Shown here: positions 1 to 64,000 of the stretch, piece after piece
How positions within the stretch are numbered: the first letter of the stretch is position 1
Layout of the letters: the number at the start of each line of letters is the position of its first letter
Assembly (NCBI RefSeq): GCF_000478195.2
Contig: NZ_AUZM01000005.1
Location: forward strand, 1-64,000
Direction of reading: 5' to 3'
Origin: Lyngbya aestuarii BL J
Lineage (GTDB): Bacteria; Cyanobacteriota; Cyanobacteriia; Cyanobacteriales; Microcoleaceae
Length of the DNA: 64,000 bases
Position numbers and translations under genes: made by a program
Notes under the pieces: model-generated
Told to the model about the DNA's origin: nothing
Databases searched by the model: none
The model's input: only the letters and a program-made list of their open reading frames with translations

Positions 1-2
1 CG

Positions 3-122
3 AGTGGGGCGGCGAATTTAAGCCAACACCACGCCCAACGAGTTTATCGAGAAGCGTTAGTTTATAGTATTTCCGGTCAAACAAAAGGCTTAATGGAAGC
101 CAGTTTAAATACTGTTAATTAA
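3..122 (+). CDS. C-terminal end of an unidentified protein (partial)
   Basis: An open frame enters from the left edge and ends at TAA 120-122, giving 39 residues. The composition looks like real protein, with a terminal stretch reading REALVYSISGQTKGLMEAS. I do not recognise the family. The gene is cut by the window edge, so its start and length are unknown. It ends convergently with the broken glycosyltransferase on the minus strand. Confidence 0.4.
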   Translation, partial: SGAANLSQHHAQRVYREALVYSISGQTKGLMEASLNTVN

Positions 123-165
123 TTGAGTTAAAAATATAGATTAATTTTTATCAGCAAGACAGCGA

Positions 166-1022
166 TTAGGGTGTGAACGTGAATTGTCTGGAAATTGCGA
201 AGCGCAGTAATCTTTGAGGAGAACTAGAGTTTTGTAAAATCGGCTTTCGTAAATATTTCCCAACTGCTAACCGGGCAATTCCTTTCAATCGGGCTTTAAG
301 CCTTACCAAGAGAAACTGTAACTGATAATTTTTTTCTGCGTCAATATATAGAGGCATAAATGCTAATTTTCCATAAAGAACATCTGCTCTATGAGTTTTA
401 GATAAACCATTTTTATAATGCTCTAAATTAGGTTTACCTCCATGTTCACCATAATTTCGGAAAGGAACATAGTTTTCAAGTTTCCTCTGTCGCCAGAATT
501 TATCAATCGTTGAGTCCCAACTGGAATAGGCTTTTGGGCCTGGATTTTCTCGGATTTCTGCTTCTAATTCAAGCAAACATTTAGAGATCGGAAGAGCACG
601 ATATAAGCGACCATTGCAGTTGAAAATCCTTCTGCATAGCCTTCCGGTGAAACACTATAAATTTGAGGCGCACAGGTATATAACCAAGAAATTCCTACAT
701 TTTCTTGGATTGGATTAAAGGGCAATGGCAATTTTCCCATTTCAACAACCGGGACAAAATCAGCCTCAACAATCAACGTGGGTTTACTCTGATTTATAGC
801 AATTTCCCAGGCTTGTCGATGGTTAAGTAGACAGAGATAGCTCGGAGAGTAATCTTTATACTCGGGTTGGTGTTTTTGTCGCAAAACTTCACAATCAAAG
901 CCACTTTTTTTTAAGGCTGATTCTAAGGTATCTGTGTTTTCTTTGTAGGCAATAATGAAAGTTTTTTCCAGACTATCAGCAAGTGAGATTGCTGTTGAGT
1001 TTTTTATATTAGATTGAATCAT
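166..1022 (-). pseudogene. GT25-like glycosyltransferase, broken by frameshift at an adapter-like sequence
   Basis: Two minus-strand frames, 1022-564 and 576-166, look like the N- and C-terminal parts of one protein of about 285 residues. The first part contains CLLNHRQAWEIAI followed by PTLIVEADF, which fits the LPS-type glycosyltransferase family 25 (a short helix, then an acidic metal/sugar-nucleotide motif). The reading frame changes between 598 and 576. The 15 bases at the junction (584-598) equal the end of a standard Illumina adapter, so the break is more likely an assembly or library artefact than real decay. The downstream frame reads on as KCLLELEAEIRENPG with no good start of its own (only a TTG), which supports one original gene. 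The family call is moderate. Confidence 0.55.
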
Positions 1023-1609
1023 AATATTGATAAATCTAAACCTATTATATCAAGTTTTTTCTAGAAAAGATAATTTTTTATCCAACTTCAACCTCAGTGT
1101 TTAAGAATTAATCTTTTAAAACATTTCTTATACCACATTTTGTTTTTTTTGTCAAGTTAATTTTTGTTAGATATTTTTTAGAGTAATCACTCACAAAATG
1201 TCAAGTTTTGTTAAGAAAACTTTAGATTTTCTTATCGAATTATGTCAGTTCAGGCAAAAAAAGGTTTTGAGTTAACGTTTTCTGCTAACAATACTCATAG
1301 TGCTTTTTCGTGGAATTGAATAACAATAGGAAATATTGCCCTTTGCAAGTGACCTAACGCTGAATTCAATTTTACAGAAATGGCCATTAAGAAACCTCAA
1401 AAGTTGAGGAGAAATCCAACACTTTAAGTTTCTAACCGCAAGCACTCAAATCCAAGAAACAGAAACCAGCAATTAAAACGGTAAGCAAAAGGGTTGACTC
1501 GTCATCTCAATTTATGCTTATCATCTGCTGATAAATCTGTTTCAATATTCAGCCTAGCCTGATATTTTCAACTTAAAGAAAGCCGATTAAAAGGGACTGA
1601 AAGGTTTAT
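1023..1609. other. Intergenic region upstream of chlH
   Basis: This is about 590 bases of AT-rich sequence between the divergent glycosyltransferase remnant and chlH. I found no open frame that looks coding. It presumably carries the chlH promoter and leader. A weak inverted repeat (AAGAAAA...ATTTTCTT) lies near 1214-1240. I could not place a convincing -35/-10 pair. Confidence 0.4.
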
Positions 1610-4600
1610 ATGTTTACATACGTTAATCCCACTGTTAGACACATCAAACCCGATAATCTGAACGGACGAGCGCTCCTCAAAGTCGTCTACGTGGTGTTAG
1701 AAGCACAATATCAAAGTGCATTATCTACTGCGGTTCGTTCGATCAATAAAAACAACCCCTATTTAGCCATTGAAATCAGTGGTTATCTAATTGAGGAGTT
1801 GAGAAATCCTAAAAACTATGACGATCTTAAAAGAGATATCGCCGAAGCTAATATCTTTATTGCTTCTCTAATTTTTATCGAAGATTTAGCCGAAAAAGTT
1901 GTAGAAGCCGTTACACCCTATCGGGATAACCTTGATGTCGCGGTTGTTTTTCCGTCGATGCCTCAAGTGATGCGCCTCAATAAAATGGGCAGTTTTTCAA
2001 TGGCACAATTGGGACAAAGCAAAAGTGCGATCGCCCAATTTATGAAAAAACGGAAGGAAAAATCCGGTTCTTCCTTCCAAGATGGGATGCTGAAACTGTT
2101 GCGAACTTTGCCGAAAGTTCTCAAATATATGCCCATTGAAAAGGCCCAAGATGCCCGCAACTTTATGATGTCTTTCCAATATTGGTTAGGCGGTTCTTCT
2201 GAAAACTTGGAGAACTTCTTATTAATGTTGGCGGATAAATACGTCCTCAAAGATAGTGAGTTTAAATATGCCGATCCCGTGGTTTATCCCGACATGGGAA
2301 TCTGGCATCCTTTAGCCCCCAAAATGTTTGAAGATGTTACCGAATATTTGAAATGGTATAACGACCGGGATGATATTAGCGAAGATCAAAAAGATCCTCT
2401 CGCCCCTTGCGTCGGCATCGTCTTACAACGCACTCACTTGGTAACAGGTGATGATGCCCATTATGTGGCAATGATCCAGGAAATTGAAGCCATGGGTGGC
2501 CGCGTTATTCCTGTTTTTGCAGGGGGTTTAGACTTTTCCAAACCCGTTGAAGAATATTTCTGGGACACCCCCCCAAAAGGCATTCAACCCCAGGCGTTAG
2601 TGGATACCGTCGTCTCTTTAACCGGGTTTGCCCTGGTCGGTGGCCCAGCCCGTCAAGATCACCCGAAAGCGATCGATTCATTAAAACGCCTCAACCGTCC
2701 CTACATGGTGGCGTTGCCTCTGGTGTTCCAAACCACCGAAGAATGGGAAGGCAGCGACTTGGGCCTGCACCCGATCCAGGTGGCGTTACAAATCGCCATT
2801 CCTGAACTCGACGGCGCCATTGAACCCATTATCGTCTCAGGCCGAGATGGGGCGACAGGAAAAGCGATCGCCCTGCAAGATCGGGTGGAAGCAATTGCCC
2901 AACGGGCGATGAAATGGGCAAACTTGCGGAAAAAACCCAAACTTGACAAGAAAATTGCCATCACTATTTTCAGCTTCCCGCCCGATAAAGGCAACGTTGG
3001 AACCGCAGCATATTTAGATGTATTCGGTTCTATTTATGAGGTGATGCAAGGGTTGAAAAATAACGGTTATGATCTCCCCGAATTACCGGAGTCAGCCGAA
3101 CAATTAATGCAGGAAGTCATCCACGACGCCACCGCCCAATATCAAAGTCCAGAACTTAATGTTGCCTATCGAATGTCGGTGGAACAATACGAACGTTTGA
3201 CCCCTTATTCCGAACGTTTGCATGAAAATTGGGGGCCACCTCCGGGGCATTTAAACACCGACGGCGAGAATTTATTAATCTACGGAAAACAGTTTGGTAA
3301 TCTGTTTATTGGGGTACAACCAACCTTTGGTTATGAAGGCGATCCGATGCGGTTGTTGTTCTCTCGATCTGCGAGTCCCCATCATGGTTTTGCCGCTTAT
3401 TACACCTATTTAGAACAGGTTTGGCAAGCCGATGCAGTATTGCATTTTGGGACGCATGGATCGTTAGAATTTATGCCCGGAAAACAAATGGGAATGTCGG
3501 GGGATTGTTACCCGGATAATTTAATTGGCACGACTCCGAATATCTATTATTATGCTGCCAATAATCCCAGTGAAGCAACCATTGCCAAACGCCGCAGTTA
3601 TGCCGCTACGATTTCTTATTTAACGCCTGCTGCGGAAAATGCCGGGTTATACAAAGGTTTGCAGGAATTAAATGAGTTAATTGGTTCCTATCAAAGCCTT
3701 AAAGATGGGGGTCGCGGTGTGCAGATTGTTAACACCATTATCGAAAAATCTCGGACGGTAAACCTCGATCAAGATGTGAGTTTGCCCGATTGTGATGCGG
3801 GTGAACTTTCGGCTGAAGAACGTGATAATGTAGTTGGGCAAGTCTATCGCCGCTTGATGGAAATTGAGTCGCGTTTATTGCCCTGTGGTTTACACGTGAT
3901 TGGAAAACCGCCAACCGCAGAAGAAGCGATCGCAACTTTAGTTAATATTGCTAGTTTAGATCGCGAAGAAGATGGTTTGCTGAGTTTGCCTCATATTATC
4001 GCTGATAGTATTAACCGCAATCTCGAAGAAATTTACCGCAATAATGACAAAGGTATTTTAGCTGATGTGGAATTATTGCAGCATATGACTGAAGCTTCCA
4101 GGTCAGCAATTGCGGCGTTAGTTCAAGAAAAAACCGATGCAGAAGGACGAGTTTCTAAGGTTTCTAAACTCAATTTCTTCAACATGGGTAAAAAGGAACC
4201 CTGGATCGAATCGTTGTATGAATTCGGCTATACAAAAGTAGACACCGAAGTTATCAAACCGCTGTTTGAATATTTGGAATTCTGCTTACAACAAGTTTGT
4301 GCAGATAACGAATTAGGGGCATTATTACGGGCGTTAGAAGGAGAATATATTCTGCCCGGGCCAGGAGGCGATCCGATTCGGAATCCGGGTGTTTTACCGA
4401 CAGGTAAAAATATGCACGCCCTCGATCCTCAGTCCATTCCAACGGCGGCGGCGGTGAAGTCTGCGGCGATTGTGGTTGAACGATTAATTGCCCGTCAAAA
4501 AATAGAAAATGGCGGTAATTATCCCGAAACAATTGCAGTGGTCTTGTGGGGAACTGATAATATTAAAACCTACGGAGAATCCCTCGCCCAAGTGATGTGG

Positions 4601-5590
4601 ATGGTCGGGGTTAAACCGGTTCCCGATGCGTTAGGACGGGTGAATAAATTAGAGTTAATTCCCTTAGAAGAATTGGGGCGTCCGCGTATTGACGTGGTGA
4701 TTAACTGTTCTGGGGTGTTCCGCGACTTATTTATCAATCAGATGAATTTGTTAGATAAAGCGGTGAAAATGGCGGCAGAAGCGGATGAACCGTTAGAGAT
4801 GAATTTTGTTCGTAAACACGCTTTAGTACAAGCCGAAGAATTGGGCGTGAATTTACGACAAGCCGCAACACGGGTGTTTTCTAATGCGTCTGGTTCTTAT
4901 TCTTCTAACATCAATTTGGCGGTTGAAAATAGCACTTGGGAATCTGAAGATGAGTTGCAGGAAATGTATCTAAAGCGCAAATCTTTTGCGTTTAATTCGG
5001 ATAATCCGGGGATGATGGATGATAACCGTCAAGTGTTTGAGTCGGCATTAAAAACCGCAGAAGTGACATTCCAAAACTTGGATTCTTCCGAGATTAGTTT
5101 AACGGATGTTTCCCATTATTTTGACTCTGATCCGACAAAAGTGATCAGCAGTTTACGCAAGGATGGGAAGAAACCAGCCGCGTATATTGCCGATACTACA
5201 ACCGCCAATGCACAGGTTCGCACGCTATCAGAAACCGTGCGGTTAGATGCGCGTACAAAAATGTTAAATCCCAAGTGGTATGAAGGGATGTTGTCTCACG
5301 GTTATGAGGGTGTTCGTGAGTTATCAAAACGCCTCGTTAATACGGTGGGTTGGAGCGCTACTGCGGGTGCGGTAGATAATTGGGTGTATGAAGAAACCAA
5401 TGAAACCTTCATCAAAGATGAGGAGATGCAAAAGCGGTTAATGAACCTCAATCCTCATTCCTTCCGCCGCATGGTAACAACGTTATTAGAAGCCAACGGA
5501 CGCGGTTATTGGGAGACAGACGACAGCAATTTAGACAAGTTGCGTGAGTTGTATCAAGAGATTGAAGACCGCATCGAAGGGATTGAGTAA
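1610..5590 (+). CDS. chlH: Magnesium chelatase subunit H
   Basis: This is the large porphyrin-binding subunit of magnesium chelatase. With ChlI and ChlD it inserts Mg2+ into protoporphyrin IX at the start of the chlorophyll branch. The 1326 residues match the normal length of cyanobacterial ChlH. The N-terminal 160 or so residues fit the ChlH-specific N-terminal domain. From about residue 190 to the C terminus the sequence is a CobN/Mg-chelatase domain, including [16 protein letters not shown], in the region implicated in chelation. The ATG at 1610 begins [12 protein letters not shown], a typical ChlH start. The gene stands alone and is followed by a strong terminator. chlI, chlD and free gun4 are not in the window, but a kinase fused to a GUN4 domain lies at 37-38 kb. 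Confidence 0.97.
2027..2034. repeat. HIP1 octamer (one of several)
   Basis: GCGATCGC, the highly iterated palindrome typical of many cyanobacterial genomes. Further copies inside chlH lie at 2864-2871 and 3926-3933, and others are scattered through the window. It supports the cyanobacterial origin and needs no local function. Confidence 0.85.
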
Positions 5591-5683
5591 TCCACTTGCA
5601 ACTTTAGCTGTAGGAATCAATGATTTCTATCTCTCTTAAAAAGAGAGAAAGTCACCTATCTGAAAATTAACGCTATAATATAG

Positions 5684-5709
5684 GCAGGCATTTTGCCTGC
5701 TTTTTATTT
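5684..5709 (+). terminator. Rho-independent terminator of chlH
   Basis: A perfect 7-bp stem (GCAGGCA / TGCCTGC) with a 3-base loop is followed at once by TTTTTATTT. It lies about 95 bases after the chlH stop and just before the next gene, so it separates chlH from the accessory genes that follow. Confidence 0.85.
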
Positions 5710-5725
5710 ATAAGAAATAATCGAA

Positions 5726-7567
5726 ATGGATAAAAAAATAAAAAATAAATCACAAAAAAAATCAGATCCTATAGAAGATATACTAGAAGATTTACCCTTA
5801 TTCAAATACCTATCTGAGCAAAAATTGAAAGAAAAAATTGTAATTCCAGAAAACAATATAGAAAATGTTGATGCTAAATTTTATGAAAATCAAGAAGAAA
5901 ACTATTTTCAAGAAACGAAAAAAGAAAAAATAAAAGTTAATAAAAAAGAAAACCTTGATGATAAGCATCAATCTCATAGTAATCAACTTTTCATTCCACT
6001 GACTTATGAAGAAGCTGTTCAAGAAGTTGGAAACGATATTGCTAAAATGTCAGATTTTATTGTTCCTGTAACAGACTTTGAAAAACAAATTATTCAAGTG
6101 GTTAACGATATTCAATATTCAGGATATATTTTATTTTTATATGGTGTTTCTGGTATCGGTAAATCAACTTTTATAAGTTCACTAGAATGGAGAAAACATA
6201 TTCCAATTAAGCAAATTAAATCTATTAATGCTGGAAAGCTTGGCTCTGATAAATCTAACACAAAACTGAAAAAATTATTACAATGTATAACTGAATCTGC
6301 TAGATTATTTTTTGAAAAAAGCAGTAAACAAGATGATAAGTTATGTATCATTATTGACTATCTAGAAAATTTAGAAGATGAAGATGAAAAGCAAGTAAAA
6401 GGTTTTTTTCGAGATCTAAACGGACTATTACGTCAATATCCAATTCTCATTGTTTGGCCAGTAACAGATAGGGATGACCTAGAAAATATGAATAATCTTG
6501 CAAAAACTTTTTCTAGTACAATGTTTCATCGGAGACTACCAACTTTAGAATTTAGCGGCCCACCTATCGAGGTTTATCCAGAAATAGCTAAGAAAACTAT
6601 TATGTTTTTTAACAAAGGGAAAAACCCTTCTGATTTTCAATTACACAATCCAGATTTTAACAAATTAAGAAAAAATTATAAAGCCAAAAATCCAGAGCAA
6701 CAAATTATTAGAGAGTATTTAAAGGAAGTTATAGGTATTTGGGAGCAGCGAACAAAACGTATAGAGAAAATGATGGAAAATATGCCAAAACCTACAGAAG
6801 TTTGGTTTATAGTTTGCTATCCAGAAGCAGAAAATGTTGTTGCTCAGTTTGCCAAACAATCATCAGATATCGTTACTGAAATGTGGAATGCTGATCATCA
6901 AAGACTCATGGCTTATACCAGAGACAATCAGATGGGAGCTAATTGGGGTTCTGAGCGTCTTGCTTTAGCAATTAGTGGAGTACTAACGACCAAAATTATG
7001 TATTTACCAACAAATACTTTGGTAAGCTGTATTGTTTCTTATGCTAAAGACGCAGGGGTTCCTATTACAGAACAAAGTTTTCAAGAAACAGGAATTCCGA
7101 ATAGTTGGTTTAAAAAATCATCTGCTTTAGATACACTGAAACGTTCTCCTCTTTATTTACAATTATCTGGAAAGGCTTCTAAAACAGGCAAGCGTAGAAG
7201 TGGTACTGTAGAAAAATCTTTAGAGAGAGCTAAAGAACCTTTTGAAAAAATAAACAGAACCATCGTAGATGAGAGCGATAAACCTTTTAATAATGCTTTA
7301 TGTGTAGCCCTAATTGATGCTTGTGATGATCTGAAAGATTTATCTTTTGCTTGTGAAAAAAATCATCCTATAATACAAACGATACGGCCAGATATATTAG
7401 TAGAAGTTAAAGAGAGTAAGGTTCAAGTTAAAGAGAGTAAGTATATATGTATAGAAATGTACTATACGACTAAACCTGCACCTAACATTCTTGCAAAATA
7501 CGTTTTAAACAAGTTAAACACTTACATGAATCAATTGGGCATAGGAAGGGATAAAATATTTGAGTAA
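5726..7567 (+). CDS. P-loop NTPase of unknown function with possible nuclease-like C-terminal region
   Basis: A 613-residue protein that I cannot name. Residues 1-85 are lysine/glutamate-rich and probably disordered. A Walker A motif GVSGIGKST begins at residue 140, and a Walker B-like strand (CIIID, ending in D211) follows, so this is an AAA/STAND-type NTPase core. The middle region (about 330-450) has no motif I recognise. Near the C terminus, RPDILVEVK (556-562) and YICIEMYY (573-580), followed by a helix with YVLNKLNTYM, resemble the layout of a PD-(D/E)XK nuclease fold, but the usual ExK lysine is replaced by tyrosine. An in-frame 21-base duplication sits between these strands. The gene is strikingly AT-rich compared with chlH, suggesting transfer. 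A role in defence or DNA transactions is inference only. Confidence 0.75.
   Translation: MDKKIKNKSQKKSDPIEDILEDLPLFKYLSEQKLKEKIVIPENNIENVDAKFYENQEENYFQETKKEKIKVNKKENLDDKHQSHSNQLFIPLTYEEAVQEVGNDIAKMSDFIVPVTDFEKQIIQVVNDIQYSGYILFLYGVSGIGKSTFISSLEWRKHIPIKQIKSINAGKLGSDKSNTKLKKLLQCITESARLFFEKSSKQDDKLCIIIDYLENLEDEDEKQVKGFFRDLNGLLRQYPILIVWPVTDRDDLENMNNLAKTFSSTMFHRRLPTLEFSGPPIEVYPEIAKKTIMFFNKGKNPSDFQLHNPDFNKLRKNYKAKNPEQQIIREYLKEVIGIWEQRTKRIEKMMENMPKPTEVWFIVCYPEAENVVAQFAKQSSDIVTEMWNADHQRLMAYTRDNQMGANWGSERLALAISGVLTTKIMYLPTNTLVSCIVSYAKDAGVPITEQSFQETGIPNSWFKKSSALDTLKRSPLYLQLSGKASKTGKRRSGTVEKSLERAKEPFEKINRTIVDESDKPFNNALCVALIDACDDLKDLSFACEKNHPIIQTIRPDILVEVKESKVQVKESKYICIEMYYTTKPAPNILAKYVLNKLNTYMNQLGIGRDKIFE
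7405..7441 (+). repeat. Tandem duplication with 21-base period inside the NTPase gene
   Basis: AGTTAAAGAGAGTAAG occurs at 7405-7420 and again at 7426-7441. The 21-base period keeps frame and doubles the peptide VKESK. It falls inside the putative nuclease-like C-terminal region. Confidence 0.9.
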
Positions 7568-7591
7568 TATTGAGATTTAATTGGGTGAAAT

Positions 7592-7858
7592 GTGACTCAA
7601 CTAGACAAACTACTAATCAAGATTCTCTCAGGCACATCTGATGCAAATATTCCATTTTCAGAGTTGTGTCAGCTACTACGAAGGCTTGGCTTTGAAGAAC
7701 GAGTTCGTGGGTCGCATCATATTTTTTCTAAAGAGGGTATCGAAGAAATTATGAATATTCAGCCTAAAGGTTCAAAAGCCAAACCCTATCAAGTAAAGCA
7801 AGTTCGCACAATCATTATTAAGTATCAGTTGGGAGGTCAAGATGAAACTACATTATGA
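7592..7858 (+). CDS. hicA: HicA-type mRNA interferase toxin
   Basis: An 88-residue protein with the HicA fold signature: a short N-terminal helix pair, then RRLGFEERVRGSHHIF with the catalytic histidine region (S41-H42-H43), then KPYQVKQV. HicA toxins are small double-stranded-RNA-binding-like ribonucleases that cleave mRNA when their HicB antitoxin is depleted. The GTG at 7592 is used as start because no ATG lies nearby. The stop overlaps the start of the antitoxin gene by 17 bases, the usual toxin-first arrangement of hicAB operons. The family is clear. Activity is inferred from family. Confidence 0.88.
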   Translation: MTQLDKLLIKILSGTSDANIPFSELCQLLRRLGFEERVRGSHHIFSKEGIEEIMNIQPKGSKAKPYQVKQVRTIIIKYQLGGQDETTL

Positions 7859-8054
7859 AATAATTCTTTTCTGGAGTTCAGAAGATGAAGCGTTTATTGC
7901 AGAAGTTCCCGAACTCCCCGGATGTATAGCTGATGGTTCAACCTATCAGGAAGCGTTGCAAAATGTAGAAGTGATCATGCAAGAGTGGATAGAAACCGCT
8001 CAAGAATTAGGGCGAACAATTCCCGAACCGAAAAAACGTTTGATCTCTACTTAA
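7842..8054 (+). CDS. hicB: HicB-type antitoxin
   Basis: A 70-residue protein with the HicB partial RNase-H-like fold: an initial strand, then EAFIAEVPELPGCIADGSTY followed by a helix (EALQNVEVIMQEWIE). This is the usual UPF0150/HicB pattern. It lacks a C-terminal DNA-binding extension, so it is a short-form antitoxin whose autoregulation may depend on the complex. It overlaps hicA by 17 bases, which implies co-translation. Confidence 0.9.
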   Translation: MKLHYEIILFWSSEDEAFIAEVPELPGCIADGSTYQEALQNVEVIMQEWIETAQELGRTIPEPKKRLIST

Positions 8055-8056
8055 TT

Positions 8057-8122
8057 GTAGGGTGGGTGAGAAACGAGAATTTAATTACTCAAACATTAAC
8101 TTGTTAATCTCACCCATCCTAC
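8057..8122. repeat. Long inverted repeat, MITE-like, between hicB and the Uma2 gene
   Basis: GTAGGGTGGGTGAG (8057-8070) is matched by CTCACCCATCCTAC (8109-8122): 14 bases with one G-T mismatch and a 38-base AT-rich interior. Elements with GTAGGGTGGG ends are common dispersed repeats in cyanobacteria and may be small non-autonomous transposons. It could also act as a terminator for hicB, although there is no T-run. Confidence 0.7.
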
Positions 8123-8168
8123 TTATTATAATTTATACTAATAAATAGCGTTGAGTTGATTCATCCCC

Positions 8169-8741
8169 ATGACAAACTTCACTCTGAACCTAGAATCAAT
8201 TGAACTGACAGATGAGCAATTTTTTCAGCTTTGTCAGAATAACCGGGATCTGAAATTTGAACGAAATTCTAATGGAGATTTAGTCATTATGTCACCGACG
8301 GGAGGAGAAACTAGCAATATTAATGCTGGGTTAACGGCTCAACTTTGGAACTGGAACGCTCAAACTAAACTAGGGAAAGTATTTGACTCATCGGGTGGTT
8401 TTAAACTCCCCAATGGTGCGGATCGTTCTCCTGATGCAGCTTGGATAACCTTAGAACGTTGGGAAAGTTTAACCTCCGAACAGCGAAAAAAATTTATTCC
8501 TTTATGTCCTGATTTTGTGATTGAATTGCGTTCAGCCAGTGATCGCTTAAAAACGCTTCAAGATAAAATGCAAGAATATATTGAGAATGGTCTTCGCCTT
8601 GGATGGTTAATTAATTTTATTGATAAAAGTGTTGAAATTTATCGTCAAAATCAAGAGGTTCAGGTATTAGAGTCTCCACCAACGTTATCGGGAGAAGATG
8701 TTTTACCGGGTTTTATTCTCAATCTTCAAGAAATTTGGTAA
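8169..8741 (+). CDS. Uma2-family (DUF820) putative endonuclease
   Basis: A 190-residue protein of the Uma2/DUF820 family, which is greatly expanded in cyanobacteria and has a PD-(D/E)XK nuclease-like fold. Visible family features are LKFERNSNGDLVIMSPTGGETS, then the core ADRSPDAAWI (the PD motif) and CPDFVIELRSASD (the E-x-R/K strand), and a C-terminal YRQ...LSGEDVLPGF. The length is normal and the frame intact. The ATG at 8169 begins MTNFTLNLESIEL. Substrates of the family are essentially unknown. Many copies occur near mobile or defence genes, as here beside hicAB. Confidence 0.85.
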   Translation: MTNFTLNLESIELTDEQFFQLCQNNRDLKFERNSNGDLVIMSPTGGETSNINAGLTAQLWNWNAQTKLGKVFDSSGGFKLPNGADRSPDAAWITLERWESLTSEQRKKFIPLCPDFVIELRSASDRLKTLQDKMQEYIENGLRLGWLINFIDKSVEIYRQNQEVQVLESPPTLSGEDVLPGFILNLQEIW

Positions 8742-8809
8742 ATTAATTTAACAGAAATTGTTAGAATCAGATAAGAGTGCGATGTTTTTTAGTCTAGTCA
8801 ATCACTAAT

Positions 8810-10921
8810 TTAGCTGTGTTTTACCGGAATGACAATTCTAAACTCTGTTCCTTCTCCGGGTTGAGAGTTACATTCCAGCATTCCATCATGCTTGTCAACC
8901 ACAATTTGATAACTAATAGAGAGTCCTAAGCCTGTCCCTTTACCAACAGGTTTAGTTGTAAAAAACGGATCAAAAATCTGGCTTTGTACTTCTGGGGGCA
9001 TTCCTCCGGCATTATCTTGAATTGAAATAATCACCCAATTATTAGGCTGTTTTTCGGTTTTTTTAATTAATGCAGTTTTAATCGTAATGGTTGGTAAAAA
9101 TGAAACCCCTAATTTATTTTGAACTGATTCTAAAGCATCAAGCGCATTACTCAATATATTCATAAAAACCTGATTAAGTTGAGCCGCATAACATTCGACT
9201 TGAGGAATTTTACCATAATTTTTAATGATTTCAATTGCGCTTCGTTCAGGCTTTGATTTTAAGCGATGGTGTAAGATTAATAAGGTACTTTCAATTCCTT
9301 CATGAAGATCGACAGGTTTGACTTCGGCTTCATCTAAACGGGAGAAATTTCGTAATGATAAGACAAGCTGACGAATTCGTTCAGCACCTAAACGCATCGA
9401 AGACAAAATTTTTGGTAAATCTTCAATGAGATAATCTAAGTCAATTTCGGCAATTTTTTCAACAATTTGAGGAGTCGGTTGAGGATATTCTTGTTGATAC
9501 AACTCAACTAAATCAAGTAAATCTTGAGTAAATTCAGTTGCCGGATCGAGATTTCCATAAATAAAGTTTACAGGATTATTAATTTCGTGAGCAATTCCAG
9601 CGACTAAATGACCCAAACTCGACATTTTTTCGGTTTGAACTAATTGAATTTGAGCTTGTTTTAAATGGTTAGCTAAGGCTTGAGTTTCGGCTAAAAGTTC
9701 AGCTTGTTGTAAGGCGACACCCAGTTGAATAGAGATCTGGGATAATAATTGTAATTCTTCATCTGTCCAGCGACGAGTTGCTGTATTTTGATACGCGGCG
9801 AGTAATCCCCATAAGTTTTCACCTTGAAGGATGGGAACGACAATATAAGCCCTCGCAGAAAATTGCTCTAATAGTTTAATTTGACAGTCTGAATATCCGG
9901 CATCATAAATATCTTCTATCGCTAAAATTTCTCCTCGTCGAAAGCGTCCACCTTCTGTTTCTTGCAAACAAGTATCTGCAATATTAGGAATTAGATCAAT
10001 TAAAGGTTTCCACTCAGAGGAAAATGACTCAGCGACAAAATAACCTGACCAATCAGAATTAAAGCGATAAACTACGACGCGATCACTTTTTATAAACCGT
10101 CTAACTTCTTGAGTTGTTGTATCAAAAATCGTTTGTAGATCGAGTGATTGACGAATACGATTAACAATTTCAAATAATATTTTTTGGCGTTGTTCTTCCT
10201 TTTGGCGTTCATCTAATAAAGTCAGATTTTTAGCTTTTTCCTGAACTTGATTTATATATTCAACTTGTTGTAAAGCAACATCTAAATGATGAGCAATTTG
10301 AGTGACAAATTCAATTTCATCCTCAGACCAATGACGTGGAGAACTACATTGGTGAATACATAAGCCTCCCCATAATTGATCATCTTTTAGCAGGGGAATA
10401 AAAAGATTAGCCCGCACTTGAAATTGACTCAAAATATCAATATGACAATCACTTAAACCTGCGGCATAAATATCAGAAATTGCATTAATTCTACCCTGTT
10501 TATATTGGGGTGCAAACTGTTCACCAAAGCAATGATCATGAATACGAGCCGCTAAAACTGATTCAAATTCAGGATTAACATCTTCGGAGATAAATTCACC
10601 ATCATCATAACCCGAATCGGGATCAAAACGAAACACAGCAACTCGATCAGCATTTAATAATTGTCTGACTTCTATTGCTGTTGCTGTAAAAATTGTGTTA
10701 AGCTCAAGGGATTCTCGAATGCGACTAATCACCCGAAACAGTGCTTTATAACGTTCTATCGGATTGATCTCGAATTCTAAGTGAGCAGAATAAGACGACT
10801 GACCATTGTTTGAAAAAGGAGGTACAGGTTGCTCACTCAAAATTTGTTGTAGTCGTTCAAAAGCCGCTTGATTTTTACAGCAATCTCGTATTTGTTTCCA
10901 TTGATGAGTGTTGAGCATCAT
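8810..10921 (-). CDS. Cyanobacteriochrome-like sensor histidine kinase (GAF-GAF-HisKA-HATPase)
   Basis: A 703-residue cytoplasmic two-component sensor kinase. GAF1 (about 65-220) has SDCH, placing C159-H160 at the canonical bilin-attachment position of cyanobacteriochromes. GAF2 (about 255-407) has [13 protein letters not shown] and [10 protein letters not shown], also typical of the family, with C346 but glutamine in place of the usual histidine. A short helix leads to HisKA with phosphoacceptor H445 in [10 protein letters not shown]. The N box follows near N588, and the HATPase domain has DNAGG (from D636) and GKGTGLGLS. No membrane segment is visible. No response regulator lies next to it. 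Bilin binding is inferred from motifs. Confidence 0.85.
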
Positions 10922-11071
10922 AAGTTTTGAGTTTGATCAAGGACGATACACTCTAGTCGGCGTGGAAGGCTGAAGAATGATGAGGAAGCAACACAAGATC
11001 AATTAATTTCCTCTATATTAAGTATAGTCTAAAATTAACCTGAGATCGAAGATCGGATTTCCAAGAAGAAT

Positions 11072-13849
11072 TTAAGATTGGTAAATAGGAATAGAGATTA
11101 TAAACTCTGTTCTATTTTCAGTTTGGGAAATACACTGAAGACTACCCTGATGCTTATCTACAATAATTTGATAGCTAATCGAAAGCCCTAAACCCGTTCC
11201 TTGGCCAATCGGTTTAGTGGTGAAAAAGGGATCAAAAATATGAGGAAGATGTTCGGGTGCAATTCCTAGTCCGTTATCAAGAATAGAAATTTTAACCCAA
11301 TCTTTTAGGGGAGACTGTTCTTTAATAATAGAAGTTTCTATCCACACTTTAGGTGAATAACTTGAAGTCGGTAAGTTTCTATTTTTTAATTTATTATAAT
11401 GGTCTTCTAGAGAATCAAGAGCATTACTAATGATATTCATAAAAACTTGATTGAGTAAGCTTGCATAACATTCAACTTTGGGTAAATCTCCATAATTTTT
11501 AACGACTTTAATTTCGGGAAAATTTGAACTCTCTCGAAAGCGGTGTTGTAAAATCATTAATGTGTTGTCAATTCCTTCATGGAGATCGACTGCTTTAATT
11601 TGAGCTTCATCTAATCGAGAAAAGTTGCGTAAAGATAAAACTAATTGACGAATTCGATCTGCTCCTATTTGCATTGAAGAAACAATTTTAGGTAAATCAG
11701 AAACCATAAAATCTAACTCAATAGATTCAGCGTACTCTTGAATTTCAGCAGGAGGCTGAGGATAATGGGTCTGATAAAGATCGAGTAAATTGAGTAAGTT
11801 TTCACTGTATTCACGGGTATAAGCTAAATTCCCATAGATAAAACTGACAGGATTATTAATTTCATGAGCAATTCCAGCAACTAATCGTCCTAATCCTGAC
11901 ATTTTCTCGGTTTGAATCAGTTTAGTTTGAGTCTGACGTAATTCCTCTAAAGTTTGAGAGAGTTGTTGAGCTTTTGCTTTTTCATTTTCAGCCGCCACAC
12001 AAGTTTTTTCATAGAGTTCTGCTTGAGTAATCGCCATCCCAACTTGATCAGCAAGCTGACTAATTAAATCTATTTCTTCCGGTTGCCAACTTCGAGGTTT
12101 ATTACATTCGTGAGCAATCAATAATCCCCAAAGTTGATGATTGTCTCCAATGGGAACAATTAAATTTGCTCGCACCTGAACACTTTCTAAAAACTCTTGA
12201 TAACAAGCAGGTAAGTTGGCTTGATAAATATCACCAATTACTCCAAATCTACCTTCTCGATATTGATTTGCACAGTCATTGGGGAAACATCCACTTGGTG
12301 TTTTAATCCCCAGAACAGAAGAAATATCTTGACCCACTGCTTCTACAATCACTTCTCCTTCTTGCTCATTAATTAACTTATAAATCACAACACGATCCGT
12401 TTTTATTAATGCTCGCACTTCCCGAACAATCGTAAACATTGTGATTCTTAAATCCAAGGTACTACGAATTTGATCAGTTACTCGTTCTAAAGCTTTAGAA
12501 AAGTCGAGAGTTCGTTGCAATTGACTGGTGCGTTCTTGAACTTGTTTTTCTAGGTTAATATTAAGATCTTGAACTTCTTTATAAAGTAAATATTGTTGAA
12601 TTGCCATTGCAAATTGTGCTTTTAAGCCTTCTGCTAAAGCCCTTTCTGCTTCTGTCCAAGCCTGGGCTTGACCTTTTTTTAATTCTCGCCAAATTTCAAA
12701 AGATTGCCGAGGCAAAATTTGTTTCATATCCGATTCAAAACGTCCTGCCCACAAAATTTCTGTATCAATTTCATTTCTAAAAATACTTAAAACTGCCAAA
12801 AATTTCTGGCAATATCGAATCGTTAAAATCAGTAAACCTCGAATTTTTGTAGCCTGAAAAGCCGGGGATAACACCCGAAATAGCGGTTCTTTATACAAAT
12901 CGGGAATTGCCCAACTTTCTGACTCTGAAAGGGAGTTATGACTTGACACTTTGGAGCGATTAAATCCCATTCTAATCCATTGTTGCCAAAGGGGATGTTC
13001 TTCTAAAATCGGACTTGATTCCCACTCCGGCATCGTAGGTTGTTCTCCACAAGTCCAGACCTCTGAAGTTTGCGCTTCACTCGCACAAATATAGAGTCTA
13101 CCCCCAACACCTTCTAAGGCTTGAACGGTGGCTTCCAAAGCATCTTGGAGTTGAATCGTGGGTTGTTGATGTAATAGAGAGGCAATTTGGTTAATGGTGG
13201 CTTCTCGGCTTGCCTGTTGGCGGGTATAACTGAGTAATGTAGATTGTTTAATCGCAATAGAAAGCTGATCAACAATGAGCTGAACAAATTGCAATTGGGA
13301 TTCAGAAATTTCCCAAGGTTCGGCATGATGAGACACCAAAAGTCCCCAGAGTTGGCGATTTGATTCTAGACTCTCTTGATGCAAAATTGGAATTACTAAT
13401 GAGGATTGAACCCCCATTGCTTTGAGATAGGCAATATGGCAAGGATCAACTGAACGATAATTAATTTCTTCGGAGATAGAAAAGTTTTCGGTTTCGTCAG
13501 TTTTTACCGGACTCCAACCAATTTGTCCGGTGGCAATGTTAACAATACTGCGTTGACCTAGAGTGCGAAACATTTCTCGGGCGGCGGTCGGAATGTCATC
13601 TGCTGGAAAATGCAATCCTTTTAGGGAAGGTAAGTGATTCTCATAAATTGATTCAGCCATGACTTGACCGCTTGCATCAGCGCTAAACTGATAAATCATT
13701 ACACGATCCGTTTCCAAAAAGGCTCGAACTTCAGCAACGGTTGCTGTTAAAATTTCTTCAAGTTCTAGGGATTGACTAATGCGCTTTGTGATTCGATACA
13801 GTAGATGTTGTTCATCAATTTTTGTTGGAGAATTGTGTATATTTTCCAT
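11072..13849 (-). CDS. Knotless (Cph2-type) phytochrome-like histidine kinase: GAF-PHY-GAF-HisKA-HATPase
   Basis: A 925-residue protein. GAF1 (about 17-205) carries FPADDIP (83-87) and DPCHIAYLKAMGV, putting C137-H138 exactly where phytochromes attach bilin. Residues 210-425 fit a PHY domain: a tongue-like stretch contains WAG (367-369) and PRQSF (380-384), the PRxSF motif. There is no N-terminal PAS domain, which defines the knotless Cph2 group. A coiled coil (425-450) leads to a second GAF (about 455-612) with C549-Y550 at the cyanobacteriochrome position. HisKA follows with H662 in [10 protein letters not shown], then HATPase with DNG (858-860) and GQGTGLGLS. The C-terminal kinase half closely resembles the neighbouring 703-residue kinase, suggesting duplication. 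Light sensing is inference. Confidence 0.82.
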   Translation of the reverse strand: MENIHNSPTKIDEQHLLYRITKRISQSLELEEILTATVAEVRAFLETDRVMIYQFSADASGQVMAESIYENHLPSLKGLHFPADDIPTAAREMFRTLGQRSIVNIATGQIGWSPVKTDETENFSISEEINYRSVDPCHIAYLKAMGVQSSLVIPILHQESLESNRQLWGLLVSHHAEPWEISESQLQFVQLIVDQLSIAIKQSTLLSYTRQQASREATINQIASLLHQQPTIQLQDALEATVQALEGVGGRLYICASEAQTSEVWTCGEQPTMPEWESSPILEEHPLWQQWIRMGFNRSKVSSHNSLSESESWAIPDLYKEPLFRVLSPAFQATKIRGLLILTIRYCQKFLAVLSIFRNEIDTEILWAGRFESDMKQILPRQSFEIWRELKKGQAQAWTEAERALAEGLKAQFAMAIQQYLLYKEVQDLNINLEKQVQERTSQLQRTLDFSKALERVTDQIRSTLDLRITMFTIVREVRALIKTDRVVIYKLINEQEGEVIVEAVGQDISSVLGIKTPSGCFPNDCANQYREGRFGVIGDIYQANLPACYQEFLESVQVRANLIVPIGDNHQLWGLLIAHECNKPRSWQPEEIDLISQLADQVGMAITQAELYEKTCVAAENEKAKAQQLSQTLEELRQTQTKLIQTEKMSGLGRLVAGIAHEINNPVSFIYGNLAYTREYSENLLNLLDLYQTHYPQPPAEIQEYAESIELDFMVSDLPKIVSSMQIGADRIRQLVLSLRNFSRLDEAQIKAVDLHEGIDNTLMILQHRFRESSNFPEIKVVKNYGDLPKVECYASLLNQVFMNIISNALDSLEDHYNKLKNRNLPTSSYSPKVWIETSIIKEQSPLKDWVKISILDNGLGIAPEHLPHIFDPFFTTKPIGQGTGLGLSISYQIIVDKHQGSLQCISQTENRTEFIISIPIYQS

Positions 13850-14221
13850 AGATCGGGTATAATCTCCTGTATAAGCTTGTAATCAGTGGATTGATATCCA
13901 TTTAACTCTATTTATTATAATTATATATTTCTTAAAAATTCTCAGGACTAAAAATGCAATTAATATTTATCTTAAAGAAACTTAATATTTTCCGGATGCA
14001 ATTTTAAGCAGCTTCTCATGGAGTATTCCCTTATATTCGTATTGAATCTTCGGTGGAATATCGGATTGTTTTAGTTCTGATTGTAAGGCGTTACTCAGTA
14101 ATTTTTCGGAGAATATTGCTGAGTTTTTGAGATAATTAAGTAATTTTATAGATTTTTGAGAAAATCAGAGTTAGTTTTGATACCGTGATTAGATGATTCT
14201 TGCTCAGGTTCGATCAGCGCC
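13850..14221 (-). pseudogene. Possible gene remnant upstream of the phytochrome-like kinase
   Basis: On the minus strand, a frame ending at TAA 13984-13982 reads as plausible protein (KLLNYLKNSAIFSEKL ... KGILHEKLLKIASGKY, about 60 residues) but has no start codon after the upstream TGA. A second frame just upstream also reads plausibly (EPEQESSNHGIKTNSDFLK). This fits a frameshifted C-terminal fragment of a lost gene, lying between the ChlP-like gene's terminator and the kinase. The kinase promoter must also lie here. The family is not recognised. Confidence 0.3.
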
Positions 14222-14270
14222 AAAAAAAAGGTAGGTAGAGGTTCCGACTGAAAATGCGGTCTCTACCTAC
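14222..14270 (-). terminator. Rho-independent terminator of the ChlP-like gene
   Basis: Read on the minus strand, GTAGGTAGAG (14270-14261) pairs perfectly with CTCTACCTAC (14240-14231) over a 20-base loop. One C follows, then eight T (14229-14222). It lies 25 bases after the stop of the flavoprotein gene. A classic terminator. Confidence 0.92.
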
Positions 14271-14294
14271 TCTGAGAGTATCAATTAAACTGAA

Positions 14295-15395
14295 TTAAAA
14301 AGGGGACAAACTTTTCTTGGCTTTGTCGATCACATCCGCATAACGCAGTTCACCGCAGAGAATCTTACTGATCAGTTGAGTCGCAACGGGAACTTTGACA
14401 CCCACTTTGTAACCGATGCCAGGGAAACGGTAGAATAAACCTGCTAAATTTCCCGCCCAAACCATATCGGCACCCCACTCTTTTTGCATGACTTGAGTGT
14501 ATTTTTCAAGAGCATTACTCGCACCGCCCAAGGCTTGATCAATGGCTTCAGCCGCTTTGACTCCACTCAAAATTGAGGGACGAATACCCTCAGCCGATAG
14601 AGGATCAGCTAAACTGGCAGCATCTCCAGCAATCAGGGCGTTTTGGGTATGTAGTGTTTTGTCTCCATCCCACAAACAGATCGGATGATCAACCATTGAA
14701 TTACTAGCCGTCATCCCCATTTTATTGGCGTACTGCATTAAATCTTTGCTAAGATCTTTGGGTTCACCGCCCCGGAAGGTGGCAATACTGATCGAATAGC
14801 TATCGGCTTTGGGAAATCCCCAAATACTGCCATTTTTGACCATTCCAAATTCAAAGGTGGGGATTTGACCCGAACTTACAGGGAATTCAGCGATCATACT
14901 CTGACGGAGTTTTGACTGTTTCAACCCCAACCATTGAGCCATTGGCCCTTTTGTACCATCGGCTGCAATCAGGTATTTAGCTTCTAGGGGTTCAGCGTTT
15001 GTATTGACTTGCCAGCGATCGCTTTTAAACTTAATCCCAGTCACTTCTGTTTGAGTTTGCAGTGTTGCCCCTTGGTCTACTGCTTGCTGCATCAAATATT
15101 GATCAAAGACATCCCGACGCACCATCCACATCGGTTTAACGATCTCTGTTTCAACGGGATCACCCAATTTCCAGGTGTAGCGAATTTTCTTGACGGTAGT
15201 GGAAATGGCGGGTGTAAAATCAAAGTCAAACCATTGAGCGATCGCCGGAGATACTCCACCACCACAGGGCTTTTGGCGAGGCCAGGTGTCTTTTTCGATC
15301 ACCAGAACAGAATGCCCCCGTTTCGCGAGGTGATAAGCTGCTGCGCCTCCGGCCGGACCCGCACCAACAATAATGCAGTCAAACATGGTCGTCAT
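14295..15395 (-). CDS. Geranylgeranyl-reductase-family FAD oxidoreductase (ChlP-like)
   Basis: A 366-residue flavoprotein. The N terminus has the dinucleotide-binding motif GAGPAGGAAAYHLA with the closing acidic residue in VIEKD. The family signature PCGGGVSP follows, and the FAD-ribityl motif IAGDAASLADPLSAEGI lies near residue 255. These define the geranylgeranyl reductase group, which saturates the isoprenoid chain of chlorophyll, tocopherol or other lipids. True cyanobacterial ChlP is about 400 residues, so this shorter protein may be a paralogue acting on another prenyl substrate. I therefore give no symbol. It is monocistronic with its own terminator. Confidence 0.82.
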   Translation of the reverse strand: MTTMFDCIIVGAGPAGGAAAYHLAKRGHSVLVIEKDTWPRQKPCGGGVSPAIAQWFDFDFTPAISTTVKKIRYTWKLGDPVETEIVKPMWMVRRDVFDQYLMQQAVDQGATLQTQTEVTGIKFKSDRWQVNTNAEPLEAKYLIAADGTKGPMAQWLGLKQSKLRQSMIAEFPVSSGQIPTFEFGMVKNGSIWGFPKADSYSISIATFRGGEPKDLSKDLMQYANKMGMTASNSMVDHPICLWDGDKTLHTQNALIAGDAASLADPLSAEGIRPSILSGVKAAEAIDQALGGASNALEKYTQVMQKEWGADMVWAGNLAGLFYRFPGIGYKVGVKVPVATQLISKILCGELRYADVIDKAKKSLSPF

Positions 15396-15928
15396 AGGTT
15401 AATTATCAGTTGTTACTTGTTGTTTAATCGTATTCGCTAACTAATTTATTTCCAACCCCGGCATTTACAAATTATTGCCTTTTAAGGATTAAAACAGCAC
15501 CCCTTTAAAACAGGTCAAATGCCTTGATTTCGAGCAATTTTTACCCGGAGGTAAATCTTAAACTGCTCTATTTGTGTCTAGTCTAACACGCTTAATCAGG
15601 GGGTTGCCAAGTCTAAATTTTTCTATTTTTATCAATTTTCATAATTTATTAGATCAACAATAGAGCCTTGATCTTTGATTGATTTGATCTTTTTCAACTT
15701 TTCTATTCTCTGTAATCTTTGATTTGTATTTAAAATTTATATCAAGTTTTCTTGAATAATTATCAAATCTAATTTTATTCAAAAAAGGATGAGACAGAAC
15801 AGAACATGATCTGATTCACAAAACCTTACCGCTTTCCGGATGAATCAGTACGGCGGGATGAAACTCAGGTTTTTTTGGGCAAAGATCGATGTTTTCAGCG
15901 TCTACCTCATCCCGAAGTCTTAAAGTAT
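15396..15928. other. Intergenic region between frr and the ChlP-like gene
   Basis: This 533-base stretch is AT-rich and has no credible open frame. It should contain the promoter of the minus-strand ChlP-like gene and the 3' end of the pyrH-frr transcript. A short inverted repeat (CGGGATGA at 15853 and TCATCCCG near 15908) flanks about 47 bases but has no T-run, so I do not call it a terminator. Confidence 0.4.
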
Positions 15929-16477
15929 TTAAAGGGTCGTAATATCTTTGTCCTTCGCCTCAAACATTTCATCAATTTTGGCGGTGTACTTATCCGTCAG
16001 CTTTTGAATTTGATCTTGTAAATCTCGGGCTTCATCTTCAGAGAGATCTTTACTTTTTTCTTGCTTACGAACTGAATCAACCGCATCCCGACGCACATTT
16101 CGCACCGAAACCTTACCCTCTTCAGCATATTTAGAGGCTAACTTCACAAATTCCTGGCGACGTTCACTGGTCAACGGAGGAATATTCAACCGAATAATCG
16201 ATCCATCGTTATTAGGAGTCAGTCCCACATCAGACAAAGAAATCGCTTTTTCAATGATATCCAGCGTCTTGCGATCAAAGGGTTGAATCATGATCGTCGA
16301 TGAATCTGGGGTATTGATAGTCGCCAGAGACTTCAGAGAAGTGGGAGTCCCGTAATACTCTACCATCACCCGATCCAACAAAGAAGTATTGGCGCGTCCA
16401 GTCCGGATGGTATTAAATGACCGTTGAGTAGACTCAACCGCTTTTTGCATTAAACTTTCGACTTCAGCTAACTTCAC
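15929..16477 (-). CDS. frr: Ribosome recycling factor
   Basis: This factor splits post-termination ribosomes together with EF-G. The 182 residues match the family length. Clear family blocks are [17 protein letters not shown] near the N terminus, [24 protein letters not shown] in the middle (here shortened to its parts), and VRNVRRDA followed by a long charged helix. The ATG at 16477 begins [13 protein letters not shown]. It overlaps the end of pyrH by 14 bases, the widespread pyrH-frr operon order. Confidence 0.97.
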
Positions 16478-17192
16478 ACAAACCTCCTACAAATGTTCCA
16501 ACAGGGTCTCCACTGACAGCGCGAGCGATATTTCCCTGTACAGTTAGATCGAAGACAATAATGGGAATATTGTTTTCTTTGCACAAGGCGATCGCTGTAC
16601 TATCCATCACGCGCAGATCTTGGGTCAGCACATGGCCATAGGTGAGGGTTTTATAACGGCGGGCCTCCGGGTTGAGATGCGGATCGCAATCATAAATCCC
16701 ATCGACTTTTGTTGCTTTGAAAATCCCCTCAGCATCTATTTCTGCCGCTCGTAATGCCGCTGTGGTATCAGTGGTAAAGAAGGGATTCCCAGAACCCGCC
16801 CCAAAAATCACCACACGGTTTAGTTCCAGGTGACGAATCGCTTTCCGACGGATATAAGGTTCAGCGACTTCCTGCATGGCGATCGCCGTTTGTACACGAG
16901 TCGGGACTCCGATTTGTTCGAGGGCATCTTGTAAGGTAATGGCATTCATCACCGTAGCAATCATCCCGACATAATCAGCAGTTGCCCGATCCATTCCCGC
17001 CGAAGCCGCTTTTACACCTCGGAAGATATTACCACCACCGACAACAATTGCCACTTGAATTCCTTTGGCAACGACCTCTGCGACTTCTTGAGCAATTCCT
17101 TGAACGACGGCCGGATCGATCCCATAGCCGAGGCTTCCCATCAATGCTTCGCCGCTTAGTTTCAGTAAGATCCGCTTATATGCTGTTCCCAT
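16464..17192 (-). CDS. pyrH: Uridylate kinase (UMP kinase)
   Basis: It phosphorylates UMP to UDP in pyrimidine synthesis as a hexamer of the amino-acid-kinase fold. Across its 242 residues it has KLSGEAL at the N terminus, [39 protein letters not shown] and [10 protein letters not shown], all hallmarks of bacterial PyrH. The ATG at 17192 starts [14 protein letters not shown]. It is transcribed with frr, which overlaps its 3' end. Confidence 0.97.
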
Positions 17193-17329
17193 TTATAACC
17201 CCCAACAGTTTCCGGTAAATCGATTCAAATTGGCAGCGATCGCCATAACAGCTCTAGCAGGTTGGTGCCGACTGATGAATCGCACTGGTGTAGACATTGG
17301 GGTGATCATAAGTAATCGTAAGCTATAGT

Positions 17330-17441
17330 AACAAGCTGTTGAATGTTAAAGCATCCCTAAAAAGGATGATGATATGATTTGGGCGAGCATTGCCTTCCCA
17401 ATAAGATACCAGAAAGCGGACTATCTGCTTTCAGCTTTTTT
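17330..17441 (+). ncRNA. Candidate small RNA ending in an orphan terminator
   Basis: Both flanking genes are on the minus strand, yet the + strand carries a terminator-like hairpin GAAAGC (17412-17417) / GCTTTC (17427-17432) followed by AGCTTTTTTT. Just upstream is another small hairpin, CATCC ... GGATG (near 17352-17368), and GGGCGAGCATTGCCTTCCC may form a third. A TATAGT box lies near 17321-17328. No + strand gene is available to use the terminator, so an independent short transcript of about 100 bases is plausible. I do not recognise a known cyanobacterial sRNA. The 5' end is a guess. Confidence 0.35.
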
Positions 17442-17522
17442 TAGGGAGCCGGATCAGTCACTTCTAGCATCCTGATTATCGCTCAACTTCCCCTCTCTAC
17501 TTGCTAACCCAGTTTCAATTCT

Positions 17523-18059
17523 TCATCGCCACTGAATTGAGTCACCCATCGCTTCGGTAGTCGTGGGTTCGATGACTTCTCCCTTAAGCAGTTGGGCGAT
17601 CGCCTGTTTGAGATAAGGCTTACTGACTGACTCAGCTGAGTTTGGGTTGTCATCAATTTGGCCACGATAACGGACTATGCCCTGTTGATCCAGTAAAAAG
17701 ACTTCTGGAATCACACGCGCCCCAAAGCAGTTAGCGACATCTTGAGTGACATCCCGAATATAGGGAAAGTTAAGGTTATTGCCTTGTGCAAATTCCTTCA
17801 TTTTCTCAAAACTATCTTCTGGAGATTGGGTCGTATCATTGGCGTTAATACCAACAAGGGTGACACCGACATCCGCATACTCCTGTTGAAGCTGTTTGAG
17901 ACGGTCAATATACAGATGTACAAAGGAGCATTGGTTGGACATGAAAATCACAGCAACTGCCCTAGACCTCTCCAAATATCGAGCTAAATGATGCACCTCG
18001 CTATCTACTCCGGGCAGTTCAAAATCGGGAGCATAACTATTAATTGCAGTACCCTTCAT
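17523..18059 (-). CDS. Thioredoxin-fold (AhpC/TSA-TlpA-like) redox protein
   Basis: From the ATG at 18059 this is a 178-residue thioredoxin-superfamily protein (a GTG at 18104 would add 15 residues, less likely). APDFELPGVD opens the fold. The active-site region reads FMSNQCSFVHLYIDRL, where a single cysteine replaces the CxxC of thioredoxins, as in a group of peroxiredoxin-like proteins common in cyanobacteria. VIPEVFLLDQQGIVRYRGQIDD is the cis-proline and strand region. The reductant and substrate are unknown. It is monocistronic as far as seen. Confidence 0.8.
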   Translation of the reverse strand: MKGTAINSYAPDFELPGVDSEVHHLARYLERSRAVAVIFMSNQCSFVHLYIDRLKQLQQEYADVGVTLVGINANDTTQSPEDSFEKMKEFAQGNNLNFPYIRDVTQDVANCFGARVIPEVFLLDQQGIVRYRGQIDDNPNSAESVSKPYLKQAIAQLLKGEVIEPTTTEAMGDSIQWR

Positions 18060-18239
18060 GTTTAGACGTATTGCCAAATCTCTATCACAACAATAAACCA
18101 GCACACACTCGCACTCAGTAGGCCGACGCTCTAACCCCTACTTTAACTCACAATCTAAAAATCCCCTAATTCGTCGTACAGAAGGCGCCTTGAGTCGGGG
18201 GAAGTCGGGAAGACAAAGCGTGAATTTGATCACAAATCT

Positions 18240-19154
18240 CTAGTTGAGTAATCCTGTTGCTAGAGCATGATATCCAATTAATTTATAGGTGAGTTTGGCG
18301 GCGGTAAACTCGGAAACCACACAATCAGCCACAGGTGCTAATTCCATCACATCACAACCAATCACCGTATGAGTGGTAAATAAACGCTGCAAAAATCCGA
18401 GCAAACCATACCAACTTAACCCACCCGGTTCGGGGGTGCCGACTCCGGGCATGGAACTGGGGTCTATCCCATCTAAATCTATTGTCAGAAAGACTCGTTT
18501 TGTGGGAATGGCGGCGATCGCTTTTTCGATCCAGTCGGGTTGAGTGGCGATGTCTCGCGCCCAAAAAATAGGTAATTGTTTTTCTTTGATTAAATTCGCT
18601 TCTTCGATGCACAAACTGCGAATTCCTACCTGTACCGTTGGTAGTCCCATTTCTACGACTCGCCGCATCACGCAAGCATGATTATGAATTGTCCCTTCAT
18701 ATTCATAGCGTAAATCTCCATGAGCGTCTATTTGAACGACGGTAAAGGGTTCATCAGAGAGTTGTTGATATCCAGCAACCACTCCTGCGGTAATACTATG
18801 TTCACCGCCCAAAGCGATCACAAATTTACCGGAACTTGCCAAATCATAAACAGTTTGTTGGGTGAGTTGCAGCATTTGTTCCGATGATACGTCTTGGCTG
18901 CGGGTATCGGCGATCGCTGGATGGGTGTAAATTCCCACCGCAAAACAGACTTCTCGCTCTAGTTCGTCGTCGTAGCATTCAAGCTGATGAGAGGCTTCTA
19001 GCAACGCCGCAGGGCCGTTTTCACAGCCTTTTCGATAGCTGGTGGTTGCCTCAAAGGGAATGGGTAATATAGCAACCTGGGCGGTTTGAGCGTTGGGTAC
19101 TATTTCTGAACCTAAAAAATCAACAACAGCAGTAGAAGTCAGGGTTGATGTCAT
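18240..19154 (-). CDS. speB: Agmatinase / ureohydrolase family protein
   Basis: Ureohydrolases cleave guanidino compounds to release urea using a binuclear manganese centre. Agmatinase makes putrescine from agmatine. The 304-residue protein has all metal ligands: H119 in GGEHSIT, D143-H145-D147 in QIDAHGDLR, and D226/D228 in LTIDLDGIDP, followed by the signature PGVGTPEPGG. Its length and motif order fit SpeB. The precise substrate (agmatine, guanidinobutyrate or others) cannot be settled from sequence alone. The start MTSTLTSTAVVDF is at 19154. Confidence 0.88.
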   Translation of the reverse strand: MTSTLTSTAVVDFLGSEIVPNAQTAQVAILPIPFEATTSYRKGCENGPAALLEASHQLECYDDELEREVCFAVGIYTHPAIADTRSQDVSSEQMLQLTQQTVYDLASSGKFVIALGGEHSITAGVVAGYQQLSDEPFTVVQIDAHGDLRYEYEGTIHNHACVMRRVVEMGLPTVQVGIRSLCIEEANLIKEKQLPIFWARDIATQPDWIEKAIAAIPTKRVFLTIDLDGIDPSSMPGVGTPEPGGLSWYGLLGFLQRLFTTHTVIGCDVMELAPVADCVVSEFTAAKLTYKLIGYHALATGLLN

Positions 19155-19230
19155 TGGGGTAATCGAAGGGATAACTCAGGGTTGAATAATGTCACCCTAG
19201 ATTTTGACATATTTAGAACTGATCAGATCA

Positions 19231-20181
19231 CTAGATACGATTGCCGAGGGAATGCTGTATTAATGTATTGCTAAAAGTTTTCGGCTGATATTCTTGTTGA
19301 CAGGGATAAGGCTGTTCAATGAACCAATGTTCCCATCGATCTGAAGATAGAGAAGAAATTTGGCTGCCTGTGGTTTCAAATTTGCCGTGCATACAAACAT
19401 TGCCTTTATGATCGCGTAAAATGGCTTGAGCGGTATCGAGGGAAAATTGACCTTCGTTGAGTTGACACAACAATTTAACCCGTCCTTCTCGCGAGTCGTG
19501 AGAGGAAACTTGAAGTCCCCCCTCTGAAAAAATCTGAGCAAAATCAAAATCTTCTTCACTTTGACACCATCCCATTTCTATTGCATGAGGGATGAGTTGG
19601 GGATGTCGTAAATCGCCCTGATTCCGAATACTGAGATCATTAGAAATAGATCGAGTTCCGGTTGTCACGTGTTCGGCTATCCAATATTGACCTGCGGTTT
19701 CTAAGACCCAAGCTTCTGTGGGATCAGCAATAATAAATGAGTTGTGATAAATCAGGGCAAAATGTTCGGCACAGTTTCCCCCTTGCCCATGTTTTTCTAA
19801 TAATTCTACTATACAATCAAGGGCTGAACGAGCGGTTGCAGAGCGTTCTAGGGCGAGTCGTAATAAATCCATCCCCAACAAACCCGCACTATAATAAGGT
19901 TCAGTTGTCCAAACGGCCTCATTTCCGATGACGACTCCGCACTCATTTGCACCCATTTCAGCGCCCCAAATCCAGCGAGGTTTTGATAAGATTACGGCGT
20001 AGGTGTGGTTGACTTGAGGAATAGAAATATAAGTACATTCAACTAATTCACCAAGACCGTTATTTTGGGCTGGAAATGTCACCACATCTTGAATTTCTCC
20101 TTGAGGGCGATCGCTATTTTTCCCAAAAATAACATCACTGTTGAGTGTAGCATCGGGTAAGGCAACGAAGGTATCACACAT
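19231..20181 (-). CDS. C69/secernin-like Ntn-hydrolase
   Basis: This 316-residue protein begins MCDTFVALPDAT, followed by FGKNSDRP. A cysteine directly after the initiator methionine, in the MCDT context, is the N-terminal nucleophile of the C69 dipeptidase/secernin group of Ntn hydrolases. Further family features are WGAEMGANECGVVIGNEAV and the central ADPTEAWVLETAG. No signal peptide is visible, as expected if Cys2 is exposed by methionine removal. The substrate is unknown; peptidase or acylase activity is inferred from family. Confidence 0.85.
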   Translation of the reverse strand: MCDTFVALPDATLNSDVIFGKNSDRPQGEIQDVVTFPAQNNGLGELVECTYISIPQVNHTYAVILSKPRWIWGAEMGANECGVVIGNEAVWTTEPYYSAGLLGMDLLRLALERSATARSALDCIVELLEKHGQGGNCAEHFALIYHNSFIIADPTEAWVLETAGQYWIAEHVTTGTRSISNDLSIRNQGDLRHPQLIPHAIEMGWCQSEEDFDFAQIFSEGGLQVSSHDSREGRVKLLCQLNEGQFSLDTAQAILRDHKGNVCMHGKFETTGSQISSLSSDRWEHWFIEQPYPCQQEYQPKTFSNTLIQHSLGNRI

Positions 20182-20350
20182 CGCAACAAAATTCCCTGAA
20201 TTAACTTGTTCCTATTTTGTCTTGCTAACTTGGTGATCTACCCTCCTAAATATTAATGTTTTCTATAATTTTTGTGTAGACTCTCACTCTGACTGATTCT
20301 TTATCTGTTCAAAAGAACTGGACTCGGACTTCAATTTATGCAGCAAATGA

Positions 20351-20666
20351 TCACAAATTATCAAAATCCTGCCAATCATTCAGGTTTTTAATTCGGTTAA
20401 CTGAACTTTGAAGTTCTTTTAACAAACTGTCTATTTTCTCAATCAATTCTCTGTCTTTGGCGTTTAATTTTCCCTTTTCAGCTTGAGTTTCTAACTGTGT
20501 ATTAGAAATAATAAACCGAATTAACGGCTCTAGTTCAGATAATTTTTCTAGCTGTAAACTCGTTAACTGTTCAAAAATATCCAGATAATTTGCAAAGTTT
20601 AAATCGCTAGGTAAATCATTATAATTGCTAAAATAATCGCTATCGTTAATGCGGCTTGAGTCGTCG
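20351..20666 (-). CDS. Start-less 105-codon frame joined by an A9 run to the upstream gene
   Basis: On the minus strand a frame open from just before the A9 run (20675-20667) to TGA at 20353-20351 encodes a charged, helical, convincing protein segment: DLPSDLNFANYLDIFEQL, later LEKLSELEPLIRFII and a coiled-coil-like ELIEKIDSLLKELQSSV. There is no ATG, GTG or TTG between the upstream in-frame TAG and this coding region. A -1 shift on the in-frame heptamer A AAA AAA within the A9 run of the preceding gene would fuse it to that gene, giving a product near 336 residues. Either programmed slippage or an assembly indel explains it. Confidence 0.55.
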
Positions 20667-21369
20667 TTTTTTTTTGGGAGGACAGAACTGATCTAGAAGT
20701 TGGAGATGCTATTAATTGATTGGTCTTTGAAATGATTTCCCATTCTTCATTTTCTATTCTATCGGATAAACCCCGCCAAACTCCCGACATACTTAAAGCA
20801 GATTTAGCTTTTAAGGTCGTGATAATTATCAAAAAACCATCTCTTAAAGGAATAGAATAGTTTTGCAGTTCTTTAGCCAATTCTTGTCGTAATTTTGCAG
20901 AATTTTTACCCAGTTTACAAGCGTTTTCTGCGGGTTTAGATGCGATTATTTTGGAAATCGCTAACTGTTCAATTGCGTCTTGTTCAACTTTAAAACCGTA
21001 TTCTCCACCGATGTTAATAGCTTTATCTATTTCTAATTCTAGTTCATTTTTTAACGCACGAATAGCGAGAGAACGTAATATATTTTCATGTTCTTCTGAG
21101 TCAGAATAAACCCAAGCGATAGAATTTCTAACGGAGCGACCCATAAAATCTGCACGTTCTTCTCTAGCTTTTAATCCCGTTACAAGTAAGAGAAATTCAG
21201 AATCTTGACGCGCAAGAATCATTGAAGGTTTTTGATGCTCGATAACAGTTTCAACAGGTACTCTTTTAAAAATTGGTGGAGTTTCACGAATCAGACTCTC
21301 TTTTCTGATTTTAAACCAAGAATAATCTTGATCTTCTTTTTGACCTCGACTGAGAATGTAAATTGTCAT
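20599..21369 (-). CDS. Third gene of the GTPase operon, predicted C-terminal membrane anchor
   Basis: This 256-residue protein is not recognised. Most of it is soluble and mixed in character, with two longer helical regions (RSLAIRALKNELELEIDKA and the region around KLGKNSAKLRQELAKEL). A flexible, serine-rich stretch (about 215-230) then leads to a hydrophobic tail AALTIAIILAIIMIYLAI, a predicted tail anchor. The tail lies wholly downstream of an A9 run (minus-strand 20675-20667). A -1 shift there would replace the hydrophobic tail with a 105-codon soluble helical extension. It lies 40 bases after the GTPase gene in the same operon. Its function is probably linked to the two GTPases. Confidence 0.65.
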   Translation of the reverse strand: MTIYILSRGQKEDQDYSWFKIRKESLIRETPPIFKRVPVETVIEHQKPSMILARQDSEFLLLVTGLKAREERADFMGRSVRNSIAWVYSDSEEHENILRSLAIRALKNELELEIDKAINIGGEYGFKVEQDAIEQLAISKIIASKPAENACKLGKNSAKLRQELAKELQNYSIPLRDGFLIIITTLKAKSALSMSGVWRGLSDRIENEEWEIISKTNQLIASPTSRSVLSSQKKTTTQAALTIAIILAIIMIYLAI

Positions 21370-21409
21370 CGTTATTTCCTCTAAACGTTCAAAGTGTGTT
21401 TAAATCAGT

Positions 21410-22405
21410 TTAAATTTTTAACCATTGTTCGCCTTTCAAAACCACAAAACCTTCGCTAGTTTTACAGTTATTGGCAAATTGTTTAACAGCAGTTCTCAGG
21501 TAAGCATCCAGACTAAACCAGTCTCGCAAAAAGTTAAAAACTCCCCAGCTTTTTGAACGAGAATCAAAATGTAATTTCAGCAAAAATCGCAAAAGATATC
21601 TTAAAGGTTGTTCACTGTCTTTCGGACTATATTGAGCATCATGTCGGGTTTTCCGAAAGTAGAAATGAGGATTTTTATGTTGATCATATTCTACCCGAGA
21701 AAAAATCACACTCCCCACCGTTTGAACCGGAGTAATAACACTCGCTATCCAAGGGCTAACTTTTTCAGAATCAAAAAATTGAATTAAATTTTCATAGCTT
21801 TTTTTCACCCGTTCTATTAACTCTTTTGCCTGTTGTTCATCTTTTAAATATTTCTCGCATTTTATCGGAGCAAAAATAACCAACCGGGGCGAATCAAGGT
21901 CTTGATAAGCCGCATTGAATAAGTCTTTAATTTGTTGGGGTCGATTCACTTTTTCGTTCAATATCCCTTTTGAATCTTCCATCAATGCCGGAGCATCAAT
22001 TGCAATTAAAACGGCTACAGATTCTCGCAACAGTTTTCTGACAAACTCTCTTTCTTCTTTGGAGGCTTGACTTCCTAAATAGCCGCCCGGATAATCTCTA
22101 AACCGCAGTTGTAAGGAAGGTTTTTCTCCTTTTCGACCCAAACCAAAGGTAAAAGAACGCAAAGAATCCGGGCCAGAAATGGCTTCTGTTCCTTGAATTC
22201 CCATTCTTCCTCTCGGTTCAAATACATCGAGTAAACTCTTGAGATCAACTAAGTTATCTTGCAAAATTGCCGAGCTTTCGTCGTCGGGAGTTAGCTGTAA
22301 ATCCGTCGAACCGATATTACTCTCAAACTGCTCATACATGGCGGTGATCAGGGTTGTTTTACCGACTCCACTAGGGCCGAGCATTGTAATTTGAAGTTCC
22401 TGCAT
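21410..22405 (-). CDS. Small TRAFAC-type GTPase of a multi-GTPase operon
   Basis: A 331-residue protein with the P-loop GPSGVGKTT (G10 to T18) at its N terminus and a G3-like DYPGGYL in FRDYPGGYLG. This resembles the double-GTPase/TRAFAC GTPases that occur in bacterial NTPase-based conflict or signalling operons, though the family match is from memory. The base-recognition motif is not clear: IFAPIKCEKY is the best candidate. It lacks membrane segments. It sits 12 bases after the dynamin-like gene, so the two are co-transcribed and probably act together. Confidence 0.75.
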   Translation of the reverse strand: MQELQITMLGPSGVGKTTLITAMYEQFESNIGSTDLQLTPDDESSAILQDNLVDLKSLLDVFEPRGRMGIQGTEAISGPDSLRSFTFGLGRKGEKPSLQLRFRDYPGGYLGSQASKEEREFVRKLLRESVAVLIAIDAPALMEDSKGILNEKVNRPQQIKDLFNAAYQDLDSPRLVIFAPIKCEKYLKDEQQAKELIERVKKSYENLIQFFDSEKVSPWIASVITPVQTVGSVIFSRVEYDQHKNPHFYFRKTRHDAQYSPKDSEQPLRYLLRFLLKLHFDSRSKSWGVFNFLRDWFSLDAYLRTAVKQFANNCKTSEGFVVLKGEQWLKI

Positions 22406-22417
22406 TTGTATCCTAAA

Positions 22418-24619
22418 TTAATCCAAAAAGGTGATTAAATTTAACTGGTTAGCTGCCGTTGCTCGTTCAACAGAATCCATCCATTCTCGTCGAGTTCGTG
22501 TTCGTTCTCCTAACTGTTCAAATTCGTTAGGCCAGACATCGTGACGAATTTCTTCTAAGAAAATACGCCATTCGTTTTTAACTTCTTTTGCTCGTAAGAC
22601 TCGATCCATAAATTCTTCTACGATAGCAAATCCGGCTTGACTCGGTTCGGCCAATAAATCATCTAAGGCGCGTTCGCATTTATAAACGGCTTCTGCTTGC
22701 AGAGATTTGAGACAATTTAAGACTTCTTGAGCGGTCGGAGAGGATGACAGTTGCAGTGAGGTTTCATCGGGGGTTAAATCATCAATATGTTGGCGGATTC
22801 GGTGTTGAATTAAACCTCGATAGGAAAGTTCAAAGTCGGCTAAAATTTGAAAGCCTCGCCACAATTCACTAGGTTTATTTTCGACGAGTTCTTCGGGAAT
22901 GAGTTCGGCAATTGTCTTGAGGAATTCTACCCCTCTACTCTCGGTTAAACCCGCCAAACGACCTCGCTCTATTAACACTTGAGCCACTTGAGATTTTACC
23001 CGATCTAATCCTCGTTTTAATCCTTCATCTAAAGAGAGAAAATGTTGAGATAAATGGGAGCGAACTTCGTTGAGATATTCATAATAAGCGTTGGGATAGC
23101 CGCCCACACTATCACGCTTGCGATTAATTTCGGCTTCGGTGGGAAGACCCGCATCTTCTCGACAGGCTTTAATGGTGTTTTCTACTTGTTGCTTGAAGTC
23201 GGCATCTTGTACATCCCGCTGTTCTCTGAGTTCTCGCAAAAGGGCTTCTAAACCCGTGGTTAAATCTTCCCAAAGTCGATCAAATAAGGTCACAAATAAG
23301 GGAAACCAATTGTCACGTCCGGTAACTCGTTCTAGAGCTTTTTCGGCTTTTTCGAGTTCGGAAGCAACGGTCTTTTGCAGTTGAATTAAACGGTCTTGGG
23401 TTGAGGAGGCGTATTCGGCATCTAAAGCCGACATTTTACTTGCTAAATAGTTAAGAATTCGCTCTAGAATTTGTTGATTGACGGTTTCTACATCCGCACA
23501 GTTGGCAATAATATGATCGACCACATATAAATGCTTTTCTTTGCGAGTATTTGCCAGGTCTTGACAGTAGAGGGAGTTGTCTCCAATTAAGGAGTTATTA
23601 TCGGTACGATTGAGAACAAGAAATGACCAAAGTTTGAGCGGGAGTTCAGTCAGTGCAGAACTGGCAATATCATACAGTTTAACATCAACATCTGCCCAAT
23701 ATTCTCTCGGGGGTCTAGGCATTCGCACAAATAAAACAATATCAACATCTTGTCCGAGGGTTTTGATTAATCGTTCTTCATCTCCGAGTCCGGTATCGCC
23801 TAATCCCGGCATATCAATTAAGGCTATTTGTCCGACATCGGAGTTGGGAAAAGTACAAACAATTTTGGCTTCTCGAACGGCTAAATAATTGACATGAACA
23901 CGATTTCCACTGGGATCATCTTGAGCAATATATTCTCGAATTTGAGACTTGGGAATGCGACGGGGCGAAGGTTCGTGAAACAAATGACGGTATTTTTCGA
24001 GGTTTGTATGGTAGCGACGCAAATGTTCGTACATCGCCCCACATTCTGCCTGTTTCGAGAGGTTTATCGGTAAATTTGGAAGGGGTTGGGTGGCAAATTC
24101 TTCTAAACTTAAAGGTTTGGCTCCCAGATAAAGTTTATCGTAATAAGGGGCAATGATTTCTTGTAAAAAACTTCGTTCGGTGTGAAACCAAACTTCTCCG
24201 TAGGTATCAACACTGGGGTTATGGTAAATTGTACTGCGAACTCCGGTACAATGTTGGCGATCGCCTGTGGGAATTTCCGAGGTTGTTAGACCGGATAAAC
24301 TTTGTAATAAACGGCTTTTTCCCTGTCCGGCCCGTCCGACCACACCAATATTTAAAGTATTACGAGAAAAACGTGATTTGAGTTGATTTAAAGCCAATAA
24401 TTCGGACTCAATACTTCTGTTGATTGACGAGCAATCTATTTCTTTCAAATCTCCACTCACATCAAAATCGTCAACTTGTGAAAGAAGCTGATTTCGGTGG
24501 TTTTGAAGACGATCCAATTGAGTGGAAAGTGACCTGAGATTCTTCTCAACTTTGTCGATTCTCAAGGCGAGAGGCTGACGTTGGTTAATAATGCTGGCAA
24601 TCTGGGCAGATCTATTCAT
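22418..24619 (-). CDS. Dynamin-like large GTPase
   Basis: A 733-residue protein that starts with a coiled coil (about 15-50). The GTPase domain has G1 GRAGQGKS (95-102), a G2 threonine in HCTGVRST, G3 LIDMPGLGDTG and a G4-like LNRTDNN. The rest is helical, as in the stalk of bacterial dynamin-like proteins. No obvious transmembrane segment is seen. Bacterial dynamins remodel membranes and some protect against phage lysis. This one heads an operon with a small GTPase and a tail-anchored protein, suggesting a regulated membrane-associated GTPase system. The role is inference. Confidence 0.8.
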   Translation of the reverse strand: MNRSAQIASIINQRQPLALRIDKVEKNLRSLSTQLDRLQNHRNQLLSQVDDFDVSGDLKEIDCSSINRSIESELLALNQLKSRFSRNTLNIGVVGRAGQGKSRLLQSLSGLTTSEIPTGDRQHCTGVRSTIYHNPSVDTYGEVWFHTERSFLQEIIAPYYDKLYLGAKPLSLEEFATQPLPNLPINLSKQAECGAMYEHLRRYHTNLEKYRHLFHEPSPRRIPKSQIREYIAQDDPSGNRVHVNYLAVREAKIVCTFPNSDVGQIALIDMPGLGDTGLGDEERLIKTLGQDVDIVLFVRMPRPPREYWADVDVKLYDIASSALTELPLKLWSFLVLNRTDNNSLIGDNSLYCQDLANTRKEKHLYVVDHIIANCADVETVNQQILERILNYLASKMSALDAEYASSTQDRLIQLQKTVASELEKAEKALERVTGRDNWFPLFVTLFDRLWEDLTTGLEALLRELREQRDVQDADFKQQVENTIKACREDAGLPTEAEINRKRDSVGGYPNAYYEYLNEVRSHLSQHFLSLDEGLKRGLDRVKSQVAQVLIERGRLAGLTESRGVEFLKTIAELIPEELVENKPSELWRGFQILADFELSYRGLIQHRIRQHIDDLTPDETSLQLSSSPTAQEVLNCLKSLQAEAVYKCERALDDLLAEPSQAGFAIVEEFMDRVLRAKEVKNEWRIFLEEIRHDVWPNEFEQLGERTRTRREWMDSVERATAANQLNLITFLD

Positions 24620-24745
24620 GGGGATAGCTTTCTGATTCCCGAATGATTCTATTTATCATAACTTAAATTTGACAAAATTGTGTTAATTATCGTTAAATTT
24701 ATTGCTCGTGCGCTTGATTTATATTCGTCTTAATCAGCCAACCTG

Positions 24746-24751
24746 TATAAT
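24746..24751 (+). promoter_or_regulatory. Likely -10 box of the restriction endonuclease gene
   Basis: A perfect TATAAT lies 36 bases before the TTG start. No well-spaced -35 was found (TTGATT at 24714 is too far), so strength is uncertain. Confidence 0.5.
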
Positions 24752-24771
24752 ATCTATCCATTAAAGCAATA

Positions 24772-24778
24772 AAGGAGG
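24772..24778 (+). promoter_or_regulatory. Strong ribosome binding site deciding a TTG start
   Basis: AAGGAGG at 24772-24778 overlaps the GTG at 24778, which therefore cannot be the start. The TTG at 24787 is correctly spaced (8 bases). Confidence 0.75.
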
Positions 24779-24786
24779 TGTCTCTC

Positions 24787-25647
24787 TTGAGTTCATTTAG
24801 TGAGTATAAACCTAGAGCTTCTCAGTATATCACATTCATGGATTCTGAGTTTTATCCTGACTATCTTGATGAAGCAAATACTATTTATGGCAGTGTTATA
24901 GAAGAGTTTGCAAACTTAGCTAACAAAGCTAGCAACTCTGCAAATTTACTGAGAAGTATTACTGAAATTCCCAATCCATCTAGAACACAATTACTGCGCG
25001 TCTTCCGTAAATATGTATCACCAGATACTTCGGTTGAGATGTTAAAGGTCAAAAGAAGAATTTCCAGCATCATTGAAGACTATGGGCATCGATTTAGAGA
25101 TATAGAAGAAGTTAGAGAAAAATTAGCAAGCCGTCCTAATCCTGATGAAGCATTAATGGCTATTCTAATGGAATATAAGAGCCGGGGACAGAAAGGATAT
25201 GAATTAACAGAAGCATTTTTCCTGTGGTTTGAAAAAAACTTTGGAGCGGAGTATCTAATTCAAGGCCCTGTAGGTGCAGGAAGAGATATAATGCTCAATG
25301 AAGTATTAGAAAATTGGGCAATACAAACACCAGCAGACATTCTAATTTCTCGGACTGATAAAACTCCTTTGGTTATTGGATTTGCACGCTACGATTCAGA
25401 TCGAGGGGGAGCGCAGGAAGATGATCGCATTGGTGGCAATAGAGATAAGGTGACAGATATTCTCCAGTACGCAAATACTTACGATCTTCCTCTAAAAGTG
25501 TTCTTTTTAAATGATGGCCCCGGATTAACTCTTGGATCAATGTGGAATGATTATGCCTCCCTAGAATATTATGGACAAGGAAGAGTTCTAGTTTGTACTC
25601 TGAAAATGTTAGATGAAAGATTTACCAGAGATTGGCTTGAAAGTTAA
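24787..25647 (+). CDS. Putative type II restriction endonuclease
   Basis: From the TTG at 24787, set by the strong ribosome binding site, this protein is 286 residues. I cannot assign a named family, but the C-terminal half has the look of a restriction enzyme: TPADILISRTDKTPLVIGFARYD supplies a possible PD-type acidic residue and core strands, followed by DRGGAQEDDRIGGNRDKV, a pattern I associate with type II endonucleases. The usual ExK is not evident. Its neighbour, overlapping tail-to-tail, is a beta-class DNA methyltransferase, the normal partner of a type II system. AT-rich relative to chlH. The function rests mainly on context. Confidence 0.68.
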   Translation: MSSFSEYKPRASQYITFMDSEFYPDYLDEANTIYGSVIEEFANLANKASNSANLLRSITEIPNPSRTQLLRVFRKYVSPDTSVEMLKVKRRISSIIEDYGHRFRDIEEVREKLASRPNPDEALMAILMEYKSRGQKGYELTEAFFLWFEKNFGAEYLIQGPVGAGRDIMLNEVLENWAIQTPADILISRTDKTPLVIGFARYDSDRGGAQEDDRIGGNRDKVTDILQYANTYDLPLKVFFLNDGPGLTLGSMWNDYASLEYYGQGRVLVCTLKMLDERFTRDWLES

Positions 25648-26938
25648 GTTGTTTATCCCAATCTTCAATCAGAGTTTCTGGAACTTCCTCAAGATCTGAT
25701 GCGATCTCCAAATATAAATCAAGCCCCCGTCGCAAAATTCTATTCGTATTGAACAGAGACTCTTGTTTGGGTTGATTTCCATTATTATTAACAAAGTCAC
25801 CCATTGCTTCAGTTCCTTTAATCAAGCGATGAATTGTTGTTTTTATTGCCAAAAGTGAATTATCTATCCCTACCCATTGTCTTTCTAATTCTTCCGCAAC
25901 CGCCACTGTTGTTCCACTTCCCAGGAAAGCATCTAATATCAGATCTCCTGGATTAGAAGAAGCCAAAATAATTCGCTTAATTAAATCAGGATTCTTTTCC
26001 GTTGGATAACCTGTAATCTTAATATTTTGATTGTGAGCATCCTTGAATTCAAGCCATATATCTTGAACGGCAATACCCTTACTATTATCAAGATATATTT
26101 TCCTTCTAGGATTACCTGTTGGAGACCAATAAATTTCACCTCTTTTATCCATCTCATCTAAAACTTCAGGAGGATATTGCCAATGTTTACCCGGTGGCGG
26201 AAGCATTCCTTTCCAAGCTTGACCTGTTGCACCTTTTCTCTGACCTGGAGCATGAACAGGAACTTTTTTGTACCGTCTTCCTGTCTCTTCTTCTATATAC
26301 TGATATTCTTTTTTCGCTTTGGCATCTGTCCAAGATTCAAAGGGTTGATTCCACACATAATCATCACTTTTTGTATAGAAAAGGATATAATCTGATATAT
26401 TTCCATACTGTTTGCGCGTGAAGTTTTTTGGGTTACATTTTTTGCGAGTAATCCAATTTCTAAAATTCTTTGCTCCAAAAATCTCGTCCATTAAGATTTT
26501 GACCGGAAAAGCCATCTTTTCATCTAGATGAACATATATAGACCCATGATTTGCTAATATTTCTCGTAGTAAAATCAATCGTTGACGTATAAACTCTAAA
26601 TAATCTGCTCCATCAATTAAATCGTTGTAAGCATGGGTTTGATTTCTGGACTCAAAGCCAAATCCAGTCGCGTAAGGAGGATCGATGTAAATTAATCCCA
26701 CTTTCCCTAAAATATTAGGATCATCTAATAAAGTTCTAAGCACTCTCAGATTTTCCCCATATACTAGGTAACTTTTCGGTTGTTTTTTCACGCGAGCAAC
26801 ACAACGTAACTGAGCGGGAGGCGTTTGAAATATATCTTCAGTAGAAACTTTTCCTTCATACTCCAAGCGAAATGATAGCTTACTGTTGTTTTTTAAGCTA
26901 CCTTGAGATTGATTTTGATGAGGTATACCTGTTGCCAT
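25622..26938 (-). CDS. Site-specific DNA methyltransferase (beta class, DPPY)
   Basis: A 438-residue amino-methyltransferase. The catalytic motif DPPY (86-89, in LIYIDPPYATGF) precedes the AdoMet-binding motif FLGSGTT (338-344), the motif order of the beta class. DPPY usually means N6-adenine methylation, though N4-cytosine is possible. The long segment between the motifs (about 160-335) would contain the target recognition region. The 3' end overlaps the + strand endonuclease gene by 26 bases, a compact convergent restriction-modification pair. The start MATGIPHQNQSQ is at 26938. The recognition sequence cannot be read from the protein. Confidence 0.88.
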   Translation of the reverse strand: MATGIPHQNQSQGSLKNNSKLSFRLEYEGKVSTEDIFQTPPAQLRCVARVKKQPKSYLVYGENLRVLRTLLDDPNILGKVGLIYIDPPYATGFGFESRNQTHAYNDLIDGADYLEFIRQRLILLREILANHGSIYVHLDEKMAFPVKILMDEIFGAKNFRNWITRKKCNPKNFTRKQYGNISDYILFYTKSDDYVWNQPFESWTDAKAKKEYQYIEEETGRRYKKVPVHAPGQRKGATGQAWKGMLPPPGKHWQYPPEVLDEMDKRGEIYWSPTGNPRRKIYLDNSKGIAVQDIWLEFKDAHNQNIKITGYPTEKNPDLIKRIILASSNPGDLILDAFLGSGTTVAVAEELERQWVGIDNSLLAIKTTIHRLIKGTEAMGDFVNNNGNQPKQESLFNTNRILRRGLDLYLEIASDLEEVPETLIEDWDKQLNFQANLW

Positions 26939-27267
26939 TGTAATTAAGAGTTAGACCCAATTTTTTGTTGTTTTTGTTGGCTTTAAAGTTGAACAACAAT
27001 CAAGTTTTTACAATGACTATTGTATCATTATTTTTTATAGTCTGCAACTTCTTTTGTTGCTTAAAATTTTATAAAAAGCCATCAAATAAAGTCTGAAAAG
27101 AAAAGAATTTGTAGTTTAAATAAAACTTTGATTTTGACAATAAATACTTTAGACTGTTGAAAATTTCTTTTTAAGTTCCGGTTTAACTTTCCGATCTTCC
27201 CTAGATAGAATATTTAAAATGTGTAACAGTAGAATAAAAACAAAGATTCAACACAGGAGTAGTGCAG
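26939..27267. other. Divergent intergenic region between methyltransferase and P450
   Basis: About 330 AT-rich bases between divergent genes, probably carrying both promoters. I see repeated TTGTTG tracts and an AGGAG ribosome binding site at 27255-27259 that selects the ATG at 27268 for the P450. There are no open frames of interest. Confidence 0.45.
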
Positions 27268-28632
27268 ATGACAACAACCACACCCTCACCGACTGCAAAA
27301 ACCTTTAAACAGCTTCCGATTGTTAAAAGTCCTGATTGGTGGCAAACTTTACGAGCGATTTTCAATCATCTGGACTATCTCGAAGAAAGTCGGGCGCGTT
27401 ACGGGGATAATTTTGGCGGCTCATCAACAGGTTTTCCCGATTATGCCATATTTAGCGATCCTAAAGCCATAGAACAGATTTTTACAGCGAATCCAAATTG
27501 TTTTGATTCGGGCGTTGGAAACAAAAGTCTTCGACCCTTATTAGGTGATTTTTCTGTTATTCTTTTGGATGGTCATTCTCATCAAAAACAGCGCAAACTT
27601 TTGATGCCCCCTTTTCATGGGGAACGAATGAAAGCTTATGGTCAAACCATGTATGAAGTGACTCGGCGGGTGATGCAAAGCTGGCCGAAAGATCAGCCGT
27701 TTGAGATGCGAAATAGTACCCAAGAAATTACATTGCGGGTCATTTTAAATACGGTTTTTGGGTTGGATCGAGGCGAACGCTTTGAACAACTGAGAAAATT
27801 AATGACCGAATGGTTGGATACTTTTAATTCTCCGTTTAAAGCCAGTTTTTTGTTTTTTCCGAAATTACAAAAAGATTTGGGAGCTTGGAGTCCTTGGGGG
27901 CGATTTGTGAGAATTAGAAATAAAATTGATCAACTGCTTTATGCAGAAATTAATGAGCGTAAAAATAAGCCGTTGAGCGAAGATATTTTGAGTTTGATGA
28001 TGGCGGCGCGAGATGAAAATGGCGAACCGATGAGCGATCAAGAATTACGAGATGAGTTGATGGGGCTGCTATTTGCAGGACATGAAACAACCGCCTCTGC
28101 ATTGGCTTGGGCATTTTATTGGGTTCATTCTCAACCTGAAATTTTAGATAAATTATTGGATGAACTCAGCCAATGTGATCTTAAAAATGATCCCAGTGCG
28201 GTGATTAAATTACCCTATTTGAATGCAGTTTGTTCGGAAACATTGCGAATTTATCCGATTGCGATTTTTACGTTTGTTCGGCAGTTGAAAGTTCCGATGG
28301 AAATTCTAGACTATCAGTTTCAAGCCGGAACTCAACTCATTCCCTGTATTTATTTAGTGCATCATCGGGAGGATATTTATCCCAATTCTAAACAATTTCG
28401 CCCAGAACGTTTCCTCGAACGTCAGTTTTCACCCTATGAATTTTTGCCGTTTGGGGGTGGAAATCGTCGCTGCTTGGGTTATGCGTTTGCATTGTTGGAA
28501 ATGAAGTTAGTTTTAGCAACGGTATTGACTGAAACGAAACTGGAATTAACGGAAAATCGCCCGATTAAACCTGTCCGTCGAGGGTTAACGTTTACCCCAG
28601 AAAATGGGGTGCCGATGAAGGTAAAAGCTTAG
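27268..28632 (+). CDS. Cytochrome P450 (CYP110-like)
   Basis: A 454-residue heme-thiolate monooxygenase. The I-helix oxygen-binding motif is AGHETT, the K-helix ExxR is ETLR, and the heme loop is FGGGNRRCLG with the proximal cysteine near residue 402. It has no N-terminal membrane anchor, as usual for bacterial P450s. The overall pattern fits the CYP110 group that is widespread in cyanobacteria and oxidises fatty acids or terpenes, but the subfamily is a guess. The ATG at 27268 is preferred over the GTG at 27262 because AGGAG lies 8 bases upstream. No redox partner gene is adjacent. Confidence 0.9.
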   Translation: MTTTTPSPTAKTFKQLPIVKSPDWWQTLRAIFNHLDYLEESRARYGDNFGGSSTGFPDYAIFSDPKAIEQIFTANPNCFDSGVGNKSLRPLLGDFSVILLDGHSHQKQRKLLMPPFHGERMKAYGQTMYEVTRRVMQSWPKDQPFEMRNSTQEITLRVILNTVFGLDRGERFEQLRKLMTEWLDTFNSPFKASFLFFPKLQKDLGAWSPWGRFVRIRNKIDQLLYAEINERKNKPLSEDILSLMMAARDENGEPMSDQELRDELMGLLFAGHETTASALAWAFYWVHSQPEILDKLLDELSQCDLKNDPSAVIKLPYLNAVCSETLRIYPIAIFTFVRQLKVPMEILDYQFQAGTQLIPCIYLVHHREDIYPNSKQFRPERFLERQFSPYEFLPFGGGNRRCLGYAFALLEMKLVLATVLTETKLELTENRPIKPVRRGLTFTPENGVPMKVKA

Positions 28633-28708
28633 AAATGGAATGTTCACTCTGTAACTTCAACGGTGAATGAAAATAAGTACGATTGATCCATTTGCTGCTT
28701 CACCAACT

Positions 28709-28737
28709 CGGTTTCTAATTTATCGGACTAGAAACCG
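28709..28737. terminator. Hairpin between convergent P450 and protease genes
   Basis: CGGTTTCTA (28709-28717) pairs perfectly with TAGAAACCG (28729-28737) over an 11-base loop. It lies between two convergent genes and may stop transcription from both sides, but neither side has a good T-run. Confidence 0.5.
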
Positions 28738-28768
28738 GGTTTATCCATCAATTTTAAGAGGGAATGAA

Positions 28769-30319
28769 TTAACCACCAATTCCCAAACGACTAGCGATCG
28801 CAGGAGTCAGAGGAAATAAAGTAGTAATCATCAAAAATAAGGCTAATAAACCTAAAGCGGCGCGAGTATCATCGGGTTCGGTTAATTCGTTCAAACTGGG
28901 GCGTTCGAGGTTGCGTTGTAAGATTAAAATTACCACAGCCCAATATAACGCTAGAGAGTTTACTAACGAAGCAATTGCTAATACCACAAACGTCGCTAGA
29001 GTGGAACGTCCGGCAATTTTACGACCATAAATCGCTTGCATAATTCGTCCCCCATCGAGTTGTCCGGCTGGCATTAAATTAATTGCGGTAATCACTAAAC
29101 CTAACCAACCGATAATCGTCAAAGGATGAACATCAACAATAGATTTATGCAGCGCTGAACCTAAAACTGTCTTGGCTAAAATTCCGACTAAAACTGACCC
29201 TTTAAAAAATTCGGTAGGAATCTGAAATAAACTTCCAGGATGAGATAAAACTAACCCGATAAACAGCATTCCCAGTGAGAGTAATCCTCCAGCCGCAGGC
29301 CCGGCGAAAGCAACATCAAATAAAACTTTTCGGTTCGGAAGAATAGACTCAAAACGGTTAAAAGCCCCAAAAGTACCGACTTGAATAGTCGGAATAAAAA
29401 ACGGCCAGCCAAATTTAACGTGATGACGTTTTGCCATCAGTTGATGGGCAATTTCATGGCTGGCTAGAATCGAAAATAAACCCAAGGCAATGGGGAGAGT
29501 TTCAGCATAACGGTTCGGTTCTGTAAAAAAGTCAAACCCGAGTAACAAACTTCCGGCTTCAAAGGTGGTAAAGACGCTGACCAAGAGTAAAATAATCGCT
29601 AATACTTTTTGAGGAATTGTAGTTGATTGGGGATCATTTTTGCGAGGCAGAACGATCACAACGGGTTTTCCTTCGGGGTTTTCAACTAAAAAAAGTCGGA
29701 AGCGATCGCCCATTTTTTGCTCTAAGTGTTCTGATAGACGAGTATAGGCTTGTTCAGGATCTGTTCTGAGGTTTCCTTTGAAGATGATTCCTTCTTGATA
29801 AGGTAAAGTTTCAGTGGCAAAAAAGGTGTCTATACCAAAAATATTTTGAATGATTTTGAGATCTTCTGGGGGAATCGGTGTTGGTTTTTCTTCGGTATCT
29901 GTTAACTTTTTTTCAGGGGGCGAGGGGGCTGCTCCCGATTCAACGGAGGATTTTTCCTCGGTTTCATTCGGGGTATGGTACTGTTGGGGAGAGTCTGCTG
30001 GAGAGTCAGAACGTTGTTGCTCATTTTCTGCTGCCATTTCCCGCAGTTTTCGACCGAGGATGATGTAGAGTCCAGTTGAAGCCAGGAATAAAAAGAGGAT
30101 ACTGGCTAGATTGAGGTAAATTCCAGCCGCTGCCAGTGCGAAAAACAGCAGCCAAGGTGCCATTAAAATGATAGACTGCAACCAAGACAAGATCCCCTGT
30201 TTACCATAGGGTTGAGCGCGATAGAAGCCCCATCCCACAATCCCTAGAGCGATCAATAAGATGAAAATAGTTGTATTATCAAACGAAGTAAACATTCTAG
30301 ACCTTAAAACATAGAGCAA
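28769..30319 (-). CDS. M50 (site-2 protease type) membrane metalloprotease, EGY1-like
   Basis: A 516-residue polytopic membrane protein. Two or three hydrophobic segments (about 17-90) are followed by a charged linker (95-155), a soluble region (155-235), and a multi-pass catalytic domain. Zinc ligands are in HEIAH (288-292) and the third ligand in PAGQLDGG (D422). GTFGAFNRFES between them is typical of cyanobacterial and chloroplast EGY-type proteases, which cleave membrane proteins including anti-sigma factors or thylakoid proteins. The start could be either 30319 or the second ATG at 30295. The substrate is unknown. Confidence 0.88.
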   Translation of the reverse strand: MLYVLRSRMFTSFDNTTIFILLIALGIVGWGFYRAQPYGKQGILSWLQSIILMAPWLLFFALAAAGIYLNLASILFLFLASTGLYIILGRKLREMAAENEQQRSDSPADSPQQYHTPNETEEKSSVESGAAPSPPEKKLTDTEEKPTPIPPEDLKIIQNIFGIDTFFATETLPYQEGIIFKGNLRTDPEQAYTRLSEHLEQKMGDRFRLFLVENPEGKPVVIVLPRKNDPQSTTIPQKVLAIILLLVSVFTTFEAGSLLLGFDFFTEPNRYAETLPIALGLFSILASHEIAHQLMAKRHHVKFGWPFFIPTIQVGTFGAFNRFESILPNRKVLFDVAFAGPAAGGLLSLGMLFIGLVLSHPGSLFQIPTEFFKGSVLVGILAKTVLGSALHKSIVDVHPLTIIGWLGLVITAINLMPAGQLDGGRIMQAIYGRKIAGRSTLATFVVLAIASLVNSLALYWAVVILILQRNLERPSLNELTEPDDTRAALGLLALFLMITTLFPLTPAIASRLGIGG

Positions 30320-30511
30320 ACAACACCTGAACTAATCAAGCATCACTCAAAACAATTATACAGTAGCACCTGAAAAGGGTTGATTCTTAATCCCATGCAG
30401 GCAATAGACCAATATGTTCACAAGAATTAAAGTGATACAAACTCTCAAGGCTAGTTGTGAATTGCCACTTAATTCAAAGTATTGTTCCTAGTTTTAATAA
30501 AATTGATCTCC

Positions 30512-30841
30512 TTACAACTCATCTTTGATGATTAGTTTAAGTTCTCTAGAAATTGGCAATTTATCAATCTCTTGAGATAAGTTTATCTTGCTTTCACCCT
30601 GAGAATTTCGCTCTTGATAAACGCCGACAAGGAGAGCTTCTAAACCATACTTCGTGAGAGCATCAGAAGCCAGTCCAATAATTCCCAGTAGCACAATTCC
30701 CCCAATCATTCCCCCAGGCCCTAACATGGCTAGTGCAGCCGTAATTGCAGCAGCTCCGGTTAATCCAGTCGTTGCCATTGCGATCAGGAGAACAACCGCC
30801 GGGAAACCAATTCCAGCTAATTTACTAATAATTTCATCCAT
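30512..30841 (-). CDS. Small glycine/alanine-rich membrane protein
   Basis: From the ATG at 30841 (MDEIISKLAGIG) this is about 109 residues; the longer TTG start at 30898 overlaps the upstream gene and is less likely. Two long hydrophobic, Gly/Ala-rich helices (about residues 10-65) are followed by a short charged C-terminal tail (SQEIDKLPISRELK). The pattern resembles small cyanobacterial membrane proteins of unknown role or holin-like peptides. It follows the HTH gene by 53 bases on the same strand, so they may form a two-gene unit. I do not recognise the family. Confidence 0.65.
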   Translation of the reverse strand: MDEIISKLAGIGFPAVVLLIAMATTGLTGAAAITAALAMLGPGGMIGGIVLLGIIGLASDALTKYGLEALLVGVYQERNSQGESKINLSQEIDKLPISRELKLIIKDEL

Positions 30842-30894
30842 GATTTTAATTAAACTTAGATAAATGTTTGGTATGGAAAATACAATCAAAATCT

Positions 30895-31080
30895 TCAAGA
30901 ATCAACTGAATTATCTAAGTCTTGGGCTTGATCCATGAGTCGATACTTGGCATTTCTAGCAACAACTTGTACTCGCTGCTGAGTAATTTGGAGCTTGATC
31001 GCAATTTCTTTGGTTGTCCATCCTTGCTGCAACAGTTCATAGACTTCTTTCTCTCTGGGTGTCAGTTCTTTTCGTCTCAT
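30895..31080 (-). CDS. Mini HTH (LuxR/sigma-4-like) DNA-binding protein
   Basis: A 61-residue protein that is almost entirely a helix-turn-helix: LTPREKEVYELLQQGWTTKEIAIKLQITQQRV is the LuxR/sigma-region-4 type with the recognition helix after KEIA. There is no receiver or sensor domain, so it is a stand-alone module. It probably regulates its own small operon with the downstream membrane protein, but that is inference. The ATG at 31080 starts MRRKELTPREKE. Confidence 0.75.
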   Translation of the reverse strand: MRRKELTPREKEVYELLQQGWTTKEIAIKLQITQQRVQVVARNAKYRLMDQAQDLDNSVDS

Positions 31081-31200
31081 TTCGCTGATTGATTGTCTCT
31101 AACAATTAATATTGTTGCAGATTTGGACAAAAAAAGTATCCGAAAAAATACTGAAGTTTAAGAGAAAAAAATATTCTCAATAAAAGTTACAGTAAGTCAG

Positions 31201-31310
31201 TTACAGATTACTCCGCCCAACGGGTACTCTGCGCGCGTGGGCTTCGCCCAACACCAGTCACGTGACTGCTGAACCCGAAGGGGGTCTGTCCGCTGCTGTA
31301 ACCGTTGGTC
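31201..31310. repeat. GC-rich structured element upstream of the HTH gene
   Basis: A GC-rich island in AT-rich flanks with many nested palindromes: TTACAG (31201) with CTGTAA (31296), CCAACGG with CCGTTGG (near 31217 and 31302), TGGGCTTCGCCCA around 31238-31250, AGTCACGTGACT at 31256-31267, and ACCC...GGGT near 31273-31285. The outer pairs cross, so they cannot all form at once. It has no coding potential and is not a tRNA. It may be a dispersed repeat or a structured RNA. Confidence 0.5.
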
Positions 31311-31426
31311 AAAAAAGATTAATTAATCTCATCACCTCCTTCAAAAATTATTGAAACATTTTCAATCGCAAAAGTAGAAGTAAAATGATCAGATTATTGC
31401 CTCTCGTTTTCTGAGTCGGATTTAAA

Positions 31427-32719
31427 CTAGGGAATAACGATCACAGGGTTAGGAGTATTGTGATTAGATTCAACTCGAGAGGCATCAGAATTTCCCAATG
31501 TGTTCATGGAGGCTTTCGCTTCAGCCATATCTCGTCGGGTGGCTTCTCGCAATTGTTCTCGTAGGGCAGGCATCACGGCGAGGGCGCGTGTCCAGTCAGG
31601 AATTTGAATATTTGCGGGGTTGTTGAGGTAGTCTTGCCCTGCTTCTGTGATCACTTGTTCAAATAACTCGACAGTAACTTCTTCTTGATGACGATCATAC
31701 TCTAGGTTATTAAAACGAGCATCAACAAAATATTGCCGAGTGTAGTCTTGTGCTTCGCGTCGAAATTTAACTCGTAAGGTGCGAATTTCATCCATGGTTA
31801 AGACAACTCGTTCCATTTCTGTTAAAGTTCTGAGAATAGAACGGAGAATATCTCGACACATTTTTCGCAAGCCTTCGTGAGTGGAATTACCAATCGGTTG
31901 ATGTTTATGATCGAAGGTTCCTAAATCAATTTGAGCGATGCGTTTTTCGGCTACATTACGATAAACTTCAGCCAACAATCCAATTTCTAGACCCCAATTT
32001 CCCGGAATCCGAATATTAAGAGCTAAATCATTTGTTAGAGCGCATTCTCCCGATAGAGGATAACGATAAGCCCCTAAATAACGTAGATAATTATGATAAC
32101 CTAACATATCCGTTAAAGCCGTGAGTAAAGGCATGACAAATAAACGGACAACTCGCCCATGAAACCGAATGGGTTCACCTCCTAAGCGGGCATAATAGGC
32201 TTTGTTAAAGGCGATCCCCAACTCTTTTTCGACCAGAGGAAAAAGTAGCTTCATCGGATAGGTTTTGTTATAAGTGATAATATCAGCATCGTGCATAGCA
32301 ATGGCTTCAGCTTGTAAAGATGCCACACCCAGTCCTAACCAAACGGCTTGACCTTTGCCTTTAAAGCTTAATAAATCTAAGCCTTTATCTCGCAATTTTT
32401 CTAAGAGTTGAGTCACCCGAGGGCCGTTTTCCCAAATCACAAAAGTTGGCTGGGGTAATATACTAAAAAAATCAACAGCTTTATTATATTGTTCGGCAGT
32501 TTGAGCGCAAAGACAAATGACTACAGTATTGACAAATTTACATTCTTTTAATTGATCTCGAATTAAAGTTAAAGCAGGTCTTTCGAGTTCATCATATAAT
32601 GCCGGAATCAATACAGCAGTCGGTGAAGTTTCACTTAGTTGAGTTAATCGTGCTTCTAGGAGTTCTAGATCGCAACTAAAATCATGTATTGTTGTAATTA
32701 ATTCTTGTTTGTAGTCCAT
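31427..32719 (-). CDS. GT81-like glycosyltransferase (glucosyl-3-phosphoglycerate synthase type)
   Basis: A 430-residue GT-A enzyme. The N-terminal nucleotide-binding region contains VLIPALYDE. The metal-binding DxD equivalent is in AIAMHDADIITY. LLSFKGKGQAVWLGLG and YRYPLSGECAL are typical of the GpgS/mannosylglycerate-type family that transfers a sugar to 3-phosphoglycerate to make compatible solutes or polysaccharide primers. The C-terminal region (about 330-430) is helical. The exact donor and acceptor are unproven. It has no operon partner. Confidence 0.8.
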   Translation of the reverse strand: MDYKQELITTIHDFSCDLELLEARLTQLSETSPTAVLIPALYDELERPALTLIRDQLKECKFVNTVVICLCAQTAEQYNKAVDFFSILPQPTFVIWENGPRVTQLLEKLRDKGLDLLSFKGKGQAVWLGLGVASLQAEAIAMHDADIITYNKTYPMKLLFPLVEKELGIAFNKAYYARLGGEPIRFHGRVVRLFVMPLLTALTDMLGYHNYLRYLGAYRYPLSGECALTNDLALNIRIPGNWGLEIGLLAEVYRNVAEKRIAQIDLGTFDHKHQPIGNSTHEGLRKMCRDILRSILRTLTEMERVVLTMDEIRTLRVKFRREAQDYTRQYFVDARFNNLEYDRHQEEVTVELFEQVITEAGQDYLNNPANIQIPDWTRALAVMPALREQLREATRRDMAEAKASMNTLGNSDASRVESNHNTPNPVIVIP

Positions 32720-33073
32720 ATAAATCCCAACTCCAAATATTACACATTATACTGTTGTGTCTATTTTACCCCTTGTCGGTCAAACGGAGAGAGTCAAAAT
32801 ATTTTGATCTCAAGATATTTCAACAAATTTTGCGATGAGAGAAATTGAAGTTTGTTCTTGAGGTAAAGCCAACTTTGATCTCGATGATCTTTTCAAAACA
32901 ATACAATATCTCTTGGATTCTGTTCGTTTGTATTGATTGTTCATCTCTTCTTATTCAACATTTTTTGGATTTTTTAGCATAAATAATAACTTTTAAAATA
33001 GTTTATATGATATTTAAAATAACCCATTTATTGAAAGTATTTTTAATGTTAAATCTTCATCAAAAATGAATCA
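32720..33073. other. Intergenic region between the GT81-like gene and fdhD
   Basis: About 350 AT-rich bases without a coding-like frame. Both neighbours are on the minus strand, so it holds the 3' end of the fdh unit and the promoter of the glycosyltransferase. No clear terminator or repeat was found. Confidence 0.4.
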
Positions 33074-33913
33074 CTAAGAAGCCAGTTTAATCCGTTCAAT
33101 TCCTGAATAAACATTAAATCGCCGACCTCGTAAAAAACCAATTAACGTTATATTAAATGCTTGAGCTATCTCCACCGCCAAGCTACTCGGAGCAGACACC
33201 GCACAAAGAACGGGAACACCAGCAACAATAGACTTTTGCAAAATCTCAAAGCTAGAGCGTCCACTGACCATCACGATATGATGCGTTAAAGGTAACTCAT
33301 TTGTCAAGACAGCAGAACCAATGAGTTTATCTAAAGCATTATGACGACCGACATCTTCTCGAAGTTTCAAGAGTTTTCCCTGAGCGTCAAACAAAGCTGC
33401 TGCGTGTAAGCCGCCAGTCGCGGAAAATAGTCCTTGAGCTAATTTAAGTTGATCATTTAAACGATAAATAATCTCTGTGTTAATATTAAAGTCAGAAGAA
33501 ATCTGCGGAATTTCACGGATTTTTAAGGACTCAATACTCGCTTTCCCACATACTCCACAAGCACTGGTCATAAAAAAATGTCGTTCGAGTCGTTTTAAAT
33601 CAAAAGTTAATCCCGATTTTAGAGCCACATTAATAATATTTTGTCGCTGTTCGCCATCAATATCAGGATCTACACAATAACTCATTTTAGAAATATCTTC
33701 TCGGCTAGTTATCCCCCCTTCACTGTACAAAAAACCTGCCACTAAATCAAAATCTGCTCCCGGTGTTCGCATGGTAACAGCGAGAGTTTGTTCGGGATAA
33801 ATCAACCGTATTTCTAAGGGTTCTTCTGTGGCTATCTCATCTAAACGAGAGCGGGTTTGACTTTCTTCTATTGTCCAGATTTTAGACTTTTTTTTGCTTT
33901 TTGCAGCACTCAT
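33074..33913 (-). CDS. fdhD: Formate dehydrogenase accessory sulfurtransferase FdhD
   Basis: FdhD passes sulfur to the molybdenum cofactor of formate dehydrogenases. From the ATG at 33913 (MSAAKSKKKSK) the protein is 279 residues, the family size. A longer frame to 34027 would add an odd hydrophobic leader and is not used. The persulfide cysteines are in TSACGVCGKAS (CxxC), and the C-terminal nucleotide/cofactor-binding part reads VSGRSSFEILQK and PVLCAVSAPSSLAVE. It directly follows the molybdoenzyme gene on the same strand, as expected for its client. Confidence 0.92.
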   Translation of the reverse strand: MSAAKSKKKSKIWTIEESQTRSRLDEIATEEPLEIRLIYPEQTLAVTMRTPGADFDLVAGFLYSEGGITSREDISKMSYCVDPDIDGEQRQNIINVALKSGLTFDLKRLERHFFMTSACGVCGKASIESLKIREIPQISSDFNINTEIIYRLNDQLKLAQGLFSATGGLHAAALFDAQGKLLKLREDVGRHNALDKLIGSAVLTNELPLTHHIVMVSGRSSFEILQKSIVAGVPVLCAVSAPSSLAVEIAQAFNITLIGFLRGRRFNVYSGIERIKLAS

Positions 33914-34027
33914 GGGTTGATTTTTTAGTTTATTTAATTTAAGTCTCAGTAAGTTCGTTGTTGCGATGCACGCGCACCGATATAGGGCTAGAGCAACGAC
34001 AACTAGCCCAACTACAAACGTTATCAA

Positions 34028-36253
34028 TCAGCCGATCTTTTCCAAACAAACTAAGGCGTTATAGTCGGGAACACCTTCAGACGAACGCTTATTTTTATCT
34101 AGTAAAATATTTCCCTCTGGCCAGTGAACTTGGATATTTCTCGGTTTCATCGGGGCTATATAAACTCGTCCTTGATATTCACCCCAATCATTTTTTAACA
34201 GAACTTTATCACCATCTTTTAAGTTTAACTTTTCCGCATCAATAGGATTAATTAACACCGCTTCTCGCAACGCTCCGGTAATAGCATCTTTGCGTTCTTG
34301 AACCATACTATTAAACTGTTTTCCCCGACGAGTTGCAACGAAGAAATAACCCGCAGGTAATTCATCAAAACTCGGCGATAAAACCGAGAAATGAGCTTTT
34401 CCATTAGGTGTGGGAAACTTCCAGCCAAAACACAGATGTGAACCCCCATATTGAAACTGATCACCCTGTTCTTTTAGATGTTGAATTCCGGCATATTGGG
34501 GGATAACTTGAGCGATTTCTTGACGCATTTCTGCGGTAGTTTCAAAGTGTAATTTATCCGATAATTCGGGATGAACTCGCCGTGCTAATTCCATCAATAC
34601 TTCCCACTCTGGGCGGGCTTCTCCGACTCTAGGGCCAGGAATTTCAGGGCTAAATATGACCCGTCGTTCTGTACTGGTTTCTGTCACACCTCCTGGCACT
34701 TCATAACGAGTGGTAGCGGGTAATATAATCACCGTTTCTGTCGGTTCTAATAACATTTGATTTGAACACACAATATCCATGTGAACCCGCAACGGAATAT
34801 TTTTTAAAGCAGTTTCTACAGAATCGGGATCGGGCATAACTTCCAGAAAGTTACCGCCAATTGAGAATAACACATCAAGTTTATTTTCGGCTGCTGCTGC
34901 AATCATTTCTGAGGTAATTAAACCCGTTTTTGGAGAAACATTAAATCCCCAATATTTGCTGATCAATTCGGCATTTTCTGCGTTAATTTTTCGTCCGCCT
35001 GGAAAGACCGTAGAATAGCATCCCATTTCCGCCCCGCCTTGTACGCCAGAATGTCCGCGAATGGGCATTAAACCACATCCTTCACGCCCGACAAAACCTT
35101 TCATTAGAGCGAGATTAATAATGGCTCTGACGTTATCTTCACCACATTCATGTTGAGTAATTCCCATACTCCAAACAAACACCGCTTTTTCTGCTTTTCC
35201 GACCATCTCAGCAAAAGCATACATTTCCTCGCGAGTCGCCCCAGAAATTTGTTCTAAATCTTCCCAAGTTTGACGCTCTAATTCGGCTTGAAGTTGTGAA
35301 TAATTTGTAGTATAATTTTTGATGAAGTTTGAGTCTATCCAGTTGTTAGCAATTAGATGTTTAATTACTCCATTTAGAAAAGCCTGATCACCATTGAGAT
35401 TCACTAAAAAGAAATCTTCAGCGAATTTCGTACCGAATATTGCACTTTCAGGAATTGAAGGCACCCAGTAGCGTTCCATTCCCGGTTCTCGATAGGTATT
35501 CACACAAACAATCCGAGTCCCTGCTTTTTTTGCCCAGTGTAAATATTTAACGGTAACGGGTTGATTGTTCGCAACATTTGAACCAAAAAATACTAATAAA
35601 TCGGTGCCAATCCAATCTTTATAGGAACAGGTTGTTGCAGCCGCCCCAATCGTTGTTTTTAACGCTCCGGTACTCGGAGAATGACAAATTCTCGCCGCAT
35701 TATCAACATTATTACTCCCCATTGAACGCACTGCTTTTTGAACAGCATAATAGGTTTCATTCACGGTTCCCCGACTGGTTACATAAAACCCTAAACGTTC
35801 GGGATTCGAGGCTTTAATGCGTTCAGAAATACAGTCTAATGCTTCATCCCAACTGATGCGTCTAAATCCTTTATCGCCTTTATCTCGTCTCATTGGATAG
35901 GGAACTCGTCCCATTTCTCGCAACTGGGAACTTCTTTTTTGTTGTAATAAACTAACATCTGCTAACTGTTGAGGATCGAAAGCAGACATGGTATTAAGTC
36001 GCAAAAGTCGCATCCGCACGTTACACAAATGAAAGCCGTCTAACGTCCAGTCTTTCATTCCCGTTGTTCCCAAAGAACAGCCATCACAAACCCCATGATT
36101 GAGAATATCCCAAGCGTAGGATAGGCGATCGCGATTTTCCCAAACCGCCCTCACGCCTTCCCAATAGTTATTCGGATATTGTTCGCCAATTCCAAAGGGC
36201 TTCCAACTCGCCCACAGGGAGGGATTCCAAATTTTATTCGGTTTGTGCAACAT
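34028..36253 (-). CDS. Molybdopterin oxidoreductase, FdhF/YdeP-type formate dehydrogenase-like
   Basis: A 741-residue molybdenum bis-MGD enzyme. The N-terminal CDGCSLGT gives cysteines of the YdeP-type subgroup. The substrate-site cysteine is likely that in NAARICHSPST. IGTDLLVFFGSNVANNQPV and the C-terminal domain (ATRRGKQFNSMVQ) are classic for cofactor binding. The adjoining fdhD supports a formate-dehydrogenase-like enzyme. The length and incomplete Fe-S set favour the YdeP subgroup, whose substrate is uncertain. No membrane or small electron-transfer subunit is adjacent. The ATG at 36253 starts MLHKPNKIWNPS. Confidence 0.85.
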   Translation of the reverse strand: MLHKPNKIWNPSLWASWKPFGIGEQYPNNYWEGVRAVWENRDRLSYAWDILNHGVCDGCSLGTTGMKDWTLDGFHLCNVRMRLLRLNTMSAFDPQQLADVSLLQQKRSSQLREMGRVPYPMRRDKGDKGFRRISWDEALDCISERIKASNPERLGFYVTSRGTVNETYYAVQKAVRSMGSNNVDNAARICHSPSTGALKTTIGAAATTCSYKDWIGTDLLVFFGSNVANNQPVTVKYLHWAKKAGTRIVCVNTYREPGMERYWVPSIPESAIFGTKFAEDFFLVNLNGDQAFLNGVIKHLIANNWIDSNFIKNYTTNYSQLQAELERQTWEDLEQISGATREEMYAFAEMVGKAEKAVFVWSMGITQHECGEDNVRAIINLALMKGFVGREGCGLMPIRGHSGVQGGAEMGCYSTVFPGGRKINAENAELISKYWGFNVSPKTGLITSEMIAAAAENKLDVLFSIGGNFLEVMPDPDSVETALKNIPLRVHMDIVCSNQMLLEPTETVIILPATTRYEVPGGVTETSTERRVIFSPEIPGPRVGEARPEWEVLMELARRVHPELSDKLHFETTAEMRQEIAQVIPQYAGIQHLKEQGDQFQYGGSHLCFGWKFPTPNGKAHFSVLSPSFDELPAGYFFVATRRGKQFNSMVQERKDAITGALREAVLINPIDAEKLNLKDGDKVLLKNDWGEYQGRVYIAPMKPRNIQVHWPEGNILLDKNKRSSEGVPDYNALVCLEKIG

Positions 36254-36411
36254 GGGTCGATTTTAAATGATGTCTTTTATTAGTTTATTATAAAAAAAGA
36301 CTTTTGGCGCAGTTTGTTCAATAAATAACACTTTTGATTGGTTTATTTGCAAAATTATATAATTACTAATTAATAGTTTGTGTTTTTGTTTGAGGGTTTG
36401 ATCCCCCCTAG

Positions 36412-36581
36412 CCCCCCCTTAAAAAGGGGGGAATGGGAAAAAAAAGGGGGAATTGTATTAGAAAGGGTTGGTTAAATTAGAGTTTGACAATTGCCCTAAA
36501 TTGTTCTATCGTAAAAATTACAACTATTTTCTCAATAACAAACAGTAACCTCAAAAAATAACCCCCCTTAAAAAGGGGGGG
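36412..36581. repeat. Pair of C/G-tract inverted repeats
   Basis: Two near-identical palindromes, C-tract/TTAAAAA/G-tract, at 36412-36431 and 36562-36581. Each has a stem of six C-G pairs plus two T-A pairs. They lie between the molybdoenzyme gene (starting 36253) and the small gene ending at 36625. Such motifs are common dispersed repeats in cyanobacteria and could also stop transcription. Confidence 0.75.
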
Positions 36582-36624
36582 ATGGTATTATCAAAGGTAT
36601 TTGCACGTTATTGATCGAGTTGAT

Positions 36625-36978
36625 TTATGTATTCATTTTACTTTCTATATAGTCAACAAAATCAGCAACAGTAGCACTTTCAAAATCAAAATTTTCTATA
36701 TCACAATACAAATCTCCCATAAAACCACTACCGCTCAGGAAGCCACCTGGTCTGAAACGGATTTGACCACCAGATGTACTTATATCGCTCTCTTTCCACT
36801 CTACAATTCCTAACTCTAATTCTGTCTCTAGATAACAATCAACATAGTCAGCAAATCCGGTACGACTGTCATATAAATCAGATAATTGGTCTGATAAATT
36901 ACAGTCTCGATCTAGATCTTCTTTGAGAGTTTCTAAAATCAACTCTTGTATTTGTTCGCGATTCATAGGATTTTCCAT
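36625..36978 (-). CDS. Small acidic protein downstream of the kinase-GUN4 gene
   Basis: About 117 residues from the ATG at 36978 (MENPMNREQIQEL); an ATG at 36987 adds three. Acidic, with an N-terminal helix (REQIQELILETLKEDL), a glycine-rich middle (RFRPGGFLSGSGF) and a C-terminal helix ending VADFVDYIESKM. I do not recognise it. It starts about 20 bases after the kinase-GUN4 stop, so it is almost certainly co-transcribed with it and may be a partner or substrate. Confidence 0.65.
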   Translation of the reverse strand: MENPMNREQIQELILETLKEDLDRDCNLSDQLSDLYDSRTGFADYVDCYLETELELGIVEWKESDISTSGGQIRFRPGGFLSGSGFMGDLYCDIENFDFESATVADFVDYIESKMNT

Positions 36979-36997
36979 GATGATCAATTGTTGTATT

Positions 36998-38455
36998 TTA
37001 CAGGTTACAATTTGCCAAACGAGAGAAAACTAATCGATATATTCCTAACTTTGCACCTTCATAGCGACCAATCGGACCCAAACCCCTCGGAAGGTGTCCT
37101 TTTGGCGCCGATAGGGAAAAGTTGAGGTTGTCAGTTCTTACCCATCCATCCTTCGTTTTCCAGCCAATTTCCTCCCCAAAACGATACCATTCGATCTGAT
37201 TGTATTGTCCTAACTTGTTTCCGGTTTCCAGATAAATCTGTTTCTGAACAGTAAAACCAAAACGGACGTTACTGTATTTAATCCAAAGGTTGTTAATCGT
37301 GCGAATTTCTTCACAGGGAAAATTGTCAATTGAGCCTGTATCTAACCATCCATCTTTTGCCCTTCCCGCTACTTTTAACATGAGTCTAGCCGTTTCTTCG
37401 TCTGCATCTTTCCACTGTTTCTGACTCAAAAAATATTGCAAAACAGAGTAATCTACTCCTCTGGCTGAAACTACTTTTATTAATGATTTTGGCGGTGGAG
37501 GTGGAGGCGCTGCAATTACTGTTGTTAACGATGTTGGGGGTGGTGGAGGCGGAGGTATGCGAACGGTTTTAGAAGGTGTAGCTTGAGATGAAACTGCATT
37601 CACAACTTCCCCAACAGACTGATACCGTTTTTTCATCGCCTGCTGTAACATCTGATCTAAAACTTCGCCCAATTTTTGATTAATAGGAGCGGTTAAATAA
37701 TCTCGCCAAACCCATTCTCCCTCGCTCACATCATACAACTGAAAGGGTTCAACTTGGGTTAATAGATGAATACAAGTCACACCCAAACTGTAAATATCAC
37801 TGCTAAAATTGGCTTTTCCTAAAGCTTGTTCTGGTGCCGCATATCCAGCAGAACCGATGGTTGTTCCGGTAACGGCTAAGGCGGTACGGGTCGCAAATTT
37901 TGCCGCTCCAAAATCGACTAAAAACAGTTGGTTATCGGAAGCTCGACGGATCAAATTTTCCGGCTTGATATCCCGGTGAATCACTTGATTTTTGTGAACA
38001 AAATATAAGACCGGAAGTAATTTTTTGAGCAGTTGTAAAATTTGAGTTTCGTTAAAGGTTCCCGACTCCTCTAACTCTTGTTGCAGGTTTTTTCCTTGAA
38101 TATATTCTTGAACTAAATACTGACGGTTATCTTGGGTAAAATAGGCGTAAAGTTCGGGAATTTGCGGATGTTTTCCCAACTCATCCAAACGAACGGCTTC
38201 TTGTTCAAAAAGTTGTTTAGCTTTTTCTACAGTTTCTGTTCCCTGTGCTTGCGGAAAAAACTGTTTGATCACACAAAAGGGTTTTGAAGGTTTGAACTCA
38301 TCTATCGCTTTGAAGGTGCGACCAAACCCGCCTTGACCGATAATTTCTAGCGCTCGATAACGTTCGGCTAACAGTAATTTTACACCACAATGCTGACAAA
38401 ATAGAGTGTTTGGCAGGTTATTCAACAAGCAGTCAGGATTCAAACATTGGCTCAT
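36998..38455 (-). CDS. Zinc ribbon - Ser/Thr protein kinase - GUN4 domain fusion
   Basis: From the ATG at 38455 (MSQCLNPDC) the protein is 485 residues; numbering here uses the longer start (38470). A zinc ribbon with two CxxxC/CxxC pairs (9-28) precedes a eukaryotic-type kinase: GQGGFG loop, K69, HRDIKP (165-170), DFG (186-188) and AAPEQA. A proline-rich linker with two runs of P (306-327) leads to a GUN4 domain (about 336-465): YSVLQYFLSQKQWKDAD, DNFPCEEIRTINNLW, and GHLPRG. GUN4 binds porphyrins and activates Mg chelatase in free form. Kinase-fused forms presumably use it as a tetrapyrrole-responsive sensor; that is inference. All catalytic residues are present. Confidence 0.9.
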   Translation of the reverse strand: MSQCLNPDCLLNNLPNTLFCQHCGVKLLLAERYRALEIIGQGGFGRTFKAIDEFKPSKPFCVIKQFFPQAQGTETVEKAKQLFEQEAVRLDELGKHPQIPELYAYFTQDNRQYLVQEYIQGKNLQQELEESGTFNETQILQLLKKLLPVLYFVHKNQVIHRDIKPENLIRRASDNQLFLVDFGAAKFATRTALAVTGTTIGSAGYAAPEQALGKANFSSDIYSLGVTCIHLLTQVEPFQLYDVSEGEWVWRDYLTAPINQKLGEVLDQMLQQAMKKRYQSVGEVVNAVSSQATPSKTVRIPPPPPPPTSLTTVIAAPPPPPPKSLIKVVSARGVDYSVLQYFLSQKQWKDADEETARLMLKVAGRAKDGWLDTGSIDNFPCEEIRTINNLWIKYSNVRFGFTVQKQIYLETGNKLGQYNQIEWYRFGEEIGWKTKDGWVRTDNLNFSLSAPKGHLPRGLGPIGRYEGAKLGIYRLVFSRLANCNL

Positions 38456-38556
38456 CCCTGGCGACTCCAAGCAGTTCTATCTGTTTATTTTAGATCGGTT
38501 TTTGCTTGGAATTTTAACAAATTTTTTTGGTGTATCAAACTTAAATAATTTTTGCT

Positions 38557-38664
38557 AATTTTACCGTAAATTTTCTGATGCACCCAATTTTTATATAAAA
38601 TCCGTAGGGTGCATCAGACCGAAGGAATTACTATTAATTTTACCGCCAATTTTCTGATGCACCC
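38557..38664. repeat. Direct and inverted repeat cluster downstream of the DUF1350 gene
   Basis: A 29-base unit occurs at 38557-38585 and again at 38636-38664 with two mismatches, 79 bases apart. Each ends with TCTGATGCACCC. An inverted copy, GGGTGCATCAGA, lies at 38607-38618 and forms a 12-bp perfect stem with the first copy. It lies between the DUF1350 stop and the kinase start; it may be a dispersed element and may form a terminator-like hairpin. Confidence 0.8.
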
Positions 38665-38669
38665 GAGTT

Positions 38670-39641
38670 TTAGTGTTTAGAGGTTGAAACCCCAACGGTA
38701 ACTTTAGAAATTGACTTTTTTTGAGTTTGATAACTTGACTGTAACAAAGCTGATTTAACTCGATCTGATAACTGTTGTAAAATCCTGACAGCAACGGGTT
38801 CAAGTTGACGCTTATAAATCGGTTCTATAAACTTATCCCAAGGATTAAAATCGACGATAGATTTACCGATTTTAATGCCAACAGGTTCGAGGTGTTTTCC
38901 GGGTATTTCTTGATGAATTAAGTTTTGGTTTTTAAGTTGCTGAATAAACCAGTAAACCCCTTTTTGTTTATTGTTATCATTTCCGGCAATATCATCAGAT
39001 TTAAACGAAATTAAACCCGTAATATTAAACAGTTGACTGCGATCAATCATACACTCAATTTGAGTACGACTCGGTAACACGCCCCAACCCATTTGATCGA
39101 TAAAATGAGCGAGAGATTGAATGGGAATCGCACTTTCTGTATCACTAATATCAGGGGCGAGTAACAGCGAGGGTTGATTGAAAATTGCCTTTTTATCACC
39201 TAAGCGACGGCGAATTGTGTCAAGTTGTTTTTGGGAGATACAATCTTGAAAGTAAGTTAACCCATTTTTGTCGCTCAAAAGTTCTAGCAAAGCGATATAT
39301 TTGCAGCCCAAACTATGACCGACCCATAAATAGTTAGAGTTTTCTAAATAGAATTTTCCGTCATAACCTGCGGCTTTTGCTTTTTCAACGAGTAAATTTT
39401 GTAACTCGTTTTGTTCTTCTAATAAACTCAGTGAAACAGACCAATGTTGAAAGGTAAATCGAAAGGGAATTGCAACGATAGTATAACCGGATTCAAATAA
39501 TGTTTCTAAAAAATAGCGATAAGATAAGGTTGGGAATGAACCAAAAAACGCGCCACCAATAAATCTAATTACGCCTTTGGGTTGAGGATGGAAAGCAACC
39601 CAGCTAAAGCCTAAAGGTTCAAAGCGAAGTTGAGTAGACAT
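38670..39641 (-). CDS. DUF1350 family protein, alpha/beta-hydrolase-like
   Basis: A 323-residue protein of a family shared by cyanobacteria and plant plastids. It opens with SWVAFHPQPKGVIRFIGGAFFG, the family hallmark, and then has a nucleophile-elbow-like VGHSLGCK, so it has an alpha/beta-hydrolase fold. The catalytic activity of the family is unknown to me. The C-terminal region is helical (KRQLEPVAVRILQQL). The ATG at 39641 begins MSTQLRFEPLGF. It is separate from the kinase by a repeat cluster. Confidence 0.85.
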   Translation of the reverse strand: MSTQLRFEPLGFSWVAFHPQPKGVIRFIGGAFFGSFPTLSYRYFLETLFESGYTIVAIPFRFTFQHWSVSLSLLEEQNELQNLLVEKAKAAGYDGKFYLENSNYLWVGHSLGCKYIALLELLSDKNGLTYFQDCISQKQLDTIRRRLGDKKAIFNQPSLLLAPDISDTESAIPIQSLAHFIDQMGWGVLPSRTQIECMIDRSQLFNITGLISFKSDDIAGNDNNKQKGVYWFIQQLKNQNLIHQEIPGKHLEPVGIKIGKSIVDFNPWDKFIEPIYKRQLEPVAVRILQQLSDRVKSALLQSSYQTQKKSISKVTVGVSTSKH

Positions 39642-39799
39642 AGTTTAACCCGAGTGTGATTAAAAGCAAATTGATTAACCTATCTCTAACTTAACGTTTG
39701 TTATAGAGTGATGAACAGTCGCTTTTTTGCAGTAACTCGGATGAGTGACACTCATTTGTGCTTTCAATCTTTCCCAAAAACCCGGTTTCTATTTAACAT

Positions 39800-39829
39800 A
39801 AAAAAAGGCGAGTATTTTTAATACTCACC
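39800..39829 (-). terminator. Rho-independent terminator of thiC
   Basis: On the minus strand, GAGTATT (39826-39820) pairs with AATACTC (39816-39810) over a 3-base loop, with partial extension of the stem, and is followed by seven T (39806-39800). It lies about 50 bases after the thiC stop. Confidence 0.85.
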
Positions 39830-39876
39830 CCCTATTTTAACGAATTCAACAATAGAAAAAAATCGAGTCAACTCAA

Positions 39877-41366
<1,490 letters not shown>

Positions 41367-41542
41367 GTTGATGGTATCACAAATCGAGGGAGTTTGCAGA
41401 GGACAAGCCTGAACAGAGGAGAAAAAGTATGGCGAGAGGCAATCTGTATTAAAATCTATTGTAATAATTGTGATTATTTGACGATAAATTGCGTCAAACT
41501 CTTTTAAGTGTTAGACAGACTTTAGAAGTTAGAGTAGAAAGC

Positions 41543-43012
41543 ATGGAATTTCGAGTTATTGACACCCCTCGCATTGATTGGACGGGAGATGCCCTAGCAG
41601 TGGGTATATTTGAACATGAAGTAGATTTACCGGGTGAGTTAGCCCAACTCGACGAAAAACTCGCAGGCACTTTGAAAGAGTTGATCGAAGAAACTGAATT
41701 TGATGGGAAACCCAGCAGCAGTGCTTCCTCTCGGGTTGGTAGTAGCAGCCCTATCCGCAAAGTGATTTTAGTGGGTTTGGGTTCATCGGAAAACTTATCG
41801 TTAGATACCCTACGTTTAGCCGCCGCAACAGCAGGACGTCTAGCCAAAACGATTAAATGTAAAACCCTGGGTATAAGTTTACCTGTCTTTGAAACGCCAG
41901 AGGCAACCACTCAAGCTTTAGTAGAAGGGGTTGAACTAGCATTGTATCAAGACAACCGTTTTAAGTCGGAAACCGAAGACAAAGGCCCCGCAATTGAACG
42001 GGTAGAATTATTAGGGTTAGCGGGAACAGAAGATGCAATTACTCGCGCTCAAAATATCTGTTCAGGGGTGTTTTTAGCCCGAGAATTAGTTGCAGCCCCC
42101 GCCAATGAAATCAACCCGATTACGATGGCAGAAATGGCAGAAGCTTTGGCATCAGAATATGGGTTTGATATCGAGATTTTGGAAAAAGAAGACTGTGAAA
42201 AGTTGGGAATGGGTGCATTTTTAGGCGTTGCCCAAGCCTCAGATTTGCCTCCAAAATTCATTCATTTGACTTACAAACCATCAGGAACTCCGAAGCGCAA
42301 ATTAGCGATTATTGGTAAAGGATTAACCTTTGATTCGGGTGGATTAAACCTGAAAGTCGGGGCGAGTAGTATTGAAATGATGAAAACCGACATGGGCGGT
42401 GCCGGAGCAACCTTTGGGGCGGCGAAAGCCATTGGTTTATTAAAACCCGACGTGGAAGTGCATTTTATTAGTGCCGTCACTGAGAATATGATTAGCGGTC
42501 GAGCCATGCACCCTGGAGACTTTCTGACTGCATCGAATGGCAAAACAATTGAAGTCAATAATACCGATGCTGAAGGGCGTTTAACCTTGGCTGATGCGTT
42601 GGTTTTTACAGATAAATTGGGTGTGGATGCAATGGTTGATTTAGCCACTTTAACCGGGGCTTGTGTCGTGGCGCTTGGGAATGATATTGCGGGTTTGTGG
42701 AGTCCGAATGATGATTTAGCCAGTCAGTTAGAAACAGCATCAAAATCCACAGGTGAAAAACTCTGGCGAATGCCGATTGAGGAGAAGTATTTTGAAGGGT
42801 TAAAAGCCGTTCATGCAGATATGAAAAATACGGGGCCAAGACAGGGCGGGGCAATTACAGCAACCCTATTTTTAAAGCAGTTTGTTGAGAAAACACCCTG
42901 GGCGCATTTAGACGTTGCTGGCCCGGTTTGGACAGACAAAGATAGTGGGTATAACAGCACAGGGGCAACGGGGTTTGCTGTACGACTTTTGGTTGATTGG
43001 GTACTTCAATAG
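41543..43012 (+). CDS. pepA: Leucyl aminopeptidase (M17 family)
   Basis: From the ATG at 41543 ([15 protein letters not shown]) this is a 489-residue cytosolic aminopeptidase, a normal M17 length. An ATG at 41489 is less likely because the added 18 residues do not resemble the family. The dinuclear metal and catalytic core is in the C-terminal half: [28 protein letters not shown], and the signature [15 protein letters not shown]. It removes N-terminal residues from peptides and can bind DNA in other bacteria. It is divergent from thiC and followed by a terminator. Confidence 0.95.
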
Positions 43013-43061
43013 TTCCCGTTTAACCTACAGTTATGACCGAGTAATCTGTAACAGCTAAAAA

Positions 43062-43110
43062 TTTTAGGCTGCATTTTCTCTCCTGAAGTTCAAGGGATTG
43101 CAGCCTAAAA
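43062..43110 (+). terminator. Hairpin terminator of pepA
   Basis: TTTTAGGCTGCA (43062-43073) and TGCAGCCTAAAA (43099-43110) form a perfect 12-bp stem with a 25-base loop, followed by AATAATTTTATTT. It lies about 50 bases after the pepA stop. Confidence 0.75.
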
Positions 43111-43179
43111 AATAATTTTATTTGCAAATACAATGCCGAAAAACATATCAAAAATATTGAGTGAATTTAATAACTAAAA

Positions 43180-43344
43180 ATGCGTGTTTTATTAGTTGAA
43201 TATGAGCCAGGAATTGCCCAATTTATTACTCAAGGTTTGCGAGAAGCTGGCTATGTTATTGATGTGACTCAAGATGGTCAAGAAGGTTGGGACTATGCCT
43301 CTACATTCTCAGCCTTTGCCACGCTCAAAAATCTGAATGAGTAA
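43180..43344 (+). pseudogene. Truncated OmpR-type response regulator receiver
   Basis: A 54-residue frame starts MRVLLVEYEPGIAQFITQG and continues LREAGYVIDVTQDGQEGW, clearly the first half of a receiver domain. The paired acidic residues of a receiver (ED/DD) have become EY, the phosphoacceptor aspartate and everything after DYASTF is missing, and the frame ends ATLKNLNE. There is no DNA-binding domain. Remnant of a lost regulator. Confidence 0.75.
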
Positions 43345-43459
43345 ATCAAACAAGGTGATAGAATACTAGCAGTTCGATCAGTATACTCAAATTAGAACAT
43401 TAGGCGATCGCCAAAATGTTATAGTATTTTAAAAAGCAACGTTCAGAAAAATTGTACCG

Positions 43460-43945
43460 ATGACAATTATTCATCCGAATGAACTCGGTATTACTTCACT
43501 TCCGGATCATACCCAACTTCCGGAGTCTGATGGTACTTTCGTGAAAAACTTCCAAGAACATCCCCAAAGTATTCTATTAACCGATTCAATCAGATCTACC
43601 CTAGATCAGCTTCATTCTGACGGACGATATGCCATTGGTCACAGTTCTCCGGGATGCAAGCTCCCAGAGCTGCTGTGACTTCGTCAAGATTGTGGGATTT
43701 ATTGGCGACTAACAGAACCCCCAGAACGAGGGGCTGTTGCACCCGACTGGTTTTATGTTCCTCATGTTCCTCCGTTGCTGGATGGACAAGTGCGACGTTC
43801 TTATGTATTGTGGCAAGAATATATAGCGCCTTTAATTGTTTTAGAGTTTGTTACCCCCCTCGCTCCCCCCTGCAACAAGAGGAGGGAAGATAAGGAAAAG
43901 TATTTAACGGTTGCGAGAAATGGGAGTTAATCCCGATGAATTATA
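43460..43945 (+). pseudogene. Decayed Uma2-family gene with in-frame stop and internal loss
   Basis: The frame opens MTIIHPNELGITSLPDHTQLPESD, typical for Uma2 proteins, and runs to an in-frame TGA at 43676-43678. It then continues in the same frame as RQDCGIYWRLTEPPERG, VAPDWFYVPHVPPLLDG and YIAPLIVLEFV. The segment before the stop includes a foreign-looking stem-loop (TCACAG...CTGTGA, about 43637-43678). After LEFV the sequence jumps through C-rich bases to a typical Uma2 end, REMGVNPDEL, in another frame. The central nuclease part is lost, so the gene is dead. Confidence 0.8.
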
Positions 43946-43994
43946 GTCGCAGAGTAATCTTAAATTAGTAAGGATTTGGGGGATAATTTAACCG

Positions 43995-46814
43995 ATGAAA
44001 AACTTATGGCTCAAATCTCTAACAATTCTGCCGATTTTTTGGGGCTTCTTTTCCTCTGTCGTCACGGCACAAGTTATCCCCGACCAAACCTTACCTAATA
44101 ATACCATTGTTACCCCGGAAGGCAACATCTTTAGAATCGAAGGTGGAACTCAAGCCGGAGAGAATCTATTTCATAGTTTTCAAGACTTTTCTATCCAAAC
44201 GGGAAGCGGTGTTTTTTTCAACAATGCTGTTAATATTCAAAATATTATCAGTCGAGTTACAGGCGGAAATATATCTTTAATCGATGGTTTAATCCAAGCT
44301 AACGGCAGCGCCAATTTATTTTTACTCAATCCGAGTGGGATTCTTTTCGGGCCGAATGCCCAACTCAATATCGGCGGTTCATTTGTTAGCAGCACCGCCA
44401 ACAGTTTAATCTTCAACGATGGTCAAGTTTTCAGCGCAATTCATCCCCAAAACCCGCCTTTACTCAGTGTCAATGTTCCCATTGGTTTACAATTTGGTTC
44501 GAGTCCGAGTGCAATTACCAACCGTTCCCAAGCTATCGGAATTGGTTTAGATAGAAATCCCGCCCCCACAGGTTTACAAGTTCAACCCGGACAAAATATT
44601 ACATTAGTTGGGGGAAATATTAACTTAGAAGGCGGAAATCTCACCGCTTTTGGAGGTCAAGTCGAACTCGGAACAGTTCGTAATGGAATTTGGCAGTTGG
44701 GAAGCGGTACCTCTATTACCTCAGCCGCTGAGGGAAACATTTTATTATCAGAAAATAGCCAAGTAACAACGAGCGGTTTAAGTGGCGGCGCTATAAATCT
44801 ACAAAGTGGAAATATTACCCTAACAGATGGTTCTGGACTCGCTGCCAATACATTAGGAGATTTTGACGCCTCGGGAATTAATATTCAAGCTTTTGAAGTC
44901 AATATTCAAAACAAAGCCTTTCTGTCGGCTTCCACATTTGTAGGTACGGGTGCAGCAGGTGGAATTAGTATTAACGCAGACAAAGTAACAATAACTGGAA
45001 CCGTTCCCTTTCAACTCGTTTCTCAACTCCTCGCCTTGGGCGACCCCGAGCAAGCCGAGTCTGTCTCATTTGACCCCCTAAGACCCCCAGATGGTTTATA
45101 TAGTCTCAGTGGAGGCCCAGGGGATGGGGGAGACGTGACCATCAATGCCAATCAACTCATTGTTCGAGATGGTGCCGGAATTCTGACCACGGCTTTAGGT
45201 ACCGGAAAGGGCGGAAATATTACCCTCAATGTTCAGTCCGCCGAACTGAGTAACGGTTCTCTCATCGTTACCGGAACGACCAACGCCGGGAATGCAGGTG
45301 ACTTAAACATCAACGCCAACCAACTGCGAGTGATTACAGGAACTTCACTGAGTACCACCCCCAATAGTTCCACAGAAACAGGTCAAGGGGGAAACGCGAC
45401 GATAAATGCAGATTTTGTCGAATTCAGTGGCACCCCCGAAGGTGCTTTAGTCCCCGCAGGTGTCTTTACTGCCACACTAGGGTTAGGCGATGCCGGAGAT
45501 TTAACCATTAACGCCCGACAACTCCGAGTTGCAGACGGCGCCCAGGTTTCAAGTTCAGCATCGGGGGCTGGAAAAGGCGGAAATCTAACTGTGAATGCCA
45601 CAGACATTGAATTAACGGGGATATCTCCCGATGGGCGATTTATTACCGGTTTATTAACATCTTCGTCGCTGTTAACCGTACAAGGACAGCAAGGAACGGC
45701 CTCTGCTGGCAATTTAAGCGTTAATACAAGTCGGTTGGTGGTGCGGGATGGCGCTCAAATTTCGGCGGCTACAGGGGGCGAAGGAGCAGCCGGAAATTTA
45801 ACGATTAACGCGGCTGAATCCATTCAGGTGATTGGGGTAACAACCAACGCAGACCCCACGGTAGAATCGGTTTCCTTTGGCGTGGTTGGTGATGGGATTA
45901 TTCCCAGTGCGATTGAATCGAATACCAGTGGGGAGGGGAATGCAGGCAATTTAAACATGACCACCAATCGCTTAACCATACGCGACGGGGCGGAAGTGGG
46001 TGTGCGCGGGACTCGTCAAGGTTCAGCCGGAAACTTAAATATTACCGCCCAGGCGATTATTTTAGACAATGAAGGGGCGATTAGTGGGGCGACGGCTTCG
46101 GGTGGCCAGGGAAACGTCACCTTAAAAACTCAGGCGTTAGAATTGCGCCGAGGAAGTCGAATTACAACCAATTCGGGAACGGCTAACGGCGGAAATATTA
46201 CCATTGAGACTCAGACGGTTGTGGCTATTGAGAATAGTGATATTACAGCGAATGCTCAACAGGGAATGGGTGGACGAGTCAGCATCAATGCTCAAGGTGT
46301 GTTTGGGACTGAGTTTCGTCAACAGACAACCCCCAAAAGTGATATTACCGCAACCAGCGAGTTAGGGGCAGAATTTAGTGGCGCAGTTGACATTAATCGC
46401 CCGGAAACCGATGCAAATTCGGCTTTAGCAGATTTACCAACAACAATTGTAGACCCTAGCACTTTGGTGGTCGCGGGTTGTACCAGTTTTGCTGACAGTG
46501 AATTTATTATTACGGGGCGAGGCGGTTTACCTCCGAGTCCGAGTGATTCTCTCAGTAGTGATGCGGTGGTTGTAGATTGGATAGATGCGGTAATTCGCCC
46601 GGATTTAAACCCCAAATCTTCTTCTGACACTCCCCAATACTCCCTAGAAAATACTCCCCAAACAACTCAGCAGATTCCTCTGATTGAAGCACAGGGTTGG
46701 ATTGTTCATCCCAATGACACCGTTGAACTGGTGGCTGTTCCTGCTAATGTTACACCCTATCGTTCGGGATTGGAGTCGGTTCCCTGTCAGGATTCTTTGA
46801 AACCGCAGGCGTAA
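43995..46814 (+). CDS. Two-partner-secretion exoprotein with FHA N-terminal domain
   Basis: A 939-residue secreted protein. A signal peptide (about 1-25, ending VVTAQ) is followed by the TPS/filamentous-haemagglutinin N-terminal domain (about 35-150: NIFRIEGG, FHSFQDFSIQTGSGVFF, ANLFLLNPSGILFGPNA). The rest is a beta-helix of imperfect repeats of the GGNLTINA / GDLTINARQLRV type. The C terminus (GWIVHPNDTVELVA) is typical of the large cyanobacterial family of such proteins. It should be exported by a TpsB outer-membrane transporter, which is not in the window. Possible role: adhesion or surface structure. Confidence 0.9.
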   Translation: MKNLWLKSLTILPIFWGFFSSVVTAQVIPDQTLPNNTIVTPEGNIFRIEGGTQAGENLFHSFQDFSIQTGSGVFFNNAVNIQNIISRVTGGNISLIDGLIQANGSANLFLLNPSGILFGPNAQLNIGGSFVSSTANSLIFNDGQVFSAIHPQNPPLLSVNVPIGLQFGSSPSAITNRSQAIGIGLDRNPAPTGLQVQPGQNITLVGGNINLEGGNLTAFGGQVELGTVRNGIWQLGSGTSITSAAEGNILLSENSQVTTSGLSGGAINLQSGNITLTDGSGLAANTLGDFDASGINIQAFEVNIQNKAFLSASTFVGTGAAGGISINADKVTITGTVPFQLVSQLLALGDPEQAESVSFDPLRPPDGLYSLSGGPGDGGDVTINANQLIVRDGAGILTTALGTGKGGNITLNVQSAELSNGSLIVTGTTNAGNAGDLNINANQLRVITGTSLSTTPNSSTETGQGGNATINADFVEFSGTPEGALVPAGVFTATLGLGDAGDLTINARQLRVADGAQVSSSASGAGKGGNLTVNATDIELTGISPDGRFITGLLTSSSLLTVQGQQGTASAGNLSVNTSRLVVRDGAQISAATGGEGAAGNLTINAAESIQVIGVTTNADPTVESVSFGVVGDGIIPSAIESNTSGEGNAGNLNMTTNRLTIRDGAEVGVRGTRQGSAGNLNITAQAIILDNEGAISGATASGGQGNVTLKTQALELRRGSRITTNSGTANGGNITIETQTVVAIENSDITANAQQGMGGRVSINAQGVFGTEFRQQTTPKSDITATSELGAEFSGAVDINRPETDANSALADLPTTIVDPSTLVVAGCTSFADSEFIITGRGGLPPSPSDSLSSDAVVVDWIDAVIRPDLNPKSSSDTPQYSLENTPQTTQQIPLIEAQGWIVHPNDTVELVAVPANVTPYRSGLESVPCQDSLKPQA

Positions 46815-46912
46815 ACTCTCCGAATAACACTAGAATTTACCCCCATTGTTGTCTATCATTAAGAGTTCGACGAGTGTAGACATTAATCTCATATTAATCT
46901 CATGGAGCAGTG

Positions 46913-48640
46913 ATGCGTCAGTTCTTGCTGTTTTTTCTCGGGTTATGCTTTTTTGTTGCTGTGGTTTTATTTGGAGCTATTTTGAACATTTCTTCTGAGA
47001 CGAAAACGATTACAATTTTACAAACCAGTGACATTCACGGTTATCTCATGCCTTGGGATTACTATACGAATCAACCTGCTGAGTTGGGACTCGCTAAAGT
47101 TGCCACTTTGATTGAACAAGAACGAGCAGAACATCCCAATTTAGTTTTAATTGATGATGGGGATACGATTCAAGGTTCACCACTGGCTCATTATTATAAT
47201 AAAATTGATACTCAATCTCCTCATCCAATTGCAACGGCGTTTAATCTTCTCGGTTTTGATGCGGTATCTCTCGGAAATCACGATTTTGATTTTGGAATGG
47301 AGGTGTTATCTCGTTGGGTTAATCAATTAGACGCGCCTGTTGTCTGTGCAAATCTTCTTCAGGCTAATGGGATTCCGGCTTTTAAGCCTTATATTTTCAA
47401 AGAAGTTGACGGCGTAAAAATTGGGATTTTGGGGTTGACAACCACCGCAGTTCAAAACTGGCTTCCTGCTGAAAATTTTGGCAAACTTTCGTTTATTGAC
47501 CCAATGACAATAGCCCAGGAATATGTACCGAAAATGCGACAACAAGGTGCTGATATTGTGATTGTTGCTCAACATACGGGGTGGACGAAAACTCCTCATG
47601 ATTATCGTTCAAATCCAGCCGCTTGGTTAACTCCCGTTGACACTTGGAAAAATACGGGTGCAACCGTGAATGAAAATATTACGATTGAGTTGGCTCAACA
47701 AGTCCCTGATATTGATATTATTCTCGCCGGACATTCTCATATTAATGTACCGAAAGCGGTTATCAATACTGTGTTAATTGCTGAACCGTCTTATTGGGGA
47801 AAGGCTCTGAGTAAGTATACCATTCAGTTAGTTCATCAGGGGAAAGATTGGAAAGTTATTGACAAATACGCTACTAATTTATCCGTTGAAAATATTGAGC
47901 CTTTACCTCGTTTTATTGAGCTTTTACAGCCCAATCATCAGCAAATTTTAAGTTATCTCAATCAACCCATTGGTCAAGCAAAATCTGAGTTTGTGGGTGG
48001 GATGGCGGCTCGTTTTCAGGGAAGTGCTTTAGCTCATTTGATTAATACAGTACAAATAGAAGCGGCTCGTTCTATGGGGTATCCGGTTGATATTTCTTTA
48101 ACTTCTATCTTTACCAATCAGGGTAAAATTCCAGTTGGAGAAATTACGCTGCGGGATGCTTATAGTATTTATGTTTGTGATAACCGTTTGTTTATTATAG
48201 AAATTACTGGGGATATTTTACGCCGAGCGTTAGAAAAAAATGCAGCTTATTTTCAACAGGTGAACTCTGATAATTTACCGGATTCTCCCCGAGAAATTAT
48301 TGCTGAAAATATACCCGGTTACAATTGGGATATTTATCAAGGAATAGACTATACAATTGATATTACTAAACCTGTAGGTCAACGAGTGACTCGACTCCTT
48401 CTCAATGGTAAAACGATTGCACCAGAGCAAGTTCTGCGCGTCGCAATTAATAACTATCGTGCGCTGGGTGGTGGAGACTATGTGATGTTCACTGAAGGTA
48501 AAATTCTTGATAAATCCACTCAAGAAATTAGAGATTTTATTGCGGAATATTTGAAGAAAAAAAAGACAATTTCTCCGCAAGATTTTCAAATGGATAATCT
48601 AGAAATCATACCCAATATCTACAATTATTACTTTGGATAG
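46913..48640 (+). CDS. 5'-nucleotidase / metallophosphatase family protein
   Basis: About 575 residues from the ATG at 46913 (a GTG at 46910 is also possible). An N-terminal hydrophobic segment (FLLFFLGLCFFVAVVLFGAI) is a signal peptide or anchor, so the enzyme acts outside the cytoplasm. The metallophosphatase domain has QTSDIHGY, DDGDTIQG, GNHDFDFG and AGHSHI, and the C-terminal 5'-nucleotidase domain ends LGGGDYVMF. It hydrolyses nucleotides or related phosphate esters, probably for phosphate scavenging. No Pho-box was recognised. Confidence 0.9.
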   Translation: MRQFLLFFLGLCFFVAVVLFGAILNISSETKTITILQTSDIHGYLMPWDYYTNQPAELGLAKVATLIEQERAEHPNLVLIDDGDTIQGSPLAHYYNKIDTQSPHPIATAFNLLGFDAVSLGNHDFDFGMEVLSRWVNQLDAPVVCANLLQANGIPAFKPYIFKEVDGVKIGILGLTTTAVQNWLPAENFGKLSFIDPMTIAQEYVPKMRQQGADIVIVAQHTGWTKTPHDYRSNPAAWLTPVDTWKNTGATVNENITIELAQQVPDIDIILAGHSHINVPKAVINTVLIAEPSYWGKALSKYTIQLVHQGKDWKVIDKYATNLSVENIEPLPRFIELLQPNHQQILSYLNQPIGQAKSEFVGGMAARFQGSALAHLINTVQIEAARSMGYPVDISLTSIFTNQGKIPVGEITLRDAYSIYVCDNRLFIIEITGDILRRALEKNAAYFQQVNSDNLPDSPREIIAENIPGYNWDIYQGIDYTIDITKPVGQRVTRLLLNGKTIAPEQVLRVAINNYRALGGGDYVMFTEGKILDKSTQEIRDFIAEYLKKKKTISPQDFQMDNLEIIPNIYNYYFG

Positions 48641-49039
48641 ATGACTCAAGTTTAATAACATTCTATACTATTTAATTTTATAGAATATAAATTCACAGAA
48701 ATAATACTACAACTACACAAGGAAAAGCTGAATATAAATAGGGACAGTTTATCAATCGCCTGCTCACTTTTCTAGAACAATTATTTCTAGCACATATTTG
48801 AGTGTTTTATCTAAAATCTCTATTTTATACATCTTAATATATTTTATACACTAAACTAATAGAGGTTTTGAGGAACAGCTATTGACAAAAAATAAAAATT
48901 TTTATACAATTAAAAATAAGGGATTTTAATCCTGGTTTTAAAAACTTTGTTTAGCATTAGCAATGCTTGAAGTGCTAACTGATTAAGCCCCTTTTTAGCT
49001 ATAAACTTGATGCTAAAATTAGCTTGTGGAGGTATTTTG
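48641..49039. other. Intergenic region after the 5'-nucleotidase
   Basis: About 400 AT-rich bases. It contains an inverted repeat, ATTCTATA (48660-48667) / TATAGAAT (48679-48686), possibly a weak terminator, and a small palindrome AGCATTAGCAATGCT near 48953-48967. No coding-like frame. The ribosome binding site of the next gene is at 49026-49032. Confidence 0.4.
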
Positions 49040-49273
49040 ATGGAACAAAAACACAATTTCTCACATCCTCGATACAAATACAGAGGTGAACCCACACCAG
49101 AAAATATAGCTTTTGATAGTCAACTCCAAGAATTTGCTCAACAGGTGCAAATCATCGCAGGTTTACACACAGGAGGAAGGTTATCGACTCAAGAATCTTA
49201 TCAAAGTATCAAACGTTCTTGGAAACAAGTCAAAGCAACGGGTCAAGAATTGGGAATTGGCAAAAGTCACTAA
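49040..49273 (+). CDS. Small conserved-looking cyanobacterial protein of unknown function
   Basis: A 77-residue soluble protein. The ATG at 49040 is set by TGGAGGT eight bases upstream; an earlier ATG at 49007 is unlikely. The text HPRYKYRGEPTPENIAFDSQL then a helical SLQ-type region (LQEFAQQVQIIAGLHTGG) is the sort of short protein found widely in cyanobacteria, but I cannot name the family with certainty. Followed by a terminator-like hairpin. Confidence 0.7.
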   Translation: MEQKHNFSHPRYKYRGEPTPENIAFDSQLQEFAQQVQIIAGLHTGGRLSTQESYQSIKRSWKQVKATGQELGIGKSH

Positions 49274-49311
49274 AATTTTCTCTAAAGCCAGTTACAATAA
49301 TCAACAACTTG

Positions 49312-49329
49312 AGAGCGGATAACCGCTCT
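49312..49329 (+). terminator. Terminator-like hairpin of the small gene
   Basis: AGAGCGG (49312-49318) pairs with CCGCTCT (49323-49329) over ATAA, followed by TACTTTGTG. A 7-bp GC-rich stem, weak T-run. Confidence 0.55.
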
Positions 49330-49877
49330 TACTTTGTGTTTAAGGGGATTTTTGATCGGAATGTTAAGGGGGTATGGGTTAGGGATAAAGATCAGTTACC
49401 CGAAGAAACAATTGACGATTAGGTAAGCACAGAGTAAGCTAAAAGCTATTGAGGTTTGAGAGCCAAAGATTAGCTGAACCTCTAGGAATTGATCAGGGAA
49501 GCACCCGGAAAATAGCATTTTTTCTATAAAGGGTGTAAAGATTTATGTAAAAATTTGATAAAGCTAGCCCTCAACAGTAGTTGTACCGAGAGAGGGTAGG
49601 TTAGACTGAGTGAGACAAACCTGAAAATCTCAGTATTTTCCATGAGGATTGTCCAATAGACTAAGTGATATACATCCAGAGTAAACAACTGATCGAACAA
49701 GATAGACCCTATGCCAATCCGAGAATTCAATGATTTAAGTGTCAATTCCAGTCGTTATTTTTACAGTTTTCTGCCGTTAAACGAGAAAGATTTGACACAG
49801 ATAAGTCCTATCAAAGCCCAACTCTAAATTAATATCCGCTTTGTAAATTTGATTTAGCCCTCTCTAACCAACTCGTT
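49330..49877. other. Intergenic region ahead of the polysaccharide cluster
   Basis: About 550 bases without a reliable gene. A frame ending at 49422 reads GIFDRNVKGVWVRDKDQL and could be a remnant, but it has no credible start. The promoter of the cluster presumably lies here. No JUMPstart-like element was recognised. Confidence 0.35.
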
Positions 49878-51218
49878 ATGTCCTCAATTAAAAAGCAGGC
49901 TGTTGAAGGCACAATCTGGACAGTGGTGGGCTATGGTGGCAGTCAAGTGCTGCGTTTAGGCAGTAACCTGATTCTCACTCGCCTCCTCGTTCCCGAATTG
50001 TTTGGTCTGATGGCGTTGGTGAATACCTTTATTATGGGTGTTGCCTTATTTTCAGACATTGGGATTCGCCCTAGTATTATCCGTAGTCCACGCTGGAACG
50101 ACCCCGTTTTTCTGAACACCGCCTGGACATTGCAAGCCCTCAGAGCCTGTTGGATTTGGATAGGATGTGCGATTCTCGCTTGGCCGGTGTCTCAGTTTTA
50201 TAATGATTCTCGGCTTGTTTGGTTACTCCCTGTTTCAGCTTTAACCGTTCTGGTTAATGGACTGAGTTCTACTTCTATGGCTACTCTTAGCCGCAAACTC
50301 GAAATTGGGAAACTCACAAGACTTGAGTTTGCAACCCAAATTATTTCTTTGGCGGTTACGATTGTCTGGGCTTATATAACACCCACAGTTTGGGCTTTAA
50401 TCGGGGGAAATCTTGTTTCTAGTGTTGTCAAAACTGCATGGAGTCATCGCTTAGAACCCGAAACTTCTAATTGGTTTGCTTGGGAGAAAGATTCACTTAA
50501 AGAAATCATGTCTTTCGGGACTTGGATTTTTGTATCTACAATGATGACTTTTTTAGCTTCTCAAGCTGACCGATTAATTTTAGGAAGGCTGTTTACGCTT
50601 CAGTTATTAGGGGTTTATACCGTTGCTTTTTCCTTTGCCGATTTGCCCAGACAAGTTGTTAAACGCATTAGTCAACAGGTGATGTTTCCTGTTATCTCCA
50701 AATATGCTGATTTGGATCGACCCAGCTTGCGAGCTAAAATTTTACAAAAGCGTAAGTTGCTGTTAATTGGGTTAGCATTTATGGTGACAGTTCTTGCTTG
50801 TTTTGGAGATTTAATTATTGAAATACTCTATGATGAACGATATCAGGAAGCCGGATGGATGTTACCTATTCTCGCCGTTGGACTATGGCCTTTATTATTA
50901 TCTGCAACAATAGATAAAGCACTTTTTGCGATTGGAAATCCTAAATATGTAGCATTAGGTTATTTCCTTAAATTCTTGTATATGGTTACATTACTTCCGG
51001 TGGCCAATGAGCTATTCGGAATGGTCGGTGCAATTACGGTAATTGCTTTTAATGATTTACCCAGCTATTTTTCTATTAATTATGGCTTATGGCAAGAGAA
51101 ATTAACTTGTTTTAGACAAGATATACAGGCAACAATTCTGCTGTTAGGTTTGCTATTTATCGTTTGTTTAGGTCGCTATTCTCTAGGCTTTGGGTTACCC
51201 ATTGATCAACTTTTGTAA
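49878..51218 (+). CDS. Wzx-type polysaccharide flippase
   Basis: A 446-residue integral membrane protein of the MOP superfamily (polysaccharide transport family). It has about 12 hydrophobic segments; the opening QAVEGTIWTVVGYGGSQVLRL and later LILTRLLVPELFGLMAL are characteristic. It flips lipid-linked oligosaccharide repeat units across the inner membrane. It is the first gene of the + strand cluster and pairs functionally with the Wzy-like protein at 54.4 kb. Generic gene symbol avoided because the polymer is unknown. Confidence 0.88.
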   Translation: MSSIKKQAVEGTIWTVVGYGGSQVLRLGSNLILTRLLVPELFGLMALVNTFIMGVALFSDIGIRPSIIRSPRWNDPVFLNTAWTLQALRACWIWIGCAILAWPVSQFYNDSRLVWLLPVSALTVLVNGLSSTSMATLSRKLEIGKLTRLEFATQIISLAVTIVWAYITPTVWALIGGNLVSSVVKTAWSHRLEPETSNWFAWEKDSLKEIMSFGTWIFVSTMMTFLASQADRLILGRLFTLQLLGVYTVAFSFADLPRQVVKRISQQVMFPVISKYADLDRPSLRAKILQKRKLLLIGLAFMVTVLACFGDLIIEILYDERYQEAGWMLPILAVGLWPLLLSATIDKALFAIGNPKYVALGYFLKFLYMVTLLPVANELFGMVGAITVIAFNDLPSYFSINYGLWQEKLTCFRQDIQATILLLGLLFIVCLGRYSLGFGLPIDQLL

Positions 51219-51239
51219 ACAACTCAGGAAGTCGTAATA

Positions 51240-52343
51240 ATGAAAATTACCTTTGTTTTAGGAAACTGGATGAGCCTTCGAGGTGGAGTCCGGGTGGTTG
51301 CAGAACACGCCAAAAATTTGATGCAACGAGGTCACGATGTCTTCGTCGTTTCTCCGGGTCGCCCTCAACCGACTTGGAAGCAACAACTTCGTTCTTTACT
51401 CAAGGGTCAGGGGTGGATATCGAGACCGAAGAATTTACCCTCTCATTTTGATAACACAGATATTCCTCGCCAAATTCTCAATCATCCCGCTCCAGTGACT
51501 GATGCCGATGTTCCTGATGCCGATGTGGTTGTTGCCGGATGGTGGGAAACAGCAGAATGGGTTGCGAATTTATCTACAAGCAAAGGAGCTAAGGCTTACT
51601 TTATCCAAAATTATGAGATGCACGATTACTTACCCAAGGAAAAAGTAGAAGCTACCTTTTCATTACCGTTGCACAAAATTACCCATAAGTGGTTAGCAGA
51701 TTTAATGGCAACTCAATATGGAGATCCTAACTGTTCTGTCCTCCCAAATGGAGTAAATACTAAACAATTTAATGCTCCATCCCGTCAAAAACAAGCGGTT
51801 CCAACAGTTGGATTACTTTACTCTCAAGTTTATTGGAAAGGATGTGATATCAGTCTAAAAGCTCTATCTATTGCGGCTCAAAAAATTCCAAACCTCCATT
51901 TAGTAGTATTTAGCTCTGAAGATCCCTCCCCAGATTTGCCGCTACCACCCGAGACGGAATACTATAAAAAACCTCCCCAATCTCAAATCAAAGACATCTA
52001 TGCTAAGTGTGATGTTTGGCTATGTGGAAGTTTGAAAGAAGGGTTTCACCTTCCTCCCTTAGAAGCTATGGCTTGTCGTTGTCCTGTCGTTTCCACGCGA
52101 GTTAGTGGCCCAATGGATACAGTCACAGACGGAGTGAATGGTTATATTGTACCCGTCGGCGACTTTACTGCATTAGCAGAGCGATTAGTCGATGTTTTGT
52201 CTCTTTCTGATACTCAATGGAAAGTGATGTCGGATGCCGCTTATGAGACCGCGCATCGATACACTTGGGACTATGCGACTGATTTATTGGAAGCGGCACT
52301 TCACACTGCTATCGAGCGTCAAAAGCGAGGAGATTTCTCGTAA
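51240..52343 (+). CDS. Glycosyltransferase family 4
   Basis: A 367-residue GT-B enzyme. The acceptor domain starts GGVRVVAEHAKNLMQRGHDV; the donor domain has VGLLYSQVYWKGCDI and the retaining-GT4 signature KEGFHLPPLEAMACRCPVV, with the E...E pair. It starts 21 bases after the flippase stop, so they are co-transcribed. It adds one sugar of the repeat unit; donor and linkage cannot be told. Confidence 0.92.
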   Translation: MKITFVLGNWMSLRGGVRVVAEHAKNLMQRGHDVFVVSPGRPQPTWKQQLRSLLKGQGWISRPKNLPSHFDNTDIPRQILNHPAPVTDADVPDADVVVAGWWETAEWVANLSTSKGAKAYFIQNYEMHDYLPKEKVEATFSLPLHKITHKWLADLMATQYGDPNCSVLPNGVNTKQFNAPSRQKQAVPTVGLLYSQVYWKGCDISLKALSIAAQKIPNLHLVVFSSEDPSPDLPLPPETEYYKKPPQSQIKDIYAKCDVWLCGSLKEGFHLPPLEAMACRCPVVSTRVSGPMDTVTDGVNGYIVPVGDFTALAERLVDVLSLSDTQWKVMSDAAYETAHRYTWDYATDLLEAALHTAIERQKRGDFS

Positions 52344-52542
52344 GTATTGAAGTCAATTCAGAAAATGGCTCTCCCCTCGTTAGGATGCCAACTCAAGATA
52401 ATAATCTAGCCCTATCGAGGTTTTTAGCAGTTGTTCTCCCGAAAAGCTGTATCGGCTAATACTTTTGATCCCCGAGTTCTGGGAGGGCCAACGTTTTTAC
52501 AAATTGTTGTGGCGGATTTTAGCAAGAAAACTGGATTAGCTT

Positions 52543-53448
52543 ATGACTTTACCTGACTTTATCATTATCGGTGCAGCCAAATCTGGGACAACAACACTTT
52601 ATGAATATTTATGCCGTCATCCCCGGATTTATATGAGCAAAGTTAAAGAACCTGATTTTTTTGCATTGGATCGCAACTACGCTCGGGGAATGGACTGGTA
52701 TAAGTCCCTCTTTAGTCCCGCTCAACCTCACCAAGTTTGTGGTGAAGCCTCGACAACCTATTCTCGACTTCATCAGCATCCTCAAACCGTAGAACGTCTC
52801 GCCAAAGTTCTACCGGATGTTAAGCTTATTTATGTGATGCGACATCCCGTCGAGCGGGCGTATTCCTTCTACCGATATCGGTTCAAGGGAAGTCAAGAGA
52901 ATCCTCAATTTCTAGCCGAAAGAAATGAGTTGATGACAGCCAAAACCTTTGAAGAAGCCATTCGGCAGCAGAGTGAATTTATCGATAGTAGTTATTATTT
53001 ATACCAGATAGAAAAGTATCTAGAATACTATCCGAAAGAATCGTTTTTGTTCTTGTTGATGGAGGATTTAACCGAGCAACCCACAGAAACGTTAAGTAAG
53101 ATTTGTCAATTTATCGGAGTCGATCCAAATATTGATTTAACTCAAAAAGGTGAAGTAGTTGCCAACAAGGGTAGTGATCGGCCAGAATGGTATGTAAGAA
53201 ACCAGCTAACTGCTCCTCTCAAAGCAATTCCGGGTGTTGGCTCTGTGTCAGGGTTGTTACCGAAAAGCTGGAAAGATCAGGCTTATAAAATGATCCGGGG
53301 ACTCAATTATAAGCAATGGAAATCAGCGCAATATGTACCCCCTCCTATGCAGCCAACGACACACCAAATGCTTTTAGACCAGTTTCGTGAGCCCAATCAG
53401 AAACTAGCTGAGTTTCTTAATCGAGATTTATCTCATTGGAATCAATAA
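52543..53448 (+). CDS. Sulfotransferase 1 of the cluster
   Basis: A 301-residue PAPS-dependent sulfotransferase. The 5'-phosphosulfate loop is IIGAAKSGTTTL near the N terminus; the 3'-phosphate motif is VMRHPVERAYSFYRYR. The catalytic region is EPDFFALD, typical of carbohydrate sulfotransferases. It lacks a membrane anchor, so it acts in the cytoplasm on lipid-linked intermediates. The ATG at 52543 follows a 200-base gap with no gene. Confidence 0.92.
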   Translation: MTLPDFIIIGAAKSGTTTLYEYLCRHPRIYMSKVKEPDFFALDRNYARGMDWYKSLFSPAQPHQVCGEASTTYSRLHQHPQTVERLAKVLPDVKLIYVMRHPVERAYSFYRYRFKGSQENPQFLAERNELMTAKTFEEAIRQQSEFIDSSYYLYQIEKYLEYYPKESFLFLLMEDLTEQPTETLSKICQFIGVDPNIDLTQKGEVVANKGSDRPEWYVRNQLTAPLKAIPGVGSVSGLLPKSWKDQAYKMIRGLNYKQWKSAQYVPPPMQPTTHQMLLDQFREPNQKLAEFLNRDLSHWNQ

Positions 53449-53488
53449 CAGTTCACCTAATAAAACTAATATTTTCTGAGGAAAAAAC

Positions 53489-54328
53489 ATGAGTTCAGCT
53501 TTGACTTTCTGCATTGATCCTGAATATTTGGACAACTTAGCGACTCAATACCGAGAAAGCTATGCCCAAGCCCAACCTTATCCTCATATCGTTATCGATA
53601 ATTTTTTGCCGGAATCCATACTTGATCATATTTTGGATGAATTTCCAAAACCGGATACAATAGACTGGCATAAATTTAATGGGAATTACTCTAAGAAACT
53701 CGCTTCGAGTTCTGAGTTACAAATGGGAGAATCCACTCGTTTTCTACTGTATCAACTGAATTCTTCAATCTTTATTCGTTTTTTAGAAAAGCTAACTGGA
53801 ATCGAAGGAATAATCCCTGATCCTCACTTCAAAGGAGGAGGATTACATCAGATTGAACGAGGGGGTTTTTTAAAGGTACACGTAGATTTTAATCGCCACG
53901 AAAAACTTGATATTGATCGCCGACTAAACCTACTGATCTATCTCAATAAAGACTGGAAAGAAGAGTATGGTGGTTATTTTGAGTTGTGGGATAGTGAAAT
54001 GACAGGCTGCAAAAAAAAGGTTTTACCTCTATTTAACCGCTGTGTGATTTTCAGCACCACAGATTTCTCCTATCATGGACACCCAGACCCCTTAAACTGT
54101 CCTGAAGGATTATCTCGAAAATCCTTAGCATTATATTATTACAGTAATGGTCGTCCTACTGAAGAGATCTCTGATGGACACACCACGGTTTTTCAAGCTC
54201 GACCAGGGGAACAGTTACCGAATAAACCAGTTGGAGAAGACACTAAAACCATTCTGAAAAAATTTATTCCTCCGATTTTGATAGATCTAGGTAGCTCTCT
54301 CAAGAAAAAGTCAAACTCCAAAAAGTAG
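53489..54328 (+). CDS. 2-oxoglutarate/Fe(II)-dependent oxygenase, prolyl-hydroxylase-like
   Basis: A 279-residue double-stranded beta-helix enzyme. The iron ligands are visible as HVD (H131, D133) in FLKVHVDFNRH and a distal histidine at H196 or H198 in FSYHGHPDP; a 2-oxoglutarate arginine is R210 in LSRKSLALYYY. This is the 2OG-Fe(II) oxygenase type with a P4H-like core. In this cluster it probably hydroxylates a sugar or lipid carrier component, or a protein; the substrate is unknown. It starts 40 bases after sulfotransferase 1. Confidence 0.85.
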   Translation: MSSALTFCIDPEYLDNLATQYRESYAQAQPYPHIVIDNFLPESILDHILDEFPKPDTIDWHKFNGNYSKKLASSSELQMGESTRFLLYQLNSSIFIRFLEKLTGIEGIIPDPHFKGGGLHQIERGGFLKVHVDFNRHEKLDIDRRLNLLIYLNKDWKEEYGGYFELWDSEMTGCKKKVLPLFNRCVIFSTTDFSYHGHPDPLNCPEGLSRKSLALYYYSNGRPTEEISDGHTTVFQARPGEQLPNKPVGEDTKTILKKFIPPILIDLGSSLKKKSNSKK

Positions 54329-54365
54329 AGTTGGGCTATTTGATGTCGAATTTAGTAGGTATACA

Positions 54366-55781
54366 ATGACTCCTCAAGCTCAACTCGTACTGCGGATCTG
54401 GTTGCCTGTTGTCCTGGCTTTATTTAAGTTTCTTCCGGCTCGCAAGGCAGTCGTAACCAGCTTCATTGTATCCTGGCTATTTTTACCTCAAAAAGTTCTA
54501 TTTATTTTTCCGGGTCTTCCTGATTATGATAGAATCTCAGCCACCTGTTACAGCATCTTGCTAGCCACTTTTATCTTTGACTTTAAACGCTTTAGTTCTT
54601 TTAAATTCGGCTGGCTCGATATTCCCATGTTGGTCTGGTGCATCTGTCCCTTTATTTCATCAATGACCAACAATTTGGGCGTTTACGATGGGGTATCGGC
54701 TATTGTAGATCGAACCATGGAGTACGGAATTCCCTATTTTTTGGGTCGCATTTATCTCAATGATCTGCTGGGAATGCGCCAACTGGCGATGGGGATTTTT
54801 GTGGGAGGATTAATCTACGCTCCGCTCTGTATCTTTGAAAGTGTGATGAGTCCTCAGTTGCACAACATGGTTTATGGCTATCATGGAATTCGCCAATTTG
54901 GTCAATCTATTCGTTTAGGAGGCTTTCGGCCTAACGTCTTTATGAAACACGGCTTGAGCGTTGGGATGTGGATGATGGCGGCTCTGCTGGTTGCCGTTTG
55001 GCTTTGGCAGTCCGGAATGCTCAAGAAGTTTTGGAATATTCCCATGAGTTGGATAGTAGCTGGACTGTTTGTGACTCATCTTTTGGTTAGATCGACAGGT
55101 GCTTATCTTTATATGCTCTACGGCTTGGTGATTCTGTTCACCGCCAAGTGGCTCCGTATTTCTCTTCCATTAGTAGCGTTAATATCGGCGTTGTCATTCT
55201 ACTTAATGTTGGGAGCAACCGGAAACTTTACCGGAGACCAAGCTGATCAAATTATTTCTGTCGCTGAAAATATTGCCGGACCCGATCGCGCTCAATCACT
55301 GGAATATCGATTTGATCATGAAGAATTACTCGTCGAAAAAGGTCTAGAACGAATAGTTTTTGGTTGGGGTGGATGGGGACGTAACCGTGTATTTGACTAT
55401 AACTGGGCAGGAGAGTTAGTTGATATCTCTGTTACGGATAGTTTATGGGTGATTGCTTTTGGTGTGAATGGTATAGTGGGTTTGACGGCTGTTTTTGGAT
55501 CAGTATTTTTACCTGCGGTTAGCTTTGTATTTCGTTATCCGGCAACAACTTGGTTTAATCCCAAAGTTGCCCCGGCCGCCGTTCTTGTCGTTATTACTAT
55601 TTTATATGCGCTTGACTGCTGCTTAAATAATCAGTTTAATCCGGTTTTTACTTTAGCCAGTGGAGCCATAGCGGGGCTAGTATTACAGCCGGAGCCAACT
55701 CAAAAAACGGTTAAAACCTTGAGAAAAAGCCGTCAACTTCCTTCCGAGCGTTCGGCAAGAATTGATTTGAGTAAAAGCTAA
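54366..55781 (+). CDS. Wzy-like O-antigen polymerase family membrane protein
   Basis: A 471-residue protein with about 10-12 membrane helices and a large periplasmic loop (about 110-190 and 285-345), containing RLGGFRPNVFMKHG and, in the last loop, VFGWGGWGRNRV. This pattern fits O-antigen ligase/polymerase (Wzy/WaaL superfamily). With the flippase it would polymerise the repeat unit. The C terminus is basic. It is 37 bases after the oxygenase gene. Confidence 0.8.
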   Translation: MTPQAQLVLRIWLPVVLALFKFLPARKAVVTSFIVSWLFLPQKVLFIFPGLPDYDRISATCYSILLATFIFDFKRFSSFKFGWLDIPMLVWCICPFISSMTNNLGVYDGVSAIVDRTMEYGIPYFLGRIYLNDLLGMRQLAMGIFVGGLIYAPLCIFESVMSPQLHNMVYGYHGIRQFGQSIRLGGFRPNVFMKHGLSVGMWMMAALLVAVWLWQSGMLKKFWNIPMSWIVAGLFVTHLLVRSTGAYLYMLYGLVILFTAKWLRISLPLVALISALSFYLMLGATGNFTGDQADQIISVAENIAGPDRAQSLEYRFDHEELLVEKGLERIVFGWGGWGRNRVFDYNWAGELVDISVTDSLWVIAFGVNGIVGLTAVFGSVFLPAVSFVFRYPATTWFNPKVAPAAVLVVITILYALDCCLNNQFNPVFTLASGAIAGLVLQPEPTQKTVKTLRKSRQLPSERSARIDLSKS

Positions 55782-55827
55782 CCGGGCCGCCGCAACTATT
55801 GTTTACTTCTAATTCGGTTGAGTTCGT

Positions 55828-57597
55828 ATGAGAGAAAAATTCTTAAAAATCAAAAAAAATCTTATTTATTTTCTCTGTGGGTTCTTACTCGCTGCTTTTA
55901 TGCTTCCGAGCTTACCAAATTTATCTATTAATCTATTTTCTCAGGATCAAAAAATTATTGCATTAAGTCAAAATTTGAATCGGGAAAATATTAACTCTCC
56001 TTTAGGAATTAACTTAAATGGAATTGCGTATTGGTCATCACAGCAGCCCTTTTTAGATTACTTTAAGTCTTCCCGACAATGGATTACTCAGTGTGCCAAA
56101 GCCGATCCTGATTGTCGGGGAGAATGGAATACCAAAGAAGAAGAACTTTTGGATTTAGATGAAAATGGTTGGGTGAAGTCTTTACCTTCTCCAGAAGATT
56201 CTCCCGAATATACTCGGGTAAGCACTGTATTTATGAAAGGAACTAAAGGAATACCGAATCAATTTGTAGGAGGAAAATATATTGTTTTGTATGAGGGAGA
56301 AGGAAAGATAAGCTATGGTTTATCTGCCAAGCAGGATGAAGCCGCTTCAACTCCGGGTCGAGATGTGATTGATGTCGATGCCTCAAAATCAAACGGAATA
56401 TTAATAACAATTTTAGAAACCGATCCGAATAAAACCGGAAATTATATTAAAAATATTAGGGTTATTAAAGCAGAAAATGAAAGCTTGTATCGCAGTGGAG
56501 GAATTTTTAATCCCGAATTTATTGAAAAAATTAATAAGTTTAGATCCTTGCGTTTTATGGACTGGATGGGAACAAATCATTCCCAACAAAAAGAGTGGAA
56601 AGATAGGCCAACACCCGATATGGCTACTTATACTCTCAAAGGTGTTCCTCTAGAAGTCATGGTGGCTTTGGCGAATCAAGTTCAAGCCGATCCTTGGTTT
56701 AATATGCCTCACATGGCGACAGATGAATACATGGCTAACTTTGCTCAATCTGTTAAGAAGAGTCTCGACCCGAATCTGAACGTTTATGTCGAGTTTTCCA
56801 ATGAAGTTTGGAACTGGAATTTTCAACAAACTCATTATGCTTTAAAACAGGGTCAGAAGCGGTGGGGTGAAGATAAAGGAGATGCTTTTCGACAATGGTA
56901 CGGAATGCGATCCGCTCAGATGTGTGAGATTTGGAAAGGAACTTTCGGGAATGAAAAAGGTCGTGTTGTTTGTGTTATGGGCGCTCACACCAATGCAAAA
57001 GGGAGCGAAACCAAAGTTTTAGATTGTCCTTACTGGGTAGCAGAAGGAAATAAACCCTGTTATCAACATGGAATTGATGCCTATGCAATTACGGGATACT
57101 TTAGCGGTGCGTTAGGTCAGCCTGAAAACGCTAGTACAGTTGAGTCTTGGCTGAAAGACCGAGATGAAGGTATGAAAAAAGCATTTAAGCAGTTGAGAAA
57201 AGGAGGTCTATTACCCGACGATCGTGACAGTTTGATGGATAACTATGAAAAATTTGTTTATCATTCCAATATCGCCAAAGAAAGAGGTCTTCAGCTCGTG
57301 GCTTATGAAGGAGGTCAACATATTGTCGGCCGTAAAGATGTGGTTAATAATGAAAAGCTGACCAACTTTTTTATTGAAATCAATCGCCATCCCCAGATGT
57401 ATGAACTCTACACCCAGTTATTCAAAGACTGGAAAGAAGTTGGGGGAACCATGTTTATGCACTTCGTTGATGTGGGTAAACCAACAAAGTGGGGAAGTTG
57501 GGGTGCATTAGAATATGTAGATCAATCCGAGTCTCCAAAATACAGTGCTTTGATGGACTTTATTACTCAAAACTCTTGTTGGTGGGAGGGATGCTAA
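55828..57597 (+). CDS. Secreted clan GH-A-like glycoside hydrolase
   Basis: A 589-residue protein with an N-terminal hydrophobic segment (about 12-28), so it is exported or anchored. The C-terminal part (about 230-580) looks like a TIM-barrel glycosidase: VYVEFSNEVWNWNF places an Asn-Glu acid/base (N325-E326), and LVAYEGGQH places a nucleophile E494, the layout of clan GH-A. The region 130-215 may be an accessory beta domain. In an exopolysaccharide cluster it would trim or release polymer. The exact GH family is not recognised. Confidence 0.75.
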   Translation: MREKFLKIKKNLIYFLCGFLLAAFMLPSLPNLSINLFSQDQKIIALSQNLNRENINSPLGINLNGIAYWSSQQPFLDYFKSSRQWITQCAKADPDCRGEWNTKEEELLDLDENGWVKSLPSPEDSPEYTRVSTVFMKGTKGIPNQFVGGKYIVLYEGEGKISYGLSAKQDEAASTPGRDVIDVDASKSNGILITILETDPNKTGNYIKNIRVIKAENESLYRSGGIFNPEFIEKINKFRSLRFMDWMGTNHSQQKEWKDRPTPDMATYTLKGVPLEVMVALANQVQADPWFNMPHMATDEYMANFAQSVKKSLDPNLNVYVEFSNEVWNWNFQQTHYALKQGQKRWGEDKGDAFRQWYGMRSAQMCEIWKGTFGNEKGRVVCVMGAHTNAKGSETKVLDCPYWVAEGNKPCYQHGIDAYAITGYFSGALGQPENASTVESWLKDRDEGMKKAFKQLRKGGLLPDDRDSLMDNYEKFVYHSNIAKERGLQLVAYEGGQHIVGRKDVVNNEKLTNFFIEINRHPQMYELYTQLFKDWKEVGGTMFMHFVDVGKPTKWGSWGALEYVDQSESPKYSALMDFITQNSCWWEGC

Positions 57598-57735
57598 GTT
57601 TGTAAAAATTCAATAAAATCAAAAAATAATGATAAACTGTAGAAAGAATTTAGAACTAAATAAATAGTGCTTGATCGCACGATATTTGGAATCATCTTTT
57701 CCCTGAAGACTTCCTATTCTAGAGGTAATAGATTA

Positions 57736-58692
57736 ATGCAGGACAACTCTCATTTTATTTCTGAACCGATCTTTCTAGTCGGCGCTGAACGCTCGGGTAC
57801 AACAGTTTTAAGATTGATGTTAAAGCACCATCCCAAAATAGCCTGGTGCAATGAGTTTGAATATGCTGTAGATTTATTGTCCGATCAGAAACAATTCCCA
57901 GATTTAAATCGATATTATGAGTGGTTAGAAACTCATCGAGTCTTTCGAGCCACAGGTTTTGAAATTGACCGCAGCCTGAGTTATCCTGAACTTGTGAATA
58001 GTTTTCTTGTTCAGAAACGGGATACAGAGGCCAAGAAAATCATCGGTGCTACAGTTCACCGCCACTTTGAGCGAGTGTTGCAGATCTGGCCTGATGCTCG
58101 TTTCATTCACGTTATTCGAGATGGTCGAGATGTGGCTCGATCTTGTATTGGTATGGGTTGGGCTGGTAATGTCTGGTTTAGTGTAGAACGTTGGCGTGAA
58201 GCTGAACAGTTATGGGATCAGGTCAAAAAAATTGTTCCCGAAAGTAGACGATGTGAACTTAGTTATGAAGAACTAATTGCCGAACCTGTGTTAACTTTAA
58301 CAAAAGTTTGTGAGTTTCTCGGAGTTCCTTTTGATGAGGAAATGTTCGCGTATACTAAGAATAGTCGATATGAGTTCCCCGATCCAAAATATATTGCCCA
58401 ATGGAAACGGAAAATGTCGGAACGAGATGTGCAGTTAGTCGAGAAAAAAATCGGCAATTTATTAGTCGAACGAGGCTATGAACTGAGCGGATATCAGCCC
58501 ATCAAGGTCACGCCGATGATGGAGAAACAACTGAAAGTCCAAAATTGGTGGGGAAGACTACAAGGCCGTGTGGAACGCTTGGGATGGTCTTTAGTTCTCG
58601 AAGACTTCGTTGCCCGAAAGTTTGGCTCTAAGGATTGGCAAAAGAAAGTCCTACTCCAAATTAATGCAGTTTATCAAAGCCGACTCAAGTAG
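57736..58692 (+). CDS. Sulfotransferase 2 of the cluster
   Basis: From the ATG at 57736 (MQDNSHFISEPIFLVG) the protein is 318 residues; the longer TTG/ATG frame to 57667 is unlikely. PAPS motifs are LVGAERSGTTVLRLML and VIRDGRDVARS, which differ from the other four and match the heparan/Stf0-like group more closely. A C-terminal helical extension (about 250-318) is present. It lies 138 bases after the hydrolase. Confidence 0.9.
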   Translation: MQDNSHFISEPIFLVGAERSGTTVLRLMLKHHPKIAWCNEFEYAVDLLSDQKQFPDLNRYYEWLETHRVFRATGFEIDRSLSYPELVNSFLVQKRDTEAKKIIGATVHRHFERVLQIWPDARFIHVIRDGRDVARSCIGMGWAGNVWFSVERWREAEQLWDQVKKIVPESRRCELSYEELIAEPVLTLTKVCEFLGVPFDEEMFAYTKNSRYEFPDPKYIAQWKRKMSERDVQLVEKKIGNLLVERGYELSGYQPIKVTPMMEKQLKVQNWWGRLQGRVERLGWSLVLEDFVARKFGSKDWQKKVLLQINAVYQSRLK

Positions 58693-58854
58693 GGAAGACG
58701 ATTCTCAATGCCTCAACAATTCTATAATTTTTTTTCTTGATTTTACTGAGATTGTGAGCAATGAGTCTAGACAACTATAGCTCCACATGAAAGTAAAATT
58801 TTAGACCATTTTCTTAAATTCTGAAGCTTGTAAATGTTGTAATTGATAAAGCTA

Positions 58855-59817
58855 ATGTCTCTGGCGATTATTATTCTTAACTACCGAACACCGAAGCTGG
58901 TCATTGATTGTTTAGCTTCTCTTGAATCAGAAGTTAAAATTGAACGAGATACAGTTATTGTTGTAGATAATGCTTCGGGTGATCGCTCAGTAGAAATGAT
59001 TGAAGCGGCGATCACCCAAAACAACTGGAGCAAGTGGGCGCGAGTTTTAGCCTCTCCGGTGAATGGGGGTTTTTCTGCGGGAAATAACGTGGGAATTAAA
59101 TCAGTTGAAGCGGATGCTTATTTGCTTTTAAATAGTGATACAATTATCAAGAAGGGTACGATTGATTTACTGTTAAAGGCAATGCAAGCTTATCCAGAAG
59201 CAGGATTAATTAGTCCTCGTCTAGAGTGGCCAGATGCCCAACCTCAAATCAGTTGTTTTCGTTACCATTCTCCCTGGAGTGAACTCATTGCATCTGCGGC
59301 AACTGCACCCGTTACCCAACTTTTGAAAAAATATGATGTCCCGATTCCCGTGTCTGATGTTCCCTTTGAACCCGAGTGGACAAGTTTTGCTTGTGTATTA
59401 GTTCGCCGGGAAGTCATAGAGCAAGTCGGTTTAATGGATGAAGGATATTTCATGTATTATGACGACGTAGACTATTGTCGTCAAGCTAGAGATGCGGGCT
59501 GGAAAATTCTTCACTGGCCTGAAGCTAGAGTTGTTCATCTCCGAGGTGGAAGTGGTTCTGTCAAATCAGATGTTGCCGCTCGGAAACGACCCCGACCCTA
59601 TTTGTACGCATCGAGATCGCGATATTTTGCCAAATTCTACGGCGTTCTGGGTTTAGGTCTGGCTAACTTTTGTTGGTTAGTCGGTCGGATGATTTCCCTT
59701 GCTCGTGAGTTAGTGAAACATAAATCACCTCATATCTGCGAGTACCAAGCTCAAGATATTTGGATGAATTGGCAAAGCCCAATGAAACCCCCACTGCTAC
59801 CCGAAAAACAACAATGA
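58855..59817 (+). CDS. Glycosyltransferase family 2 (rhamnosyltransferase-like)
   Basis: From the ATG at 58855 this is 320 residues. GT-A fold: AIIILNYRTPKLVIDCL, VVDNASGDRS, the metal-binding LLLNSDT, and the catalytic region YFMYYDDVDYCRQARDAGW. It resembles dTDP-rhamnosyltransferases (SLAIIILNYRT). The stop (TGA 59815-59817) overlaps the ATG of the next gene (ATGA), so translation is coupled. Confidence 0.92.
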   Translation: MSLAIIILNYRTPKLVIDCLASLESEVKIERDTVIVVDNASGDRSVEMIEAAITQNNWSKWARVLASPVNGGFSAGNNVGIKSVEADAYLLLNSDTIIKKGTIDLLLKAMQAYPEAGLISPRLEWPDAQPQISCFRYHSPWSELIASAATAPVTQLLKKYDVPIPVSDVPFEPEWTSFACVLVRREVIEQVGLMDEGYFMYYDDVDYCRQARDAGWKILHWPEARVVHLRGGSGSVKSDVAARKRPRPYLYASRSRYFAKFYGVLGLGLANFCWLVGRMISLARELVKHKSPHICEYQAQDIWMNWQSPMKPPLLPEKQQ

Positions 59818-60713
59818 GCAAATATCCAGATTTTATGATTATTGGTGGTATGAAATGTGCCACTAGCACCTTGCACGAACAACTGGCTCTGCAACCAGGT
59901 ATCTTTATGAGTGAGCCAAAAGAACCCTATTTTTTTAGTAATGATGAGGTGTATATCAAGGGAATAGAATGGTATCTTTCTCTGTTTAAAGAAGCTTCAG
60001 AAAATGACCTTTGTGGCGAGTCTAGTACCCACTATACCAAGTTACCCACCTATCCTCAAACCATTAAACGTTTAAATCAACATTGTCCGAATGCAAAATT
60101 TATTTATGTGATGCGACATCCGATTGATCGGTTGATTTCTCAATACATCCATGAATGGACAATGCGAGTCATTTCAGTTGATATTAACTCCGCAGTTGAT
60201 CAACATCAAGAACTGATTGATTATAGCCGTTATACGATGCAATTAGAGCCATATTTTGAAACTTTTGGCTCAGATCAAGTCCTTCCTGTTTTCTTTGAAA
60301 GGATGTTGACATCTCCTCAAGAAGAATTAGAAAGAGTCTGTGAGTTTATCGGTTATTCGGGTCAACCCCAATGGGATTTTGAACTTGATGCGAAGAATGT
60401 TTCTACCCAACGACTGCGTAAAAGTGCTTGGCGTGACTTGTTAACAGAAACTCCCGGTTTACGAGAACTGCGACGGTGGTTTATTCCTAAAAGTTTTCGG
60501 GACTGGGTGAAAGATTTCTGGACAATGAAGCAAAAACCTAAGTTAGCACCCGAAAATATCGAGAAACTGGAGGCTATCTTTGATCAAGACTTAGCCAAAC
60601 TCGGCTCTTGGTTGGGAATAGAATTGAATTGTAAAAACTTTAAAACAATGGTCAAAGAAAGCGAAAGAAATTGGGTGTCTGTTCCCCAGAAATTCTTCTC
60701 AAATTCCGTTTAA
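59814..60713 (+). CDS. Sulfotransferase 3 of the cluster
   Basis: A 299-residue sulfotransferase whose ATG overlaps the stop of the GT2 gene in an ATGA. The PAPS loop is IIGGMKCATSTLHEQLA, with cysteine in place of serine/glycine. The 3'-phosphate motif is VMRHPIDRLISQ, and EPKEPYFFS is the catalytic entrance. Similar to sulfotransferase 1 in general plan. Coupled translation with the GT2 gene suggests they modify the same sugar. Confidence 0.92.
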   Translation: MSKYPDFMIIGGMKCATSTLHEQLALQPGIFMSEPKEPYFFSNDEVYIKGIEWYLSLFKEASENDLCGESSTHYTKLPTYPQTIKRLNQHCPNAKFIYVMRHPIDRLISQYIHEWTMRVISVDINSAVDQHQELIDYSRYTMQLEPYFETFGSDQVLPVFFERMLTSPQEELERVCEFIGYSGQPQWDFELDAKNVSTQRLRKSAWRDLLTETPGLRELRRWFIPKSFRDWVKDFWTMKQKPKLAPENIEKLEAIFDQDLAKLGSWLGIELNCKNFKTMVKESERNWVSVPQKFFSNSV

Positions 60714-60775
60714 CTGCCGAGATATTTTTATAAACAAAAACTGTTGCGTCATTCTTCAAAAATTAGGACAAAAAA

Positions 60776-61588
60776 ATGATTAAAAGTTTGATTAAAAATG
60801 TTGCCTATCCCCTGATAAAATCTTACCCCGATTTTTTAGTCATTGGAGCGCAAAAAGCCGGAACAACTTCCCTGTATAACTATTTAATTCAGCATCCTCA
60901 AGTCATTGGAAATGAATCTTGGAAAGAGATTCGTTATTTTGACTTACAGGAAAATTACAGTCAAGGATTGGGTTGGTATTTAGGAAACTTTCCCTCAAAA
61001 CGAGAAAAGGGAAACAGACTAACCTTTGATGCTTCTCCGAGTTATCTCTATTTTGATTACGTTCCCGAATTAATTAAGAAGGATTTAGGGAATATTAAAA
61101 TGATTGCTATCCTCAGAAACCCGGTTGATCGAGCCTATTCTGCATGGCAAATGTATCATAGTTTTGCAGATAATTCTCACGATCATCTCCGTAATATCGC
61201 TGATGAAAGAACGTTTAAGCAAGCAATAGACGACGAGCTAAATGGTCTCTCAGCGAAATATCCGTTTGATTATATTAATCGAGGGAAATATGCTCAACAA
61301 CTCCAAAACTACTATAAGCATTTTGACAAAGAGAACTTGCTGATCTTCAACTTAAATCAGTTCAAAGAAAATGTAGAAACTTTACTGAATAGTACCTGTG
61401 ACTTTCTCAGTCTAGCACGTTTCTCGCCGGAAAAACTGCAAGAATTCAAGCAGACAAAATACAATGCAGGTAAGTATAAAGTCGAGAAAAGTGAGTCCGA
61501 TCTTCAGGTTATTCAGCAGTTGAAAGATTATTTTGTTCCCTACAATGAAGAACTTTACAACCTATTAGGATATCGCTATACCTGGTAA
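60776..61588 (+). CDS. Sulfotransferase 4 of the cluster
   Basis: A 270-residue sulfotransferase. The PAPS loop is VIGAQKAGTTSLYNYL, and the 3'-phosphate motif is ILRNPVDRAYSAW. It is a close paralogue of the following gene (shared IRYFDL.., DLGNIKMIAILRNP and AYSAWQM), indicating a tandem duplication. Starts at the ATG 60776, 62 bases after sulfotransferase 3. Confidence 0.93.
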   Translation: MIKSLIKNVAYPLIKSYPDFLVIGAQKAGTTSLYNYLIQHPQVIGNESWKEIRYFDLQENYSQGLGWYLGNFPSKREKGNRLTFDASPSYLYFDYVPELIKKDLGNIKMIAILRNPVDRAYSAWQMYHSFADNSHDHLRNIADERTFKQAIDDELNGLSAKYPFDYINRGKYAQQLQNYYKHFDKENLLIFNLNQFKENVETLLNSTCDFLSLARFSPEKLQEFKQTKYNAGKYKVEKSESDLQVIQQLKDYFVPYNEELYNLLGYRYTW

Positions 61589-61649
61589 TGGCTAAATCAT
61601 CAATTCTATACGGTTAATCATTTAAAGCGTGTTATGTAGTTGAGAAGGT

Positions 61650-62477
61650 ATGATCATGCTCAAACAACTTATAAAGGAGGTGATTTATTCCACTTACCCA
61701 ATCTGGAAGTCAAAACCTGATTTTCTGATTATAGGCGCTCAAAGATCGGGAGTAACTTCACTATATCGTTACCTTGCTCAACATCCTCAAAGTTTGATTA
61801 CATGGACATGGAGAGAAACCTATTATTTCGATGTCCATGACAACTATAACAAAGGTTTGGGCTGGTATCTCAAACATTTTCCTTCTAAAGTTCGTAAGGG
61901 AAAAAAACTCACCTTTGAAGCCGCACCCAGTTATCTCTATCATCAATATATTCCCCCAAGAATTCAACAGGATTTAGGAAATATTAAGATGATTGCTATA
62001 CTCAGAAACCCAGCATATCGGGCTTATTCAGCATGGCAAATGTTTCAGAACTATTCTACAAATCCCGATCCGTATTTAAGAGGAATCGCTGATTATAGAA
62101 CCTTTTCTGAGGCGATCGCACAGGAGTTAGACTTTCATTCTACTCAGCCTAAATATCATTACCAATACATTGAAAAAGGAAAATATGCTAATTATCTAGA
62201 AAACTACTATAAATATTTTAACTTTCAAAATATTCTAGTTCTCAACTTTGAACAATTTCGCGATAATTTGAGTGCTGTTTTAGATCAAGTTTGTAATTTT
62301 TTAGAGATTGAACCCTTTTCCGGTGATCAAATTAAACAGTTACAAAATCAAAAATATGCAACTGCTAACTATGTAAAACATCCTGGGGATCAAGATGCTG
62401 TAGAACAACTGAAAGCTTATTTTTTTCCTGAAAATAAAAAGCTGTCTGATCTTTTAAATTGTTGTTTTGATTGGTGA
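61650..62477 (+). CDS. Sulfotransferase 5 of the cluster (paralogue of 4)
   Basis: A 275-residue tandem paralogue of the preceding gene. The PAPS loop is IIGAQRSGVTSLYRYL, with valine where others have threonine. The 3'-phosphate motif reads ILRNPAYRAYS, where the acidic residue of the paralogue (VDR) has become AYR. Either change may alter cofactor or acceptor use, but the frame is intact and other core strands are kept, so it is probably active with changed specificity. The start may be the ATG at 61650 or the one two codons later. Confidence 0.9.
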   Translation: MIMLKQLIKEVIYSTYPIWKSKPDFLIIGAQRSGVTSLYRYLAQHPQSLITWTWRETYYFDVHDNYNKGLGWYLKHFPSKVRKGKKLTFEAAPSYLYHQYIPPRIQQDLGNIKMIAILRNPAYRAYSAWQMFQNYSTNPDPYLRGIADYRTFSEAIAQELDFHSTQPKYHYQYIEKGKYANYLENYYKYFNFQNILVLNFEQFRDNLSAVLDQVCNFLEIEPFSGDQIKQLQNQKYATANYVKHPGDQDAVEQLKAYFFPENKKLSDLLNCCFDW

Positions 62478-62530
62478 ATTCACCGTTCACAAGGATACAT
62501 TAAGTCTAAATTTTAGCTCAGAGGAAATTT

Positions 62531-63670
62531 ATGATGCGTCAAATCAATATTGGTTACTATTCTGCTAAAAACTATTTAGATAAGAATACCTTTTCAGGAA
62601 CATTATATCATATGCACAGAGCCTTGAGTAATCAGAATATCAATCTGATTAACTTGGGGAATCCGAGCAAACCTTCTATCTGGCAAAAACCTTTAAAACT
62701 TGTTAATAAAGCGAGTTCTTTGTTAAACAGAAAAGAGGTGAATCCGAATTCATTTTATGAGAAATTTTCTCAATCTGTTCAAAAAACTCTCAGCAAGAAG
62801 CCTTGTGATTTAATTTTTGCTCCAGTTTCTTCAAAAGAATTAGGTTTTTTAGAAACTGATTTACCAATCATCTATTTATCAGATGCTACCCCTAAACTGA
62901 TTAAAGAAACCTACAAAATTTATTCTAGTGAAGAAGAATTTTTACAAGCATCTCAACAGGAATTTGTCGCTGTCAAAAAAGCCACCAAACTTGTTTATTC
63001 TTCCGAATGGGCTGCTAATTCAGCAATTAACGATTATGAAGTCGATCCGAACAAAATTGAAATTGTACCTTTCGGAGCCAATGTAGACAAAGTTCCAGAG
63101 GCGAGTGAAACTCTGAAAAAATGTGAAATCTCTAAATGTCATTTATTATTTATAGGTAAAGATTGGGAAAGAAAGGGAGGAAATATTGCTTATCAAACTC
63201 TCCTTTCTTTATTAGAGATGGGAGTAGATGCCGAACTTCTGATGATTGGGTGTGTTCCGCCATCAGAATATCAACACGAAAAGCTTAAAGTTATTCCTTT
63301 TTTGAATAAAAATATTCCTGAAGAACAAGAACAGTTTAGTCAATTATTACTAAACTCTCACTTTCTCGTTTTCCCCACTCGTGCTGATTGTTCACCCATT
63401 GTAATTTGTGAAGCGAATGCCTACGGTATTCCTGTAATAACAACAGATGCAGGTGGGATTCCAACAATTCTGAAAGAAGGTAAAAACGGTTATATACTAC
63501 CTTTATCAGCAGGGGGTGACGAATATGCGAAAAAAATTGCCACTAACTTCTCCAATAAAGAGACATATGAACAGCTTGTGCGTTCTTCTCGAAAAGAATA
63601 CGATGAGCATTTGAACTGGAATAAATGGGCTGAATCTATGTACAAAATTATGACCAATGTGATTCAGTAG
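62531..63670 (+). CDS. Glycosyltransferase family 4 (second in cluster)
   Basis: A 379-residue GT-B enzyme. The acceptor domain starts MRQINIGYYSAKNYLDK. The donor domain has LLFIGKDWERKGG (phosphate-binding loop) and PTRADCSPIVICEANAYGIPVITTDAGG (split here by family reading), with the typical E...E of retaining GT4 enzymes. Last gene before the terminator. Starts at ATG 62531 (or 62534). Confidence 0.92.
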   Translation: MMRQINIGYYSAKNYLDKNTFSGTLYHMHRALSNQNINLINLGNPSKPSIWQKPLKLVNKASSLLNRKEVNPNSFYEKFSQSVQKTLSKKPCDLIFAPVSSKELGFLETDLPIIYLSDATPKLIKETYKIYSSEEEFLQASQQEFVAVKKATKLVYSSEWAANSAINDYEVDPNKIEIVPFGANVDKVPEASETLKKCEISKCHLLFIGKDWERKGGNIAYQTLLSLLEMGVDAELLMIGCVPPSEYQHEKLKVIPFLNKNIPEEQEQFSQLLLNSHFLVFPTRADCSPIVICEANAYGIPVITTDAGGIPTILKEGKNGYILPLSAGGDEYAKKIATNFSNKETYEQLVRSSRKEYDEHLNWNKWAESMYKIMTNVIQ

Positions 63671-63697
63671 ACTCTACCCCGTAAGGGAAAACAGCAG

Positions 63698-63725
63698 AAA
63701 CCTAAATTGTGAGGTTTAGGTTTTT
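63698..63725 (+). terminator. Rho-independent terminator of the polysaccharide cluster
   Basis: AAACCTAAA (63698-63706) pairs perfectly with TTTAGGTTT (63715-63723) over 8 bases, and the stem runs into a T-run (63721-63725). It lies 28 bases after the last glycosyltransferase stop. Confidence 0.9.
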
Positions 63726-63925
63726 CTCGCTATAATCTTCAATTTATCGGTGAGAGGATGTCAATGTCTCACTTCCGATTTACAATTATTTTTTGGTGAT
63801 CTCCCCAGAGGATAGCGTCAAATGAGGTTAATCTTGATTGCCATAAACCCTGAAGTTTAAAAACAGTTTTAGTTCTGTTTTGATTCCAGCTTACAGTAAT
63901 CAAAGCTTGGAATTAAAATTTAAAA

Positions 63926-64000
63926 TCAGTATTTGTAGATTGCTCCGGTGGGATGAAGATGAACGGTACTTTCCCCGGAGAAATCGGAACTGGGTAGAAC
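63926..64000 (-). CDS. Possible C-terminal end of a minus-strand gene (partial)
   Basis: On the minus strand the last 75 bases read as an open frame ending in TGA at 63928-63926, with the tail SGESTVHLHPTGAIYKY. It would converge on the terminator of the polysaccharide cluster. The window ends here, so the gene cannot be identified and the frame may be chance. Confidence 0.3.
   Translation of the reverse strand, partial: VLPSSDFSGESTVHLHPTGAIYKY

Follow-up and report, generated by a model that had tools for sequence, protein, structure and literature searches.

A probable GTPase-partner gene in a cyanobacterial GTPase-dynamin operon is apparently decoded in two ways, ending in a membrane anchor or a soluble helical tail, with frameshift signals that seem to differ between lineages

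INTRODUCTION

The window analyzed here, the first 64,000 nucleotides of contig NZ_AUZM01000005.1 of Lyngbya aestuarii BL J (assembly GCF_000478195.2), contains a compact operon of two GTPase genes and a third gene, g3, whose product could have either of two C-termini. We asked what g3 encodes, whether both ends are genuine, and how one gene could specify them.

Mobile elements aside, recoding is known to yield two functional C-termini in few genes of bacterial chromosomes. Our literature searches identified no gene that toggles a membrane anchor by recoding in such a manner. PMC3711429 and PMC5009743 describe dnaX of Escherichia coli and Thermus thermophilus as a case of programmed −1 frameshifting and of transcriptional slippage on a nine-base run. 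Among viruses, the alphavirus structural polyprotein is made with frameshifting (PMC8682741), and slippage in the Ebola glycoprotein gene distinguishes soluble from transmembrane forms (PMC5009743). The same literature searches returned no description of this operon or of g3 recoding, either of which could sit among the 134 further candidate clusters that PMC3711429 mentions.

RESULTS

A recurrent three-gene operon

An ORF survey of the window confirmed the packed operon that the first-pass annotation had described, with all three genes on the minus strand and intergenic gaps of 12 and 40 bases. The first gene, g1 (22418–24619), encodes a dynamin-like GTPase of 733 aa that matched the Pfam model MMR_HSR1 at 23.3 bits, over the cut-off of 21.9, and Dynamin_N at 25.7 bits (E=1.3e-5), below the cut-off of 27. 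The second, g2 (21410–22405), encodes a small TRAFAC-type, DO-GTPase2-like GTPase of 331 aa with the P-loop GPSGVGKTT. Its match to PF19993 (25.6 bits, E=1.2e-5) was also below a cut-off of 27; 16 of 17 aligned g2 proteins, including that of the window, matched this family at E≤0.001 (best 2.5e-10). The third gene, g3 (frame 0, 20599–21369), encodes 256 aa. In placing a tail-anchored partner with two C-termini beside dynamin-like and TRAFAC-type GTPases in one operon, the first-pass annotation was right.

All three genes were found together in 68 of 78 other loci, a count that carries the selection of these loci by a g3 match; 7 of the 92 places listed were not fetched with wide flanks. Because the genes are mostly together in this g3-picked set, the contrary expectation, that they occur separately in most genomes, fails. 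The recurrence of the operon in these loci, together with an alternative tail across species, is more than chance. The nearest relatives of the window g2 lie outside its own family (77% identity in locus L116), whereas the other same-family copies listed are at most 56% identical, and the operon is patchy and seems to have been transferred. A plasmid search with g2 gave only 3 records, and scanning the operon for promoters and terminators gave counts near those of shuffled sequences.

The N-terminal domain and predicted membrane anchor of g3

The AlphaFold model of the frame-0 product (mean pLDDT 92.2, pTM 0.83) contains a globular alpha/beta domain at about residues 1–222, followed by a linker whose coding sequence holds the slip site and a predicted C-terminal membrane anchor. 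The anchor corresponds to a model helix at residues 236–255 (20605–20664, minus strand), with a best 18-residue mean hydropathy of 2.88. The window g3 had no Pfam, NCBIfam or PADLOC match above cut-off, the weak Pfam matches among 33 relatives each fitted a single member (best E 0.0068), and a g3 profile searched against PDB sequences gave nothing better than E 0.031. A Foldseek search with the N-terminal domain gave no match at E≤0.001, and the best structural match of this domain was weak (Z 5.2 and rmsd 4.3 across 122 residues). The domain weakly resembles longin-type GTPase partners (Z 4.0–5.2), namely the Asgard roadblock-longin protein, TagF, and the folliculin and GATOR1 chains, which we take to be longin-type. 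Pairing with a small GTPase is common to g3 and those proteins, although the scores are under the level that would show kinship.

A hydrophobic segment could arise by accident if the helical tail described below were the original end of g3 and a frameshift mutation had left a chance hydrophobic end in frame 0, and frame 0 of the window does stop just 24 codons beyond the slip codon. We consider such decay scarcely credible. A C-terminal hydrophobic segment is present in frame 0 of 96 of 111 g3 genes, including clades without a tail. (One copy was retained from loci with two, giving the 111 genes; copies shorter than about 195–200 aa, and those identical across the first 215 residues, were excluded.) Furthermore, the −1 tail is itself under selection in the stretch where it is the sole frame, as shown below.

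A predicted alternative tail in the −1 frame

The two possible C-termini noted in the first-pass annotation were both found in the sequence, the predicted anchor in frame 0 and a long open frame at −1. Immediately upstream of the anchor is a nine-A run (20667–20675, minus strand; CAA AAA AAA ACG), within which A_AAA_AAA forms an in-frame slippery heptamer (20668–20674). The −1 frame opens 6 codons upstream of this candidate recoding site and continues past it for 107 codons plus the stop (20351–20674, minus strand), which ends at position 20351. A product that entered this frame would be 339 aa long and lack the anchor. AlphaFold modeled the tail with a mean pLDDT of 79.6 and a pTM of 0.57; averages over blocks of ten residues were 78 to 98 from residue 31 to residue 100, and three helices were predicted at tail residues 27–98 (20381–20596, minus strand). 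The −1 frame would thus specify a conserved tail, helical in the model, in place of the anchor. When 27 tails were compared with Pfam, each of the 25 models listed, from 29 in all, fitted a single member (best E 0.003), and the best PDB match to the tail model was no better than E 2.4, a value uninformative as to the novelty of the fold.

Could the tail instead belong to an independent gene that overlaps g3 and is started on its own? An ATG or GTG lies early in the frame in L036 and L117 (codon 4) and in L131 and L132 (about codon 20), and L211, L109 and L193 have one right upstream of the slip site. In the window, by contrast, no ATG or GTG follows the slip site, and TTG does not appear before codon 76, which already lies within the helical part. 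Across 27 tails the −1 frame opens just 2–20 codons ahead of the slip site, and an in-frame ATG or GTG falls in that stretch in 3 of them (TTG was not scored). A separate gene would also leave the slippery heptamers unexplained, and we regard it as very improbable. As the tail mostly lacks a start codon of its own, ordinary gene calling would miss it, and an unrecognized protein domain is therefore probably present in many cyanobacterial genomes.

Past the frame-0 stop, where only the −1 frame would be read, dN was lower than dS in all seven pairs computed out of eight (0.10/0.94, 0.22/1.17, 0.21/1.12, 0.12/0.79, 0.31/1.04, 0.41/1.13 and 0.33/1.77), indicating purifying selection; L037 and L067 each contribute to two of these pairs. 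We also built a profile from 17 of the 27 rows of a tail alignment that left out L035, L103, L104, L105, L148 and L210. At E<0.01 this profile matched −1 frames only, including those of eight genes outside its build (L180, L128, L148, L035, L132, L140, L193 and L108). The match in L106 reached just E=0.045, and there was none in L121 or L126.

A candidate nine-A slip site in the window clade

Runs of at least nine A residues occur 38 times in 106 g3 genes (32,518 codons) compared with 7 times in 629 control ORFs from the same loci (266,139 codons), a 44-fold enrichment, and a peak in run length at nine was seen in g3 alone. When synonymous codons were shuffled, such runs were expected in 14.7 of 105 genes, so that part of the enrichment is due to lysine-rich, A-rich coding; the observed number was 33, which none of 500 shuffles reached (maximum 24). 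Among the 35 runs of this length in the 3′ part of g3, 22 are followed by at least 60 open codons in the −1 frame and 1 in the +1 frame, with median open lengths of 107 and 8 codons, respectively.

An in-frame X_XXY_YYZ heptamer lies ahead of the anchor in 26 of the 27 tail-bearing genes examined, a count that leaves out L035, L103, L105 and L210; L211, found later and outside this count, also has one. Some observations count against recoding. The anchor is retained in many related clades that lack a long −1 frame, L148 has a tail and no usable heptamer, L105 has the A9 run with a −1 frame of only 62 codons, and the tail-related piece of L035 lies past several −1-frame stops, requiring a further indel.

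Of the 22 tail-bearing genes counted in the A-run clade, to which the window belongs, 21 have a run of exactly nine. A tract of this kind might instead mutate during replication, with cells toggling between anchored and tailed g3 by phase variation. Poly-A runs can slip during replication as well, according to PMC3711429, and L090 has ten A residues and a default frame flipped relative to that of its relative L091. We nonetheless judge phase variation improbable, since a switching tract ought to vary in length, and since a second clade carries a heptamer and a hairpin in place of a long homopolymer.

The heptamer A_AAA_AAA is in frame in 22 of 22 A-run genes counted, and L041 retains it with only seven A residues. 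These observations favor ribosomal −1 frameshifting on the heptamer over slippage of RNA polymerase. Against this, the run is nine rather than seven in nearly every gene, and a stimulatory hairpin is absent on average (mean z −0.05 over 48 bases in 22 genes, like controls). Over 80 bases, though, two A-run genes gave values below −1.5 (L040, −2.99; L047, −1.75). In the window the RNA downstream of the heptamer has a dG of −2.3, and inspection by eye for Shine-Dalgarno-like stimulators upstream of the slip sites revealed no clear conserved motif. Moreover, slippage in bacteria on runs of nine A or T is described in PMC5009743. From these data we consider transcriptional slippage on A9 most likely in the window clade, and the ribosome may slip on A_AAA_AAA instead or as well; that the ribosome acts here instead of RNA polymerase is a minority possibility, although a substantial one.

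Other candidate signals in related clades

A separate clade has, in place of the A-run, either A_AAA_AAG or A_AAT_TTT together with a hairpin, and sister genes exchange one heptamer for the other while retaining the tail. Over the 48 bases past the heptamer, a length picked once hairpins had been seen, the mean z was −3.9 for five genes of this clade and −0.21 for 60 anchor-only controls. A dG of −15 or lower followed the heptamer in four of the five (−13.7 in the fifth) and in 0 of 60 controls. Over 80 bases the values for the hairpin clade were −4.40, −5.19, −1.90 and −0.55. Synonymous shuffles of the five genes were as low in 0, 4, 18, 33 and 57 of 300 cases, so that they support the hairpin clearly in only two of the five. 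With a heptamer followed by a candidate hairpin, this second clade probably uses canonical −1 ribosomal frameshifting.

A third clade may reach a helix in the +1 frame through a conserved TTT_CGN codon pair located where the alternative frame starts. A search for additional members found none past the six. L079 and L161 are nearly identical, so their pairs in the +1 comparison are not independent. Clear support for selection on the +1 frame comes from a single independent comparison. The shift site of influenza PA-X resembles TTT_CGN. We liken this clade to PA-X, which also uses +1 frameshifting, although the genes are unrelated and the bacterial site is a candidate.

DISCUSSION

We consider it highly probable that programmed recoding lets the single gene g3 give rise to two forms of a GTPase-partner protein. 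The recurrent operon, the recurrent slip sites, the selected −1 tail and the predicted anchor are supported by the sequences. Standard decoding would yield the N-terminal alpha/beta domain with its C-terminal membrane anchor, whereas a one-base slip at the nine-A run ahead of the anchor would shift decoding into the −1 frame, skipping the anchor and adding a soluble helical tail. We infer that both products are made, in some ratio, and that g3 contacts g2 and g1 in the cell. Anchored g3 could serve as a membrane platform for the GTPase g2, which in turn might control the recruitment or activity of the dynamin-like g1. The soluble form could set the share of the complex that is off the membrane, or tie the complex to another partner. 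The best structural matches behind the platform reading are weak (Z≤5.2).

A broader proposal is that a single family uses recoding, with at least three signals, to end its protein in either an anchor or a soluble helical tail (A9 and −1; heptamer plus hairpin and −1; TTT_CGN and +1), such that the choice of C-terminus, and not its sequence, is the conserved trait. We place this somewhat short of an even chance, the single independent comparison behind the +1 frame having lowered it. If it is true, recoding would be a built-in divider between membrane and cytosol for a cyanobacterial GTPase-dynamin machine. Relatives with different recoding signals and the same outcome make it possible to ask what is selected, the ratio of the two products, and open a way into a GTPase-dynamin operon that has gone unstudied.

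A close parallel is dnaX, in which two products share an N-terminus by way of A_AAA_AAG or a nine-base run, and its two recoding routes are those proposed for g3. The dnaX product is a shorter polymerase subunit, whereas both g3 frames seem to encode functional ends, so that the choice lies between anchoring in the membrane and a soluble helical tail. In the alphavirus gene, presumably the case called 6K/TF, and in the Ebola gene, recoding also alters the C-terminus; those are viral genes, whereas g3 belongs to a bacterial operon, and we claim no sequence kinship. The DO-GTPase systems (PMC7159879) share with this operon a GTPase near DO-GTPase2, a partner gene following it and a link to the membrane. 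Their partner GAP1 is described as having three domains, whereas g3, which follows g2 here, has one globular domain in its model and no Pfam match, and it is not recognizable as GAP1. The operon also adds a dynamin-like gene, and the word dynamin occurs 0 times in the main text of PMC7159879.

That g3 regulates an anti-phage or conflict system encoded by this operon is possible, although we doubt it. The first-pass annotation based a defense neighborhood on a bordering restriction-modification pair (24778–26938, divergent from the operon). This pair is plausible: the protein at 25622–26938 (minus strand) matched a PADLOC type II methyltransferase model (E=8e-146), and its partner ORF at 24778–25647 (plus strand) had no PADLOC or NCBIfam match at E≤0.1 and a single weak, sub-threshold Pfam model (E=0.093). 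A homologue of the pair (E≤1e-5) was found in 0 of the 78 other loci, up to about 7 kb on each side. We therefore judged it to lie outside the system, and the neighborhood argument is not supported. Among the top 25 PADLOC models listed, the flanks (122 ORFs scanned of 224 in 67 loci, skipping 11 near-duplicate loci and ORFs over 700 aa) had no clear excess over random stretches (122 scanned of 145 ORFs in 20). We set the defense-island reading aside, the restriction-modification neighbors being unconserved and the listed models showing no clear excess. The 122 flanking ORFs matched 160 Pfam families, and GAP1 was not among the 25 found most often. In favor of defense, DO-GTPases are core to predicted conflict systems (PMC7159879), and a patchy, seemingly transferred operon, as suggested by the g2 identities, would fit an accessory or defense role without demonstrating one. 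In addition, single flanking ORFs match defense families such as Cas12f and DrmD in PADLOC, and Uma2 was matched by 11 of the 122 flanking ORFs, a count taken in the flanks alone.

Organization of the operon and the two predicted ends of g3

The first-pass annotation described three closely packed GTPase-associated genes, the third with two possible C-termini. Our reading of the open reading frames bore out this arrangement on the minus strand, the genes being separated by 12 and 40 bases. The dynamin-like GTPase gene g1 (22418-24619) and the TRAFAC-type GTPase gene g2 (21410-22405) gave Dynamin_N and DO-GTPase2 matches, respectively, that fell just below the cut-off; DO-GTPase2 was matched at E ≤ 0.001 by 16 of 17 aligned g2 proteins. 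No Pfam model was matched by the window's third gene, g3 (20599-21369). Within g3, the -1 frame remains open over 107 codons past a run of nine A residues (20667-20675, minus strand), and frame 0 past the run encodes a hydrophobic segment, the predicted membrane anchor. Position 20351, where the operon had been taken to end, is the stop of the -1 frame but not the end of frame-0 g3, which stops at 20599. Translation is predicted to yield 256 aa in frame 0 and 339 aa where frame 0 is left for -1 at the run, in agreement with the two C-termini proposed, and this pattern is repeated among g3 relatives.

A runs and the -1 frame in g3 relatives

Three-frame reading of g3 relatives revealed an A run immediately 5′ of the anchor and an open -1 frame leading into a related helical tail. 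The 3′ portions of the g3 genes contained 35 runs of nine or more A; past these, the -1 frame was open for at least 60 codons in 22 cases and the +1 frame in one (median open lengths of 107 and 8 codons). Such runs numbered 38 in 106 g3 genes (32,518 codons) versus 7 in 629 control ORFs from the same loci (266,139 codons). Control runs became steadily rarer with length (535, 143, 35, 5 and 2 runs of 6, 7, 8, 9 and 10 A), whereas the g3 counts (111, 51, 13, 34 and 4) rose again at nine. Within-gene synonymous shuffling still led us to expect 14.7 of 105 genes with such a run; therefore, lysine-rich coding explains part of the signal. The observed number was 33, which was reached in 0 of 500 shuffles (highest, 24). 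The run was exactly nine in 21 of 22 counted genes of the A-run clade, to which the window's copy belongs. At codons 213-215, L090 has ten A where its relative L091 has nine; in L090 the anchor is encoded in the -1 frame and is absent from the default frame, opposite to the arrangement in L091.

Selection on the -1 tail

Sequence comparison indicates that the -1 tail is selected as protein. Past the frame-0 stop, where -1 is the sole frame of the two able to code, dN was below dS in 7 of 7 computed pairs, two genes each being used twice (dN/dS of 0.10/0.94, 0.22/1.17, 0.21/1.12, 0.12/0.79, 0.31/1.04, 0.41/1.13 and 0.33/1.77). The pair L072/L128 was left out because L128 has no A run. We built a profile with 17 tails and searched it against open stretches of at least 25 residues in three reading frames of the g3 genes collected at that stage. 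All matches at E < 0.01 were in the -1 frame, and they included eight genes outside the build set (L180, L128, L148, L035, L132, L140, L193 and L108). L106 gave just E = 0.045, and L121 and L126, with long yet divergent -1 frames, had no profile match. The tail ORF opened just 2 to 20 codons 5′ of the slip site in 27 tails, and the window's tail contained neither ATG nor GTG. Structure prediction suggested three helices for the tail. Longer -1 tails in L118, L132 and L211 (261, 165 and 174 codons) appeared by eye to contain a duplicated helical domain.

Candidate recoding signals in two groups of tail-bearing genes

An in-frame X_XXY_YYZ heptamer was present 5′ of the anchor in 26 of 27 tail-bearing genes examined, the exception being L148. 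In a tree of 111 g3 N-domains, tail-bearing genes fell into two groups. One, of 27 rows, is dominated by A9 and has modest support of 88/67; the other has 5 rows (100/99). Both are nested in a 53-row group (84/93). The 5-row group has no A9 run; in its sister genes (L072/L128, L132/L140), A_AAA_AAG alternates with A_AAT_TTT, and a hairpin begins a few bases 3′ of the heptamer. Over the 48 bases past the heptamer, a span selected only after the hairpins were known, mean z was -3.9 in the 5-row group (n = 5), -0.05 in the A-run clade (n = 22) and -0.21 in anchor-only controls (n = 60), with mean dG of -19.6, -5.9 and -6.0. The A-run clade had no hairpin on average. By dG, four genes of the 5-row group reached -20 or lower and L132 had -13.7, and none of the 60 controls reached -15. 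In an earlier pass over 80 bases, the four 5-row genes identified by that point scored -4.40, -5.19, -1.90 and -0.55, and the A-run genes L040 and L047 scored -2.99 and -1.75. When synonymous shuffles served as the reference, the hairpin was striking in L211 (0/300) and L140 (4/300) and weaker in L128 (18/300), L072 (33/300) and L132 (57/300). Some of these hairpins include the palindrome GCGATCGC, a frequent sequence in genomes of cyanobacteria, and we therefore did not rely on single hairpins.

RNA polymerase is described as slipping efficiently where nine A or T occur in a row (PMC5009743), and reporter frameshifting in another gene was given as 10% at 7 A, 40% at 9 A and 63% at 11 A (PMC3711429). 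With the run exactly nine in 21 of the 22 counted genes and a hairpin absent on average, these data lead us to favor transcriptional slippage as the candidate mechanism in the A-run clade. Ribosomal frameshifting is the favored candidate in the 5-row group.

Further recoding is possible in L100, L101 and L086, in which, at about codons 197-262, A_AAA_AAG precedes a short -1 tail. The tails of L100 and L101 (46 and 37 codons) resemble amphipathic helices, and L086 has a related stretch in two pieces. L050-L053, L141, L142 and L166 have A_AAA_AAG at codon 235, just 5′ of the anchor, with a -1 stop 3-4 codons on, as in E. coli dnaX. Recoding there would yield a short form without the anchor.

A possible +1 version

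A third clade (L075, L079, L161, L085, L088 and L092; support 100/98) may use a +1 frameshift version of the same C-terminal switch, which we consider a lead. In all six genes, a frame-0 TTT_CGN lies 5′ of the anchor; the +1 frame after it spans 36 to 57 codons, is amphipathic-helix-like by eye and stops within 2 codons of the anchor start. The +1 frame appeared to be the constrained one in L079/L085 (dN/dS of 0.10/0.35 versus 0.20/0.08 in frame 0) and L161/L085 (0.07/0.41 versus 0.20/0.03), which count as one independent comparison because L079 and L161 are near-identical. The direction was opposite in L085/L088 (+1, 0.47/0.68; frame 0, 0.30/0.64), L075/L092 was neutral, and the other pairs were too close, saturated or badly aligned. 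TTT_CGN was just 2.3 times as frequent in the linker as in codons 1-200, and a +1 frame of at least 36 codons starts at 6.4% of all linker codons. TTT_CGN also precedes the anchor in L094 and L107, whose amphipathic-helix-like +1 tails span 29 and 41 codons.

Predicted structure and possible role of g3

The confident frame-0 g3 model (mean pLDDT 92.2) predicted an alpha/beta domain and an anchor helix, with the slip site in low-confidence residues 224-233. Foldseek gave no match to this model at E ≤ 0.001. The top structural matches were longin-type proteins (Asgard roadblock-longin domain, folliculin and GATOR1 complexes, Lst4 longin domain and TagF) at Z 4.0-5.2, a likeness that by the tool's own note may reflect no more than a shared arrangement. 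Because g2 is a small GTPase and g1 is dynamin-like, we infer that the most economical model would have anchored g3 serve as a membrane platform for g2, which would in turn recruit g1, with recoding of g3 fixing the soluble share.

Two products by recoding are already known from dnaX and others, a feature that g3 would share. The DO-GTPase systems with GAP1 are described in PMC7159879, the main text of which contains neither "dynamin" nor "frameshift". No published description of the g1-g2-g3 operon or of the proposed g3 recoding was found in the literature searched.

Distribution and probable mobility of the operon

A g3 query turned up relatives in 75 of the 243 Cyanobacteriales genomes searched. 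Among the 78 other loci, all fetched on account of a g3 match, the three genes stayed together in 68; g2 and g3 were found in 6, g3 alone in 3 and g1 and g2 in 1, several of the incomplete operons lying close to contig ends. The adjoining restriction-modification pair, from which a defense neighborhood had been suggested, did not recur: homologues of the pair were found in 0 of the 78 loci. At E ≤ 1e-20, g2 was present in 19 of 61 Microcoleaceae genomes. Transfer of the operon between lineages is probable, since the closest g2 copies are outside this family (L116, 77% identical; L118, 76%) and other same-family copies are at most 56% identical among the matches listed. The g2 relatives of Pseudonocardia (L157 and L158) are 43% identical, with no g3 by tblastn in the fetched stretch.

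The Lyngbya genome has two more g1-like genes, and g2, g3 and restriction-modification queries gave no match in the fetched surroundings of either. One paralogue (contig C2; L003, 598-3333, minus strand, 911 aa) has an additional C-terminal part resembling an FHA domain by eye, and another (L002, 1492-3738, minus strand) is 55% identical to g1. Long frame-0 extensions follow the g3 N-domain in five loci; by eye, these contain repeat-like stretches in L065, L066 and L135, long repeats in L136 (743 aa) and pentapeptide-like repeats in L143. In L093, g3 seems interrupted past residue 217, just 5′ of the anchor, by what resembles by eye the start of an insertion-sequence transposase.
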